Assembly: GCF_002250505.1 (NCBI RefSeq)
Contig: NZ_NJGY01000001.1
Span: 62,001-126,000 of the forward strand
Source of the DNA: Janthinobacterium sp. PC23-8
Lineage (GTDB): Bacteria; Pseudomonadota; Gammaproteobacteria; Burkholderiales; Burkholderiaceae_D
Direction of reading: 5' to 3'
Length of the DNA stretch: 64,000 nt
This document shows, in pieces, positions 1 to 64,000 of the stretch; the stretch's first letter is position 1; every line of letters begins with the position of its first letter. The notes below the pieces were generated by a model. It was not told where the DNA came from. It was given only the letters and a program-made list of their open reading frames with translations, and did not search any database. The position numbers and the translations under genes are program-made.

Positions 1-1289
1 CCAACATGCAAACCCCGGGGTATACCCGCCAGGGCGTGTTGCTCAGTTCGCTTGCCTCTGGTGCTGGTGTGCGCTCGGCCGGCAACGGCGTGGAAGTGGG
101 CGCGCTGATGCGTTTCAGCGACGCCTACAAAAGCCAGCAGATGTGGCGCACCGCGTCGGAGCAGGGTTTCCGCTCGCAGGCCCAGCCCTACCTGACCCAG
201 CTCGAGCGCGTGATGGGCGATGAAAAGTCGAGCATCAGCAACGGCATCGACGGTTTTTTCACGGCCCTGAACGCGGCCGCCGTCGATCCTACCTCGACCC
301 CGCTGCGCCAGCAGATCATCACCTCGGCCGACGCCATGGCGCAGCACTTCAACAGCATCAACAATGTGATGAACAACCAGGTGCTGTCGCTGCACCAGCA
401 GCGTGCGGCGATGATGCCACAAGCCAATACCGCACTGCAGAACATCGCCTCGCTGAACCAGCGCATTTCCACCTCGAACGCGGCCGGCACCAACGTCTCG
501 GCGCTGATCGACGCGCGCGACCAACTGGTCGATGGCCTGGCGGCGCAGATGGGCGTCGAAGTCAGTTCGCAGCCTGACGGCTCGCTCAATATTTCCCTGA
601 AAAGCGGCCAGCCGCTGGTGATCGGCAATATGTCGGCCACGCTCGAAAGCAGCGAAAACGTGCTGGGCGCACAAGGCATCACCTTGAAATTTGCCAACTC
701 GACCTTCAAGCTCGACAATATCGCCATCGGCGGCCAGATCGGTGGCCTCGGTGAATTCGAACAGAACACCTTGCAGCCACTGCTGAAGTCGCTGGGCGAT
801 CTGGGCAAGAGCCTGACCGACAAGGTCAACCTGCAACTGAACCAGGGCCAGACCATGGCTGGCGCGCCAGGGCCGGATCTGTTCGAGTACAACGACGGCA
901 TCATGTCGATCAAGAAGACATTCACGACGGCCGACCTGGCGCTGGCCAGCAGTGGCGGCGCCGCCGGCGACAGCAAGAACCTGCAGAAACTGATCGACAT
1001 CAAGAACCAGCCGGTCACGGTGACGTGGCTGGGGCAGGTCCTGATGAGCGACGCCGATACGCAACTGGTGGGCAAGCTGGGCATCGCCAGCCAGCAAAAC
1101 CAGGCCTTGCTGAAGACCGCCGATACGGTGCGCGGCCAGGCGGTCAACGACTGGAGCGCAACGAGTGCCGTCAACAAGGACGAGGAAGCGATGAACCTGG
1201 TCCAATTCCAGAATATGTACCAGGCGAACATGAAAGTCATTTCCGTCGCCAATACGTTATTTGACGCCACTTTGGCAATGATGGGTTAA
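1..1289 (+). CDS. flgK: Flagellar hook-associated protein 1 FlgK (5' end outside window)
   Basis: FlgK forms the first hook-filament junction ring outside the cell. The reading frame is open from the first bases of the window. It enters with residues NMQTPGYTRQGV, the conserved segment that in FlgK lies about 30 residues after the start, so only the extreme N-terminus is missing. The C-terminus has the expected D0 helix (VQFQNMYQANMKVISVANTLF, given here in part) ending in AMMG. The internal ATG at position 6 is not the start. flgL follows after 11 bases, the usual flgK-flgL order. The family assignment is firm. Confidence 0.95.
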   Translation, partial: NMQTPGYTRQGVLLSSLASGAGVRSAGNGVEVGALMRFSDAYKSQQMWRTASEQGFRSQAQPYLTQLERVMGDEKSSISNGIDGFFTALNAAAVDPTSTPLRQQIITSADAMAQHFNSINNVMNNQVLSLHQQRAAMMPQANTALQNIASLNQRISTSNAAGTNVSALIDARDQLVDGLAAQMGVEVSSQPDGSLNISLKSGQPLVIGNMSATLESSENVLGAQGITLKFANSTFKLDNIAIGGQIGGLGEFEQNTLQPLLKSLGDLGKSLTDKVNLQLNQGQTMAGAPGPDLFEYNDGIMSIKKTFTTADLALASSGGAAGDSKNLQKLIDIKNQPVTVTWLGQVLMSDADTQLVGKLGIASQQNQALLKTADTVRGQAVNDWSATSAVNKDEEAMNLVQFQNMYQANMKVISVANTLFDATLAMMG

Positions 1290-1300
1290 GGGGGCAGATC

Positions 1301-2212
1301 ATGCGTGTAGCGAGCAACCAGTATCAGTCGCTGATCAATGGATCGATCCAGCAAAACCGGGAACGCATCAATTACCTGACGCAGCAGATGTCGTCGGGCT
1401 TGCGCATCCAGCTGCCGTCGGACGATCCGATCGGCAATGTGCGCATTTCGCGCCTGACGCGCGAACAGGCGATGGTCACCCAGTACAAGGACAATATTTC
1501 CGCAGTGCAGACGCGCTTGCTGAAAAATGAAAATTACCTGTCGAGCATGGTCGGCGACATGGGCCAGGCGCGCGACCTGCTGGTCTGGGCCGCCGATGGC
1601 AGCAATGCGCCATCGGACCTGAAGGCGATGACCGAATCGCTGCGCGCCATGCGCGACAGCGTGCTGTACACCTCCAACCTGAAGGACCAGGAAGGCCGTT
1701 ACATGTTCTCCGGCACCGCCACCGACAAGCCGGCGATCACCTACGACGCCAGCGCGGCGGTCGGTTCACGCTACAGCTATACGGGCAATACCGAAACGCA
1801 AACGGTGGTGGTGGGCAATGGCATCACGCAGGCCGCCAACGTCGACGTGAAAAACCTGGAAAGCTGGCTCAACAAGATCGACCAGACCATCGATACCCTG
1901 AGCGCGCCCGGCCTCAATCCGACCGATCCGGCCGTGCGCGCGACGGTGACTGGCTCGCTCGATGGCACCGATGCGGGGATGGAGCTGTTGTCTGGTAAAA
2001 TCGCCATCTTTGGCGGCGCGCAGAACATCCTGTCCACGCTCAATAACAACCTGGACAATGTGTCGCTGTCGAACAATACTGCGCTGGTGGAATTGAGGAG
2101 CACCGACTTCGGCGCGGCGGCGATTGACCTGAGCGGCTACCAGAGCGCGCTGGAAGCGACCTACAAGGCCTACGGCAAAGTGGGTGCACTTTCCCTGTTC
2201 GATATCCTCTGA
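1301..2212 (+). CDS. flgL: Flagellar hook-associated protein 3 FlgL
   Basis: FlgL is the second hook-filament junction protein, sitting between FlgK and flagellin. The 303-residue product begins MRVASNQYQSLINGSIQQNR and has the flagellin-like N-terminal D0/D1 helices (ERINYLTQQMSSGLRI, SDDPIGNVRISRL). The C-terminal D0 helix ends LEATYKAYGKVGALSLFDIL. The length is usual for the family. A GGGGGCAG-type purine stretch precedes the ATG. It lies 11 bases after flgK and 5 bases before the next gene, so all three are probably one transcript. Confidence 0.95.
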   Translation: MRVASNQYQSLINGSIQQNRERINYLTQQMSSGLRIQLPSDDPIGNVRISRLTREQAMVTQYKDNISAVQTRLLKNENYLSSMVGDMGQARDLLVWAADGSNAPSDLKAMTESLRAMRDSVLYTSNLKDQEGRYMFSGTATDKPAITYDASAAVGSRYSYTGNTETQTVVVGNGITQAANVDVKNLESWLNKIDQTIDTLSAPGLNPTDPAVRATVTGSLDGTDAGMELLSGKIAIFGGAQNILSTLNNNLDNVSLSNNTALVELRSTDFGAAAIDLSGYQSALEATYKAYGKVGALSLFDIL

Positions 2213-2217
2213 TCCCC

Positions 2218-3255
2218 ATGCAAATCGCTCAGCTCCCCAATTCCACAGGCGTCGCCGGCAAAGGCAACGGCACGGCACGCGGCGTCGATGGCGCCTCCAG
2301 CGTTGACGGTGCCAGCGCGCGTGCCGACGGCGCCTCGCCGAGAGGCTCGGCGGCGCCGCTGCAGCGCGGACTGAGCAACTGGGATCATCAGTTGCAGGGC
2401 GAAATTTCGAATGCCCAGCAAACCCTCGATTACCTCGAACGCAGCAGCAGCCAGCTGCAGGCGCTGAAAAGCGAACTGGCCGCCAAACTGGCCGCGCGCG
2501 CCGGGCGCGATGGCCAGGTCGAGGCGCGCGTGCGCCAGTTCAGCAGCACCTGGCGCGACCGCAGCAGCGCCTCGGGCGGCTCGCTCGACGCCCAGCTTGG
2601 CTACAGCAGCCCGCAGTCGGCGCAACAGAGCTTTACCATCCGCGGCCTGACCATGGCCAGCCTGCGGGAAGGCTCGCAGGAAGTGCTGGCGTTTTCCGTC
2701 GGCGGCGCCAACCAGGCGCTGCGGTCGGTCAATATCGAACCGGGCCTGACCGACGACGAGATCATCGCCCGCTTCGACCGCGCGCTGATGCCGTCGAATA
2801 TCCGCGTGCGCCAGGACGAGGACGGCCAGGTCGTGTTCAGCACCCCCGAATCGTCGTGGGCCAACGTACGCGACAGCCTGTCGGTGCGCGGCAGCGGCAT
2901 CCGCTTTCCAGGCGGCCAGATGAACCGCGTCAGGACCGACCCGGAACCGGCCGCCATCGCGCCGGAACAATGGGATACCGGCGACACCGAAGCGCTGCGC
3001 GCCACCTTGCACGAGGTGGTGCTGGCGCTGGCGCATCTCCAGCAATCGCGCGCTGCAGTCGCCCTGGCGCTGGCGCAGGCTACCGCCAGGGTCGAGAATG
3101 CCCAGGCCAAACCCGTCGAGACAGGCATGGAAACGGTGGCGCAGAGCTTTACGGACAAGGCGAGCAAGCCCGGCTATGAATCGCTGCTGGCCATCAGTTC
3201 TGCCCTTGTCGGTATCAGCCGCGAACGGGTGGTAGCGCTGCTCGGCCTGCGCTAG
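2218..3255 (+). CDS. Hypothetical protein in the flgKL operon
   Basis: I do not recognise a named family. The 345-residue product starts five bases after flgL, so it is very probably co-transcribed and may have a flagellum-linked role. Residues 1-50 are low complexity (Gly/Ala/Ser/Asp, with repeated DGAS). Residues about 55-110 form a predicted coiled coil (LQGEISNAQQTLDYLERSSS). Residues about 120-240 are a globular region containing IRGLTMASLREGSQEVLAFS, and residues about 265-310 form a second Ala/Gln-rich helix. No signal peptide or membrane segment is visible, consistent with a cytoplasmic protein or a flagellar export substrate. The function is unknown. Confidence 0.8.
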   Translation: MQIAQLPNSTGVAGKGNGTARGVDGASSVDGASARADGASPRGSAAPLQRGLSNWDHQLQGEISNAQQTLDYLERSSSQLQALKSELAAKLAARAGRDGQVEARVRQFSSTWRDRSSASGGSLDAQLGYSSPQSAQQSFTIRGLTMASLREGSQEVLAFSVGGANQALRSVNIEPGLTDDEIIARFDRALMPSNIRVRQDEDGQVVFSTPESSWANVRDSLSVRGSGIRFPGGQMNRVRTDPEPAAIAPEQWDTGDTEALRATLHEVVLALAHLQQSRAAVALALAQATARVENAQAKPVETGMETVAQSFTDKASKPGYESLLAISSALVGISRERVVALLGLR

Positions 3256-3295
3256 TGCGCGCCGCCCTGCCTGCTATCGCTGCCACGAGTTCGCT

Positions 3296-4387
3296 TTGAT
3301 AAAGACCATCGCCCGCCTGATCAGTTACGCCCTGCTGGGAAAATCCGACAAGCAAGCCCTCGATATCGCCAGCGTGCGCAAGGTGTTGATTTTGCGTAAC
3401 GACAAGATCGGCGACATGATCGTCACCACGGCGTTGCTGCGCGAACTGAAGAAAAACTATCCGCACTGGCAGATCGATGTGGCCGCCAGCAGCGCCAACC
3501 GCGACATCATTGCCGACAATCCCCACGTCAGCGAGATCATCGTCTGGGACAAGCAGCCGTTGCTGCGCGACCTGCGCACCACCATCGCCCAACTGCGCAA
3601 CCGCCGCTACGACGTCATCTTCAATCCCTACAACCGCTTTTCGATTCCCCTGCTGCTGCGCATCAAATGGCTGGGCGCGCGCTACCTGACGGGCTTTGCC
3701 ATTCCCAAGTACGGTACCTCGACGGCCAGGCTGGGCATGTTCGACCATACGGTGCCCTGCGACAGGAGCAGCCATATCCTCCAGAGCTACTTCGCCACCT
3801 TCGGCCAATTCGGCCTGCGCGATATCGACATGCGCTATGAACTGTTCGGCGTGGACCAGCACGCGGCGGCCATCGACGCGGCCTGCGACGCCCTGCTGGA
3901 CACGTATGACGGTCTGTTTTGCCTCAACTTCCAGGGCAGCAATGCGCAGCGCACCGTCAGCGTGGCTGACGCGCGGCGCTGCTGCGCCGCCATCGCCGCG
4001 CGCTACCCGCGCCACGCCCTGCTGGTGATCGCCGCGCCGGGCAGCGAGGCGCGCGTCGCCGAGATCGTCGACGGCGCCGGCCATGCCAACGTCATGCGCT
4101 CGCCTTTCACCGGCCATATCCTGCAACTGGCGGCGCTGATACGGCGCTGCGAACTGGTGCTCTCGCCCGACACCTCGGTGATCCATATCGCGTCGGCGTA
4201 TGACAGGAAAATCGTCGGCTACTATATCCGTACCGACAATTACCGCTGGTTTTATCCGGCCAGCCGCCACTACCGCGTCATTCTGGCGCCCGGCCTGACC
4301 CTGGCCAGCGTCAGCGCCGGCGAGACCCTGGCCGCCGTCGAAGCGCTGATGGGCGGGCAGGCACCGGCCTTACAGCGTCACAGCTGA
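3296..4387 (+). CDS. Glycosyltransferase family 9 (heptosyltransferase-like) protein
   Basis: This 363-residue protein belongs to the GT9 family, which transfers heptose from ADP-heptose to LPS core or related acceptors. The N-terminal half has the family start KVLILRNDKIGDMIVTTALL with the GD motif. The C-terminal half has the nucleotide-sugar site, including LSPDTSVIHIASAYD, where GT9 proteins usually have a D-T/S-x-x-x-H-x-A pattern. The start is TTG; no ATG with a good ribosome site lies nearby, so the exact start is uncertain. It lies 40 bases after the flagellar operon. A role in LPS or in flagellin or surface glycosylation is inference. Its 3' end overlaps the convergent DUF5672 gene by 18 bases. 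Confidence 0.85.
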   Translation: MIKTIARLISYALLGKSDKQALDIASVRKVLILRNDKIGDMIVTTALLRELKKNYPHWQIDVAASSANRDIIADNPHVSEIIVWDKQPLLRDLRTTIAQLRNRRYDVIFNPYNRFSIPLLLRIKWLGARYLTGFAIPKYGTSTARLGMFDHTVPCDRSSHILQSYFATFGQFGLRDIDMRYELFGVDQHAAAIDAACDALLDTYDGLFCLNFQGSNAQRTVSVADARRCCAAIAARYPRHALLVIAAPGSEARVAEIVDGAGHANVMRSPFTGHILQLAALIRRCELVLSPDTSVIHIASAYDRKIVGYYIRTDNYRWFYPASRHYRVILAPGLTLASVSAGETLAAVEALMGGQAPALQRHS

Positions 4388-5281
4388 AAGCCGCCGCGCA
4401 AGGCCATGCCTGAACGCATGCACGCCGGCACGCGCGGCGAGCAGGCAGGCGTCGGCAAACATGGCCGCGCCGCCATTGGTGCGCCGGCGCAGCACCCGCG
4501 CCGCCATCCGATAGCGGCGGGCCTGGTACAACTGCTTGATCATGCGCCGCACCGCCGAGCCATGCATGGTGGCGTCGTCGCACAGGACCAGGTAGGCGGC
4601 GAGTTCGATGTCGCCCAACACCTGGCCAAAATTGAAAAACCCATGAAAACCAAACGTCGGGGCGACTGGCGCAACGCATTCGTAGGCAAACGCCGACGCC
4701 AGGGCGGCGTCGGCAAAGCGGATGCCGAAATCGCGCTCCAGCTGCGCGCCATGCAGTTCGCAGATCGCGTAATCCTCGGGATGGGGCTGGGCCATCCGCA
4801 ATTGCGGCAGGACATCGTAGAGACGCCGCGAGCGCAGCGAAAAGCCGCCATTGCCGACGGCAGCCGGGCGATGCGACCACGGTGCTCCGATGTAATCGCA
4901 GTCGAGAAAAGCACCCTGCCACTGCCGGTGATCGACGATAAAGCTGTCCCATTGCATGATCAGCACATGCGTGCCGCTGAAATGCGCGCCCAGCTGATTG
5001 ACCATGAACGCCGAATACGCTTCGATGCTCTCGATAGGCGCGATCAAAACCTGCGATATATGGGCCGGCAGCGCGTGCAAGCGCGACGTCAACAGCAGGC
5101 ATTCCTTGAAATCGGCGCCGGCCAGGCAGCGCTCGATGGCGAATCTGGCCAGCTCGGGATAGCGTGTTTCCACGCACACCAGGCTGACATTACGCAGGTC
5201 CAGTTTGTCAGATTTATCAGCAATGGGCACGGTGGCGGCAACGCACCGGACGGTGCATGAAATTGGCAGGGATTGCATCAT
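4370..5281 (-). CDS. DUF5672 family protein
   Basis: The product shows the DUF5672 pattern: an N-terminal strand VSLVCVETRYPELARFAIER, then VLIMQWDSFIVD, CDYIGAPWSHR and VGNGGFSLRSRRL. This family is often found in polysaccharide loci and is thought to be glycosyltransferase-like (established context, not proven chemistry). I chose the ATG at 5281 (MMQSLPISC, 303 residues); a TTG 24 bases upstream extends the frame. The convergent GT9 gene overlaps its 3' end, which suggests but does not prove a shared role in surface glycans. The C-terminal third (after about residue 230) is Arg/Ala-rich and less conserved in appearance. Confidence 0.75.
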   Translation of the reverse strand: MMQSLPISCTVRCVAATVPIADKSDKLDLRNVSLVCVETRYPELARFAIERCLAGADFKECLLLTSRLHALPAHISQVLIAPIESIEAYSAFMVNQLGAHFSGTHVLIMQWDSFIVDHRQWQGAFLDCDYIGAPWSHRPAAVGNGGFSLRSRRLYDVLPQLRMAQPHPEDYAICELHGAQLERDFGIRFADAALASAFAYECVAPVAPTFGFHGFFNFGQVLGDIELAAYLVLCDDATMHGSAVRRMIKQLYQARRYRMAARVLRRRTNGGAAMFADACLLAARAGVHAFRHGLARRLSAVTL

Positions 5282-5313
5282 ACAATGCCGGCCTCGACAG
5301 GACAATGCGCCGC

Positions 5314-5772
5314 TTAAAAGCCCATGCCGCGCCGACGCAAGCCAAAATCATGGCCGACCACCAGCAAGCTGCTGGCCACCAGGCTCGACAGCCCTACGAG
5401 CAGTTGAATCAATTTATCGTCGGGCAAGATCCACAAGGACGAAGGCGGCGTTTCACAGCCGGTGGCCGCGCTGATCAGGGGCGCGACCCAGGCCGCGTCA
5501 GGCGTGACGTCGAGCACGACGGCGCCATCGGCGCTGGTCTGCAGGTAGATATCGCCGCCTGCGGCCAGGGTGAAGCAGATGCCCACGCCGGTTTCCTGGG
5601 CGCCGATATTGTCCTGCATGGCGCGGTTATGCTCCTCGATCCACACTTCCACGTCATACGGCGTTTCCAGATGCTCCCACGGACGGGGCCGGAAACGGGG
5701 GCGCGCCAGGATCTCGTCGCCGACCGTGCTGTCGGTATTGCTTGCTGCTGCGTTGTCTGCTGCGCCTTGCAT
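5314..5772 (-). CDS. Hypothetical protein, 152 residues
   Basis: No family is recognised. The product has an acidic, charged N-terminus (RPRPWEHLETPYDVEVWIEEH), a central beta-rich part (GVGICFTLAAGGDIYLQTS) and a more hydrophobic C-terminal stretch (KLIQLLVGLSSLVASSLLVV) ending in a basic tail. It lies upstream of the DUF5672 gene on the same strand with a 32-base gap, so the two may be co-transcribed. Coding bias matches the neighbours. The function is unknown. Confidence 0.65.
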   Translation of the reverse strand: MQGAADNAAASNTDSTVGDEILARPRFRPRPWEHLETPYDVEVWIEEHNRAMQDNIGAQETGVGICFTLAAGGDIYLQTSADGAVVLDVTPDAAWVAPLISAATGCETPPSSLWILPDDKLIQLLVGLSSLVASSLLVVGHDFGLRRRGMGF

Positions 5773-5888
5773 GATTGCCTTCTTTGCGGTGATGCGGCGA
5801 AACCGTTTGTCCGCCAGACATCATTATCCTCTGTTCACGCCAGCATGAACAAGCATCAGTCCACGACAAGAAGCGCCTGGCGCGCCAA

Positions 5889-6056
5889 ATGCACCGTCAA
5901 AGCGGCTCTGTCTCGGACTTTGCCGGCTTCATGGATAATTTCTTGCAACGCGGCCCGGAAATGCACGAGAACCGCCGCCGGGGCTGGCGCATCGATTGGG
6001 AGCGGCCCGTCAATGTGCCCGCACTGGAACGGACCATGGCCGATACCGTGCCGTAA
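5889..6056 (+). CDS. Small protein, possible DUF3460 relative
   Basis: A 55-residue reading frame starts at ATG 5889 (MHRQSGSVSDFAGF) and stops at TAA 6054-6056. The pattern SDF-x2-FM-x2-FL, followed by PE-x2-E-x-RR-x-GW and a W-x-RPV segment, resembles the short DUF3460 family of beta-proteobacteria, in which a SDxxxFL start is followed by an xLLWDK-like motif. The match is by eye only. The frame stays open about 20 codons upstream without another ATG, and the ribosome site is weak (AAGAAG). A minus-strand frame covers the same bases and looks like a shadow. Confidence 0.45.
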   Translation: MHRQSGSVSDFAGFMDNFLQRGPEMHENRRRGWRIDWERPVNVPALERTMADTVP

Positions 6057-6080
6057 CCGCCCCGCCATTATCAGCAAGGA

Positions 6081-6833
6081 TCAGCCTTTCCAGGTGCGCT
6101 GCAATCCGGTATCGGCATGAATCCAGCCGCCGCGCGGGCCGGAGCGGTAGTAAAAGCCCACACCACCCTGCTTGAAGCTGCGCACCAGCGAGCCGAGCAC
6201 TTCCGAGTTCAGGTTGGCGACGCGGATATCGGCCGCCTTGCCGGAAATATGCAGCGACTGGCGCGCGGCGGGTACCCCCGCTTCGCGCAGCCGGCTGTTC
6301 GATTCGGCAGTGCGGTAGCCGGACAAGATCTCCAGCGGCTGCTCGATGCCGTAGCGGGCGATAAACGCTTGCGTGCCCCACAGGGTTTCGAACAGTTTCG
6401 GATCGATGGGGGCCGTCTTCTTGCCGTTGACGTCGCGCAGCAAATGACACAGCTCCTGGTAGGCCGAATCGATGACTTCGCCATCTTTCCAGTATAGCAG
6501 CCGCGCTTTTTCATTGCTGGCCGGGCGTATCACTTCCAGGGTGCGCGGTTTCAGCCAGAATTCCAGGTCAAGGATCTGTGCATCGAAAATATCGGGCGGC
6601 GGCGCCATCTCGGTGATCGGTGCGCCGCGCGGCGTGGTGATGCTGTGGTCGACGCCGGCCAGTTGCTGCGACGGTGGCGGCGGCACGCCGGTGCGTGGCG
6701 GCCGCGCTCTGGCGCTGGCCGAGGCCGACGGTGGCGTGGCGGTGCGCGAAGCACAGCCGATCAGCGGCGCGGCCACCAGCCCGAGGGCCGCCATGCTCAT
6801 GCCGTGTTGTAAAAAATTCCTGCGCGTTGCCAT
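6081..6833 (-). CDS. DUF882 / YcbK-like murein peptidase, Tat-exported
   Basis: This family (E. coli YcbK/MepK) is a zinc murein endopeptidase of the M15 type acting in the periplasm. The 250-residue product starts with a twin-arginine signal (MATRRNFLQHG, then a hydrophobic run ending LIGC, which could also be a lipobox). The catalytic domain at about 150-250 contains ILSGYRTAESN, the zinc-binding S-x-HISGKAADIR motif, and the terminal GGWIHADTG motif with the last zinc histidine. A Pro/Ala/Arg-rich linker separates signal and domain. It appears to be a single-gene unit with no co-directional neighbour close by. Confidence 0.9.
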   Translation of the reverse strand: MATRRNFLQHGMSMAALGLVAAPLIGCASRTATPPSASASARARPPRTGVPPPPSQQLAGVDHSITTPRGAPITEMAPPPDIFDAQILDLEFWLKPRTLEVIRPASNEKARLLYWKDGEVIDSAYQELCHLLRDVNGKKTAPIDPKLFETLWGTQAFIARYGIEQPLEILSGYRTAESNSRLREAGVPAARQSLHISGKAADIRVANLNSEVLGSLVRSFKQGGVGFYYRSGPRGGWIHADTGLQRTWKG

Positions 6834-6863
6834 AGTGGTTCCCCGATAAAACGATGGGGAATA

Positions 6864-7561
6864 CTATAGCGTATTGTGTCCTGAAGAAAAACCCTCGCGC
6901 CTACCGTGCTGGCCCTCGATCACCGGAATCGACGATAATTTCCCGTCACTACCGGCCCACTTCGCCATCATCTGGTTCGACGCGATGGTTTCATCGAGCA
7001 GCTTGCGCGGCGATTCGATGCCGGCCACCGGCAGCAACTGCGGATCGAGCAGTCCGATCTGCACCAGCACGCTGGCCTGGTCCCAGTAGATGTGCTTATG
7101 GTACAGCTTGTCGCCACGGAAGTTGATAATGCCGACCATTGCGATTTCCACGTATTTTCCGGTCGGCGCCACGTTCGGCAGCAACCAGTCGATCTCGCAC
7201 GTGTGCGTAAAGCACATGATGAATTCATCGACCACCTGAAAGGCGCCCACCGTGCGCGAAACAGGTATCATGCGCATGTCTTCCGGGTTGCCATGCACAA
7301 AATGATGTTCGTAAAAACGCGCCAGTTGTTTGGCGCCCACGCCGCCGGTCAGGGTCGGAATATGATTGACATACGGCTCGGCCACCATGGTGGCCATGGT
7401 GGCCGGCACGTCGCGGGCCGCGAATTCGTGGTAAACGTGCTGTTCCCACAGATTTCCCGCCCGACCACCAGGCCAGGTCCCTTGCCACTGGCGGGCAACG
7501 CCAGGTAGCCCTTGAAACTGCCGGCGCCGTCCGCAGCCTGGATATCGATGTAGTGTGCCAT
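6864..7561 (-). pseudogene. Deletion fusion of a dienelactone hydrolase start and a SnoaL/NTF2-like gene
   Basis: Two gene pieces are joined out of frame. From ATG 7561 the frame reads MAHYIDIQAADGAGSFKGYL, then GPGLVVGREI, the start of a dienelactone hydrolase; the next residues expected in that family (an FG-x-N turn) are lost near 7450. Directly downstream, in another frame, comes a NTF2/SnoaL-like protein without its start: HVYHEFAARDVPATMATMVA, then EPYVNHIPTLTGGVG and HIYWDQASVLVQIGLLDP, to the stop at 6864. In intact genomes these are two proteins. The simplest reading is one deletion removing the rest of the hydrolase and the start of the second gene. It lies last in the dioxygenase operon. 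Confidence 0.8.
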
Positions 7562-7601
7562 GCGAATTGCTCTTTAAAGTATTTGATGTTACTTGACAAG
7601 G

Positions 7602-8711
7602 TCAGACGCGTAGCCTCAAATCGGCTTGCGACAGGAAGGCGTCGGCAAAAAAACGGGTCGGCGGCAGGGCGCGCAGTGTGCTGAAGTCGTGCTGCGCAGC
7701 CGCGACCATTTGCGGCGCGCCGCAGGCGTATACCTCGTGCTGCGCCAGGTCGGCATAGTCCTCCAGCGTGGCGTGGTGTACCAGGCCGGTGCGGCCGGAC
7801 CAGGCGTCTTCCGGCGCCGGCTCCGACACCACCGGCACATAATCGAACCAGGGCAAGCTGGCGGCCCACTGGCGGCATAGCGCATCGAGGTACAGGTCGG
7901 CCGGCTTGCGCCCGCCCCAGTACAGGCGCATCGGCCGCGTGGTGCCGCTGGCAATGGCGTGTTCGAGCAACGCCTTCACGGGCGCAAAGCCGGTGCCGCT
8001 GGCCAGCAGCAGCACTGGCGCCGCGCTCGGCCGCAGGTAGAAGTCGCCGGCAGGGCCTTCCAGTGTCAGCCGCTGCCCGGCCTGCAACTCGTTGAACACG
8101 CGGTCGGTGAAAACGCCGCCGGGCAAGTGGCGGATATGCAGCTCAAGCACGTCGCCGCCGGCCGGCGCCGCCATCGAATAACTGCGCCGGCGGCCATCGC
8201 CCAGCAACACGTCCAGGTACTGGCCAGCCAGGTAGTCGAGTGGTGCGCCGCTGTCCTGGCGCAGGCGCAGCACGGCGACATCGCGGCCGACCTTGTCGAT
8301 GCTGGCGATGCACACCGACACCGCGCGCGGCTGCGGCAAGGCAGGCGCCGCGCAGGCGCCGTTGCAGGCGCTTGCGGCATCGGCCGCCACGGCGGTCGGT
8401 TCGGCCACCTCGACCCCGCCCCGCCCCGCCACCACCCGCACCGGAAAACTGCGCACTGCCTCCGTGATCGGCGCCGAGCGGGCCGCACCGCTACGGATGT
8501 CGATCAGGCCCTGGTGCAGCGGACACTCGACACAGCCATCCTCGACGTAGCCTTCGGACAGCCGCGCATTGCCATGACTGCACTTGTCGCGCAGCGCGAA
8601 CACTTCATCGCCGATGCGGACTACGGCCAGCGGCTGGCCGCCGGCCTGCCTCGCCACCGGCGTCTATTCGGAATACTCACCGGTCGTGCCGAGATCGAAC
8701 CAGGTCGTCAT
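7602..8711 (-). pseudogene. Rieske ferredoxin-FNR reductase component of ring-hydroxylating dioxygenase, early in-frame stop
   Basis: This would pass electrons from NAD(P)H to the dioxygenase. The N-terminal Rieske domain has CSHG and CPLHQG. An FNR-type FAD/NAD half follows, with RRRSYSMAAP (flavin), LLLASGTGFAP (nucleotide) and a C-terminal VYACGAPQMV. The natural start is ATG 8711, eight bases after the upstream gene and preceded by a TGAGG ribosome site. It reads MTTWFDLGTTGEYSE and then TAG (8664-8666), after which the frame continues TPVARQAGG. A GTG at 8657 could restart a 351-residue protein, but it has no clear ribosome site and drops the first Rieske strand. It is probably a recent nonsense mutation. 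Confidence 0.8.
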
Positions 8712-9098
8712 GGCAACCTCAGATTGGCGTAGCCAGCAAGGTGGCCACGCGCGAGGTGTCGAAAATGACGCGCTTGGACTGATAGCGCCAGCCAGCGGGC
8801 GTGCGCACCACGCGATCGAGGTAGCGGCCAACCTGGTAGACGAAGGACTCGCCGTCCTGCAAGGTCTGGATCACCACATAGCTCGATTCGGTTTCCACGG
8901 TATCGGCGTCGATGCTGCGCAGCTGCAGGCCCGAGGTCATGTGGCGGTAGCTGTGCGCGCCGTAGATATTGGCGTGGCGCAGCGACAAGACCCGGTCGCG
9001 CAGCATGCGCTGGCTGTCGCAGTACATCACGCCGATCGGCAAGCCGGCATCCTCGTTCTCGCGCGGGATGATCTCGTACAGGCAATCCTCGGTAAAGA

Positions 9099-10602
9099 CA
9101 TAGGTTTATACACAAATCACCCAGCTTCGTCGCGTAGCGCTTTGATGGTGAGTGCAGCCACGCGCACATCCTGAATGCCCTGCCAGATTGTCTTGACGCC
9201 CGGATCGCCGTCGCCTTTTCGTCCAAGGAAGCCGCCGATGCGCGCGATCAAGCGCACCACATCGTTAAGTGTCGGAGGCTGATCCGGCCGTCGCTCCTTC
9301 GTGAGCAGGTAAGCGCCACGGATTTCATCTGGGTCGAAGAACAGGCTGGCGTCGAGATCCGGGCAGATGCGCCCGATGCGCATCAGATAGGAGACGCGCC
9401 ACGCCACGATCATGAACAGCGCCAGCGCGCGTTCAAGATTGTCGATGTGGGAGAGCTGCATCGCCTCGACCTTGCAGGCGTTCTTCAACACATGGAAGAA
9501 CATCTCAATTTCCCAACGCGCGCGGTACCAGTCGATCAACTCGATCACCTCATCGACGGTGGTGGCGGTTCGATTGGTGAGCAAGCGCCATTCGATCGGC
9601 TCGATGCCGGCGGGCGCATCGATTTCGCGCGCGATGACGCAGGTCGCAGCGATCTTGACGCCGCGCCGCGCCGGCAGTTCCACACGCCTGGCCCAGAGTT
9701 GCTGGCGCACCTTGCGGCCCTTCTGTTTGTCGCGCGCGCCGATGACGAAACTGATTTCCCCCACCGGCGCACCATCGAGCGTGTGCGCCCACAATCGCTC
9801 GCCCTCTGGCAGTGCCCGGTCGGTCTTCGCGCGCACCAGCCAGTCGGCCGGCGTGCCGCAGTCCTGTGCGTAGGTCATCAGCTCGATCATATCGGCCTCG
9901 CGGTCGGCCACGTACACCAGTCGCGTCGCCGGCATCTCGGCGGCCATCTCGGCGATCCGCCCGTAGCCTTCGATCCAGCGGCCACTTTCCTTGATTCCCG
10001 GTCGAACGCCGGCAGCGTTGATCTTCTCGCGCGCCCACATCCAGGCGTCGAGCACGCCTAGCGGCAACCGTTCCGGCGTGACGGCGTACGTTGGATGGAC
10101 ATACATGCCGCGCTGGACTTCATAGCTGAGCGGCCCGAGACCTTCGATCTGCTGCCCGTTGAAATTGAGTTCGGTCGTGTCCTGCAAGCACAGAATGACG
10201 GGGTGTTCGCCCATGCGCTGCTGCGTCTTGGCCCAGTGCGGTGCCATGATGTCGCGCCACTCGACGGCGTCGTTCTCGAGAAATCGGTATGTGGCGATCG
10301 TCTCGGCCCAGCCATTGCACGACTTAGGAATGCTGGACGAGGGCTTGTCGGCAAATCGCGCCACGATCTTCCTGGCGCGACTGTCAAGGCGGGAGTCCCC
10401 AAGGTCAAGTTCAGCAAATTCCAGGCCCGTCCAGTGCGTCGATTTAGTCATTATTTCGCGAGCCAAAAGACGAGAGTAAACCTGAAAAATCAATAGTTTA
10501 CAACTGCTCCCGCAAGTGCTTGAATGTAAACGGATTTTTCCGCCCCACTGTTATCGCCAAGCAAACTTGGCGGGCTGACGCGGAGATGTGTATAAACCTA
10601 TG
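9099..10602 (-). mobile_element. IS4-family (Tn5/IS50-like) insertion sequence, 1504 bp, with 9-bp target duplication
   Basis: Both ends read CATAGGTTTATACACA inward, a perfect 16-base terminal inverted repeat (9099-9114 and the complement of 10587-10602). The flanks carry a perfect 9-base direct repeat CGGTAAAGA (9090-9098 and 10603-10611). A 9-base duplication and a TTATACACA-type end are typical of the IS50/Tn5 branch of IS4. The element holds one transposase gene. Perfect ends and duplication indicate a fairly recent and possibly still mobile copy. Confidence 0.92.
9117..10451 (-). CDS. IS4-family transposase (Tn5-like)
   Basis: The product (444 residues from MTKSTHWTGLEF) is a DDE transposase of the Tn5 type. 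The N-terminal Tn5 DNA-binding region has LGDSRLDSRARKIVARFADK and SYRFLE-like ATYRFLEND. The catalytic residues appear as the first Asp in QDTTELNF, the second Asp in VYVADREADM, and the Glu of the Y-R-E-K signature in YRARWEIEMFFHVLK. A longer start at 10493 exists; the ATG at 10451 matches the usual protein start better. The stop overlaps the left terminal region of the element. No internal stop or frameshift is seen, so the gene looks intact. Confidence 0.92.
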   Translation of the reverse strand: MTKSTHWTGLEFAELDLGDSRLDSRARKIVARFADKPSSSIPKSCNGWAETIATYRFLENDAVEWRDIMAPHWAKTQQRMGEHPVILCLQDTTELNFNGQQIEGLGPLSYEVQRGMYVHPTYAVTPERLPLGVLDAWMWAREKINAAGVRPGIKESGRWIEGYGRIAEMAAEMPATRLVYVADREADMIELMTYAQDCGTPADWLVRAKTDRALPEGERLWAHTLDGAPVGEISFVIGARDKQKGRKVRQQLWARRVELPARRGVKIAATCVIAREIDAPAGIEPIEWRLLTNRTATTVDEVIELIDWYRARWEIEMFFHVLKNACKVEAMQLSHIDNLERALALFMIVAWRVSYLMRIGRICPDLDASLFFDPDEIRGAYLLTKERRPDQPPTLNDVVRLIARIGGFLGRKGDGDPGVKTIWQGIQDVRVAALTIKALRDEAG

Positions 10603-10716
10603 CGGTAAAGAGCGTCGCCCACTCTTCAAGGCGGTCGTTATCGAGCGCGGCGACATACTGCTGCTGCAACTGGTGCAATTCGAACCACAAGATCATTTGT
10701 TCCATGTTCATTTTCC

Positions 10717-13185
<2,469 letters not shown>

Positions 13186-13188
13186 CCA

Positions 13189-13539
13189 CAGCACCCAAGC
13201 ACACCGGAGAACTGATGCACTGAGAGGAAGGGGGCCGCTACCGCCCCCCTTCCCTCTTCCTTGCCTGGCCGCGCGCCGCGCGCACCTGGACGACAGACAC
13301 GCCGTGGGCCCGCGCCCGTCCCGCGAACACCTGCAGGTTCTGGAACATGGTGTCGCAATTGATCAGGTCCACCCGTTTCCAGTTACCGCCTCCAGCGGTC
13401 GCTATCCGATTTCGGCAGCGTCGCAGGGATTCAAACGGGGCGACGGCTGAAACGCAAAAAGCGGATAAGCGCGGCAGGGGCACTCGCATGCGCGATCGGG
13501 GCCGGCGTTGGATAATGGTGTTTTCAAACGACGAACACC
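13189..13539 (-). other. Gene-free stretch between IS3 and the LysR gene
   Basis: No gene is supported here. It should have held the dioxygenase promoter and the first codons of the large subunit, but the bases next to the CAG duplication do not provide an in-frame ATG. A GC-rich inverted repeat (GGAAGGGGG near 13226 and CCCCCTTCC near 13244) could fold into a hairpin but has no T-run. A minus-strand frame ending at 13238 (…WKRVDLINCDTMFQNLQVFA…) might be the tail of an old gene; I cannot assign it. Confidence 0.5.
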
Positions 13540-14457
13540 ATGGAAATGCGTCAACTGAAATATTTTCACGCCGTGGCGCAGTCGCTCAGTTTCAGCCGGG
13601 CCGCCGACATGCTGCATGTCGCCCAGCCGGCGCTGAGCCGGCAAATCCGCCAGCTCGAGGAGATCCTGCAAATTCAGCTGTTCGACCGCGAATCGCGCCC
13701 GATCGCCCTGACTGCGGCCGGCCGCTTCTTTCACGAGCAAACGCTGCAGGTGGCGGCGCGCCTGGCCGAGATCGAGGAAGGCGCACGCCGTATCGCAGAG
13801 GCTCAGCGGCCATGGTTCGGCATCGGCTTTGTGCCGTCGGTCATGTACGGCGTGTTGCCCAACCTGATACGGCAGTTTCGGCTCGATATGCCTGACATCG
13901 AATCGGGCTTCATCGAGCTGATGACGATGGAGCAAGCGACCGCGCTGAAACTGGGCCGCATCGATATCGGTTTCGGCCGGCTGCCCATCCACGATCCCGC
14001 GATCAGCTGTGTCACCCTGGTACGCGAGCCGCTGCTGGCGGCACTGCCCGCCGGGCACCGGCTGACGCAGCGCCCGACGGTGGACCTGCCAGACCTGGCC
14101 AGGGAGCCGTTGATCGTCTATCCGGCGCGCCCGCGCCCCAGCTATGCCGACCAGGTGCTGGAACTGTTTTCAGCGCGCCATCTGCAACCGGCGCAGGTGC
14201 GCGAGGCCAACGAGATGCAAACCGCGCTGGGCCTGGTGGCGGCGGGCGTAGGCGTTGCGCTGGTACCTGCGTCAGTCCAGGGCGCACCCCGCAATGGCGT
14301 GCTGCTGCGCCCACTGTCGGAGCCGGAGCTGGTCTCGCCCGTGATCATGAACTTCCGCACCGACGACCGCTCGCCCATCCTGGCGCGTTTTCGCGAGATG
14401 GCGACCCACATGCTGCCCATGGGCTTTATTGCAGAAACGCCAGCAACAGATCGGTGA
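13540..14457 (+). CDS. LysR-family regulator, CatR/BenM-like
   Basis: The 305-residue product has the winged-helix N-terminus MEMRQLKYFHAVAQSLSFSR with the recognition part AQPALSRQIRQLEE. An effector domain follows (WFGIGFVPSVMYGVLP). The overall pattern fits the CatR/BenM group, which responds to cis,cis-muconate or aromatic acids. It is divergent from the dead dioxygenase genes and convergent with pcaD, overlapping its 3' end by 32 bases. It is intact and may still control the cat genes; this is inference. Confidence 0.88.
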   Translation: MEMRQLKYFHAVAQSLSFSRAADMLHVAQPALSRQIRQLEEILQIQLFDRESRPIALTAAGRFFHEQTLQVAARLAEIEEGARRIAEAQRPWFGIGFVPSVMYGVLPNLIRQFRLDMPDIESGFIELMTMEQATALKLGRIDIGFGRLPIHDPAISCVTLVREPLLAALPAGHRLTQRPTVDLPDLAREPLIVYPARPRPSYADQVLELFSARHLQPAQVREANEMQTALGLVAAGVGVALVPASVQGAPRNGVLLRPLSEPELVSPVIMNFRTDDRSPILARFREMATHMLPMGFIAETPATDR

Positions 14458-15250
14458 ATTGCTGCGGCGCTTCCAGATTGGACAGGTGGGCCGCCTCGAT
14501 CCCGGCATAACTGGCGTGTGCAATATGATCGAGCATGAAGCGTGCGTCCGCCGGCGTGGTCACTTCGTCGCACAGCCCGGCAATGAGCAGCGTGGGCGCG
14601 GTGATCCGCGCCAGCTGGCCGCGCAGGTCGGCCTCGGCCAGCGCCCGGCAACAGGCCGCATAGCCCGCCGGCGGACACATTCGCAGCGCCTCGACGTGGC
14701 GCGCCACCACTTGCGGAGCCTGCGCGCGGAAGGCGCCGCCAAACCAGCGGCCGGGGGCGCCATCGGCCACCGCGTCCATGCCCTCAGCTTCGACGAAATT
14801 GGCGCGGTCGGTCCAGCCCTGCGCGTTGCCGATGCGCGCGGCGCTGTTGGCCACTACCAGCGCTTGCACCCGCCCGGGCGCATGGATGGCCAGCCACAGG
14901 CCGATCAAGCCGCCCATCGAGATGCCGCAAAAGCGCACGCGGTCGATCGCCAGGGAGTCGAGCAGGCGCAAGACATCGGCGCCCAGTTGGTCCAGCGTGG
15001 CGCCGCCGGCCACGCCGTGCTGATCGGCATTGGCAGCGGCGGTGGCGCCGTGGCCGCGCGTGTCGTAACGCAGCACGCGGTAGCGCGTCGCCAGCGCCGC
15101 CGCCTGCTGCTGCCACATGTCCAGCGTGGTGCCCAGCGAGTTCGACAGCATCACCACCGGCGCGCCGGGCGGGCCTTCGAGCGTATAGGCGATCGGCTCC
15201 GGCCCCGCTGTCAGGCCATGCTGCAGGCCATGCGTGGGGGCCGCCATCAC
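14426..15250 (-). CDS. pcaD: 3-oxoadipate enol-lactonase
   Basis: This enzyme hydrolyses beta-ketoadipate enol-lactone to beta-ketoadipate, the step after muconolactone isomerase in the catechol ortho pathway. The 274-residue alpha/beta hydrolase has the nucleophile elbow FCGISMGG (Ser), the acid in LCDEVTTPADA and the catalytic His in GIEAAHLSNLEAP. It starts four bases inside the end of catA, so translation is coupled. An intact, normal-length gene within the cat cluster. Confidence 0.9.
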   Translation of the reverse strand: MMAAPTHGLQHGLTAGPEPIAYTLEGPPGAPVVMLSNSLGTTLDMWQQQAAALATRYRVLRYDTRGHGATAAANADQHGVAGGATLDQLGADVLRLLDSLAIDRVRFCGISMGGLIGLWLAIHAPGRVQALVVANSAARIGNAQGWTDRANFVEAEGMDAVADGAPGRWFGGAFRAQAPQVVARHVEALRMCPPAGYAACCRALAEADLRGQLARITAPTLLIAGLCDEVTTPADARFMLDHIAHASYAGIEAAHLSNLEAPQQFTDLLLAFLQ

Positions 15251-16158
15251 ACCGCGAAATGCGCGCGCGCGATCTGGTCGGCCGGCAGCCCTTGCTGCTC
15301 GGCGTGCAGGTCGAAGTCGAAATCGATCGCGTAGAACGGCGCGTCGACTTCATGGGCGCGCAGCGCGACAGGATCGTCGACGCGGGTCATCGGTGGCACC
15401 AGCCCGTCGCGCGTGGCGAAGGCAAAGTCGTCCCACAGGTAAGGATCGCCTTCGATATTGATCTGCGTGGTGAGCTTGCGGTGGCCGGCGGACGTGACGA
15501 AGAAATGGATGTGCGCAGGCCGGGTGCCGTGGCGGCCCAGCAATCCGAGCAACTTTTCGGTGGCGCCGCCGGGTGGCACGCTGTAGCCCACCGGCACCCG
15601 GGTGCGCAAGCGATAGCGCCCCTCGGCATCGGTGCGGATCGCGCGGCGCAGGTTGAAGGCGCTTTGACTCGGATCGAAGAACGAATAGCCGCCCAGGTGA
15701 TTGGCGTGCCACACTTCCACCACCGCGCCGGCCATCGGCGCGCCGTCGGCACCGCGCACCTGGCCCTGCATGAACAATACCTCACCCGGCTGCGGATCCT
15801 GGTCCAGCCGCGCGCTGCCTGCGGATTCTGGCGCGCCGGCCACGTACAGCGGCCCTTCGATGGTGCGCGGCGTGCCGCCGGTAACACCCTGGCGGGCCTC
15901 GGCTTCGTCCATGCGCAGGTCGAGGAAATGCTCGAAGCCGAGGCCCGCCGCGATCAGGCCATATTCGCCGGACTGGCCCGCTTCGGTCAGGTAGCTGATG
16001 GCGCTCCAGAATTCTTCCGGCTCGATGTCGAGCTCCTCGATGGTGACGAACAGGTCGCGCACGATGCGGTTGACGATGGTCTTGACGCGCGGGCTGCCCG
16101 AGGCTTTTTCAGTGCTTTCGATTTTGGCGAGCAGGGCGTCGATGGCTGGCTGGTTCAT
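15247..16158 (-). CDS. catA: Catechol 1,2-dioxygenase
   Basis: CatA cleaves catechol between the hydroxyls to cis,cis-muconate using non-haem Fe(III). The 303-residue product has the N-terminal helical dimerisation domain (about 1-100) and the catalytic beta-sandwich. Iron ligands are visible as Tyr in GPLYVAGAPESAG, Tyr in VPVGYSVPPGG, and the two His of RPAHIHFFVTSAGH. The length is standard. It lies between catC and pcaD and overlaps pcaD by four bases. Confidence 0.93.
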   Translation of the reverse strand: MNQPAIDALLAKIESTEKASGSPRVKTIVNRIVRDLFVTIEELDIEPEEFWSAISYLTEAGQSGEYGLIAAGLGFEHFLDLRMDEAEARQGVTGGTPRTIEGPLYVAGAPESAGSARLDQDPQPGEVLFMQGQVRGADGAPMAGAVVEVWHANHLGGYSFFDPSQSAFNLRRAIRTDAEGRYRLRTRVPVGYSVPPGGATEKLLGLLGRHGTRPAHIHFFVTSAGHRKLTTQINIEGDPYLWDDFAFATRDGLVPPMTRVDDPVALRAHEVDAPFYAIDFDFDLHAEQQGLPADQIARAHFAV

Positions 16159-16208
16159 ATTCTATGTCTCCAATATTGTGAGGGGAATTACAGTAACAAC
16201 GGGGGCGA

Positions 16209-16499
16209 TCAGCGATCGTCTTCATGGATCGACGACGGGTGGCGGCACAGCGCCTCGACGTCGATTTCCATGTAGGGAAATAGTGGCAAGCTCAACAGCA
16301 AATCATGGAGTTCCGCCGGCCCCGCCACATCGAAGACGCTGATGTTGGCGTAATGGCCTGCCACGCGCCACAGGTGGCGCCACTGGCCGTCGCGCTGCAA
16401 CTGCTGGGCGATGGCACGCTCGCGCGTCTTCAGTTCATCGGCCACGGCCACGGGCATATCGTGCGGCAGGCTGACGGTCATGCTGACTTTGAATAACAT
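16209..16499 (-). CDS. catC: Muconolactone delta-isomerase
   Basis: CatC converts muconolactone to 3-oxoadipate enol-lactone. At 96 residues it has exactly the usual size, and it shows the family features: MLFKVSMTVSLPHDMP at the start, ERAIAQQLQRDGQWRHLWRV in the middle, and LPLFPYMEIDVEALCRHPS near the end. It begins with ATG 16499 after an AGGAGCACC ribosome site. It lies 50 bases before catA and 180 bases after catB, all on one strand. Confidence 0.95.
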   Translation of the reverse strand: MLFKVSMTVSLPHDMPVAVADELKTRERAIAQQLQRDGQWRHLWRVAGHYANISVFDVAGPAELHDLLLSLPLFPYMEIDVEALCRHPSSIHEDDR

Positions 16500-16594
16500 G
16501 GTGCTCCTCTAAAAAAGTATTAAGTAAGTGCCAAGAAATTATTGTGAGATTATGACGAACAGAACCGGATGCGCTGCAAGGCGCCCGATGCGAC

Positions 16595-16610
16595 GCAGTG
16601 CGAGCACTGC
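16595..16610. repeat. Small perfect inverted repeat between catB and catC
   Basis: GCAGTGC-GA-GCACTGC lies in the 180-base gap between catB and catC, within a GC-rich segment (about 16563-16640) with further self-complementary pieces. No T-run follows, so it is more likely an mRNA stability or processing hairpin than a terminator. The rest of the gap shows no gene. Confidence 0.4.
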
Positions 16611-17767
16611 GAGCAGCGGGCAACGCCGCAGAGCGCCGGTTATGGAAGTCAGAATCCACAAGAATTTATGCGTACTTGCTTAGTGCCGGCGTTGCAGAAA
16701 GGCGAGCTTGTCTTCATCGAGCTCGATGCCGAGCCCGGGACCGGATGGCAGTTGCAAGGCGAAGTCGCGGTAGACCAGGGGCGTGCGCAGCACCTGTTCG
16801 GTCAGCAGCAGCGGACCGAACAGTTCAGTGCCCCAGCTCATGCCGGGCAGCGTGGCGAACAGCTGGGCCGATGCGATGGTGCCTACCGGCCCTTCGAGCA
16901 TGGTGCCGCCGTACAGCGCCACGTTGGACGCCGCCGCGATGGCGGCCACCTGCTGGGCGCCGCGCAAGCCGCCCGACTGGGTAATCTTGACGGCAAACAC
17001 GTCGACCGCGCTGGCGGCGGCCAGACGGAACGCGTCCGCCGGTCCGTGCAGCGCCTCGTCGGCCATCAAGGGCACCCGGTTCATATTGCGCAGGCGACGC
17101 ATGCCCTCGTGGTTGCCGGCGGCGATCGGTTGTTCGACCAAGTCGACCCCGGCGTGCTCGAGCATCTGCATGCCCAGCATGGCGTCGGTTTCCTCCCAGG
17201 CCTGGTTGACGTCCACGCGCACACTGGCGCGATCGCCGAGCGCGCGCTTGATGGCGGCGACATGGGCCACGTCGTCGCGCACGGTGCGGGCGCCGATTTT
17301 CAGCTTGAACACGCGGTGGCGCCGCAGGTCGAGCATTTGTTCGGCTTCGGCGATGTCTTTCGCGGTATCGCCGCTGGCCAGGGTCCAGGCCACCGGCAGG
17401 CTGTCGGCCAGGCGGCCGCCGAACAGGCTGGACAAGGGCACGCCCAGGCGGCGCGCCTGGCCGTCGAGCAGTGCGGTTTCGATCGCACACTTGGCAAAAC
17501 GGTTGCCCTGGAAGCGCGTATCGAGGTCGTGCATGCGGGCGGCGGGACTGTCGGCGTCGGCGCCGCGCAGCACCGGTGCCATATAGGTCTCGATATTGAC
17601 CTTCATGCTCTCCGGGCTTTCCTCGCCGTACGCCAGGCCGCCGATGGTGCTCGCTTCACCCCAGCCGACGATGCCGTCGCTGGCGGTGATGCGCACCAGT
17701 ACCAGGTTTTGCTGGCGCATGGTCGCCACCGACAATTGATGCGGACGTATGGTGGGAACGTCGACTA

Positions 17768-18831
17768 AGTAGTTACGCAAAATTTACTGTGAATGCTTTT
17801 CCATAATTTTCCATGATGGAACGAACTTCGTCGCGCAGGCTGTCACCCGTGAGATAACGGAAGCGGCGCCAGACGTACTTGGCTTGTTTCCAAAGGATTT
17901 CGATACGGTTCAGTTCCGGACTGTAGGGCGGCAGGTAGTATAAGTACAAGCCCTGCTGCTCCCATTGTTGGCGCTTTTCCCGCATCGGCTCACCCTTGTG
18001 AATAGCGGCGTTGTCGAGCACCACGATACGCGGCGCCGAATGCGCCTGGTTTGCCAACTCGTCCATGAACGCCATCACGTCCTCGCGTGTCGTACGCTTG
18101 TCGTGCATACGCCATATCAGCGAGCGGTCATGGCGCAACGCCCCCAGTACGTTGACTCGTTGCTCATGCGTGCCTGAACGTGCGGCGCGCGTGTGTCCCG
18201 TCGACATCCAGCCATACTGGAGCGGGGGATTCGGGCCAAAGCCCGCCTCATCGAAATACAGCAACTCGCATTGACCGGCCCGCGCCATGGCCCGCAGCGA
18301 GGCGAGCGCCCCATAGGCGCGCTCGAAGGCCGCCTCATCGCGTTGCCCTTTCAAGCTCAAGCGACAGCGCTTGTAGTGCAAACCCATCCGGCGCAAGTAG
18401 CGGCGCACCGTGCAGCGGCTCAGGCGCTCTCGTCCCCGTTCCAGCCAGCGCCGCAGCAGCGAACCCGAACTTCCGCCGTCCTCCCGTGCCAACTGTCCCA
18501 GTTCGTGCTGCCGTTGGCGCGACAAACTCGGTGGCCGACCGCTGTGCCGACCCTCATACAAGCCAACCAGTCCCAGGCGCACCCAGCATTGCCGCCAATG
18601 CTCCACGCTATTGAGATGCACATTAAACTCATCGGCAACTTGCTGTAGCGTCATCCCTTGACCCAGCAGCCGCACTCCTTGGGCGCGCCGCCGCGTACGC
18701 GCGTGCGAATGGTAAATCCCCATCTCCAGCAGCGTCCGGTTCTCTTCCTCACTCAATTCCAATCGTTTCATCGCTGCAAATCCTCCATCTCGCTTGCATG
18801 GAGGTTAGACAGTATTTTTTGCGCGATTACT
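17768..18831 (-). mobile_element. IS630-family insertion sequence, copy 1 (1064 bp) in catB
   Basis: The ends read AGTAGTTACGCAAAATTTAC and (complement) AGTAATCGCGCAAAAAATAC, about 23-base imperfect inverted repeats. TA flanks each side (17766-17767 and 18832-18833), the hallmark of IS630/mariner insertion. Removing the element and one TA rejoins catB perfectly. A near-identical second copy lies at 24396-25459. Confidence 0.93.
17773..18771 (-). CDS. IS630-family transposase (copy 1)
   Basis: The 332-residue product has an N-terminal helix-turn-helix pair (GMTLQQVADEFNVHLNSVEH) and a DDE_3 core: LLYFDEAGFGPNP, IVVLDNAAIHKG and PELNRIEILWKQAKYVWRR. The frame is intact. It differs from copy 2 at only a handful of residues (for example Ser/Pro near residue 22 and Asn/Asp in the HTH). 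Its TAA stop overlaps the TTG that can restart translation into catB. Confidence 0.93.
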   Translation of the reverse strand: MKRLELSEEENRTLLEMGIYHSHARTRRRAQGVRLLGQGMTLQQVADEFNVHLNSVEHWRQCWVRLGLVGLYEGRHSGRPPSLSRQRQHELGQLAREDGGSSGSLLRRWLERGRERLSRCTVRRYLRRMGLHYKRCRLSLKGQRDEAAFERAYGALASLRAMARAGQCELLYFDEAGFGPNPPLQYGWMSTGHTRAARSGTHEQRVNVLGALRHDRSLIWRMHDKRTTREDVMAFMDELANQAHSAPRIVVLDNAAIHKGEPMREKRQQWEQQGLYLYYLPPYSPELNRIEILWKQAKYVWRRFRYLTGDSLRDEVRSIMENYGKAFTVNFA

Positions 18832-18950
18832 TAACAGCACTTCGACGCGCTCGATCTTGATTAAGGGGTTGGTCATCTGTGCCTCGGATTGGTTTCGGCA
18901 ATCATAGAAACAGGCGCGGCGCATGTCCAAGACCGATTTTGGCAACTACC

Positions 18951-18992
18951 ATGCCGCAGCGGCATAATGCGGCGGTGCGGATTGACAATCCG
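18951..18992. promoter_or_regulatory. Two 15-bp palindromes upstream of catB
   Basis: Between catB (minus, start 18876) and the AraC remnant (plus, start 19097) there are two perfect odd palindromes: ATGCCGC-A-GCGGCAT (18951-18965) and CGGATTG-A-CAATCCG (18978-18992). They are 12 bases apart and sit 75-116 bases upstream of the catB start, where regulator sites would be expected. Which regulator binds is unknown; a LysR or AraC protein of the pathway is the natural guess. Confidence 0.5.
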
Positions 18993-19096
18993 ACGCTAGG
19001 CCTATATCTTGAAAAAGGCGCCACCGCCGTACCGACCGAATGCCCAATTACTTCAATTGCGCCTAACAGGTCTATAACCTGCCTTCAACAGCTCCT

Positions 19097-19758
19097 ATGT
19101 CAACCTCATTTCAGATCGACGCATCCACTTTGCTGCGCTACATGTATTTTGAGACGGCCGATATGGAAGAAGCGCGGCAGCGCATTGCGGCGGTGCTACA
19201 ACCGTATCGTTTGATCCCCGGGCCGCTCCACCCGGGGCAGTGCGCCCGCATGAACCACCTCAGGCTGCGCCACCTCGCGTTCGGATCGCTGTCCTACGGC
19301 AGGCCAATGACGGTGGAAGCGGGAGACATCACCGATTACCATCTGATCATCATCGTCCTGGCGGGTGTGGCGCAGGTGAGCGTCGGCGAGCTGCAGGCCT
19401 CGCTCGGCAAGGGGCAAGGCGTGCTGCTGACTCCGGGCACGCGCTTCGGTGCCACGTTCAGCGGCGACTGCGAACAATTCTTCCTGCGTATCGACAAGGC
19501 GGCGTTCGATGCCCATGGGGGACTGGAGCGGGGCCGCATGGCGCCGCATCAGGCGTTTGCAACTGTTCGTGCTGCGTTATGGGGACCAGGTCGAAGTCGC
19601 CGAGCCCTTTCGATGATTTCGCGCTGGTACACATGTCGCTCAAAGGCAGCGCCGAATTCGAGAGCGACGGCCAGCGCGTACGCATGCCGGAAGGGACGAT
19701 GGCGGTGGTTGAGCCGAAAAAAAATTTGCGCCTGTGCCCGTGCACGCCAGAGCAGTAA
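19097..19758 (+). pseudogene. Broken AraC-family regulator(s): two N-terminal domain pieces
   Basis: From ATG 19097 the frame encodes an AraC_binding_2-type (cupin) ligand domain: MSTSFQIDASTLLRYMYFET, ending with GDCEQFFLRIDKAAFDAHGG. After about 19545 it loses sense. A second piece in another frame follows: QLFVLRYGDQVEVAEPF, then after one extra base near 19608 it continues as DDFALVHMSLKGSAEFES and MAVVEPKKNLRL. That is again the start of an AraC-type ligand domain. Neither piece has the C-terminal DNA-binding HTH. AraC/XylS proteins control known anthranilate dioxygenase genes, so this may be the dead regulator of the island. Confidence 0.7.
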
Positions 19759-19924
19759 GCCCACAGGTTGACGTGGACAGTCTTGCCGCTGCCATCGACA
19801 GCTAAATCGCGTCGGCAGACAGCGCCATCAAATCAGTGCCGCCCCCACCTTCTGCCGATCCTCGTTTGACACCCGTACCTCCCGTGGTAATCGAGAGGAT
19901 AATTTGAAGATAGCAGTCAGGAAT

Positions 19925-20542
19925 TCATTGATGGGACGGCTGGGCGCTGACATTTCTTCGACATGCCAGCGGATCGCGCGCAGCGAACTTCGCCAGATCC
20001 TTTCCGTAACCGGAAGAATAGTTGGCCGCCTTCCAGCTGAGATAGGGTTCGTGAAGACAATAGAAGCGTTGGGCATAGCTATCGAAGTAGGCGTGAGCAG
20101 CCGTGCCGTTGCATAGTCCCGAGCTCACGCAGATCTGAAGTTCCGAAAAAAACGATTCCACTGCATTGACGTCGCCCACAATGCCACGGGTCGGCACACC
20201 ATACTTGGCAGGAATTGGGGTAAGCTCAACAACGGACATGACTAGCTGATAATACCTCTGCAGATATGCCGCCTCAGACGACGAGTCCTGTAGCTTTAGC
20301 AACTGTTCCCGATATGCATACCACGCACTGTCGATGCGGTTCGTCGACTCGAGCATTGGCCCTTCGGAAAACCGCTTGACGTAACCCAGGCTGCCTTCGA
20401 TCCGCTGTTGCTCTTCCTTGTGCAGATACTCGAAATAAGCCCACCCCGCGCCAACCATGGCCCCGCCAATGAGCAAAACCTTTGCGCAAACTTCAAGCCA
20501 ATCGACCAGCGTGACAGGAAAAAAAGGTGTCTGATCACTCAT
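19925..20542 (-). CDS. Small inner-membrane protein of the CHAT operon
   Basis: No named family is recognised. The 205-residue product starts MSDQTPFFPVTLVDWLEV. It has a single transmembrane helix at about residues 18-38 (VCAKVLLIGGAMVGAGWAYF), then a charged segment and a globular region with four cysteines (ICVSSGLC, FYCLHEPYL, DPLACRRN). ATG 20542 overlaps the upstream stop in an ATGA, so translation is coupled. It is the last gene of the operon. The single helix followed by a soluble domain suggests anchoring at the inner membrane; this is inference. Confidence 0.75.
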   Translation of the reverse strand: MSDQTPFFPVTLVDWLEVCAKVLLIGGAMVGAGWAYFEYLHKEEQQRIEGSLGYVKRFSEGPMLESTNRIDSAWYAYREQLLKLQDSSSEAAYLQRYYQLVMSVVELTPIPAKYGVPTRGIVGDVNAVESFFSELQICVSSGLCNGTAAHAYFDSYAQRFYCLHEPYLSWKAANYSSGYGKDLAKFAARDPLACRRNVSAQPSHQ

Positions 20543-20961
20543 TCTTTGCACACCAACGTATTAAGCACAACGGGATTCGTATCAAGGAAGGCGGGTGACT
20601 GCGTACTCTTGCGCCTGATACAACGCAACAATGCCTTGCTCACCTTGATAGGAGGGTTGCTATTGACCGCAGTTCCTCCAGGCCCGGGCACGACTGGCAG
20701 ACTGTTGGCACTACTTCTTGTCGTGGCGTCATCGGGAAGACAAAGGTCAAAGTAGAAGAGCACTGGGTCGCCCTTGTCACGCAACAACAATTCTGCATTG
20801 TCCGCAAGACAATGCGCTTCGCTCGAGCTGAGGTTCATTGCTGGCACCGTCGGGATCCTTTTGACCGCCCAGGCCGCACTGGCGACGAGGCAGAATATAG
20901 CGCCAAACGCTTTTATGCAGAGTTGTGATTGCGAAAAGCAACTACTACTGGCGAATTTCAT
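20539..20961 (-). CDS. Small secreted protein of the CHAT operon
   Basis: The 140-residue product has a signal peptide (MKFASSSCFSQSQLCIKAFG, hydrophobic core IFCLVASAAWA with cleavage likely after AWA). The mature part is cysteine-containing (AHCLADN, FDLCLPD, LLRCIRR, LVCKE). No family is recognised. The ATG lies inside the last codons of the CHAT gene (17-base overlap) and has a GGGAGAGA ribosome site, so it is translated with it. Four mature cysteines fit a disulfide-bonded periplasmic or secreted protein. Confidence 0.75.
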   Translation of the reverse strand: MKFASSSCFSQSQLCIKAFGAIFCLVASAAWAVKRIPTVPAMNLSSSEAHCLADNAELLLRDKGDPVLFYFDLCLPDDATTRSSANSLPVVPGPGGTAVNSNPPIKVSKALLRCIRRKSTQSPAFLDTNPVVLNTLVCKE

Positions 20962-23900
20962 GAAGGTCTCTCCCTGAATAAAAAAAACCCGCCCATTGCG
21001 TAGGGTCCTTGAAGGGCTGCCAGTGCGGCTGGTGCTCAACACGCCATACCAGCGCGGTAAGCTCAGCCTTCGATACGGAATTCCGGGCCAACCCCAAGAG
21101 ACGCCGGGCTGCCTTCAGGAGCTCCTCACCTCGGGCATCTCGAAGCCATAGTTGCGCCTCGCGCAGCGCATCTGGAACAGGGCGATTTCGGACAATCTTT
21201 GCTTCCATCAGTCGATCGACAAGGAAAAGAGTCGCTCTATCGTCGACCGGCCACAGCGTCGAAACCACCCCTTGGGAACCGAGGCCCAAAAAGGCCGCAG
21301 GAAGTCCTTGGAATTCGTTGGCGATGTCGTATATCTGGATCAAACCAGACTCGCAGGCAGACAGGATCGCCAGGTCTGGGCCCGTGTCCCCCACAGTCGT
21401 TTGAAGATCGGCAACAGTCAAGCGTTGCTTATTAGAAAACAACAAGTGGGACTGTGTGGGATGCTCGCGATTAAAGCTCGCATGACCGGCAAAATGGAAC
21501 ACCTGTGCGCGCGGAAGAGCCTGCTTTACATTTGCGGAAGTCGCCTGTCCGCCCGTAAATAACCTGGCTCTCGAGTACGGCAACCTCGAGAACGTACTGC
21601 GTGCCTCCACATCAGCGAATGGCAATGGGGATTTGCTGGTTGGATTACCCACAGCGACCAGCGCAAGATCTTTTCGCTGGCGAGCTTTGGGTGTTTCCAG
21701 CGGCTGGCGAAGCATTAGGAGGCTTGGGGCATACATCACTGGCATATGCTCGAACAGTGGCTTGCCATCCGCCATCAAGGCAACATGCATCGGCAAGATC
21801 GCGAGCTCACCCTGGGTGATCCACGCTACCGAAATTGGCGAGATGCCCTTGGCCGCCAACGCAGCGAACACTGGCTGGACGAGCCTCATTCCCAGCCATG
21901 CCTGGCTCTCGCGAAGTTTTCCATTCCAAGACTGCCGGATCGATTTGTCCAAGTCTCCATCGCGAACAAAATCCTGGTAAGTCCCGAGCCAGCCCCCCAT
22001 GGAATCAGTGACTTGCCGCTCCCCTTGCATGAAGGCAACGACCGTGTTCGCATTTAGGCCGTCCAAAAACACCTCCATTACAACCCAGCCGTGAGGCGAC
22101 TGGAATAGCGAGAACACCACTCCACCCTGCGTGGTGACGATTGGCACCAGCACCAGCCTACCGACCGCCGCATGGATATCGTCAAAGCCGCGGCGCGGTA
22201 CGATATTCTCTGCCAGATCCTTCAGCCCAAGGCGACGTTTTAGCAGGCGAGTCTTGCCCTGTTCCGCAATCCAGAGGCCCTCCTCCGCCCTGCCTTGCTT
22301 CGCCAGCGCGTAAGCGGCCCGCTCGAACCAGCGTTTGGATTGGCCAGCCGCCGTCAACAGGACCTCACGCTGCTCGATCATTTCAAACATGCCGCGATGG
22401 CGCTGCGCGACCGACGTGTACAGCTCGGCCGCTTGTTGCCAGTTCGCGTTCTCAAACTCGAGGTTCGCGAGATTTACCAGGGTATCGGCATGCTCCTGGG
22501 GCATTGCCGCCTCGGTCCGTACCAGAAGTGCCTGCTGATAAGCATCGAACGCGCATTGATACAGGTCCGGCCGGCTCTTGGCATTACAGACGTTACCGAG
22601 GTTATTCTGCATGCTGGCCCAGACCGACGGGGACGCTCGTCGATCAGTCAGCGCGATGGCGGCACGGTATGCAACGACTGCCTGATCCAGGGCCTTCACG
22701 TCCCCAGCCGCAAACCGGTATCGGAGATACTCGCCTCGGTCCGCCTGCAGCAGTGCTCGCTGCGCTGCTGGAAGATGGGTGGCCCGTTCATCGGCCTTCG
22801 CAAGCAGCGCGCCAGCGGCGTCCAGCTGCTCCGCGCGTCCCCACGATGCCCAAGTGAGCCGGACTGATGCCTGAATCGCAAGCGGCTTCACCGTTTCCGT
22901 GAATCGCTTCCTTTCTTCGAGCCACGCGATGGTCTCGGTCAGGATGTCATCCGCGTCTTGGAGATTGGTTTCCTCCGCCACCTTCGTCGCCGCCAGTGCC
23001 ATGGCGAGGTTGACCGAGCTACGTATCCATAGTACTTGCTCTTCCTGCTTCTTCGGGTCGAGTTGGGTTCTGGCGAGCTGGAACCATTTCACGGCCTTCA
23101 GCATATTCTGGTTGTGCTCACCAACCTGGCGTGCCATGAATGCACTGCCGAGGTTACTTGCAGCCCCTACATAGGCATCCCGGTCACGACGTGGGCTCAG
23201 CTCCTTGAGTACCCGCTTGAGAATCGCAATTGCCATTTCAAGGTTCTCACTGAAACGTGTTCCTTCCCCTTGAACATAGGCCATCGCCAAGTTCACTTGC
23301 GTGCGCACCCTATCGTCCTTGCTGCCCAACTTGCGATACAGCTCAATCGCTTCTTCGAAGGCACTGACCGCCGGGTCGAGATCATGGGCTCGTCCGCCCC
23401 CATCTCGGGAACCAAATGTGACCAGCAACCTGGCCTTTGTCTCGAGGGCATTTGCCCGTTCCTGCGTCTGCTCGCGGCCGGCTTCCGTGCCAAGGTAACG
23501 ATCTAGCGCCTTGATCGCAGCAACTCGCGCGCTCGGGTCACCACGGTCAAAAATGGTCGCATTGAGTTCGGCAAGCACTTTGTAGAATTCAGCGTCTGCG
23601 CGTCCCACCCGAGATGTACCTTGCGACTCCGTCAAGAGGCTGTCCAAGCCGCGCCGAATTTCAAGAAGGGCATCGATGTCTTGGGCATCGTACATCCGGA
23701 GTCGGACTACGGCGAGACGCGTCTTGAACCAAAGTTCTTTATCGTCTGTCGAACGCAGCAACTCGGCCGACTGGGCCGCGTATTCTATTGCTCGCCGTAT
23801 GTCCGCAGGCCCAATGCCAGTGGTACCCGTATAAAATAGAGACAACTCATACGCTGCTGCCGCCGCGACCATCGGGTACTCCGAGATGTTCGGGCAAGAA

Positions 23901-24109
23901 AGCCCGGCGGAAAGAGCAGACACACGCCGACGCTGGGCCGAGGGCTGCAAGGGCCGCTCGCCGACCACCTTTTTCAGTTGCATATATGAACAGGTATCGG
24001 ACGCCACTGCGGCTTTGGCGGCACCGCCAAGCGTAACCACGAGCTGCAGCACCAAGACGCAGGCAGCCCAAAGAATGGTAGAACAAAACTTCGCCTTTTT
24101 CTTTCTCAT
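20945..24109 (-). CDS. Secreted TPR-CHAT domain protein (caspase-like peptidase)
   Basis: CHAT proteins are cysteine peptidases of the caspase/separase clan. The 1054-residue product has a basic N-terminus and hydrophobic signal (WAACVLVLQLVVTLGG, cleavage near AKA). A long helical repeat region of TPR type follows, at about residues 70-620 (for example ALVNLANLEFENANWQQAAE-like units and AEEGLWIAEQGKTRLLKRRL). The CHAT domain is at about 700-1045. The catalytic pair is visible: His876 in HFAGHASF and Cys919 in LSACESG, followed by GLGSQGVVSTLWPVDD. The C-terminus QWAGFFYSG is typical of CHAT. It overlaps genes on both sides. The partner and target are unknown; export makes it unlike the cytoplasmic CHAT proteases of CRISPR and gasdermin systems. 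Confidence 0.9.
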   Translation of the reverse strand: MRKKKAKFCSTILWAACVLVLQLVVTLGGAAKAAVASDTCSYMQLKKVVGERPLQPSAQRRRVSALSAGLSCPNISEYPMVAAAAAYELSLFYTGTTGIGPADIRRAIEYAAQSAELLRSTDDKELWFKTRLAVVRLRMYDAQDIDALLEIRRGLDSLLTESQGTSRVGRADAEFYKVLAELNATIFDRGDPSARVAAIKALDRYLGTEAGREQTQERANALETKARLLVTFGSRDGGGRAHDLDPAVSAFEEAIELYRKLGSKDDRVRTQVNLAMAYVQGEGTRFSENLEMAIAILKRVLKELSPRRDRDAYVGAASNLGSAFMARQVGEHNQNMLKAVKWFQLARTQLDPKKQEEQVLWIRSSVNLAMALAATKVAEETNLQDADDILTETIAWLEERKRFTETVKPLAIQASVRLTWASWGRAEQLDAAGALLAKADERATHLPAAQRALLQADRGEYLRYRFAAGDVKALDQAVVAYRAAIALTDRRASPSVWASMQNNLGNVCNAKSRPDLYQCAFDAYQQALLVRTEAAMPQEHADTLVNLANLEFENANWQQAAELYTSVAQRHRGMFEMIEQREVLLTAAGQSKRWFERAAYALAKQGRAEEGLWIAEQGKTRLLKRRLGLKDLAENIVPRRGFDDIHAAVGRLVLVPIVTTQGGVVFSLFQSPHGWVVMEVFLDGLNANTVVAFMQGERQVTDSMGGWLGTYQDFVRDGDLDKSIRQSWNGKLRESQAWLGMRLVQPVFAALAAKGISPISVAWITQGELAILPMHVALMADGKPLFEHMPVMYAPSLLMLRQPLETPKARQRKDLALVAVGNPTSKSPLPFADVEARSTFSRLPYSRARLFTGGQATSANVKQALPRAQVFHFAGHASFNREHPTQSHLLFSNKQRLTVADLQTTVGDTGPDLAILSACESGLIQIYDIANEFQGLPAAFLGLGSQGVVSTLWPVDDRATLFLVDRLMEAKIVRNRPVPDALREAQLWLRDARGEELLKAARRLLGLARNSVSKAELTALVWRVEHQPHWQPFKDPTQWAGFFYSGRDLHEIRQ

Positions 24110-24395
24110 TGCCAGCCCTCAGCCTCGAATTCATAGCAGTAAGCAAAAGGAAAAGGAAAATCAGTCTTCCGGTTATCCAAAATCCGCACGTAAAACTTCA
24201 ACGATTCTATCGCCTCTTCGGCGAAAGAAACTTGATCACGATCAGACGACAAAACAAGGTAAGCGGGCGCAAGCATCCAGCCGTCCTGAACGCTGTATTG
24301 CAGCACCGAGGTCCACGACTGATGAGAGAGAGAAAAAGAAAAGGCGCCCGCTGCCAGAGACAGGGATGCCGTAAGACTGCGGGTCAGGTCAGCTA
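24106..24395 (-). CDS. First gene of CHAT operon, 5' end at IS630 junction
   Basis: The open frame reads from the IS junction to TGA 24106 and shares an ATGA with the CHAT gene, so it is the upstream member of the same operon. Visible sequence includes LTRSLTASLSLAAGAFSFSL, then SVLQYSVQDGWMLAPAYLVL and DQVSFAEEAIESLKFYVRIL, ending FEAEGWQ. No family is recognised. No good ATG start remains; a TTG inside the IS (24408) gives MRNYL fused in frame. Either the true start lies at a non-ATG codon just after the junction or the 5' end was lost. Confidence 0.5.
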
Positions 24396-25459
24396 AGTAG
24401 TTACGCAAAATTTACTGTGAATGCTTTTCCATAATTTTCCATGATGGAACGAACTTCGTCGCGCAGGCTGTCACCCGTGAGATAACGGAAGCGGCGCCAG
24501 ACGTACTTGGCTTGTTTCCACAGGATTTCGATACGGTTCAGTTCCGGACTGTAGGGCGGCAGGTAGTATAAGTACAAGCCCTGCTGCTCCCATTGTTGGC
24601 GCTTTTCCCGCATCGGCTCACCCTTGTGAATAGCGGCGTTGTCGAGCACCACGATACGCGGCGCCGAATGCGCCTGGTTGGCTAACTCGTCCAGGAACGC
24701 CATCACGTCCTCGCGTGTCGTGCGCTTGTCGTGCATACGCCATATCAGCGAGCGGTCATGGCGCAACGCCCCCAGTACGTTGACTCGTTGCTCATGCGTG
24801 CCTGAACGTGCGGCGCGCGTGTGTCGCGTCGACATCCAGCCATACTGGAGCGGGGGATTCGGGCCAAAGCCCGCCTCATCGAAATACAGCAACTCGCATT
24901 GACCGGCCCGCGCCATGGCCCGCAGCGAGGCGAGCGCCCCATAGGCGCGCTCGAAGGCCGCCTCATCGCGTTGCCCTTTCAAGCTCAAGCGACAGCGCTT
25001 GTAGTGCAAACCCATCCGGCGCAAGTAGCGGCGCACCGTGCAGCGGCTCAGGCGCTCTCGTCCCCGTTCCAGCCAGCGCCGCAGCAGCGAACCCGAACTT
25101 CCGCCTTCCTCCCGTGCCAACTGTCCCAGTTCGTGCTGCCGCTGGCGCGACAAACTCGGTGGCCGACCGCTGTGCCGACCCTCATACAAGCCAACCAGTC
25201 CCAGGCGCACCCAGCATTGCCGCCAATGCTCCACGCTATTGAGATGCACATCAAACTCATCGGCAACTTGCTGTAACGTCATCCCTTGGCCCAGCAGCCG
25301 CACTCCTTGGGCGCGCCGCCGCGTACGTGCGTGCGGATGATAAATCCCCATCTCCAGCAGCGTCCGGTTTTCTTCCTCGCTCAATTCCAGTCGTTTCATC
25401 CCTGAAAATCCTCCATCCTGATTCCATGGAAGTTAGACAGTATTTTTTGAGCGATTACT
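24396..25459 (-). mobile_element. IS630-family insertion sequence, copy 2 (1064 bp)
   Basis: Same ends and length as copy 1, flanked by TA (24394-24395 and 25460-25461). The empty site would read AGCTAGCT, a palindrome around the TA. It separates a porin remnant from the CHAT operon and removes any original promoter from directly in front of that operon. Nucleotide differences from copy 1 are few and scattered. Confidence 0.93.
24401..25399 (-). CDS. IS630-family transposase (copy 2)
   Basis: An intact 332-residue DDE transposase, nearly identical to copy 1, with the same catalytic segments (YFDEAGFGPNP, VVLDNAAIHKG, LNRIEILWKQAK). About five residues differ (for example STRHTRAARS here versus STGHTRAARS). 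The two copies are therefore related but not fresh duplicates of each other. Confidence 0.93.
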   Translation of the reverse strand: MKRLELSEEENRTLLEMGIYHPHARTRRRAQGVRLLGQGMTLQQVADEFDVHLNSVEHWRQCWVRLGLVGLYEGRHSGRPPSLSRQRQHELGQLAREEGGSSGSLLRRWLERGRERLSRCTVRRYLRRMGLHYKRCRLSLKGQRDEAAFERAYGALASLRAMARAGQCELLYFDEAGFGPNPPLQYGWMSTRHTRAARSGTHEQRVNVLGALRHDRSLIWRMHDKRTTREDVMAFLDELANQAHSAPRIVVLDNAAIHKGEPMREKRQQWEQQGLYLYYLPPYSPELNRIEILWKQAKYVWRRFRYLTGDSLRDEVRSIMENYGKAFTVNFA

Positions 25460-25467
25460 TAGCTGAA

Positions 25468-25786
25468 TTAGAAAGCGTGGCGCACGCCGCCCCGCAACGT
25501 ACAGGCTGACATATTTGATCACGGGACCGAAACGCTGCTGCGACAGCGACTCGAACATGAACTCGTACTGGTTGCCGGCGGTCAGCGTGCCCCAGTCGCC
25601 GGACAGACCGGCATAGGCCTGGCGTCCGAAAAAGTTGCCGACCTGGGCGCCGGTGTCGAGCTGGAACCGGCTTTCCAGCATGAAGATCGCCTTGTTGCCG
25701 ATGCCGAGGTCTTCGCTGCCCCTGAAACGCAACAGATTGGGCGACTGAATGCCGGTGTCGACCAGCTTCGGCAGTGCCGCAGGCAA
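25468..25786 (-). pseudogene. Porin remnant with internal deletion
   Basis: A Burkholderia-type trimeric porin fragment. It contains KLVDTGIQSPNLLRFRGSED, then NKAIFMLESRFQLDTGAQVG, FFGRQAYAGLSGDWGTLTAG and NQYEFMFES, the conserved N-terminal barrel strands. The signal peptide and first strand are missing. After PVIKYVSLY the frame shifts, and only the last strand remains in another frame: LRGGVRHAF followed by TAA (25468-25470), with the terminal Phe typical of outer-membrane barrels. More than two thirds of the gene is gone. Confidence 0.82.
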
Positions 25787-25892
25787 TCAGCACGGCAAAC
25801 GCGCATCACACAAAAAACGGATACCGGCACGCCCGTCTGGGCCGCAGACGAGGGCGGCGGCGCAGGCTGGGACAGTAACGCGTCTGTCTTGC

Positions 25893-26729
25893 TCAGGCGG
25901 CGACAGGCGCGGGCGATTCGGCCGCGTCGGCCACAGCCAGCAAGCTCAGGGGCTTGTCGAGCAGATAACCCTGGGCCACGATGGGCAGCCCGGTGGCGGC
26001 GGCGATACGCTGCAAGGCCTGCAGCGCGGCCGGCGTATCGAGGCGCTTGAAGACCACGCGGGTACTGGCCGCATGGCACGCGGTGACAAAGTCGGCGGCT
26101 GCCTCTTCATCGCCGAGATTGCCCGCGTCGAGCTTGAAGCTGTGCGGATGCAAGCGTTCCAGCAGGCCCGTCGCCTCCCTGACGCTGCTGGCATGGATCG
26201 CCAGGCGAAAGCCGTTGCGGCGGTAATTGTCGGCCACATAGTTGAGCAGCCAGCCCTGGTTGGCGGTGACCGTGGGCAGTTGCAGCACGATGCGCGCTAT
26301 CGGCAGGCCCAGCGCGTCGAGGATGCGCTGGAAGGCGTGGCCGTGATTGCTGCTGACGGCACTGAGCAGACGGTCGTGCACGTTCAGGTACAGGTCCGAC
26401 TGCCCGGCGCCGGGCTGGCGGAAAAAATTAATCGCGTGCAGCATGCGGCACAAGCGGTCGAGCTCCACCGATTCATCGTCGCTGGCCGCATGGTCGAGCA
26501 AGCGCCACAGCGACAAGCCTTGGTCGCTCTTCGACGCACTGCGCGCCAGGCCCTCGAAGGCCAGCACCTTGCCGCTGCCCAGTTCGCGCAGCGGCTGGAA
26601 GGCGCTGGTCATGGTGCAGTTGAAAAAGCGGCCCAGCGCCCTGCCCTCCTCGTCCAGCCAGATACTGGTGCCTGCCTGCGTCTGGTGCGACAAACGGGCC
26701 AGGTAATGATCAAGGACGGGAAACGGCAT
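25893..26729 (-). CDS. Degenerate EAL-domain protein (probably inactive)
   Basis: EAL domains hydrolyse cyclic-di-GMP. The 278-residue product keeps the fold landmarks AFQPLRELGSGKVLAFEGLA, LYLNVHDRLLSAV and PIVAQGYLLDKPL. The signature EAL is EGL (59-61). The metal-binding Glu is Gln150 (IVLQLP), the DDFG segment is AIHAS (about 178-182) and the general-base Glu region is FKRLD. Only Asn116, Lys199 and the QGY motif remain. It is likely a binding or regulatory protein rather than an enzyme. A separate N-terminal segment (about 1-40) is unassigned. Confidence 0.85.
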   Translation of the reverse strand: MPFPVLDHYLARLSHQTQAGTSIWLDEEGRALGRFFNCTMTSAFQPLRELGSGKVLAFEGLARSASKSDQGLSLWRLLDHAASDDESVELDRLCRMLHAINFFRQPGAGQSDLYLNVHDRLLSAVSSNHGHAFQRILDALGLPIARIVLQLPTVTANQGWLLNYVADNYRRNGFRLAIHASSVREATGLLERLHPHSFKLDAGNLGDEEAAADFVTACHAASTRVVFKRLDTPAALQALQRIAAATGLPIVAQGYLLDKPLSLLAVADAAESPAPVAA

Positions 26730-26931
26730 GCTGACTCCTTCATTGGGCCAAAGCGTGCAGAATAAGGCCGCGCGGCGCCAGCGCGAACGAATGCTTTCGC
26801 CATTTGATATGCGCTCAGCAAATAAGCACAGCTGTCGTGAAACGGCATATGCATATGCAGAAAAAATCCTTTTCGCTCGGACAAGCCGGGCTTACTGTGC
26901 TCCGGTACCGATATCGCAGAAAGGCCCCCCT

Positions 26932-27741
26932 ATGTGCCAGTTACTCGCCATGAACAGCAGCAAGCCCGCCGCCCTGGGGTTTTCCTTCGCCGGCTTTGCG
27001 GAACGGGGCGGCCGCACGGGCGAACATCGCGACGGCTGGGGCATCGCCTTTCATTCCGGCGAGGGCTGCACCTTGCTGACCGATCACCTGGCGGCCATCG
27101 ATTCGCCGCTGGCCAGGCAGGTGCACGAAAAGCCGGTGAAGGCGCGAAATATCGTCGCGCATATCCGCAAGGCCACGCATGGCCGCATCGCGCCGGAAAA
27201 CACGCACCCGTTTGCGCGCGAGCTATGGGGCCGGACCTGGTCGTTCGCGCACAATGGCGAGCTGAAACCCTGGCATACACCGGCCGACGACCGTTATGTC
27301 AGCCGTGGCGACACCGACAGCGAACAGGCGTTCTGCCATCTGCTCGGCGCGCTGCGCGCCCGCTTTCCCGACGGCGAACCGGCGCGCGAGGCGCTGCGCG
27401 CGGCGATCACCGACATCGCGCACGAGATCGCGGCCCATGGCAGCTTCAATTTCATCTTGTCGGATGGCGAACTGCTGTACGCCCATTGCTCGACGCATTT
27501 GCACTACGTGGTACGCGAATACCCGTTTTCCGTGGCGCAGCTGATCGACTGCGAGCGCAGCATCGACTTTCGCCAGCACAATCACCTCGATGACCGCATC
27601 GCCGTCATCGCCACCCACCCGCTGACGGAAAACGAAGCGTGGACGGCCTTCGCGCCAGGTGAATTGAAGGTGTTTGCGGGCGGCGCGCCGCAGCCGGCAA
27701 CAGCGCCGCAAGGCGCCGTGTATATCCAGATCAGTTGCTGA
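26932..27741 (+). CDS. Class II glutamine amidotransferase, YafJ type
   Basis: The 269-residue product starts MCQLLAMNSSKPAALGFSFA. Cys2 is the N-terminal nucleophile exposed after Met removal. GRTGEHRDGWGIAF, IVAHIRKATHG and SFAHNGELK are the expected Ntn-hydrolase glutaminase motifs. No synthetase domain follows, as in E. coli YafJ, whose role is uncertain (related proteins act on gamma-glutamyl compounds). I chose ATG 26932 because Cys must follow it; upstream ATGs in frame lack support. It ends directly against the convergent GNAT gene. Confidence 0.88.
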   Translation: MCQLLAMNSSKPAALGFSFAGFAERGGRTGEHRDGWGIAFHSGEGCTLLTDHLAAIDSPLARQVHEKPVKARNIVAHIRKATHGRIAPENTHPFARELWGRTWSFAHNGELKPWHTPADDRYVSRGDTDSEQAFCHLLGALRARFPDGEPAREALRAAITDIAHEIAAHGSFNFILSDGELLYAHCSTHLHYVVREYPFSVAQLIDCERSIDFRQHNHLDDRIAVIATHPLTENEAWTAFAPGELKVFAGGAPQPATAPQGAVYIQISC

Positions 27742-28284
27742 TCAGGCCGAATTGCAGTTGCAGAAACGCTTGCGCCTGGCATCCCCTTTGGCCTCGCCCG
27801 TCACCAGGCAGGCCGGATCGAGCGCCTTCCAGCAAAAAACCGTTTGCACGCCATACGGCGAGCGCACCTGGCCCGCCTCGGTATAACCGTGCCTTGCAAA
27901 GAAAGCCTGGCCGCTGGCGGTACTGTGCAATTGCAGCGCCTTGATGCCCCATTGTCTGGCCTGCGTTTCGATCTGTTCCACCAGGGCAGCGCCGGCGCCG
28001 CGCCGCTGCGCTTCGGGCAGCAGGTAGCACAGGGCCAGCTTGCCGGCGCGCGTGAGCAGCGCCACGCCGACCACCGCGCCCGCCTCGACGGCGACCAGCG
28101 CGAAATTGTTGGGCGAGCCAAACCAGCACGCCACCATCTGCGGTGTTTTATTGCCCAGCCAGGCTTCCAGGATGGCCGGATCGTGCCGGTGGTCGAGGGC
28201 GCAGCATTCGACGATGGAACGCCGCAATACGGTGCACGCGTCGACAGCGTCGGCCGATGTTGCAATACGAATTTCAAGACTCAT
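27742..28284 (-). CDS. GNAT-family N-acetyltransferase
   Basis: The 180-residue product has the GNAT fold: MSLEIRIATSADAVDACTVL at the start, the beta-strand pair ALVAVEAGAVVGVALLTRAG, and the acetyl-CoA loop LPEAQRRGAGAALVEQIETQ (Q/R-x-x-G-x-G/A type). The C-terminal strand is FFARHGYTEAGQVRS. The substrate is unknown. Its stop abuts the stop of the convergent amidotransferase gene. Confidence 0.85.
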   Translation of the reverse strand: MSLEIRIATSADAVDACTVLRRSIVECCALDHRHDPAILEAWLGNKTPQMVACWFGSPNNFALVAVEAGAVVGVALLTRAGKLALCYLLPEAQRRGAGAALVEQIETQARQWGIKALQLHSTASGQAFFARHGYTEAGQVRSPYGVQTVFCWKALDPACLVTGEAKGDARRKRFCNCNSA

Positions 28285-28498
28285 GGATACTCACAAATTA
28301 TTACGGTTGCCGATACAGGCGGCATCAGCCCTGCAGCGCGCGATTCCGACTATACACCAAGCGACGCGATCCGTTTTTTTCGCACAGCGGCGCCAGCCGG
28401 CTTGCCGATGGCGAGCAGTGACAGTGAACTGCGTATTGCCGGACGAATCTAAGCATATTACAAAAAGTTCGTTTCCTTTTCGGCCAGAATTTTAGACT

Positions 28499-29590
28499 AT
28501 GTCCATCTGCAACCACCACACGATAAGAAACATGCCCACACAAAACGCCGCCTTGCCGCTCATCGCATCGCCACTCACCTCGCTGACACGCCGCTGGTTG
28601 CTGGCCAGCGCCATGGCAGTCGGCGCCCTGGGAATGGGCTTGCCGATGGCCGCCGGCGCCGCCGAACCGGTGGTGTTGCTGAACGTGTCGTACGACGTGA
28701 TGCGCGAATTGTTCAAGGACGTCAATCCGGCATTTATTGCCGAGTGGCAAAAAAAGACCGGCGAAACCATCACCATCAAGCAGTCGCACGGCGGCTCGAG
28801 CAAGCAGGCGCGCTCGGTGGCCGACGGCCTGGAAGCGTCGGTCGTGACCATGAACCAGGCCAATGACATCGACCTGCTGGCCGACCGCGGCCTGGTAGTG
28901 GCCGACTGGGCCAAAAAATTCCCCAACAACGCCGCGCCCTTCTATTCGACCATGGTGTACCTGGTGCGCAAGGGCAATCCGAAACAGATCAAGGACTGGG
29001 ACGACCTGGCCAGGCCCGGCATCAAGGTCATCGTGCCGAACCCTAAAACCTCGGGCAACGGCCGCTACACCTACCTGGCGGCCTGGGGCTATGCCGTGAA
29101 AAAAGGCGGCACCGAAGCGCAGGCGCGCGACCTGGTGACGCGTCTGTTCAAGAACGTGCCGGTGCTCGACGGCGGCGGCCGCGGCGCCACCACCACCTTT
29201 ACCCAGCGTGAAATCGGCGACGTGCTGGTGACGTTCGAAAACGAAGTGCAACTGGTGCGCAAGGAATTCGGCGACAACTTCGAGGTGGTCTACCCGAGCA
29301 TATCGATCCTGGCCGAGTCGCCGGTGGCCGTGGTCGACAAGGTGGTTGACCGCCGCGGCATCCGCAAGGAAGCGACCGCCTACCTGCAATACCTGTACTC
29401 GGAACCCGGCCAGGAACTGGCCGCCAGGCACTTCCTGCGTCCGCGTTCGGCCACGGTGGCGAAGAAATACGCGGCCAGCTTCAAGCCGATCAGCCTGTTT
29501 ACGGTCGATGACGTTTTCGGCGGCTGGAAGCAGGCGCAAAAGAAACACTTTGATGATGGCGGCGAGTTCGACAAGATTTACCAGAAATAA
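28499..29590 (+). CDS. Sulfate-type ABC transporter substrate-binding protein
   Basis: The product is close to Sbp/CysP, which bind sulfate or thiosulfate in the periplasm. It has a Sec or Tat-like leader (LTRRWLLASAMAVGALGMGL), then the mature start VVLLNVSYDVMRELFKDVNP. Characteristic segments are IKQSHGGSSKQARSVADGL, VTMNQANDIDLLADRG and NPKTSGNGRYTYLAAWGYA. A second ATG at 28532 is also plausible. It stands alone without permease or ATPase genes and is followed by a clear terminator, so its transporter partners must be elsewhere. Confidence 0.9.
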   Translation: MSICNHHTIRNMPTQNAALPLIASPLTSLTRRWLLASAMAVGALGMGLPMAAGAAEPVVLLNVSYDVMRELFKDVNPAFIAEWQKKTGETITIKQSHGGSSKQARSVADGLEASVVTMNQANDIDLLADRGLVVADWAKKFPNNAAPFYSTMVYLVRKGNPKQIKDWDDLARPGIKVIVPNPKTSGNGRYTYLAAWGYAVKKGGTEAQARDLVTRLFKNVPVLDGGGRGATTTFTQREIGDVLVTFENEVQLVRKEFGDNFEVVYPSISILAESPVAVVDKVVDRRGIRKEATAYLQYLYSEPGQELAARHFLRPRSATVAKKYAASFKPISLFTVDDVFGGWKQAQKKHFDDGGEFDKIYQK

Positions 29591-29608
29591 GCGCGGCCGC
29601 CTTATCTG

Positions 29609-29646
29609 AAAAAAATCGCCTGACAGCAATGCTCAGGCGATTTTTT
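29609..29646 (+). terminator. Rho-independent terminator after the sulfate-binding protein gene
   Basis: The stem AAATCGCCTGA / TCAGGCGATTT (29613-29623 and 29634-29644) closes a short loop CAGCAATGCT-like and is followed by a T-run to 29646. It lies 19 bases after the stop codon. The A-run before the stem could also make it work for minus-strand transcripts. Confidence 0.9.
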
Positions 29647-29746
29647 GCATATGGGTATGCAAATCGATTCGTTTGCAAACTTCCCGCCACCCCTTACGCT
29701 GTCCTTGTCGCGCCAACCGGCGTCTCCACCAGCAAAAGGACAAACC

Positions 29747-29965
29747 ATGGCTATCTCGGAAATCAATGTACGTAACCAGTTTCGCGGCAAGATCAAGGAA
29801 ATCATCCTCGGCTCCGTCGTCTCGGAAGTCGACGTGGAAACCCCGCACGGCATCGTCACCTCGGTCATCACCACGCGCTCGATCAGGGACCTGGACCTGA
29901 AGGTGGGCAGCGAAGTGATCGCGCTGGTCAAGTCGACGGAAGTGTCGATTGCCAAGATCCAGTAA
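29747..29965 (+). CDS. Mop/TOBE-domain molybdate-binding protein
   Basis: A 72-residue protein consisting of one Mop (TOBE) domain: MAISEINVRNQFRGKIKEII, ending EVIALVKSTEVSIAKIQ. Such molbindins store or buffer molybdate or tungstate in the cytoplasm. The ATG at 29747 follows an AAAGGA ribosome site. It lies between two hairpins and appears to be a single-gene unit. Confidence 0.9.
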   Translation: MAISEINVRNQFRGKIKEIILGSVVSEVDVETPHGIVTSVITTRSIRDLDLKVGSEVIALVKSTEVSIAKIQ

Positions 29966-29979
29966 GTGTCACCACCCGC

Positions 29980-30001
29980 CCGGCCCCGTTCTGTGGGCCG
30001 G
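29980..30001 (+). terminator. GC-rich hairpin after the Mop gene
   Basis: A perfect stem CCGGCCC / GGGCCGG (29980-29986 and 29995-30001) with an 8-base loop lies 15 bases after the stop codon. There is no proper T-run (CACCATTATG follows), so it is at best a weak or Rho-assisted terminator. Confidence 0.5.
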
Positions 30002-30114
30002 CACCATTATGTAGCTACAAGCGTCGCTATTCCCCAATGGGTGGCGATGTGGGATGATAGACAAAACTGAAATTCGTGACGGGTTTGTCGCATCATTCAC
30101 AGGTAGATATAGAG

Positions 30115-31329
30115 ATGATTAATTTTTTTGGCATTAGCAACTTCAAGTCACTTGTGGATTTCCAAGTTTCTCTACCTAAATTTACCGTCTTGATTGGCTT
30201 GAATGGCGCAGGAAAAACCACCATTTTACAAGCATTTGATTTTCTTTCTCAGGTAATGAGTGGACGACTAGATGAGTGGCTGATATCGCGCGGTTGGGAC
30301 AAAGCGGACATAGCATCGAAATTTGCTCCGACAAGCAATATTGCTTTTGTTGCCACTAATCGCCAAGAAAATGATAATTTTAACAAATTATGGTACGGCT
30401 CATTTAATAGAAAAGAGTTGGCTTGCCTTTATGAAATGGCTACATGCTGGAATGATGAGCAAGGTGAAGAAGAATTGCTTTTATTAAAAGGGAGGCAGTA
30501 TCGGATTAGCAATTCTGAAATGACACCCATAGCGTTCAGCTACCAAGGTTCCATTCTTTCTCAACTGCGGGACACAGAGCTTAGCTCGGAACTAAAAAGT
30601 ATTCGCGATACGCTACGCAATATACGCTCATTAGAACTACTCTCACCACATTTAATGCGCCAGCGAACGCGTGACAGCGCGACCAGCATTGGCATTGGCG
30701 GTGAAAAGCTTTCTGCCTATCTGCATGCAATCAAAGGCGGCGACAAGCAGCATCTTCTTGAATTGCTGCGCACCTTTTATCCACGCGTAATCGACTTCAA
30801 ATCGTCCCCTACAAAGGGCGGCTGGAAGCGCCTGTCGATCATCGAAGACTTCGACGGCAAGCATGTGGAGTCGGAGGTGCGCCATATCAACGACGGCCTG
30901 CTGCGCGTGCTGGCCATGCTGGCGCAAACGCTTGATGGCGATGCCATGCTGCTGTTCGATGAAGTGGAAAATGGCGTCAACCCGGAGATCGTGGAAAAAC
31001 TGGTGAACTTGCTGGTCAATGCAAAACAGCAGATCCTTGTTACCACGCACAACCCGATGATACTGAACTATCTGGAAGATGACGTGGCGCGCGAGTCAGT
31101 GCTGTTTGTATACAAGACGCCAGAAGGGTTTACAAGGGTACGCCCCTTCTTCTCGCTGCCTGGAGTCGGGGAAAAGCTTGATCTGATGGGACCCGGTGAA
31201 GCCTTCGTTGACACCGATCTGGTAGCACTGACGGCCACCTGCGTCGAACTCGACAAGCAAGCCCAAGCTGCCGAAGACGTTGACGAGAAGGCGAAAAAAG
31301 CACCTGCACCGAGGAAAGCCACAGCATGA
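30115..31329 (+). CDS. AAA (SMC/RecF/OLD-like) ATPase of a putative defence pair
   Basis: The 404-residue product (from ATG 30115; another ATG lies at 30076) is an AAA_15/AAA_21-type ATPase. It starts MINFFGISNFKSLVDFQVSL with Walker A GLNGAGKTT at about 28-36. The ABC-like C-lobe has HINDGLLRVLAMLAQTL, Walker B AMLLFDEVENGVNPE and the H-loop ILVTTHNPMIL. The C-terminal tail is Lys/Ala-rich. It overlaps the next gene by four bases. Bases up to about 30770 are AT-rich with unusual codons, while the rest matches the GC-rich host, a sharp internal break. ATPases paired with TOPRIM-like partners occur in anti-phage systems (family knowledge); here the role is inferred. Confidence 0.85.
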   Translation: MINFFGISNFKSLVDFQVSLPKFTVLIGLNGAGKTTILQAFDFLSQVMSGRLDEWLISRGWDKADIASKFAPTSNIAFVATNRQENDNFNKLWYGSFNRKELACLYEMATCWNDEQGEEELLLLKGRQYRISNSEMTPIAFSYQGSILSQLRDTELSSELKSIRDTLRNIRSLELLSPHLMRQRTRDSATSIGIGGEKLSAYLHAIKGGDKQHLLELLRTFYPRVIDFKSSPTKGGWKRLSIIEDFDGKHVESEVRHINDGLLRVLAMLAQTLDGDAMLLFDEVENGVNPEIVEKLVNLLVNAKQQILVTTHNPMILNYLEDDVARESVLFVYKTPEGFTRVRPFFSLPGVGEKLDLMGPGEAFVDTDLVALTATCVELDKQAQAAEDVDEKAKKAPAPRKATA

Positions 31330-32066
31330 TACTGATCCTGAGTGGCGAAGGCCCCAGCGACCTGGGCATGTGCACCAACGCCCAGGGCCGCTGCAGCGAT
31401 CACAACTTCCAGTCGGGACCGATCACGGTGTTATTGGAGCAATTGATTGAACGCAGGCTGGGCTACGCACTGGCAGACGCCCCCGGCGCGATCCAATTCA
31501 TCAGCAAACCACGCCTTGTTGAACTCGCTGTCAAGCGCAAGAATAATAAACGCAGCGTGATACTGCCTGGCAAAAAGCGTGGAGTGGAAACTGGCTATTT
31601 CCATGCCAATGCGCTCGATCTCGGTCAGGCAAGCCTGGAAATAGAAACAGAGCTCAACGACATCACAATTGCCGTTTTATTCCGCGACCACGACAAGATG
31701 CGCTCCGACCCGCCAGCCCTATGGCAACAAAAATGGCAATCCATGCTCGACGGCTTTCACCGCGCCCAGTTCCCCCGTGGCGTGCCGATGCTGCCCAATC
31801 CCAAGTCCGAAGCCTGGTTGCTGTGCGCGGCAAAGAAACAGCCATTCCAGCATTGCGCCAAATTGGAAGATGTGCCCGGCAATGACGACGCGCCTAATTC
31901 GGCCAAGGAAAAATTGGCACGTGCGCTCGGCGGCGAAAAAAGCGCGGTTGAGCTCGCCGAGTGGGTGCGTGGCATTGAGTTCGATGCGCAAGGCGCCTCC
32001 GCCATGCCCAGCTTCGCCGCCTTCCATGACCGTTTGCAACTCGTCCTGGGCGAGATGCTGCATTAA
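31326..32066 (+). CDS. TOPRIM-like (DUF4276-type) partner protein
   Basis: The 246-residue product begins MILILSGEGPSDLGMCTNAQ, with an acidic Glu8 after a beta strand. Later comes ITIAVLFRDHDKMR with Asp121 and Asp123. A Glu after strand 1 and a D-x-D after strand 3 is the TOPRIM metal-binding arrangement, found in DUF4276 and OLD-type nucleases. A third conserved-looking part is LPNPKSEAWLLCA. The four-base overlap with the ATPase gene indicates a functional pair. I propose a metal-dependent nuclease or effector; this is not proven. It ends with a four-base overlap with the convergent LytTR gene. Confidence 0.72.
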   Translation: MILILSGEGPSDLGMCTNAQGRCSDHNFQSGPITVLLEQLIERRLGYALADAPGAIQFISKPRLVELAVKRKNNKRSVILPGKKRGVETGYFHANALDLGQASLEIETELNDITIAVLFRDHDKMRSDPPALWQQKWQSMLDGFHRAQFPRGVPMLPNPKSEAWLLCAAKKQPFQHCAKLEDVPGNDDAPNSAKEKLARALGGEKSAVELAEWVRGIEFDAQGASAMPSFAAFHDRLQLVLGEMLH

Positions 32067-32812
32067 TCGCGGAACAGATAGGTAAACGTCCGGCTCACCG
32101 GCAGCTTTTCCGTACTGCCCTTGAGCAGCACCTGCATGCGCTCGGCGTCGATGCGTTCGGCCGCTTCGATGGCTTTGACGTTGACCATGGTGCCGCGGTG
32201 GATTTGCCAGAACTGCTCGGGGTCCAGGCCGCCGAGCAAGTCTTTCAGCGGCGTACGCACCAGCGCTTCCGAGCCGGCCAGCACCACGCGCGTGTATTTG
32301 CTGTCGGCCTGGAAGAACAGCACCTCGTCGATATCGATCAGGCGGATCTGCTTGCCCACGCTGGCCTTGATCCACTTCAGCTTTTCGCGCGGCGGCGCCG
32401 GCAGCGCGGTGCGCAGCGATTGCAGCAGCTGGGCCATGTCGGCCGGTTGCGCCCCCAGTTTTTCACGCAGGCGCTGCACCGCGCGCTGCAGGCGCTCGGC
32501 CTGCACCGGTTTCAACAGGTAGTCGACGGCGCCGGCGTCAAACGCGTCGACCGCATACTGGTCGTAGGCTGTAACGAACACCACATGGGCGCGCTTGCCG
32601 ATGCGCTCGGCCACTTCCAGGCCCGACAGGCCCGGCATGCGTATATCGAGAAACACCACCTCGGGCTCATGTTCCAGGAAACCATCCCAGGCGTCGTTGC
32701 CGTTTTCGGCCACCAGCACGATGCGCGCATCAAGCCAGGCCAGCGCCAGCATGGTTTGCAGGCGCTCGCGCATCAGCGGCTCGTCTTCGGCAATCAGGAT
32801 GGTGGTGTTCAT
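32063..32812 (-). CDS. LytTR-family response regulator
   Basis: The 249-residue product has a receiver domain (MNTTILIAEDEPLMRERLQT, phosphoacceptor Asp56 in VVFLDIRMPG, FVTAYDQYAVDAF, LLKPVQAERL). A LytTR DNA-binding domain follows from about residue 145 (IRLIDIDEVLFFQADSKYTR, IHRGTMVNVKAIE). It is partner of the kinase directly upstream, whose stop overlaps its start by four bases. Regulated genes are not evident; the operon may act elsewhere. Confidence 0.92.
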   Translation of the reverse strand: MNTTILIAEDEPLMRERLQTMLALAWLDARIVLVAENGNDAWDGFLEHEPEVVFLDIRMPGLSGLEVAERIGKRAHVVFVTAYDQYAVDAFDAGAVDYLLKPVQAERLQRAVQRLREKLGAQPADMAQLLQSLRTALPAPPREKLKWIKASVGKQIRLIDIDEVLFFQADSKYTRVVLAGSEALVRTPLKDLLGGLDPEQFWQIHRGTMVNVKAIEAAERIDAERMQVLLKGSTEKLPVSRTFTYLFRD

Positions 32813-34074
32813 ACGGCAGGCTCTTTCAGGCTGGTCTCAATGTTCATGGGGAGCAATATCTCGGCGATCACGCCGCCGTCTTCGCCGTCGCGCACGTCCA
32901 GGCTGGCGCACGGATCGGACAAGCGCAGCCGGCTGCGCACGTTTTCCAGGCCCAGGCCGCCTTCCTGCGCCTGCGCCGTGCCCTGTTCCGGCAAGCCCAT
33001 GCCCGTATCGCGCACGCGCAGGCGCAGCATGCCGTCCACTTGCTGCGCCGACACGGCGATCTCGCCACCGCGCAAGGACGGTTCGATGCCGTGCTTGATG
33101 GCGTTCTCGGCCAGGGTCAGCACGATCATGCTGGGGATGGTCGCGTGCGCACATTCGGCGGGCAGCTCGAGCGCATAGCGCAGGCGGGAACCCATGCGCG
33201 CCTGCATCACGCGCAAATACGCTGCGACCATGTCGAACTCGCTTTGCAGCGGTACTTGCTCGCTGCGCATCTCGGCCAGGCTGGCGCGCAGGAACGCAAT
33301 CAGGTCGGCCGTCAGCGCCGCCGCCCTGGCCGCGCCTGGCCCGCCCTGTTCGGCCAGCTGCTGCACCGCGCCCAGGGTATTGAACAGGAAATGCGGCTCG
33401 ATCTGGGCGCGCAGCAAGCGCAGCTGCGATTCGCTGAGCGCGCGCGCCAGGCGGTCGCGCTCGGCGTTTTGCTGCAGCTGCAAGGTCAGCGCTTCGTACT
33501 GGCGGTTGCGCCACATGGCAACGATGGACATCGGCACCAGATAGACCAGGCCTGCCGTGCCGCTGGCATAAGCACCGATGCGTGCGCCGCGCGCCACGCA
33601 CTCGCGCAGCGAACTTGCGGGGTCCAGCAGGAACAGCAGCAAACCGATCAGCAAGCCGGCCAGTAAAGGCAACAGCAACATCAGCACGATCATCAGCCTG
33701 ATCTTCCTGCGCGCCAGCCTGCGGTAGCTGAACCACACACCCAGCACGCCGCAAGCCATGGCCAGCCCCAGGACATTACTCAACAGCAAAGCCTTGCCCC
33801 AGCCCAGCTTGTCGGGCGCCATCAGGTGCAGCAGCACACCCACCATGCAGAGCAGCAGCGTCAGCTTGGCGGCGGCAATATAAAAACCGATGCCGCGATA
33901 TTTTTCCATGAAGTCATGAAACTGCTGACGCTCGATCGGTGTCAGCGTTGCCAGCTTGCGCGCGATACAGCCGCGCAAGCGACCCCGGACCTGGCCCGCC
34001 ATTTCTGGCTGCTTGAGCACCAGCAAGGTTTCATCATCGACCGCGCGCTGCCAGTCCACGATTCTTTTCCACAT
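32809..34074 (-). CDS. LytS/YehU-type sensor histidine kinase
   Basis: A 421-residue membrane kinase. It has about four transmembrane helices between residues 75 and 210 (for example FYIAAAKLTLLLCMVGVLLH and LMIVLMLLLPLLAGLLIGLL). The His_kinase domain follows, with the phospho-His in QIEPHFLFNTLGAVQQL, and then an ATPase domain (LAENAIKHGIEPSL, VRDTGMGLPE, GLGLENVRSR). I chose ATG 34074 because a strong GAGGAGG ribosome site precedes it; upstream in-frame ATGs do not have one. It is co-translated with the LytTR regulator. Confidence 0.9.
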   Translation of the reverse strand: MWKRIVDWQRAVDDETLLVLKQPEMAGQVRGRLRGCIARKLATLTPIERQQFHDFMEKYRGIGFYIAAAKLTLLLCMVGVLLHLMAPDKLGWGKALLLSNVLGLAMACGVLGVWFSYRRLARRKIRLMIVLMLLLPLLAGLLIGLLLFLLDPASSLRECVARGARIGAYASGTAGLVYLVPMSIVAMWRNRQYEALTLQLQQNAERDRLARALSESQLRLLRAQIEPHFLFNTLGAVQQLAEQGGPGAARAAALTADLIAFLRASLAEMRSEQVPLQSEFDMVAAYLRVMQARMGSRLRYALELPAECAHATIPSMIVLTLAENAIKHGIEPSLRGGEIAVSAQQVDGMLRLRVRDTGMGLPEQGTAQAQEGGLGLENVRSRLRLSDPCASLDVRDGEDGGVIAEILLPMNIETSLKEPAV

Positions 34075-34476
34075 CTGCGTCCTCCTCGCAACAATCATCG
34101 GGCATGAACACAGTCTATGGCGGCGCCCCTGGCCTGCCCAGCGGCAGGTGACGAAGCACGAAATGGCGTGCTTCAAATACGACGCATCCGATATCACAAC
34201 ACCTATCTTGCAGGAATAATACGAAGTTTCTGGATTGAAATCAATAAAGCACCAACAATTTTCACTCAGGCAATAGTCCGGGTTTTATTTTGCCTCGACG
34301 GCCATAAATGGCCTTGCACAGGCCGCATGCCATAGACATTGCCAGGTTTTTGATGGTATCGTCTAGCTTTGGCAAATATTGCTTCAGAGACATAGTCCCG
34401 CCCGGGGGCATGCTCGCCCTTTTGCCCGCAGCGCCCTCCCGTGGCGCCCCGAAACTGCTTTTCCATACAAAGTCCC
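34075..34476. promoter_or_regulatory. Divergent intergenic region with two perfect inverted repeats
   Basis: No gene is seen in these 402 bases between the kinase (minus) and pbpG (plus). There are two perfect palindromic elements: GAAGCACG-AAATGG-CGTGCTTC (34153-34174), about 80 bases upstream of the kinase start, and GGCCAT-AA-ATGGCC (34300-34313), about 165 bases upstream of pbpG. Either could be an operator or a hairpin. Clear -10/-35 boxes could not be fixed. Confidence 0.5.
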
Positions 34477-35355
34477 ATGCTCAAAAAAATCTTCGCCGCC
34501 GTGCTGATGACGCTATCGACAGCCGCCATCGCCGTGCCCTTCGGTTCCCAGTCCATCCTGGTGGTCGAGGACGGTACGGGTAAAGTCTTGCTTGAAAAAA
34601 ATGCCAACGTGGTCGTGCCCATCGCTTCGCTGACCAAGCTGATGACGGCCATGGTCGTGCTCGACTCCAGGGCCAATATGCAGGAAGAGATCCTGATCGA
34701 CCAGGTCGACGTCGACACCTTGAAACACAGCACCTCGCGCGTGCCCGTCGGCGCCACCTTGAGCCGCCATGATGTGCTGCAGCTGGCGCTGATGTCGTCC
34801 GACAACCGCGCCGCCGCTTCGCTGGCGCGCACCTATCCGGGCGGCCCGACCGCCTTCGCGGTGGCCGTCAACGCCAAGATCAAGGCGCTGGGCATGCGCC
34901 AGACCGTGATCGAAGAGCCGACCGGCCTGTCGCCGAACAACCAGTCGACGGCCGCCGACCTGGTCAAGATGGCTGTGGCCGCCTCGCGCTACCCGGAAAT
35001 CAGCCGCATCACCACCGATTCGAAAGACGTGATCCAGATCAAGGGCCGCGACGTGGAATACCACAACACGAATCGGCTGGTAGGCGCCAAAGGCTGGGAT
35101 ATCGGCCTGTCGAAAACCGGCTTTACCAATGAAGCGGGGCGTTGCCTGATCATGCGCATCAAGTCGGCCGGCAAGTTCGCCACCATGATTTTGCTCAACG
35201 CGCGCGCCAACTCCGTGCGCGCCATGGACGCCGTCAATATCCGCCGCATGCTGGCCGCCGAAAACGGCATCGCCGAACCGAAAGTGGTGCGCGCCTCGGC
35301 CAGCCGGCATAAAAAAGCGCCGGCGAAACCGGGCAAGCGCCGCCGCGCCAAATAA
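34477..35355 (+). CDS. pbpG: D-alanyl-D-alanine endopeptidase (PBP7 type)
   Basis: PbpG cleaves D-Ala-mDAP cross-links in peptidoglycan in the periplasm. The 292-residue product (from ATG 34477, MLKKIFAAVLMTLSTAAIAV signal peptide) has the penicillin-binding motifs SLTK (active Ser51), SSDN (about 107-110) and KTGFT. The C-terminal tail is Lys/Arg/Ala-rich (KKAPAKPGKRRRAK). Length and motifs fit the S11 peptidase family. It ends against the convergent DMT transporter gene. Confidence 0.9.
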   Translation: MLKKIFAAVLMTLSTAAIAVPFGSQSILVVEDGTGKVLLEKNANVVVPIASLTKLMTAMVVLDSRANMQEEILIDQVDVDTLKHSTSRVPVGATLSRHDVLQLALMSSDNRAAASLARTYPGGPTAFAVAVNAKIKALGMRQTVIEEPTGLSPNNQSTAADLVKMAVAASRYPEISRITTDSKDVIQIKGRDVEYHNTNRLVGAKGWDIGLSKTGFTNEAGRCLIMRIKSAGKFATMILLNARANSVRAMDAVNIRRMLAAENGIAEPKVVRASASRHKKAPAKPGKRRRAK

Positions 35356-36279
35356 TTATTTGGCTTGCCGGTTGGTCATGATGACGCCGGCAATCGTCAC
35401 CACTCCCCCCACCAGCATCGACGCCAGCACCGGCTCGCCCAGCAGGCCGGCGGCCAGCACGATGCCGAACACCGGCACCAGATTGTTGAACACGGCCGTG
35501 CGCGACGGGCCGATCGCTTTCACGCCCTCGTAATACCAGACAAAGCCGATCACGGTGCCAAATACGCCCAGATAGCCGATGGCGGCCCACACCTGCCAGC
35601 CGTAGCTGCGCCATGGCACGCTCGGGAATTCAAACGCGGCGCCCACCAGCAAAAACGCCAGGCCCCACATGGCGGCGTAGGTGGTGGCGGCCACCGGACT
35701 CAAGCCCTTGAGGGCCACGCGCCCGATCAGGGTGTAGGCGGCCCAGCTGGAAATACCGCAGAACATGAAGATCTCGCCGGCGCCTATGCCACCGCCATTG
35801 CCATGCAACAGGCCGGCCAGGTCACCGCGCGTGATGACGATGGCCGTGCCGCAAAACGCCAGCATGATGCCGAGCCACTTGAAGGCGCCCAGGCGTTCAC
35901 GGAACAGCAGGGCCGAGGCCAGCGCCGTGACGATGGGATTGAGGGCCACGAACAGCGCCGTGCGGCCGGCCGGCATGCGCGACAGGGCGGCCAGAAAACA
36001 CAGGTTGTACAAAAAGATGCCGGTCAGGCCCAGCGCGGCGGTCGTTGCCAGTTGCTTGCGGTCCAGGCGCGGCAGGCCGCCTTCGAATTTCCAGGCCAGC
36101 AGCACCAGCAGCAGGACGGCCACGCCGAAGCGGCCGCTGGCGGCCGTCATGGGCGGCATCTGCTGGGCCAGCACCCGGCCCGCGATAAAGGTGCCGCCCC
36201 AGAACAGGGCGACAAACATCAGTTTGATATAGACCAGTGGCGACTGGCTGGCGAGCGTGGGAATGGCGAGAGTGCGCAT
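35356..36279 (-). CDS. EamA-family (DMT) transporter
   Basis: A 307-residue inner-membrane protein with about ten transmembrane helices in two EamA repeats (YIKLMFVALFWGGTFIAGRV; FMFCGISSWAAYTLIGRVAL). Members export amino acids or other metabolites; the substrate is unknown. The ATG at 36279 (MRTLAIPTL) has an AGGA ribosome site; a longer start at 36294 is possible. It is divergent from the LysR gene at 36389, a common regulator-exporter arrangement. Confidence 0.88.
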   Translation of the reverse strand: MRTLAIPTLASQSPLVYIKLMFVALFWGGTFIAGRVLAQQMPPMTAASGRFGVAVLLLVLLAWKFEGGLPRLDRKQLATTAALGLTGIFLYNLCFLAALSRMPAGRTALFVALNPIVTALASALLFRERLGAFKWLGIMLAFCGTAIVITRGDLAGLLHGNGGGIGAGEIFMFCGISSWAAYTLIGRVALKGLSPVAATTYAAMWGLAFLLVGAAFEFPSVPWRSYGWQVWAAIGYLGVFGTVIGFVWYYEGVKAIGPSRTAVFNNLVPVFGIVLAAGLLGEPVLASMLVGGVVTIAGVIMTNRQAK

Positions 36280-36341
36280 GAAAGATCCTGTCATGCCGCT
36301 TGTGCGGCGGGTAGTGTGCGTATATATTAATACTAATATCA

Positions 36342-36369
36342 GCTCATGAAATAATGAGCAATTACTCAT
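36342..36369. promoter_or_regulatory. Nested CTCAT/ATGAG repeats between DMT exporter and LysR genes
   Basis: GCTCAT-GAAATA-ATGAGC (36342-36359) overlaps a second inverted repeat ATGAG-CAATTA-CTCAT (36354-36369) in the AT-rich divergent promoter region. Three phased half-sites in a 110-base gap fit a LysR operator with recognition and activation sites. The assignment is inference. Confidence 0.55.
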
Positions 36370-36388
36370 AACCCACAGCGACCTGTCC

Positions 36389-37333
36389 ATGACCTTCACG
36401 CAACTGGAAATTTTTACCCTGGTAGCCGAGCTGCGCGGCTTTTCCGCCGCCGCCATGCAGTTGGGCATCAGCCAGTCGGCCGTCTCGCATGCCTTGAAGG
36501 CGCTGGAAAAGGAAATGGGGGTGGACCTGATCGTGCGCCACCAGGCCTCGGCCGAGCTGACCGAGGTGGGCCGCCAGTTGCTGCTGCGCGCGCGCGAAAT
36601 CCTTGGCCTGTCCGAAGCGATGCGCCAGGAAGCGGCCGACGTGCTGGGCCAGCGCCAGGGCTCGCTGCGCATCGGCTCCTTCGGCGCCACCTCCTCGTTG
36701 AATCTGCTGCCGGCAATCACCGCGCAGTTCAGGCAGCGCTATCCGGGCATCGAGCTGCGCATCGACGAGGGCGCCGACCATGAAGTGCTGCAATGGCTGC
36801 GCGAGCGCCGGGTCGACGTGGGCTTCCTGGTGCTGCCCGACGAGCGTTTCGACACCATGCCGCTGGTGGAAGACCAGATGATGGCGCTGCTGCCGCGCAG
36901 CCATGCGCTCGCTGGCAATACCAGCGTCACGCTGGCGCAGCTGTGCGCCGACCCCTTCATCATGTCCGAAGCCGGCTGCGCGGCGCTGATCGAACCGCTG
37001 TTCGCCAACGCCCGCCTGAAACCCGACGTGCCCTACCATATCAGCCAGATGATCACGATTTTCGACATGGTCAGCCGCGGCACCGGGGTCTCCATCGTCG
37101 CCGAAATGGCGCTGCCGCAGCATCTGGCCAGCCAGTATCCGGAGCTCGTCGCCCTGCCGCTGGACCCGCCCGTGATGCGCAAGGTGGGCCTGGCCGTGCG
37201 CGACCGGCGCCAGAACACGCCCGCCACCAATGCCTTTCTGGAGCTGGCCAGGCAAATGGCTCCCGCCTTGGCTCCCGCCTTGGCTCCCGCCTTGGCGCCC
37301 GCACTGGGGCCAAAGCCGATGGTGCCGATCTAA
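36389..37333 (+). CDS. LysR-family regulator with Ala-Pro repeat tail
   Basis: The 314-residue product has the LysR winged helix (MTFTQLEIFTLVAELRGFSA, SQSAVSHALKALEKEMGVDL) and the substrate-binding fold (LRIGSFGATSSLNLLPAITA, LIEPLFANARLKPDVPYHIS). It probably controls the divergent EamA transporter. The C-terminus is unusual: after FLELARQM it runs into APAL repeats encoded by 12-base DNA repeats and ends LGPKPMVPI. It overlaps the convergent recD gene by four bases. Confidence 0.9.
   Translation: MTFTQLEIFTLVAELRGFSAAAMQLGISQSAVSHALKALEKEMGVDLIVRHQASAELTEVGRQLLLRAREILGLSEAMRQEAADVLGQRQGSLRIGSFGATSSLNLLPAITAQFRQRYPGIELRIDEGADHEVLQWLRERRVDVGFLVLPDERFDTMPLVEDQMMALLPRSHALAGNTSVTLAQLCADPFIMSEAGCAALIEPLFANARLKPDVPYHISQMITIFDMVSRGTGVSIVAEMALPQHLASQYPELVALPLDPPVMRKVGLAVRDRRQNTPATNAFLELARQMAPALAPALAPALAPALGPKPMVPI
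37259..37306 (+). repeat. 12-bp tandem repeat in the LysR C-terminus
   Basis: GCTCCCGCCTTG occurs three times perfectly (37259-37270, 37271-37282, 37283-37294), followed by a degenerate fourth unit GCGCCCGCACTG. Each unit adds four residues (APAL) in frame, so copy-number change would lengthen or shorten the tail without frameshift. Confidence 0.92.
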
Positions 37334-39306
37334 GAGATCAGCCCGCGCAAGCCGCTGGCGCGCTGCGTGCGGCGCAAGACCGCGTCGAACAGCACCGCCT
37401 GCGTCGGCGACACCAGCGTAAAAAAGTCGCGCGCGCGCGTGATGCCCGTGTAGACCAGTTCGCGCGCCAGCATGGCGCCGCCTTCCTGCGGCAGCACCAG
37501 CACCGTATGCCGAAATTCCGAGCCCTGCGACTTGTGCACCGTCATGGCAAACGCCGTTTCCACCTGGCGCAAGCGGGTGGCCAGCACGCTGCGCACCTTC
37601 TCGCCTTCGAGGAAATACACGCGCAGCGAAGCGGGGCGCGCCGGGTCCGGCAGGGTCAAGCCGATATCGCCATTGAACACGCCGGTGCCGTAGTCGTTAC
37701 GGGTGACCATCACGGGCCGGCCCACATACCACTCGGCGCGGCGCAGCAGGCCTTCGCGCTCGAGGCGCAGCTCGATCGCCGTATTGAGCCCCGCCACGCC
37801 CCATTCGCCATCGCGCACGGCGCACAGGATGCGAAACGCTTCAAAGCTGTGCAGCACGGTGCGCACCCAGTCGTCGTGACTGTCGTGGCCTTCGCTGCCC
37901 GCCTTGACCAGTTCCAGGTAAGGCCGGTAGCCGCCCGGCGCCCCCGTGCGCCCAGCCAGCGCCAGGCGCAGCACCTCTTCAGGCTGGGCCGGCACGCGCC
38001 AGGCCACCTTGTTCTCGCCGTCGTTGGCAAAACACGCCTTGGCCAGGTCAGGCCGGCCATCGTTGACGGCCAGCGCCAGTTCTCCGATCGGGCCGCCGAA
38101 ACGGTGGCTGTGGCGCAGCATCACGGTCTGCTGGGCCAGTGCGCCGGCGTTGCCTGCAAAGCCGGCGGGAATGGCCACGCCGCTGGCCGCCTGCGCATAG
38201 GCGATGGTGGCCGCATCATAGCCGCCCGCCTGCGCATCGTGGCACAGGTCGCCCAGCACGGCGCCCGCCTCCACCGACGCCAGCTGGTCCTTGTCGCCCA
38301 GCAGTATCAATATGGCGGTCGGCGGCAAGGCGTCCAGCACCGAGGCCATCATCTCCAGGTGCACCATCGACGCCTCGTCGACGATCAACACGTCCACGTC
38401 GAGCGCGTTGCCGGCATGGTGGGCAAACGCGCGCGTGCCGGGCCGCGCGCCCAGCAGGCTATGCAGGGTGCGCGCCGCGCCCATGCGCTGCGCCAGCGTC
38501 ATCAGGGGCAGGCCATTGCCAACTGCTGCGCCCACTTTTTTTGCCAGCCCCGCCAGCGCCTGGTCGATCGACTGTTTCAGGCGCGCGGCCGCCTTGCCGG
38601 TCGGCGCGGCCAGCGCGATGCGCAGTTGCTCCGGCTGCGGCGAGACAGCAAACAGCAAGGTCAGCAAACTGGCTACCGTATAGGTCTTGCCGGTGCCCGG
38701 GCCGCCCGTGATAATGGCCACCTTGCCGCGCAGGGCGATGGCGCAGGCGACCTTTTGCCAGTCCGGCCCGCCGCCTTCGGGCGGCCGGTCGAACAGCAGG
38801 TCCAGCCACTGGCGTACTTGCGGCAATGGTGGCGCCACCGTATCAAAGGCGCGCGCGGCAATGGCCATGCCGACGGCCGTTTCGTCGCGCCAGTAGCGGC
38901 GCAAATACAGGCGCTCGCCGTCGAGCACCAGCGGTTGATGGGTGTCCGCCACGCCGGCCGACCACACTTGCGGCGCCCTGGCCAGCAGCGCGCACCACTC
39001 CTCCAGCGTATCGGGCAGCGGCCCGGACACGGCCAGCACGGCCTGCCATTGCTCGTCAGTCCAGCCCATCAGCTGCGACGGCGCATGCGCCAGCTCGGCC
39101 AGCATCACGCAGCTGTGGCCGCGCCCTTCGAGTTCCGACAGCACCACGCAGGCCACCACCAGCGCCGGCGCCTCCGCAGCTTGTACTTCGCCTTGCGCCA
39201 GGCTGGCAACAAAGCGCGCGAACGCCGCGCCCAGGCGGCGCACTAGTCCCGCATCGGCCACGCCATCGAAAAAGGCCAGCAAGGGTTCCACGGTGGGGTT
39301 ATGCAT
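37330..39306 (-). CDS. recD: Exodeoxyribonuclease V alpha subunit
   Basis: RecD is the 5'-3' helicase of RecBCD, which processes double-strand ends for recombination and degrades linear foreign DNA. The 658-residue protein has Walker A IITGGPGTGKTYT (200-212), the Walker B-type VLIVDEASMV, APTGKAAARLKQS, and the C-terminal TVHKSQGSEFRHT and YTGITRARDFF motifs of superfamily 1B. It overlaps recB by eight bases. Confidence 0.94.
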   Translation of the reverse strand: MHNPTVEPLLAFFDGVADAGLVRRLGAAFARFVASLAQGEVQAAEAPALVVACVVLSELEGRGHSCVMLAELAHAPSQLMGWTDEQWQAVLAVSGPLPDTLEEWCALLARAPQVWSAGVADTHQPLVLDGERLYLRRYWRDETAVGMAIAARAFDTVAPPLPQVRQWLDLLFDRPPEGGGPDWQKVACAIALRGKVAIITGGPGTGKTYTVASLLTLLFAVSPQPEQLRIALAAPTGKAAARLKQSIDQALAGLAKKVGAAVGNGLPLMTLAQRMGAARTLHSLLGARPGTRAFAHHAGNALDVDVLIVDEASMVHLEMMASVLDALPPTAILILLGDKDQLASVEAGAVLGDLCHDAQAGGYDAATIAYAQAASGVAIPAGFAGNAGALAQQTVMLRHSHRFGGPIGELALAVNDGRPDLAKACFANDGENKVAWRVPAQPEEVLRLALAGRTGAPGGYRPYLELVKAGSEGHDSHDDWVRTVLHSFEAFRILCAVRDGEWGVAGLNTAIELRLEREGLLRRAEWYVGRPVMVTRNDYGTGVFNGDIGLTLPDPARPASLRVYFLEGEKVRSVLATRLRQVETAFAMTVHKSQGSEFRHTVLVLPQEGGAMLARELVYTGITRARDFFTLVSPTQAVLFDAVLRRTQRASGLRGLIS

Positions 39307-42300
39307 GCGTGTTTTCCAGTAATTGATCTAGGCCGTCGAGCAACTCGAGTTGCGGCGCCAGCCAGTAGCAGCCGTGCGTGTCCGGGTTGGCGATGCCGCG
39401 CAAGAACAGGAAAATTGCGCCGCCCAGCTGGCGCGCCGGATCGTAGTGCTCGCCCAGCCGGCTTTTCAGCAAGCGGTGCAGCGCCAGCATATAGATGGCG
39501 CCCTGGATATCGTAGCGGTGCTGCGCCATGCCGGCCGCCAGCGCCTCGGTGTGATAGGCCGCGTCGTTGTTGCCGAGGGCATTCGATTTGTAGTCGAGCA
39601 CCCAGTAGCGGCCTTCGCGTTCGATCACCAGGTCGGCAAAGCCCTTGAGCATGCCGTGCAGCTGGCGCCGTGGCAGCACCGGGCGCGGCGCGCCACCCAA
39701 CAGCAAGCGCGTGCACAGCTGGTCCAGCTGCTCCGTGGCCAGGTGCTCGCTGGGGAACCAGAATTCCATCTCCGGCAAGGTGCTGTCGAGTGCCGCCAGC
39801 GGCGCGTCCAGCAAGGGCAGCGGCGTGATGGCGACCTCGCGCAGCCAGGCGATGGCGTCTTCCTGGCGGTGCCCCCAGCCGGCCTGGGCGCACCGCCTGG
39901 CCAGGCGTTCGTCAAAAGTCGATTGACGGACGCAATCGAAACCTTCGCCACCCATCCATTCAAGCTGATTGTGCAGGAAGGTCCCGGCAAGCGAGCCGCG
40001 CGGAAAACGGTGCCACGGTGCATCGGCCGTCTGCGGCGCCGTCAGGCTGGCGGCGGGCGCCACGCTGCTAGCGTCCTCCAGCAAGGTTTCTTCCAGCGCC
40101 CGCTGCGGCACATGGCTGACCACGGCGCCGATCTGGCGCGTAAGCGAGGTAAAACTGCCGACCGACCAGTCGCGCTCGAAGCGGCCGGTAAATTGCGGCG
40201 GCTCGCGCAACTGGGGACGGTGCTCGATACGGTTCAACAAGGTGGCGGGCCCGGGCTGCGCCAGGCCGGCAATGGCGATCGCGTCGCAGCCGCCACAGAC
40301 TTCGTGCCAGCGCTGCTGCAATTGCCCGGCCGGCAGCTGGTCGCCGCCCGTCAGCAGGTAACCGAGCGCCGATTCATGCAGGGTATTGTCGCCCGCCTTG
40401 CGCGCCGCCAGCGCGGCCACGCCCAGCCACAAAAAATGGCGCGCGCGCGTCAGCGCCACGTACAGCAGGCGCAAGTCCTCCTCGATGCGCGCTTCCTCGA
40501 CAAAAGCCATCGCCTGGTCCGACAGCGACAGGTCCAGGTGGCGTTCGCCCTCTTGGTCGGCATAGTCGACGAAGCTGCGGTTGCGCTTTTCCGCCTTGCG
40601 GGCGGTGACGGCGAACGGCAGGTAGACCAGCGGATATTCGAGGCCCTTCGACTTGTGCACGGTGATCACTTTGACCAGTTCGGCGTCGCTTTCGAGCCGC
40701 AATACGCGTTCGTCGCCGCTCTCGCCGCCGCCTTCGATCTGCTCGGCCAGCCAGCGTATCAGCGCCTGTTCGCCATCGAGCTGGCGGCTGGCCGACTGCA
40801 GCAGTTCGGCCAGGTGCAGCAGATTGGTCAGGCGCCGTTCGCCGCCCGTCTGGCGCAACAGCATGGCCGGCAGTTGCAACTCGTGGATAAAGCGGCGCAG
40901 CATGGCCAGCACGCCCTGGCGCTGCCAGATCAGGTGCAAGGCTTTTAACTGCTCGATGCGCCGTTCCCATTCCAGTTCGTCGCTCGACAGCCGCGCCAGT
41001 TCGCCCAGCGGCAGGTTGACGGTGCCGGTGGCAAAGGCGGCGCGCGCCAGGGCGCCATCGAGCGGATTGGCCAGCGCCGCCAGCCAGCGCAAGACGTCCT
41101 GCGCCTCTTCGCTGTCGATCACCGAGTCCTTGTCGGACAAATACACGCTGGCCACGCGCCGGCGCGCCAGCGCACGGCGCACCGCACCGGCCTCCTTGCG
41201 GTCGCGCACCAGCACGGCGATATCGGCCGGCTGCAGGCGCGCAAAGCCGTCTGGGCCGTCAAAACCGGCTTGCGGGTCATTGAGCATGGCGACGATATGC
41301 TCGGCGCAGTGATCGGCAAAGTAGCTGCGGTAGCTGTCGCCGCGCAGCGACTCGTCGCTGGCGCAGGCGGCCAGCAGGGCCGGCAGCGCGCCATCACTGT
41401 TGACGAGCCGTTCATTTCTGCCCCTGGCCTCGACCGCCTCGAAGGGCAGCGGATTATCGTCACCGTGGCGATAACGGAAGGCACCCTTGGGCACCTCGGG
41501 CCGCTCGGCGTGCAGGAACAATTGATTGACGGCCGCCACCAGCGGCGCCGTCGAGCGGTAGTTGGTGCCCAGCTGGTAGTGGCGCCCTTCGGTGGCACGC
41601 CGCGCCGCCAGGTAGCTTTGAATGTCGGCGCCGCGAAAGCCGTAGATCGACTGCTTCGGGTCGCCGATCAGGAACAGCCCGCAGGCCGGGTCGTTGTCGG
41701 CAATCCGGTACAGCAGGTTGAAGATCTGGTACTGGGCCGGGGCCGTATCCTGGAATTCGTCAACCATCGCCAGCGGATATTGTTCCACGATGCGCTGACG
41801 CAGCGCGGCACCATTTTCGCCGGCCAGCGCGTCGTGCAGGCGCTGCAGCATGTCGGCAAAGCCGAACTGGCGCGACTGGCGCTTGAGCTGGTCCATGCGC
41901 CGCGCGATCTTTGCAGCCGCGTGCAGGTGCAGGGTATGGGCCAGCGGCGTGATGGCCGCCAGGTCTTGCGCCAGCTGCGCCGTGTGCTCAAAACATCCGG
42001 GCACGCTGGCGGTAAAATTTTTGGCAAACGCGTCCTCGATGCCGGACGGTGTGAGGCGCTCCCAGGCCTTGGCGGTGACGGCCGGCAGCAACAGCAAGGG
42101 GTCCTGCGCCCAGCGCCTTAACCCATCGAACCATTTGGCCAGGTTGTCGGGCTTCATCTTGACGCCGTTGAAGCATTTGGGGTTGGCGGCGCGGTGGCCG
42201 TCAATCCACGCTGCCATCGCGTCGGCGCGCGCGACCCAGCCCTGTTTCAGGCCGGCAAGTTGCGCAGTGAGCGCCTGCTGTTCGCGATCGACCAGCGACG

Positions 42301-42955
42301 ACAGCGATTCGTCGCTCGCCATCACCATCATGCCGGGCCGGCGCGCCAGTTCGCGCACGGCTTTTTTCAGCGCCGCCACATCGGGCCAGCAATCGAGCAG
42401 CACGGCCAGCGCCTGCTCGCGCAAGGGATAGACCTGCTGGCGCCAGTAATCGTGGGCCGCATCCTCGAACAGGGCCTGCTCGTCGCTGACCAGTTCCTCG
42501 TCGAACAGGCTGCCGCTGTCGAAGGCGTGTTCGCGCAGCATGCGCTGGCACCAGGCGTCGATGGTGAAAATCGCCGCCTCGTCCATGGTTTCGGCGGCCA
42601 GCATCAGCCGGTGCGCCGCCTTTTGCCGCGCGCTCTCGTCCGGGCAGGTGTCGAGCAGCGCATCGAGAAACGGGTCGCTGCCATTGGATTCATTGCGAAA
42701 ATACGCTGCGGCCTCGATCAGGCGCTCGCGCACCCGGTTCGACAGTTCGCGCGTGGCGGCGCGGGTAAACGTCATCACCAGAATATCGGCCGGCAGCAGC
42801 GGGCGCGCAAAAGCCGTGCCGTCTTCGCCGTGGCCCAATACCAGCCGCACATACAGCGCGGCGATGGTCCAGGTCTTGCCGGTGCCGGCGGACGCTTCGA
42901 TCAGGCGCGAGCCGTGCAGCGGAAACGCCAGCGGATTCAATACATGGCTGCTCAT
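39299..42955 (-). CDS. recB: Exodeoxyribonuclease V beta subunit
   Basis: RecB is the 3'-5' helicase and nuclease subunit. The 1218-residue protein has Walker A EASAGTGKTWT (20-30), MVDEFQDTAPAQYQIFNLLY (Walker B), FLIGDPKQSIYGFRGADI and TVHKSKGLEYPLVYLPF (UvrD motifs). The C-terminal PD-(D/E)XK nuclease domain has KGFADLVIEREGRYWVLDYK. The length is normal. It overlaps recC (four bases) and recD (eight bases), giving the gene order recC-recB-recD. Confidence 0.95.
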   Translation of the reverse strand: MSSHVLNPLAFPLHGSRLIEASAGTGKTWTIAALYVRLVLGHGEDGTAFARPLLPADILVMTFTRAATRELSNRVRERLIEAAAYFRNESNGSDPFLDALLDTCPDESARQKAAHRLMLAAETMDEAAIFTIDAWCQRMLREHAFDSGSLFDEELVSDEQALFEDAAHDYWRQQVYPLREQALAVLLDCWPDVAALKKAVRELARRPGMMVMASDESLSSLVDREQQALTAQLAGLKQGWVARADAMAAWIDGHRAANPKCFNGVKMKPDNLAKWFDGLRRWAQDPLLLLPAVTAKAWERLTPSGIEDAFAKNFTASVPGCFEHTAQLAQDLAAITPLAHTLHLHAAAKIARRMDQLKRQSRQFGFADMLQRLHDALAGENGAALRQRIVEQYPLAMVDEFQDTAPAQYQIFNLLYRIADNDPACGLFLIGDPKQSIYGFRGADIQSYLAARRATEGRHYQLGTNYRSTAPLVAAVNQLFLHAERPEVPKGAFRYRHGDDNPLPFEAVEARGRNERLVNSDGALPALLAACASDESLRGDSYRSYFADHCAEHIVAMLNDPQAGFDGPDGFARLQPADIAVLVRDRKEAGAVRRALARRRVASVYLSDKDSVIDSEEAQDVLRWLAALANPLDGALARAAFATGTVNLPLGELARLSSDELEWERRIEQLKALHLIWQRQGVLAMLRRFIHELQLPAMLLRQTGGERRLTNLLHLAELLQSASRQLDGEQALIRWLAEQIEGGGESGDERVLRLESDAELVKVITVHKSKGLEYPLVYLPFAVTARKAEKRNRSFVDYADQEGERHLDLSLSDQAMAFVEEARIEEDLRLLYVALTRARHFLWLGVAALAARKAGDNTLHESALGYLLTGGDQLPAGQLQQRWHEVCGGCDAIAIAGLAQPGPATLLNRIEHRPQLREPPQFTGRFERDWSVGSFTSLTRQIGAVVSHVPQRALEETLLEDASSVAPAASLTAPQTADAPWHRFPRGSLAGTFLHNQLEWMGGEGFDCVRQSTFDERLARRCAQAGWGHRQEDAIAWLREVAITPLPLLDAPLAALDSTLPEMEFWFPSEHLATEQLDQLCTRLLLGGAPRPVLPRRQLHGMLKGFADLVIEREGRYWVLDYKSNALGNNDAAYHTEALAAGMAQHRYDIQGAIYMLALHRLLKSRLGEHYDPARQLGGAIFLFLRGIANPDTHGCYWLAPQLELLDGLDQLLENTHA

Positions 42956-45900
42956 GGTGCTTCTCCTTCTTCAGCCAGGCCCGTGATCGGGTCCACGGTG
43001 ACCTGCTGGCGCAGCCAGTCGGCCAGCGGACCATACAATTCGCGCGTGCAGTCCTGCCACGCGTCTTCAAGCGCCAGGGCCGAGAATTCGGGCCACAGCC
43101 GGGCCAGGCACAATTCCTCGCGCTCGCCGCCCATCTCGAAGCGGCCGTCATACACGGCGCGCGGATCGCCGCCCTGCACCAGCGCCAGGCCCGTCTTGCA
43201 GGCCGTCGGCAGCGGGTGGTTCATGCCTTCGCGCCACAGTGCCAGCAAGCTCGCCAGCGTTTCGCGCGAGGCGGCCGGGTCGAGCGGCGCCATGCTGACG
43301 ATGGCGTCGCGCGCCACCAGGAAACCGGTAACGGGAAAGCCGATGGCCGCCGAGGCCAGTTGGCGCAGCCACATCAGTATCAATTTGTCGCCGCGTGCCT
43401 GCCCCTCTTTGTCGGTGACCCTGGAGGACATTTGTTCCAGCCAGATCGTCTCGACCCCATTGCCATGGAGTTTATCGAGCCAGTCTTCCATCGCAAGCTC
43501 GCCAAACGGCAGCGAAATCGCTCTTTTTTCCGCAGCCAGCGGATAGGCGGCGCAGAGCGTCAGCCAGGCGCTGCGTACCGGCACCAGTGCCTGCACCAAT
43601 TGCTCTACTACCTGTTTGCCAATCAATCCAATCGGCAATACGCCTTGCCGTACCAGCTCATCGGCGCGCTCGCGCAACTTGCCGTGTACCTCGCCGAGCG
43701 CTTCCAGATCTTTTGCGCCCTTGAGCATGGCGTCTTCCAGCACGTAGCGCTCGAGCGCATTCAGGCCAAACGGCTCTTCATCCTCGCCCAGCATGGCGGC
43801 ATCGGCAAAGTGCACGGAAAGGCGGCGGCGGAAGAAATACTTGACGGGCTGGCGCACGAAACTGGCCAGCTCGCCCAGGCTCAAACGGGTGTCGGGGTTG
43901 AGCTCATAGGGCCCCAGCGCCAGCAACTGCGGCGCCTGGCCTGCATCGGCATGGGCGATGCGCCATTCGCCGGCATAGGTCAACAGACCGCCGTCTTCGA
44001 AATAGCGGCGGCTGAACGGCTGCAGCGCATGCTCGGTGGTGAGCGTGCTCAAATGACGGTCCAGCGACCAGCCGGCGGCCAGGTAGTCGCGCAGCTGCGA
44101 CACCAGCACGGACGGCGGCTGTTCGGAATTGTCGCGCACATTGCGCCCGACCCAGCTCACGTACAGTTTGTCGCGCGCCGCCAGCAGCGCTTCGAGCATC
44201 AGGTAGCGATCGTCGTCGCGGCGCGAGCGGTCACCGGGGCGCGCCATGCCGGGCAGCGCCAGCAGATCGAAATCGGCCTTCGGCGCTCGGCGCGGAAAGT
44301 CGCCATCGTTCATGCCCAGCAGGCACACCACGCGAAACGGCACGGCACGCATCGGCATCAGGGTGCAGAAGGTCACGCCGCCCGAGACGAACTGGTGGTT
44401 CAGGGTCGGCTCGTCGAGCGCGCCCAGCCAGGCCACGCGCAGCACGTCCAGCGGCACGGCGTCGGCAAAGCCGGCATGCTCGCAGGTTTCCAGCCAGCCC
44501 TGCAGCGCGCCTTCCAGCTGCGCCAGGCTCAATCGGTCGCCCTCGTCGCTGGCATCGAAAAAACCCGCCAGCAGCGCCCTGGCCTGCACGCCCCAGTCGC
44601 CCGGGGTGCGCGCCTGCGCCAGCACGGCGCGCCAGTGCAGCAGCGCTTCGACCAGCTGCGCCAGCGAACCGGCCAGCGCGGCGTCGAGGCCGCCCACTTC
44701 CGCATACGGCTCGATGCCGTCGAAACTGGCGTCACCGGCGCCGCTGGCGTAGCCGAGCAGCATGCGCCGCACGCCGAAGATCCACGCGTTCTGCTCGCCG
44801 GCCGCGCCCAGGCCCAGGCCGGCGCGGTGTTCGCGATCCAGGCCCCAGCGTATGCCCGATCCTTCGATCCACGCGCCCAGTGTATCGAGATCCATCGCCT
44901 GCAGGCCGAAGCGCGCGGCCAGCGCCGGCACGTCGAGCAAGTCGCGCACCTCGCTCTGGCGGCAGCGCTGCAGCGGCAGTCGCAGCAGCCATTCGAGCGC
45001 GACCAGCAGCGGGTTGACGCTGCGGTCCTTCACGTCGCCGATCTCGAACGGAATAAAGCGCGGATCAAGCCGGCGGTGCTGCCCGAAGACGGCGTGGATC
45101 GCCGCCGTGAACACGTCGATATCGGGCACCATCACCACCACGTCGCGCGGGCGCAGGCCGCTCCCTGCGCTGTCGGCAAACATGGCCAGCAGCTGGTCGT
45201 GCAGCACCTCGACTTCGCGCTGCACGCTGTGCGCGACATGAAATTCGATCGAGCGGTCGCCGGCCTCGGGCGGCACCTGTTCATGTTCGGCCAGGGGGCG
45301 CAGTTCACGGATCGCCACCTGCACCTGCTGCAACAGGGTCACGCCCGGCCCGTCGCCGAACAGGTCGATGCGCAGGCTGTCGTCGCGCCCTTCGGCGTGC
45401 GTCTGTTCGTCGAATTCGTCGAGCATGCGGATAAAGTCGCGCCCTTGCCGGCCCCAGCTGGCCAGCAAGGGATGGCTGTGCGCATGCAGTGCTTCCAGCG
45501 GCAGCTCGCCCAGGTCGTGGCCGTTGCGCTGCCGCTGGCGCTTGTAGCTGGCGCGCAGCAGGTCGCGCCCTTCGATGATGTCGCCCCAGTAGTACTGGCA
45601 AGGATTGGGCACGGCCAGCACCACCTGGGTATGGCGCGCCAGCGCCGCCAGCGCCTGCAAGGTCTGGTAGGGCAAGGCCGAGACGCCAAACAGCACCACG
45701 CGGCGCGGCAGCCTGCCCACCGGCTCCTCGCCGGCGGCGACCGCCGCCAGGAAAGCCTCATGGATATCGGCGCGGCCCGTCTCGCGCCGCGAGGCGTCGA
45801 CATCGGCATGCACGGCGCGCCACAGCTGCGGCTGCCACAACTGTTCGTCCTTGAGGTTGATGTCCTCGCCACGCGCCGTTTTCAGCACATTGCGCCCGGC

Positions 45901-46371
45901 CGCCCAGTCGGCCAGCCAGTCGGCACGGTAGACCTGGTACTGGTCGAACAGGTCGGCCAGTCGTTCGGCCAGCTGCAGCCGCCGTTCGCAATCGCCATCG
46001 GCGAGAAAATAGCGCAGCGGTGCAAAAACCGGATCGGCCAGCAGCGACGGCAGCAGCCGCATCAGGCGCCAGGTCAGCGGCGATTTATCGAACGGCGATA
46101 TCGTCGGCACGCGCTCGGCACCCAGCATCCCCCGGTAGCTCTGCCACAACTGGCGCGCCGGCAGGGCGATGCGGGTGGCGGCGCAGACGCCCATTTCCTC
46201 GGCCAGCGCGATCTTGAGCCACTCGGCCACGCCGTTCGACTGCACCAGGAAAATATCGGTTTCCAGGGGCGCCAGCGGATGCTTGCGCAGCCACTGGAAA
46301 ACGGCGCTGCGCAGGTGCTCGAGCTCGTTGCCATGCAAAATCAACAGGCCGGGCGTGATGGGAGTGTGCAT
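42952..46371 (-). CDS. recC: Exodeoxyribonuclease V gamma subunit
   Basis: RecC is the non-catalytic scaffold that recognises Chi and splits the strands. The 1139-residue product begins MHTPITPGLLILHGNELEHL and contains typical segments such as DIFLVQSNGVAEWLKIALAE, VVMVPDIDVFTAAIHAVFG, CLLGMNDGDFPRRAP and LGELASFVRQPVKYFFRRRL. It is first in the operon. In the 48-base gap to the upstream kinase, GGGCAG (46389-46394) and CTGCCC (46411-46416) form an inverted repeat that may end the kinase transcript. Confidence 0.94.
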   Translation of the reverse strand: MHTPITPGLLILHGNELEHLRSAVFQWLRKHPLAPLETDIFLVQSNGVAEWLKIALAEEMGVCAATRIALPARQLWQSYRGMLGAERVPTISPFDKSPLTWRLMRLLPSLLADPVFAPLRYFLADGDCERRLQLAERLADLFDQYQVYRADWLADWAAGRNVLKTARGEDINLKDEQLWQPQLWRAVHADVDASRRETGRADIHEAFLAAVAAGEEPVGRLPRRVVLFGVSALPYQTLQALAALARHTQVVLAVPNPCQYYWGDIIEGRDLLRASYKRQRQRNGHDLGELPLEALHAHSHPLLASWGRQGRDFIRMLDEFDEQTHAEGRDDSLRIDLFGDGPGVTLLQQVQVAIRELRPLAEHEQVPPEAGDRSIEFHVAHSVQREVEVLHDQLLAMFADSAGSGLRPRDVVVMVPDIDVFTAAIHAVFGQHRRLDPRFIPFEIGDVKDRSVNPLLVALEWLLRLPLQRCRQSEVRDLLDVPALAARFGLQAMDLDTLGAWIEGSGIRWGLDREHRAGLGLGAAGEQNAWIFGVRRMLLGYASGAGDASFDGIEPYAEVGGLDAALAGSLAQLVEALLHWRAVLAQARTPGDWGVQARALLAGFFDASDEGDRLSLAQLEGALQGWLETCEHAGFADAVPLDVLRVAWLGALDEPTLNHQFVSGGVTFCTLMPMRAVPFRVVCLLGMNDGDFPRRAPKADFDLLALPGMARPGDRSRRDDDRYLMLEALLAARDKLYVSWVGRNVRDNSEQPPSVLVSQLRDYLAAGWSLDRHLSTLTTEHALQPFSRRYFEDGGLLTYAGEWRIAHADAGQAPQLLALGPYELNPDTRLSLGELASFVRQPVKYFFRRRLSVHFADAAMLGEDEEPFGLNALERYVLEDAMLKGAKDLEALGEVHGKLRERADELVRQGVLPIGLIGKQVVEQLVQALVPVRSAWLTLCAAYPLAAEKRAISLPFGELAMEDWLDKLHGNGVETIWLEQMSSRVTDKEGQARGDKLILMWLRQLASAAIGFPVTGFLVARDAIVSMAPLDPAASRETLASLLALWREGMNHPLPTACKTGLALVQGGDPRAVYDGRFEMGGEREELCLARLWPEFSALALEDAWQDCTRELYGPLADWLRQQVTVDPITGLAEEGEAP

Positions 46372-46419
46372 GCGGTGACGTTCAGGGTGGGCAGGCGCCT
46401 ATTATCGCCGCTGCCCGCG

Positions 46420-49425
<3,006 letters not shown>

Positions 49426-49533
49426 TGTCGATCGCTTCTTCCGGTTCCTCAACCTGCGGGCGCCAGCCCCCCGCTTGTCGTGAGGATACTATCAAAGCCT
49501 GCAAACAATACACATGCAGCAAAAAATTTCCCG

Positions 49534-50313
49534 TCAGCCCGCCGCAGCCAGTGCGTTGGCGCCATGCGCATCCCAGGCATCGGCGCAGCGCACCACTTCG
49601 CCCACCACGATAATGCTGGGGCTGCCCAGGCCGCTCGCTTGCAGGGCTAGCGGCAAATCCTGCAAGGTACTCAGCAACTGGCGCTGCGCGTCCAGGCTGG
49701 CCGATTGCACCACCGCCACCGGCGTGCCGGGCGCCATGCCACCCGCCAGCAGGCCCGCCTGGATAGCCGCCACGCGCGCCACGCCCATGTAGATCACCAG
49801 GGTCAGCCTGCTTTGCGCCAGCGCCGCCCAGTTCGGCTCGCACGCCGCATCCTTGCCGTGGCCGGTGACAAAAATCGCGCCCTGGCTCCAGCTGCGGTGG
49901 GTCAGCGGCACGCCGACGGCAGTCGGCGCGGCCAGGCCGCTGCTGATGCCGGGCACCACCTCGACCCGCACGCCATGGCTGCGCAGGTAGGCGCGCTCTT
50001 CGCCGCCGCGCCCGAACAGATAGGGGTCGCCTCCTTTCAGGCGCACCACGTGCAGGCCGGCACGCGCTTCGGCCAGCATCAGCCGTTCGATGAATGCCTG
50101 CGGGGTCGAGGCGCAGCCGCCGCGCTTGCCCACTTCCACCACCCGCACGCCGGGCGACGCATGGGCCAGGATGGCCGGGTTGACCAGGTCGTCGATCAGC
50201 ACCACGTCGGCGGCGGCGATGGCCTTGACGGCTTTCAAGGTGAGCAGGTCCGGGTCGCCGGGACCGGCGCCTACCAGGGTAACGTAGCCTTGTGCCATGA
50301 GTGCTTGTGCCAT
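49534..50313 (-). CDS. cobA: Uroporphyrinogen-III C-methyltransferase
   Basis: Methylates uroporphyrinogen III twice to precorrin-2, the branch to siroheme. The 259-residue SUMT has GYVTLVGAGPGDPDLLTLKA, the GKRGGCASTPQAFIERLMLA loop, VVRLKGGDPYLFGRGGEE, and VEVVPGISSGLAAPTAVGVP with PLTHRS. Siroheme is the cofactor of assimilatory nitrite and sulfite reductases, fitting its place behind nasT-nasS. The start is at the first copy of a duplicated ATG segment (GGAGAAGCACTC ahead of it). Confidence 0.92.
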   Translation of the reverse strand: MAQALMAQGYVTLVGAGPGDPDLLTLKAVKAIAAADVVLIDDLVNPAILAHASPGVRVVEVGKRGGCASTPQAFIERLMLAEARAGLHVVRLKGGDPYLFGRGGEERAYLRSHGVRVEVVPGISSGLAAPTAVGVPLTHRSWSQGAIFVTGHGKDAACEPNWAALAQSRLTLVIYMGVARVAAIQAGLLAGGMAPGTPVAVVQSASLDAQRQLLSTLQDLPLALQASGLGSPSIIVVGEVVRCADAWDAHGANALAAAG

Positions 50314-50318
50314 GAGTG
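50289..50318. repeat. 15-bp perfect tandem duplication over the cobA start codon
   Basis: CTTGTGCCATGAGTG occurs twice in a row (50289-50303 and 50304-50318, plus-strand reading). On the coding strand it duplicates ATGGCACAAG, so the protein begins MAQALMAQGYV, with two possible start codons 15 bases apart. Only the upstream ATG has a well-spaced GGAG ribosome site. Confidence 0.9.
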
Positions 50319-50341
50319 CTTCTCCTGCTTTCAGTAAAACT

Positions 50342-51520
50342 TTAAAAAAAGTGGCGGATCGGGAACGCGGCCGCGTATTGCTCGGGGTTGCTGCCGTCCC
50401 ACAGCACGCCATCGCACAGGGTCGAGGCGCGCATGGTGCTGGCGGGTACCGGCGTGCCCGTGATTTCGGCCGCCTGGCGGTACAGGTCGATCCGGCTGAC
50501 CTGCCTGGCCACGGCCAGGTAGTCGGGTTCGTCGCGCAGCAGGCCCCAGCGCCGGTGCTGGGTCATGAACCACATGCCGTCGGATAAATACGGGAAATTG
50601 ACCGCGCCGCCACCATGGAAACGCAAGCCATGGCCTTCGTTCCAGGTCTTGCCGAAGCCGTCCTGGTAGTGGCCGAGGATGCGCGGCGCCAGCAATTCCT
50701 GCGGCGTGTTCAGATAGTCGGGCGCGGCCAGCGCAGCCGCCATCTGCAGGCGGTTGGTATCGCTGGCATCGATCCAGCGGCCCGCTTCGAGCACGGCGGC
50801 GATCAAGGCGCGGCAGGTATTCGGATGGGCGTGGGCAAACGCGGCGCTGGCGCCCAGCACCTTGCCCGGATGGTCGGGCCAGATGGCGCCGCTGCTGGCG
50901 GCCGTCACGCCCACGCCGTCGACCACGGCCTTGTAGCCCCACGGCTCGCCGGCGCAAAAGCCGTCCATCTGGCCGGCGCGCAAGGCCGCCACCATCTGCG
51001 ACGGCGGCACCGTCATCACGCGCGCATCGCGCACCGGATCGATGCCGTGCGCGGCCAGCCAGTAATGCAGCAGCATCGCGTGGTTGCCAGTCGGAAAGGT
51101 ATGCGCAAAGACAGGCAGACGCGCGCTGCTGCGCACCTGCCGCGCCAGCGACGGGCCATCGACGGCGCCGGCGCGCGCCAGCTCCGCCGACAGGGCCACC
51201 GACTGGCCGTTATGATGGAGGTTCATCAGCACGGCCATGTCGTGCTGCTGGCCGCCGATGCCCATCTGCACGCCAAATACCAGGCCGTACAGCACATGGG
51301 CCACGTCGAGTTCTCCATTGCCCAGCTTGTCGCGCACGCCGGCCCACGACGTCTCGCGGCTCAATTCGATCTTGATGCCGTGCTTTTCATCGAAGCCCAA
51401 GATGGACGCCATCACCAGCGAGGCGCAATCGGTCAGCGGCAGATAACCGATACGGACCAACTGTTTTTCCGGCCTGGCCGCCCGGCTCAGCGATGTGCCG
51501 CCTTCAGTTCCCTGCGTCAT
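50342..51520 (-). CDS. nasS: Nitrate/nitrite-sensing NasS-like protein (NrtA/CmpA fold)
   Basis: The 392-residue product has the fold of nitrate-binding NrtA/CmpA (VRIGYLPLTDCASLVMASIL, HNGQSVALSAELA, FAHTFPTGNHAMLLHYWLAA, GFCAGEPWGYKAVVDG). It has no signal peptide, so it should be cytoplasmic. Together with the upstream ANTAR regulator this is the NasS sensor, which holds NasT until nitrate or nitrite binds (known for NasS-NasT pairs). ATG 51520 (MTQGTEG) was chosen. cobA follows after 28 bases. Confidence 0.87.
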   Translation of the reverse strand: MTQGTEGGTSLSRAARPEKQLVRIGYLPLTDCASLVMASILGFDEKHGIKIELSRETSWAGVRDKLGNGELDVAHVLYGLVFGVQMGIGGQQHDMAVLMNLHHNGQSVALSAELARAGAVDGPSLARQVRSSARLPVFAHTFPTGNHAMLLHYWLAAHGIDPVRDARVMTVPPSQMVAALRAGQMDGFCAGEPWGYKAVVDGVGVTAASSGAIWPDHPGKVLGASAAFAHAHPNTCRALIAAVLEAGRWIDASDTNRLQMAAALAAPDYLNTPQELLAPRILGHYQDGFGKTWNEGHGLRFHGGGAVNFPYLSDGMWFMTQHRRWGLLRDEPDYLAVARQVSRIDLYRQAAEITGTPVPASTMRASTLCDGVLWDGSNPEQYAAAFPIRHFF

Positions 51521-51664
51521 GCGTATCCTTGAAAAAACCACTTTGATGGGTTGAGCAGCAAAGAACATGCCAGCGGCACGCCGTGATTTGGCGCTGGCCC
51601 CGGCCATTCATGCACCGCGCTGGTGCAGTGCACCACGATAGCCCGCTCGCTGGCGACAAATATC

Positions 51665-52318
51665 TCATCCCAGCAAGTCCTCGACATCGAGAATGCGCTG
51701 GGCAATCTCGGCCAGTTTCAGCTTCTTGTTCATGGCCATGGTGCGCAGGCGCTGGTAAGCCTGCTCTTCCGTCAGGCCGTGATGGCTCATCAGCAGGCCC
51801 TTGGCGCGCTCGATCACCTTGCGCTCCTGCAGCTTGTGACGCGTATCGATCAATTCGGACCGCAGCTTCTCGTCCTGGCGAAAGCGCGACAGCGCCACGT
51901 TGAGCACCGGCGCGATGCGTTCGGACTGCAGGCCGGCCACGATATAGGCCGACACGCCCGCTTCCATGGCCGCGTCGATGCTGGCGGTGGCGCCGTCTTC
52001 GGTAAACAGGACAATCGGGCGGCGCTCGTCGCGCGTGGCGATGACGATATGCTCGAGCACGTCGCGGGCGTCGGATTCGGCGTCGATAATGATCAGGTCG
52101 GGCTGCAGTTGGGCGATGCGCTCAGGCAGGTAGAGGTCGGCGGGCAGCGAGGCAATGATGTCATAACCGGCCTCCAACAAGCCGATGCGCAGGGCATTGC
52201 CACGCTGTACCTGGGCAGCCAGCGCCAGATCCGTGTGCGCACCGTGCTCGACAATGGTATTGACGACCACGATGCGCAAGGGACGCTCGGAATGTGGCGG
52301 GATACGACTCGACTTCAT
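51665..52318 (-). CDS. nasT: ANTAR-domain antiterminator NasT
   Basis: The 217-residue product has a receiver-like N-terminus (LRIVVVNTIVEHGAHTDLAL, PDLIIIDAESDARDVLE; the usual receiver Asp pattern is altered). The C-terminal ANTAR RNA-binding domain has LQERKVIERAKGLLMSHHGL, EEQAYQRLRTMAMNKKLKLA and EIAQRILDVEDLL. NasT proteins bind leader hairpins to prevent termination of nitrate-assimilation operons. Its target operon is not in this window. The 144-base gap to nasS holds no gene. Confidence 0.88.
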   Translation of the reverse strand: MKSSRIPPHSERPLRIVVVNTIVEHGAHTDLALAAQVQRGNALRIGLLEAGYDIIASLPADLYLPERIAQLQPDLIIIDAESDARDVLEHIVIATRDERRPIVLFTEDGATASIDAAMEAGVSAYIVAGLQSERIAPVLNVALSRFRQDEKLRSELIDTRHKLQERKVIERAKGLLMSHHGLTEEQAYQRLRTMAMNKKLKLAEIAQRILDVEDLLG

Positions 52319-52378
52319 GGGCTCTCTGGAGTGGCGAACGATTGCCACTGCAGCAAGCAAGAATCAAACCATGTCGAT

Positions 52379-53881
52379 TTACTTGAGCGTCGGCATGGCG
52401 AACTCGGCGCCCGCCGCCGTCGAGGCCGGCCAGCGCTGGGTCACCGCTTTCTGTTTCGTGTAGAAACGCACCGATTCCGGGCCATGCGCGTGGTGGTCGC
52501 CAAACAGGCTGCGTTTCCAGCCGCCAAAACTGTGGAAGGCCATCGGCACGGGAATCGGCACATTCACGCCCACCATGCCCACCTGCACCCGGTGCGTGTA
52601 TTCGCGCGCCGTATTGCCGTCGCGCGTATAGATCGCCGTGCCGTTGCCGTATTCATGGGCGTTGACCAGGTCCAGTGCGGTCGTAAAATCGGGCACGCGC
52701 ACGATGCACAGCACCGGGCCGAAGATCTCTTCCTTGTAGATGGTCATGTCCGGCGTCACATGGTCGAACAGGCTGCCACCGAGGAAAAAACCGTTTTCGT
52801 GGCCGGGCAGCACAAAGCCGCGTCCGTCGGCCGCCAGTTTTGCGCCCTCTTTCACGCCGGTGGCGATATAGCCGGTAATTTTATCCTTGTGCACTTGCGT
52901 GACCACCGGGCCCATTTCCGCTGCCAAATCCATGCCCTGGCTAATTTTCAAGGCGGCGATGCGTGGCAGCAGCGCTTCCACCAATTGATCGGCAACATTG
53001 CCGACCGCCACCACCACCGAAATGGCCATGCAGCGCTCGCCGGCCGAACCGAAGGCCGCGCCCATCAGCGCGTCGACGGTTTGCGGAATATCGGCGTCGG
53101 GCATCACCACCATATGGTTTTTCGCGCCACCCAAGGCCTGCACGCGTTTACCCTGCGCACATCCCGTAGCGTAGATATATTCGGCGATCGGCGTCGAACC
53201 GACAAAGCTGACGGCGCGCACGTCCCGGTGGTGCAGCAGGCCATCGACGGCTTCCTTGTCGCCCTGCACCACGTTGAACACACCGTCCGGCAGGCCCGCT
53301 TCCGTGAGCAATTTCGCCAGCAGCAGGCTGGCCGATGGATCGCGCTCGGATGGTTTCAGCACAAACGTATTGCCGCAGGCAATCGCCATCGGGAACATCC
53401 ACATCGGCACCATCACCGGGAAATTGAATGGCGTAATGCCGACGCAGACACCGAGCGCCTGGCGGATCGACCAGGCGTCGATGCCGCCGGCGACCTGTTC
53501 GCTGTATTCGCCCTTCATCATTTGCGGGATGCCGCAGGCGAACTCCACCACTTCGATACCGCGCGTGACTTCACCCTTGGCGTCGGTAAACACCTTGCCG
53601 TGCTCGGCGGTGATCAGGGCGGCCAGTTCATCGGAGTGGGTTTCCAGCAATTCCTTGAACTTGAACATGACACGGGCGCGGCGCAGCGGCGAGGTTTGCG
53701 ACCAGGCCGGGAAGGCGGCGTGGGCGGCCGCCACGGCGGCGTTCAGTTCGCTGCTGGTGGCCAAGGCGACTTTGGCGGTGATTTCGCCGGTGGCGGGATT
53801 GAAGACGTCGCTCGTGCGCTCGAAGCGCGAGGCCATCGGCTTGCCACCAATAAAGTGGCCAATTGTCGGGATTGTCATCAT
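52379..53881 (-). CDS. iolA: Malonate/methylmalonate-semialdehyde dehydrogenase (CoA-acylating)
   Basis: Oxidises malonate semialdehyde to acetyl-CoA and CO2, the last step of inositol breakdown (also called MmsA). The 500-residue aldehyde dehydrogenase has [35 protein letters not shown] and the catalytic Cys in [13 protein letters not shown]. Ten bases separate it from iolB, so it belongs to the iol operon; the choice of iolA over mmsA is based on that context. Confidence 0.93.
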
Positions 53882-53891
53882 TTTTCCTTGC

Positions 53892-54686
53892 TTATTTATT
53901 CATCAGCCATTCATGGGCCGGATCGTTTTTAAAATGCCAGACCCGTTTCGGGCCGGCCATCACATTGAGGTAGTAGCCGTCGTAGCCGTAGGGCATGGTG
54001 ACCGGGTGGTAGCCGCGCGGCACCATCACCACATCGTGGTTTTCCACCGCCAGCGCCTGGTCGATGCTGCGGTCGTCCGTATAGACTCTTTGGTAGGCAA
54101 AGCCCTGCGCGGGATTCAAGCGGTGGTAATAGGTTTCTTCCAGTGAACTCTCTGTCGGGATATTGTCGCTGTCGTGCTTGTGCGGCGGGTAGCTCGACGA
54201 GTGGCCCGATGGCGTCACCACCTCGACCACCAGCAGGCCATCGGCTGCTTCCGTCTGCGGCAGGATATCGCGCACATAACGGGTGTTGGCGCCCTTGCCG
54301 CGTACCGAGCGCGTCATGGTGTTCGGGTCGATCAGCCGCACCGGCCGGTCGGACGTCCCCGGCGCGCTGCACAGGCCGACTTCGGCGTCGCTGGTGGCCG
54401 TGATGCTGACACGCATGCGGCGCGGCACGTAGACTGCCGCCGGCGCGCGGTCTTCGAACACGCTCAGCCGTTCGCCGATGTTTTCCCAGCTCTGCTCGCC
54501 CACCTTGACTGTCACCGTGCCCGTCAGCACCACAATACACAGCTCGCGGCCAGCGGTTTCCAGGCTGATCTGCTCGCCTGATGCCAGCCGGTGCGCGGCA
54601 AAGCCGACATGGGTCCAGCCGGCCGATTCGGGCGTGACTTCGACGATTGTCGAGCCGGCTTGCGCCTTGACCAGCAAGCTGCTCAT
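53892..54686 (-). CDS. iolB: 5-deoxy-glucuronate isomerase
   Basis: Isomerises 5-deoxy-glucuronate to 2-deoxy-5-ke-togluconate in the inositol pathway. The 264-residue bicupin protein has the metal-binding region [20 protein letters not shown] and [20 protein letters not shown], with [20 protein letters not shown] further on. It overlaps iolE by four bases. Confidence 0.94.
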
Positions 54687-55597
54687 CCGGCCTCCTGTCC
54701 CAGGCGGGGTATGTCATCAACCAATTTGGCAAGATAATCATGGCCCATCTTGGCGTACTGGTAGCTGGGCGCTACCGCCGGGTCCTGCTCGGCTTCCACC
54801 ACCAGCCAGCCTTGATAGCCGTGGCGGTACAAGGCGGCCAGGATGCCGGGGAAATCGATGCTGCCGTCACCGGGCACGCTGAAGGCGCCGTTGATCACCG
54901 CCTGCAAAAAGCTCCAGTGACCATTCCTCGCCAGCTTGATCACGTTCGGCCGCACGTCCTTGCAGTGCACATGGCAGATGCGGGCGATGTGCTTGTTCAG
55001 CACCGTCAGGGCGTCGCCGCCGCCAAAGGTGATATGGCCGGTGTCGAACAGCAAGCCGACTTCGTCGCCCGTGAGCGCCATCAATTGATCCACATCGGCC
55101 GGCGACTCCACATACGCGCCCATATGGTGGTGGTAGGCCAGGCGCACGCCGTGCTCCAGCAGGTGTCTGGCAAACACGGTCAGCTTGTCGGCATAGTCCT
55201 GCCATTGCTGCTGGCTTTGAAAACGCGGGCGTTTGTACAGCGGGCGCGCTTCGCCCTGGATCGCATCGGCCACTTCGCCATACACCATCACGGTGGCGCC
55301 GCTTTCGGCCAGCAGCCGCAGATGAGGGCCGACGGCGGCAATTTCCTCTTCCGCCGAGCGGCTGGCCAGGCGGCCCGAATACCAGCCCGAGACGCAGGCC
55401 AGCTCATATTTGCCGAGCACGGCGCGCAAGGCGGACGATTCTTTCGGAAACTTGTTGCCCAGTTCAAAACCGGCATAGCCGATCTCGGCGCCCTCTTTCA
55501 AGGCCGTTTCCAACGGCGTCTCGCCGCCCAGGCTCGGCAGGTCGTCGTTCATCCACGAGATCGGATTGATGCCGATCTTGACGTTCCATGTAGTCAT
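54683..55597 (-). CDS. iolE: 2-keto-myo-inositol dehydratase (inosose dehydratase)
   Basis: Dehydrates inosose to the dione used by IolD. The 304-residue TIM-barrel protein (AP endonuclease 2-like fold) has VKIGINPISWMNDDLPSLGG at the start, LAYHHHMGAYVESPADVDQL and GLLFDTGHITFGGGDALTVL (metal ligands), and SIDFPGILAALYRHGYQGWL. It overlaps iolD and iolB by four bases each, so translation is coupled. Confidence 0.94.
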   Translation of the reverse strand: MTTWNVKIGINPISWMNDDLPSLGGETPLETALKEGAEIGYAGFELGNKFPKESSALRAVLGKYELACVSGWYSGRLASRSAEEEIAAVGPHLRLLAESGATVMVYGEVADAIQGEARPLYKRPRFQSQQQWQDYADKLTVFARHLLEHGVRLAYHHHMGAYVESPADVDQLMALTGDEVGLLFDTGHITFGGGDALTVLNKHIARICHVHCKDVRPNVIKLARNGHWSFLQAVINGAFSVPGDGSIDFPGILAALYRHGYQGWLVVEAEQDPAVAPSYQYAKMGHDYLAKLVDDIPRLGQEAG

Positions 55598-57450
55598 TTT
55601 GCTTGTCCTTGGCGATCGTTTTCATAACGGGCGCGTGCCGCTTGCACGCCGGGTTGGGTCGACACTTCCGGTACCGCCACTTCCCACCAGCAACCGCCCT
55701 CTTGCGTTGTGCGCGTGTCGTCGGTATCGATGCAAATCAGATAGGTGCGGCTGGCGGCGCGGGCGCGCACCAGCGCTTGCTCCAGCCCGGCAATACCGTC
55801 CACATGTTCGGACAAGGCGCCCAGCGACTGGGCATGCAGGGCGAAGTCGATGCGCGGCGCGCCCTCGCCCGCCTGCAGGCAATCGACCAGCATATTGTTG
55901 AATGGCACGTTGCCGCAGGCCTGCTGCAGGCGGTTGATACAGCCGTAGCCGCGGTTGTCGAGCACCACGATGATCAGCTTTTTGCCCAGCATGACCGAGG
56001 TGGCGATTTCCGAATTCATCATCAGATAGCTGCCGTCACCGACCATCACGATCACGTCGGCATCGGGTCTGGCCATCTTGACGCCCAGGCCGCCGGCGAT
56101 CTCATAGCCCATGCACGAGTAGCCGTATTCCATATGGTAGCCACCGGGTGTCGACGTGCGCCACAGCTTATGGAGTTCGGCCGGCAAGGTGCCCGCCGCG
56201 CAGACGACGATATCGTTGACTGCCGACGTGCCGGACGAACGTTGCACGGCGCCGATCACTTCGCCGTCGTATGGCAGGCCGGCCACTTCGCGCTTGCCGG
56301 TGATCGCCGTGACGGTGTCGCGCCAGCCGCGTGCCTCGCGCTGCGCCAGTTCTTGCCATTCGCTACTGCTGGACCAGTCACCCAGCAGCGCAGATAAACC
56401 TTGCAGGCCCAGCGTCGCATCGGCCTGCACAGCGAGTCCCCGGCGTTTCAGGGCATCGAAAGCGTTGACATTCAGGCTGAGCAGTTCGGCCCTGGCAAAC
56501 AGCGAGTTCGAACCGGTCGTAAAATCCTGCAGGCGCGTGCCGACCGCCAATACCAGATCAGCCTGACTGGCCAGCGCATTGGCGGACGGTGATCCGGTGA
56601 CGCCGATGGCGCCCAGTTGCAGCGGATGGTCCCACGGCAAGGAACTTTTACCCGCATGGGTTTCCGCCACCGGCACGCCATGGCGTTCGGCAAACGCGCG
56701 CAGGGCTGCACCTGCCTGGCCATACAGCACGCCGCCACCGGCAACTAACAGCGGCTGTTTGGCATTCTTCAACAGCGCGGCCGCCTCCTCCAGTTCGGAC
56801 TGCACCGGCGGGATGGCGCGAAAACGCACGATCCTTGGCGCAAAAAATTCTTCCGGGTAGTCATACGCCATGGTCTGCACATCCTGCGGCAGCGACAGGG
56901 TGACGGGACCGCAGGCGGCCGGATCGGTCAGGGCGGCGATCGCGCGCGGCAAGGCTGTGAGAAGTTGCTCGGGATAGATAATGCGATCAAAGTAACGCGA
57001 CAGCGGCTTGAAGGCGTCGTTGACGGAGACGCTACCATCGCCACCATCTTCGAGCTGCTGCAATACCGGGTCCGGCGCGCGCGACACAAACACGTCGCCC
57101 GGCAACAGCAGCACCGGCAGGCGGTTGACATGGGCCAAGGCGGCGGCGGTCAGCAAATTGGTCGCGCCGGGACCGATGGAACTGGTGACCGCCATCATGC
57201 GCCGGCGCATGTTTGCTTTGGCATAGGCAATCGCCGCATGCGCCATCGCCTGCTCATTATGGGCGCGGTAGGTCGGAAAGCTGTCCTTGTATTGATACAG
57301 CGCTTCGCCCAGGCCCGCCACATTGCCGTGGCCAAAGATGGCAAAGGCGCCGCCGAACAGGGGTTCGCCACTGTCGACGCGCAGCGCCGCCAGGTAGCGC
57401 ACCAGCGCCTGCGCCATGGTCAGCCGTATGGTTTTGTGTTGCGTACTCAT
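55594..57450 (-). CDS. iolD: 3D-(3,5/4)-trihydroxycyclohexane-1,2-dione acylhydrolase
   Basis: ThDP-dependent enzyme that opens the inositol-derived ring to 5-deoxy-glucuronate. The 618-residue product (ATG 57450, MSTQHKTIRLTMAQALVRYL) has the N-terminal ThDP Glu region AHNEQAMAHAAIAYAKANMR. A central domain follows, and the C-terminal ThDP-binding motif is VIVMVGDGSYLMMNSEIATS with Mg ligands ending near LDNRGYGCINRLQ. It overlaps iolC by four bases. Confidence 0.94.
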   Translation of the reverse strand: MSTQHKTIRLTMAQALVRYLAALRVDSGEPLFGGAFAIFGHGNVAGLGEALYQYKDSFPTYRAHNEQAMAHAAIAYAKANMRRRMMAVTSSIGPGATNLLTAAALAHVNRLPVLLLPGDVFVSRAPDPVLQQLEDGGDGSVSVNDAFKPLSRYFDRIIYPEQLLTALPRAIAALTDPAACGPVTLSLPQDVQTMAYDYPEEFFAPRIVRFRAIPPVQSELEEAAALLKNAKQPLLVAGGGVLYGQAGAALRAFAERHGVPVAETHAGKSSLPWDHPLQLGAIGVTGSPSANALASQADLVLAVGTRLQDFTTGSNSLFARAELLSLNVNAFDALKRRGLAVQADATLGLQGLSALLGDWSSSSEWQELAQREARGWRDTVTAITGKREVAGLPYDGEVIGAVQRSSGTSAVNDIVVCAAGTLPAELHKLWRTSTPGGYHMEYGYSCMGYEIAGGLGVKMARPDADVIVMVGDGSYLMMNSEIATSVMLGKKLIIVVLDNRGYGCINRLQQACGNVPFNNMLVDCLQAGEGAPRIDFALHAQSLGALSEHVDGIAGLEQALVRARAASRTYLICIDTDDTRTTQEGGCWWEVAVPEVSTQPGVQAARARYENDRQGQAK

Positions 57451-59393
57451 GCCGCACGCTCCAGATGGTTGCGGGTCCGTTGCCACAGGCCTATGAGTTG
57501 CTCGAAGTTGGCGCGCACCTGCGCGATCAGGGTCGTGTCATCGATCTGGCCGGCCAGCCAGCGGCGGCTCGGTTCCTGGAAGATGGTGCGCCCGACCATA
57601 AAGCCACGGCAGGTGGTGCTGTGCCGCGCTTCCTCGAAGCTGGCGGCCAGTTCGGAAATCGGCGCGTTCAGGCCGAGCAGTACCACGCCACGGCAGTAGG
57701 GATCGCGTTCGTGCACCAGCGCGTCGATCGCCTGCCATTGTTGGGCGGAGAGGCTTTCCAGCTTCCACCATTCCGGGTAAATGCCCAGGTTGTACAGGCG
57801 CTTGACGGCGCGCAGCACGGTGTGCTCGTCTTGCGGGAAGGCATCGGACGGGATAATTTCCAGCAGCAGTTCGTGACCACTCACTTGCGCCGCGTCGTAC
57901 AGGGCCTTGATCTGGGCTTCCTGTTCCAGGCGGTTTTCAGGCGCGTCGTCCGGGTGCAGCTGCACCAGGCATTTGATCACGTGCTCTTTCGGCCAGCTGA
58001 TCAGGTGCGAGCCGATCGAGCGGCCCCAGTCGAACTGCAGCGGGTTCGAGCCCGGCAGTTCCACCGGACGGCCGATCCACCAGCCGCGCCCGGTCGCCTC
58101 ATTCAAGGCATCGACGCCGTAGCGACCATCGATCAGCACACCCGTTTTACCGGCCAGGTGCAGCGAATCCTCGGTTTGCGCCACGGCCTTGACCAGCAAT
58201 TGTTTCAGTGTGGAGATGGCCGCCTCGCCGGCGCCGGCCTGCTGCGACAGCTCGAAAAACTGCGTGCGATGATCAAAAGCGAACACGCACAGCTCATCCC
58301 ATTGCCTGCGCGCCACGGTCGTGCGGTGCAGGCGCGCCAGGGTCGCATCCTGGTCGGGATGCGCAAGCTTGTCGGCATTGGCCAGGAAATAATCGAGCTC
58401 GACGCTGGACGGCATGGCCGGCGCGCAGCCGTGGCGCGACACCACCAGCGCGCCGCAGCCATTGGCGTAGCGGCAGCAGGCTTCGTAGTCTTCGCCGCGC
58501 AGCCAGCCTTTCAGAAAACCGGACAGGAAAGCGTCGCCGGCGCCCAGCACATTGAGCACAGCCACGCGCACGCCGCGATAGTTATAAGCGTCGTCCAGGC
58601 TGGCGGGAATGGTGCCCTCGATCACGGCCGAACCCAGCGGGCCGCGCTTGACCACCAGCGTGGCGCCCGATACGGCACGCACGGCTTGCAAGGACGCCAT
58701 GATATCCATGCCGCCGCCGGCGATCATGAACTCTTCTTCCGTGCCGACGATCAAGTCGAACTGCGGCAGGATACCCTGCAAATGTTGCGTGACGCCCTCG
58801 TTCGAGACAAAGCGCGTCTCGCCGTCGGCCTTGCCCGACAAGCCCCACAGCACCGGCCGGTAATCGATATCGAGCACGGTGCGCACATTATTGGCACGCG
58901 CCAGGCTCAGTGCCTGCGAGCTGACCGCATGCATGGCGGCGGTGGAAAAATGCGTGCCGGTGATCAACAGGGCCTTGCTGGAGCCGATAAAGCCGGCGTC
59001 AAATGAAGACGGCTCGATCGCCATGTCGGCGCAGTTTTCGCGGTAGAAGATCAGCGGAAAGGTGTCCTTGTCCTTGATGCCCAGCATCACCAGGGCCGTC
59101 AGGCGGTCGCGGTCGACGCCGACATGGCTGATGTCGCAGCCTTCCCTGGCCAGGGTGTCGGTCAAAAACCTGCCCATATGGTCGTCGCCCACTTTTGAGA
59201 GCATGGCGGACTGCAGCCCCAGGCGGGCCGTGCCGAAGGCGATATTGGCCGACGAACCGCCCAGGTATTTGGCGAAGCTGGTGGCGTCTTCCAGGGTGCT
59301 GCCGATCTGCTGCGCGTACAGGTCCACCGCCAGGCGGCCCAGGCAGATCACGTCGAGCGCGCGGCCAGGTGCAAATTGTGTGGTGTTCTTCAT
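57447..59393 (-). CDS. iolC: 5-dehydro-2-deoxygluconokinase fused to DUF2090 aldolase-like domain
   Basis: A 648-residue two-domain protein. The first half (about 1-330) is a PfkB kinase with LDVICLGRLAVDLYAQQIGS, KYLGGSSANIAFGTARLGL and the anion hole/base motif VLNVLGAGDAFLSGF; it phosphorylates 2-deoxy-5-keto-gluconate. The second half (about 340-640) is DUF2090, an aldolase-like barrel (ELCVFAFDHRTQFFELSQQA, GVLIDGRYGVDAL, WWIGRPVELPGSNPLQFDWG) that likely takes the place of IolJ, cleaving the product. This fusion is usual in proteobacteria. The ATG has an AAGGATAACC ribosome site. Confidence 0.93.
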   Translation of the reverse strand: MKNTTQFAPGRALDVICLGRLAVDLYAQQIGSTLEDATSFAKYLGGSSANIAFGTARLGLQSAMLSKVGDDHMGRFLTDTLAREGCDISHVGVDRDRLTALVMLGIKDKDTFPLIFYRENCADMAIEPSSFDAGFIGSSKALLITGTHFSTAAMHAVSSQALSLARANNVRTVLDIDYRPVLWGLSGKADGETRFVSNEGVTQHLQGILPQFDLIVGTEEEFMIAGGGMDIMASLQAVRAVSGATLVVKRGPLGSAVIEGTIPASLDDAYNYRGVRVAVLNVLGAGDAFLSGFLKGWLRGEDYEACCRYANGCGALVVSRHGCAPAMPSSVELDYFLANADKLAHPDQDATLARLHRTTVARRQWDELCVFAFDHRTQFFELSQQAGAGEAAISTLKQLLVKAVAQTEDSLHLAGKTGVLIDGRYGVDALNEATGRGWWIGRPVELPGSNPLQFDWGRSIGSHLISWPKEHVIKCLVQLHPDDAPENRLEQEAQIKALYDAAQVSGHELLLEIIPSDAFPQDEHTVLRAVKRLYNLGIYPEWWKLESLSAQQWQAIDALVHERDPYCRGVVLLGLNAPISELAASFEEARHSTTCRGFMVGRTIFQEPSRRWLAGQIDDTTLIAQVRANFEQLIGLWQRTRNHLERAA

Positions 59394-59401
59394 GGTTATC
59401 C

Positions 59402-60187
<786 letters not shown>

Positions 60188-60189
60188 GA

Positions 60190-61344
60190 TTACCTCGCTT
60201 CCGTGACGCGTGAGCGTACAAAATTATTGAACAGCACCGCGATCAGCAGCATCACGCCGAGGAACACGCGGAACCAGTCCGAATTGATATTGGTATAGGT
60301 GATGCCGATCTGCACCACGCCGAAGATCAGCGCGCCGAAGCAGGCGCCGATCACGGAACCGTAGCCGCCCGTCAGCAAGGCGCCGCCAATGACGGCCGCG
60401 ATAATGGCCTCGAATTCCTTCTGCATGCCGCGGTCGGCCGCCGCCGAACCGACGTCGCACACTTGCAAGGTGGCAAACAGGCAGGCGCAAAACGCGGTAA
60501 ACACGAACAGCGAGACCTTCACCTTGCGCACCGGCACGCCGACATTCTTGGCCGCGTTGGCGTCGCCGCCAACGGCGAACATCCAGTTGCCGAAACGGGT
60601 GCGCGACAGCACGAAAGCGGCGCCGGCGGCCAGCACCACCCACCAGGCGATCACTTTCGGGATGCCCTTGACCAGCGGCGAGCCGTCGTCGAGCACGGCA
60701 ATCCAGCCATGGCTGGCCAGCCAGTGGAAAAGGCCGGTGGCAAAATTGCCGTGGAACAGCAGACTGGCCAGCCAGTCATTGGCCGCCAGGTCGCCCACGC
60801 CGCTGACGATGGTGCGGTTGGCGAACATGATCGACAGCGCCAGGGTCAGGCCGCGCAGGATGAACAGAAACGCCAGGGTGACGATAAACGAGGGCAGGCG
60901 CGTCTTGATGACGATGTAGCCGTTGAGCCAGCCCAGCGCCATCGAACCGGCAAAGGCGAACACGATGGCGGCCCACAGCGGCCAATGGAAATAGATGGTG
61001 GGAATGGCGATCATCATGCCGGCAAAGCCGATCATGGAGCCGATCGACAGGTCGAATTCACCGGCGATCATCAAGAGGCAGGCGCCGATGGCGATAATGC
61101 CCAGGTAGGAAGCGACCTGCATCCAGTTGACGACGCCATCGAGGTTGAACATGCCGGAATCGCCGGCGGTAATGATAAAGAAGGCGAATACCAGCACGGC
61201 GCCGGAGATGGAAGCAAATTCGGGCCGGCCGAACAATTGCTTGGCGCGGCTGGTCTTGCCAACCCGTTCGTCGGCGGCAGGTTGTGCCGGCGTCAAAGAC
61301 GGAGTCACGCCGGGGGCGGCCAGGCCGGATTTGAGCGCAGTCAT
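60190..61344 (-). CDS. ABC transporter permease (inositol importer)
   Basis: The 384-residue BPD_transp_2 permease has about ten transmembrane helices ([40 protein letters not shown] with the [12 protein letters not shown] motif of CUT2 permeases; [20 protein letters not shown]). An N-terminal cytoplasmic extension of about 40 residues precedes the first helix. The substrate is inferred from the iol genes that follow. Confidence 0.92.
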
Positions 61345-61404
61345 GTGAAATCCTTTCAGTTACTTGTTTGCCAGAAATACGCGAGCAGGGCGAGCGCCGG
61401 CCAC

Positions 61405-61455
61405 GCGCCGCCCACGTGATGGGCGGCGCAGGAACCGGCCTGCAAGCTGCAGGCC
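61405..61455 (-). repeat. Two strong hairpins between binding-protein and permease genes
   Basis: GCGCCGCCCA-CGTGA-TGGGCGGCGC (61405-61429, perfect 10-base stem) and GGCCTGCA-AGC-TGCAGGCC (61437-61455, perfect 8-base stem) lie in the 127-base gap after the binding-protein stop. No T-run follows either. They fit mRNA-stabilising or partial-termination structures that let the binding protein be made in excess over the membrane parts, as is common in importer operons. Confidence 0.75.
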
Positions 61456-61471
61456 GCTGGCAGACTCTGGG

Positions 61472-62521
61472 TTAGCGGTATTGCCCGGCGTACTTCTCGA
61501 CCTTGGCGATATTGTCCTTGGTCACGAAACCGGGGCCGGAACTGATGTGGCGCGGGCCATAGATGGGGGTCAGGCCGTATTCGGCCAGGCGCGCCTGGTA
61601 CTTCGGATTGGCGATCAGGATTTCCTTGACCTTGGCCAGGTCGGTGGTCTTCTGCTGCTTCATGATGGCCATCACGGCGACAGGAATGTAGCCTTGCAGG
61701 TAGGGCTGCTGGTCGATGGCGAACTGGATGCTGCCATCCTTGATACCCTTGGTGATCTCTTCCGACAGGTCGAAGGTGGCGAAATACATCTTGCCTTTCA
61801 GGCCCATTTTTTCCACCGCGCGCATGGCTGCCGGCGCCGAGTCCGGTCCCAGCGCCAGCACGGCCTGGGTTTTCGGATTGCTGCGCAGATAGGCGCTGAC
61901 CTTGCTTTCGATTACGCCAGGATCGACGCCGTTGGTGTCCAGCGTCGATGACTTGAAGTCCACGCCCAGCGCATCGGCAAAGCCGCGGCAGCGTTCGAAC
62001 GAGGAGGCATTCATCGCATAGTGGTTCACGCAGACAAAGGACTTGATGCCCGCTTCCCTGGCGCGCTTGCCGGCGCCCAGGCCGGCGTCATATTCAGGCT
62101 GGCCGACGTGCATGATGGCCTTGAGCTGTTCGCTTTGCGCCAGGGTGCCCGAGTTGATGGTCACCAGCATGATTTTTTTCGCCACCACCGTGCCCAGCGG
62201 TTTTTGCAGCACGCTGAAGTCGGCGATGTCGGCGATCAGGCCGTCGTAGTTGCGCGCCGCCGATTGTTCGATCAGGCGCGCCATGTCGGCCAGGTCGCCA
62301 TTCGGTGGATTGCGGTAGTCGACGGTAACGTTGAAATCCTCGCCGGCCTGCTTGATGGCGTTCTTGATCGTGTTCCACCAGGAATCGGAGTCCGGTGCAT
62401 GGCTGACCAGCACGAATTTTTCGCCCGCCGCATGGCTGGCGCCGCTGCTCAAGCCCAGACTGGCGCCCATGGCGGCGATGGCCAGGCACTTCAACAAACC
62501 CTTGCTCTTGATGCTATACAT
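61472..62521 (-). CDS. Periplasmic inositol-binding protein (ABC importer)
   Basis: The 349-residue product has a signal peptide (CLAIAAMGASLGLSSGASHA cleaved before AGEKF) and a Peripla_BP_4 sugar-binding fold (FVLVSHAPDSDSWWNTIKNA, YDGLIADIADFSVLQKPLG, AVLALGPDSAPAAMRAVEKM, IQFAIDQQPYLQGYIPVAVM). It is the first gene of the minus-strand operon. The ligand is inferred from context as inositol or a relative. Confidence 0.92.
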   Translation of the reverse strand: MYSIKSKGLLKCLAIAAMGASLGLSSGASHAAGEKFVLVSHAPDSDSWWNTIKNAIKQAGEDFNVTVDYRNPPNGDLADMARLIEQSAARNYDGLIADIADFSVLQKPLGTVVAKKIMLVTINSGTLAQSEQLKAIMHVGQPEYDAGLGAGKRAREAGIKSFVCVNHYAMNASSFERCRGFADALGVDFKSSTLDTNGVDPGVIESKVSAYLRSNPKTQAVLALGPDSAPAAMRAVEKMGLKGKMYFATFDLSEEITKGIKDGSIQFAIDQQPYLQGYIPVAVMAIMKQQKTTDLAKVKEILIANPKYQARLAEYGLTPIYGPRHISSGPGFVTKDNIAKVEKYAGQYR

Positions 62522-62647
62522 GAATGTCTCCTAGATGGATGATTTTTTATAGTTGTCAGCGTTGATTGAAGGGTGACACCGGCCTGCCCTGCGGCAGCGC
62601 GACCGGTGCACTGCGCATAGATTAGTCCAGGCTTGCGACGAACGCAA

Positions 62648-62710
62648 TGAAAATTTCAAGGAATTCTCAAATAGAAATTTGTTTCTGTTTTACGAAATCG
62701 CTCTTATAAT
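62648..62710 (+). promoter_or_regulatory. Divergent promoter/operator region of iolG and the inositol operon
   Basis: The 227-base gap has palindromes TGAAA-A-TTTCA (62648-62658), GGAATTC (62660-62666) and AGAAA-TTTG-TTTCT (62673-62686), followed by a perfect -10 box TATAAT (62705-62710) pointing to iolG. A convincing -35 could not be fixed. Inositol operons are usually controlled by an RpiR-type IolR repressor; TGAAA/TTTCA repeats are plausible sites, but the regulator gene is not in the window. Confidence 0.55.
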
Positions 62711-62748
62711 TATTGCGAGACTATTCACCCCACAACAGGAGATCAAGC

Positions 62749-63735
62749 ATGATCCAGGTAGCATTGTTTGGCGCCGGCCGTATCGGCAAAATCCACGCGG
62801 CCAATTTGGCCTTTCATCCCGGCGTACGCTTCAAATACGTGGTCGACGTCAACCAGGAAGCGGCCGAGGCACTCGCCGCCATTCATGGCGGCAGCAGCGC
62901 CTCGATGGAAACGGCGCTGGGCGACCCGGACGTCCGTGCGGTGGTCATTGCCTCGAGCACCGACACCCACGCCGACCTGATACTGCGCTCGGCCGCCGCC
63001 GGCAAGGCCATCTTCTGCGAAAAGCCGGTCGACCTGACCATAGAACGCGCGCGCGCCTGCGCCGCCGCCGTCAGGGAAGCGGGCGTACTGTGCATGCTCG
63101 GCTTCCAGCGCCGCTACGACCCCACCTTCCAGGCCGTCAAACAGCGCATCGAAGCCGGTGAAATCGGCACGCCGGAGTTGCTGGTGGTCACCAGCCGCGA
63201 TCCGGGGCCGCCGCCGGTCAGCTATATCAAGGTATCGGGCGGCATCTTCAAGGACATGCTGATCCACGACTTCGACATCTTCCGCTGGATCCTCGACGAC
63301 GACGCCGTCAGCGTGCACGCCACCGGCAGTTGCCTGGTCGATCCCGCCATCGGGGCGGCGGGCGACCTCGATACGGCCGTCGTCACCATCCGCACCAAAT
63401 CAGGCCGCTTGTGCCAGATCAACGCCACGCGCCGCGCCGCCTATGGCTACGACCAGCGTTTCGAAGTGCTGGGCAGCCTGGGGATGCTGCAAGCGGGCAA
63501 TCACAAGCCGACCGAAGTGACGGCCTATGGCGCGGTGAACGTCAGCGTGGACCGGCCGGAAGACTTTTTCCTCGAACGCTACCGCGTTGCTTACGCGCAG
63601 GAAATGGCGCATTTTTTTGACGCACTCTGCAATGGCACGCCGCTGCGCACCACCGTCGAAGACGGCCTGCAAGCGTTGGCCCTGGCCGAGGCGGCAAGCC
63701 TGTCCTGGCGCGAACAGCGCGTCGTTACCCTGTAG
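62749..63735 (+). CDS. iolG: Inositol 2-dehydrogenase
   Basis: Oxidises myo-inositol to 2-keto-inositol with NAD. The 328-residue Gfo/Idh/MocA protein has the Rossmann motif VALFGAGRIGKIHAANLAFH, the catalytic Lys in FCEKPVDL, and GGIFKDMLIHDFDIFRWIL with the catalytic Asp/His. ATG 62749 follows a CAGGAGATCAAGC ribosome site. It is divergent from the rest of the pathway and followed by another oxidoreductase gene 14 bases later. Confidence 0.93.
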   Translation: MIQVALFGAGRIGKIHAANLAFHPGVRFKYVVDVNQEAAEALAAIHGGSSASMETALGDPDVRAVVIASSTDTHADLILRSAAAGKAIFCEKPVDLTIERARACAAAVREAGVLCMLGFQRRYDPTFQAVKQRIEAGEIGTPELLVVTSRDPGPPPVSYIKVSGGIFKDMLIHDFDIFRWILDDDAVSVHATGSCLVDPAIGAAGDLDTAVVTIRTKSGRLCQINATRRAAYGYDQRFEVLGSLGMLQAGNHKPTEVTAYGAVNVSVDRPEDFFLERYRVAYAQEMAHFFDALCNGTPLRTTVEDGLQALALAEAASLSWREQRVVTL

Positions 63736-63749
63736 ACGTGGGAGAACAC

Positions 63750-64000
63750 ATGTCCTCGCCTACCTTGAAAATCGGCATCGTCGGCCTGGGCCGGCTGGGC
63801 CAGCGCCACGCCATCAACCTGGCGCAGCGCGTGCCGAATGCGCAAGTCGTCGCCGCCTGCAGTCCCGTGCCAGCCGAACTGGACTGGGCGGCGCGCGAAC
63901 TGGGCATCGCCACCGGCTATGCCGACTATGGCGCCCTGCTGGCCCACCCGGGCCTGGACGCCGTGTTTCTCGTCACGCCCACGTCCATGCATGCGGAGCA
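63750..64000 (+). CDS. Gfo/Idh/MocA-family oxidoreductase (3' end outside window)
   Basis: The first 83 residues are visible: MSSPTLKIGIVGLGRLGQRH with a Rossmann GxGxxG-type motif, then VVAACSPVPAELDWAARELG and DAVFLVTPTSMHAE. It starts 14 bases after iolG with a GGAGAACAC ribosome site, so it is in the same transcript. It may be a second inositol or scyllo-inositol dehydrogenase; this is inference from position. Confidence 0.85.
   Translation, partial: MSSPTLKIGIVGLGRLGQRHAINLAQRVPNAQVVAACSPVPAELDWAARELGIATGYADYGALLAHPGLDAVFLVTPTSMHAE

Follow-up and report, generated by a model that had tools for sequence, protein, structure and literature searches.

The window analysed here is a stretch of 64,000 nucleotides from Janthinobacterium sp. 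PC23-8 (NZ_NJGY01000001.1), and on its minus strand three genes lie in overlapping order between positions 19925 and 24109. The first (20945-24109) encodes a 1054-aa TPR-CHAT protein with a signal-like N-terminus (about residues 1-34). Its CHAT domain (residues 737-1046; 20972-21901) is unambiguous, scoring 161.3 bits with Pfam PF12770 against a curated cut-off of 24, whereas the TPR/Sel1 matches are weak. The catalytic residues His876 (codon 21482-21484) and Cys919 (codon 21353-21355) were read from the DNA; they sit in the motifs HFAGHA and LSACES. The second gene (20539-20961) encodes a small exported cysteine protein of 140 aa, and the third (19925-20542) a membrane protein of 205 aa with a single hydrophobic helix. 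The stop of the CHAT gene and the start of the 140-aa gene overlap by 17 bases (20945-20961), and the 140-aa stop overlaps the 205-aa start by ATGA (20539-20542). The N-termini of both the 1054-aa and the 140-aa proteins look like Sec signal peptides.

An earlier note on this locus had described a translationally coupled operon of four genes around an exported TPR-CHAT protease, and the open reading frames, lengths, strand, overlaps and catalytic residues it reported are confirmed. The first of its four genes, which it had recognized as truncated by an insertion sequence (IS), is however only a C-terminal remnant (24106-24392, minus strand). It overlaps the CHAT gene by ATGA (24106-24109), but comparison of two IS630-like copies places the IS end at 24393, so that only 24106-24392 is its own. 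This remnant has no match in Pfam or among plasmids, and no annotated gene stands in that position upstream of the related CHAT genes of Methylobacterium; its membership of the system is thus unsupported. The IS630-like element that ends the operon upstream occupies 24393-25461 (minus strand; transposase ORF 24401-25399), and a second copy, 98% identical, lies on the other side of the segment at 17765-18833 (minus strand). Third-position GC of the trio is 0.59-0.65, whereas of nine other window genes measured, IS apart, eight have 0.79-0.85 and one 0.69. Among 61 genomes in the search of relatives, 27 have some CHAT match, but only the window's own has a full-length one, and at E<=1e-30 the window's own was the only one of 399 genomes in the order. 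The trio was therefore probably acquired. No match for the CHAT protein was found in phage records.

Recurrence of the gene set with CHAT and C14 proteases

Two closely related Methylobacterium plasmids encode a CHAT protein 35% identical to that of the window over its length, with the catalytic His and Cys conserved, followed directly downstream by homologs of both small proteins (48% identity for the membrane protein). These are the only 2 of 89 matching plasmid records in which the match covers at least 80% of the query, and they amount to only one independent full-length homolog. The two small genes thus accompany both full-length CHAT homologs found, as expected under the earlier note, although on few cases. 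In Methylobacterium oryzae a fused 337-aa protein is seen, but we did not rely on it as evidence for a natural fusion, because the closely related M. phyllosphaerae plasmid has two separate genes. More distant TPR-CHAT relatives, matching only residues from about 190-250 on (a Bradyrhizobium plasmid, the next record, covering 63%, and many cyanobacteria), lack both partners. The association is therefore with this exported subgroup and not with TPR-CHAT proteins at large.

The unit is, moreover, wider than CHAT. The 205-aa protein also finds, at 24% identity, the third gene of a Rhizobium plasmid set whose first gene is a caspase (C14) protein and whose second is a small exported cysteine protein. 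The annotated start of the Rhizobium caspase omits an in-frame signal-like N-terminus, and the protein has peptidoglycan-binding, PAN and C14 domains. On plasmids, 13 Rhizobium records hold both partners, with the small gene overlapping an annotated caspase gene. Of 7 Cereibacter plasmid records with the membrane protein, the one inspected (pC) has the pair followed by an exported caspase, cut by the record end there but complete in a genome (G1194).

We searched genomes with successive profiles of the membrane protein, which hit 7 of 398 genomes of a phylum (the window's own included), 3 of 385 of a class, 4 of 198 and 16 of 121 of two families, and 14 of 219 of an order, the samples overlapping in some genomes. 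Together with the window and plasmid loci, 45 loci were read with our own profiles, of which we dropped two, L151 (same proteins as locus L103) and L141 (contig end). Of the remaining 43 loci, 32 have the small gene next to the membrane gene (31 by profile, L113 by eye), and 24 of these 32 also have an adjacent protease, 20 C14 and 4 CHAT (in L152 on the opposite strand), against 0 of the other 11 (Fisher p 1.3e-5). Taking one of each of seven close pairs leaves 36 loci, with 20 of 27 against 0 of 9 (p 1.2e-4). All but three loci were found through the membrane protein, so that its own presence is by selection, but the counts for the other two genes are not. Pfam C14 missed the caspases of L138 and L139 at E<=0.001; these were counted as C14 on our own profile and on the GHG/DACH motifs. 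Seven loci add a second C14 protein downstream, and WD40 repeats were confirmed by Pfam in the two that we scanned. C14 genes number 1-18 per genome in 19 of 21 genomes searched and none in 2, so adjacency is not a matter of abundance; genomes G1442 and G1290 each have one C14 gene found, and it is the adjacent one. Nevertheless, 8 of the 32 small-protein loci have no protease in the stretch examined, and in genomes G660 and G1193 no C14 or CHAT was found genome-wide, although that genome search does miss some C14. The pair can thus exist without a protease.

As a control, we used 90 loci around generic CHAT relatives (1.15 Mb), comprising 60 loci, mostly cyanobacterial TPR-CHATs, from a scan of genome contigs with the CHAT alignment, and loci L002-L030 and L033. 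These gave 0 hits to either partner profile, although 29 of them are under 4 kb, so that a partner further off would be missed. Export was assessed with a single heuristic rule, by which 28 of 31 protease ORFs of the group (L103/L151 and other near copies included) have a signal-like N-terminus, against 1 of 46 generic CHAT ORFs. Of the 71 CHAT-bearing control loci, 25 whose ORF was open at its start were dropped, and for one ORF (L140:10272-15008) starts were tried over 900 codons instead of 130. Of the three misses, L104 and one of L143 have an RR motif by eye. By the same rule, 23 of 26 small proteins and 6 of 31 membrane proteins are called signal-like. Export of the protease and one partner, as the earlier note had suggested, is thus supported; its statement that known CHAT systems act in the cytoplasm was tested only through this control.

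The catalytic domain is exchangeable: locus L168 carries peptidoglycan-binding, PAN and CHAT domains, whereas Rhizobium and locus L148 carry the same front domains with C14. In a quick tree of 29 membrane proteins (six near copies or remote ones left out, and L031, L151 and L172-L179 not put in), the window and Methylobacterium fall with protease-free rows (branch value 99) and L168 among the C14 rows (branch value 99). A single clade of the three CHAT rows is rejected (p-AU 0.024), but the tree has many long branches and is provisional.

The two partner proteins

The small protein of the window consists of two copies of a C-x23/24-C unit (Cys51/Cys74, Cys114/Cys138). Its four core cysteines are present in 25 of 26 aligned members (that of L150 lacks the second), in two C-x20-29-C halves, mostly C-x23-C, that align with each other (hhalign E 1.6e-6; 0 of 200 column shuffles as high); the protein is a tandem duplication of this unit. 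The structural model shows two strand-helix-strand units and a loose linker (mean pLDDT 71.9). The membrane protein is predicted to be all helical, its membrane helix forming the start of a 48-residue helix (residues 12-59) that runs on into the domain (mean pLDDT 85.8); the charge rule left its topology undecided. Two cysteines and one Phe are invariant in 29 of 29 rows of its alignment; the cysteines, Cys138-x5-Cys144 in the window (20111-20131), are absent from the remote relative in L179. Small and membrane genes overlap in 25 of 30 loci measured, by exactly 4 bases in 15, although some starts were chosen by us.

The earlier note held that the small proteins match no known family. Neither window partner matches a Pfam family at E<=10, but 21 of 26 members of the membrane-protein alignment match DUF4760 (PF15956) at E<=0.1, and the Rhizobium and L104 proteins exceed the curated cut-off (P0005 34.2 and L104 32.2 against 25). 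The function of DUF4760 is unknown; one paper mentions it, in an unrelated context, and the main texts of PMC7159879 and PMC8195603 do not hold the word. Models of both partners gave no PDB match at E<=0.001, although that of the small protein is only moderately confident.

The linker between the two units of the small protein holds an Arg at one aligned column in 20 of 22 protease-linked members (Arg82 in the window, codon 20716-20718), with Lys in one and Gln next to Arg in one, in a region of low model confidence. A loose motif around it occurs in 22 of 22 protease-linked proteins, against 5.8 expected from shuffles (maximum 14), and in 0 of 4 protease-free ones. This motif was, however, defined after looking, and on five further proteins the contrast did not hold cleanly: the one protease-linked protein (L168) has TRGLP but misses the motif, and of four without a protease, L171 matches it and L170 matches the loose form. 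Pooled, it is 22 of 23 against 2 of 8, but related sequences are not independent. We therefore keep the Arg only as a candidate cleavage site.

Proposed function and relation to known systems

In bacterial gasdermin operons, a constant partner gene likewise lies beside an exchangeable C14 or CHAT protease (PMC9612521). The partners here show no match to gasdermins, the protease and small protein carry signal-like N-termini, and the partner set is a small cysteine protein plus a one-helix DUF4760-like protein. Craspase (type III-E CRISPR, Csx29 TPR-CHAT with Csx30) shares the succession of TPR and CHAT, and four chains named CHAT domain protein are the only PDB sequence matches at E<=0.001. The window protein, however, scores 42.1 against a cut-off of 300 for the NCBIfam Csx29 family, the match is limited to the CHAT part, and it has a signal-like N-terminus and other partners. 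Two proteins tested against the EACC1-associated caspase family (NF047832) fell below its cut-off of 140 (Rhizobium caspase 100.2, L104 25.8). Prokaryotic metacaspases, some with N-terminal helices that may be signal peptides, occur in operons, including multi-metacaspase operons in four groups, Alphaproteobacteria among them, and a conserved Rhizobium operon with protease and protease-inhibition annotation (PMC3501461). No set with these two partners is described in the parts of that paper considered, although it may be listed without a name in the operon table, which was not among them, and no description was found in the other literature searched.

We suggest, tentatively, that the three genes encode an envelope module, and the set looks like an undescribed protease-controlled system of the bacterial surface. 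By comparison, it comprises a peptidase of the caspase fold, either CHAT or C14, with a signal-like N-terminus, the His/Cys motifs and different front parts (TPR; peptidoglycan-binding plus PAN; none recognized), a small protein of two C-x23-C units with a signal-like N-terminus, and a one-helix membrane protein with a helical domain and a conserved C-x5-C. Overlap and co-inheritance argue that the small and membrane proteins act together, and intact dyads argue for an active protease. We infer that the front part senses something in the envelope and switches on the peptidase, which then cuts the small protein, the probable substrate, in the linker between its two units, in most lineages after a conserved Arg/Lys. 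The cut would change how the small protein binds the membrane protein, an anchor or transducer, which passes the signal across the inner membrane or damages it. The module would work like the gasdermin operons, but in the envelope and with unrelated partners. Orthocaspases cleave after basic residues (PMC6426788), and gasdermins are cleaved after Leu or Arg by neighboring caspase-like proteases (PMC9612521); Craspase CHATs, however, cut after Leu, Met or Ala (PMC11106740), so an Arg site for the window's CHAT is a guess. The mobile, patchy distribution, with plasmids in Methylobacterium, Rhizobium and Cereibacter and low GC3 and flanking ISs in the window, suggests an accessory, conflict-type role rather than housekeeping.

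If gasdermin and Craspase are, as they appear to be, cytoplasmic switches of defense, a recurrent set with export signals, constant partners of unknown function and, in some members, a front part matching peptidoglycan-binding domains would put caspase-type control into the envelope. It would give two orphan families, the duplicated cysteine protein and the DUF4760-like membrane proteins, a testable role, and it offers natural catalytic-domain swaps on one scaffold. A more speculative and rather unlikely, though not excluded, reading is a caspase-controlled signaling or killing device outside the cytoplasm, in which a sensor-protease with peptidoglycan-binding, PAN or TPR front part detects cell-wall damage or an intruder, cuts a two-unit disulfide messenger in the periplasm and so triggers the one-helix membrane protein, with lineages swapping caspase and CHAT catalytic domains on the same chassis.

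The main alternative, which we consider less likely, is that the small protein is an inhibitor or folding partner of the protease and the membrane protein its anchor, the real substrates lying elsewhere in the envelope. Small exported disulfide proteins may often be inhibitors, the overlap of small and membrane genes is as expected of a complex, and the lineages that keep the pair without a protease fit a pair with its own binding role. On the other hand, the pair without any protease is hard to explain for a pure inhibitor/anchor, and the conserved Arg lies in a linker of low model confidence, more like a cut site, although inhibitors can also present a basic residue. An antiphage system in the narrow sense is similarly doubtful. 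It is favored by the analogy to gasdermin and Craspase, by the mobile distribution and by Hachiman genes 2-6 kb from the trio in Methylobacterium pMOC1, the only defense neighbor seen, although other neighborhoods were not searched systematically. Neither window partner, nor the two relatives of the membrane protein scanned, matches PADLOC, and the proteases match only through the catalytic part (best BovA scores 26 and 37 bits, caspase 52 and 55 bits). An ordinary envelope proteolysis or quality-control operon without a conflict or signaling role appears less likely still. In one family (f91), the membrane protein occurs in 15 of 109 genera sampled, in six of those genomes on contigs over 1 Mb, and in genomes G553 and G691 the set lies, by eye, beside an apparent polA homolog; against this stand the patchy distribution of the membrane protein in the phylum and class samples and of the full-length CHAT in the order, the plasmid-borne sets in three genera, and the flanking ISs and low GC3 of the trio in the window. 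Finally, although the segment is bounded by IS copies and broken genes, chance neighborhood is refuted by the co-occurrence counts, by the same gene order in Methylobacterium at 35% (CHAT) and 48% (membrane protein) identity, and by equivalent sets in many other loci.

Genes at the borders of the inserted segment

At positions 19097-19771 (+) we observed a truncated AraC-type regulator, consisting of the ligand-binding domain only (PF14525), which runs into an unrelated tail; this is likely a broken gene at the edge of the inserted segment. A fragment at 25433-25786 (-), which by visual inspection looks like a Gram-negative porin, is cut at the other end of the IS630-like element. The genes at 14426-17765 (-) look, also by visual inspection, like an aromatic (catechol/muconate) degradation cluster, and the cycloisomerase-like ORF begins at the edge of the second IS copy.

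The partner genes in Methylobacterium

In Methylobacterium oryzae, the two partner genes form one open frame of 337 aa (positions 10931-11944 of locus L031, the stretch read around the Methylobacterium trio), whereas M. phyllosphaerae has two genes, a discrepancy that reflects either a frameshift or a sequencing difference. Hachiman genes (annotated HamA and a helicase) are found in the same locus (L031:14141-18356), 2-6 kb from the Methylobacterium trio, with VapBC genes and an integrase nearer.

Variation among the membrane-protein and C14 loci

Another subgroup of the one-helix proteins, found in four of the loci read (L172, L174, L175 and L177, near 8.7-10.1 kb), follows a tiny ORF with a signal-like start and a tail holding VCCGGPCC, a different small cysteine partner for the same membrane family. 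Membrane-protein relatives without the duplicated cysteine protein are also preceded by a different small ORF with a signal-like stretch in two further loci (L108:6504-6866 and L114:6497-6937). We additionally observed divergent C14-like proteins with the GHG motif (L142:4937-7327 and L140:10275-15050 (+)), for which the expected DxC motif was not found; these may represent an inactive caspase beside the system. Finally, one genome (G1385, the source of loci L141 and L142) has two copies of the membrane protein.
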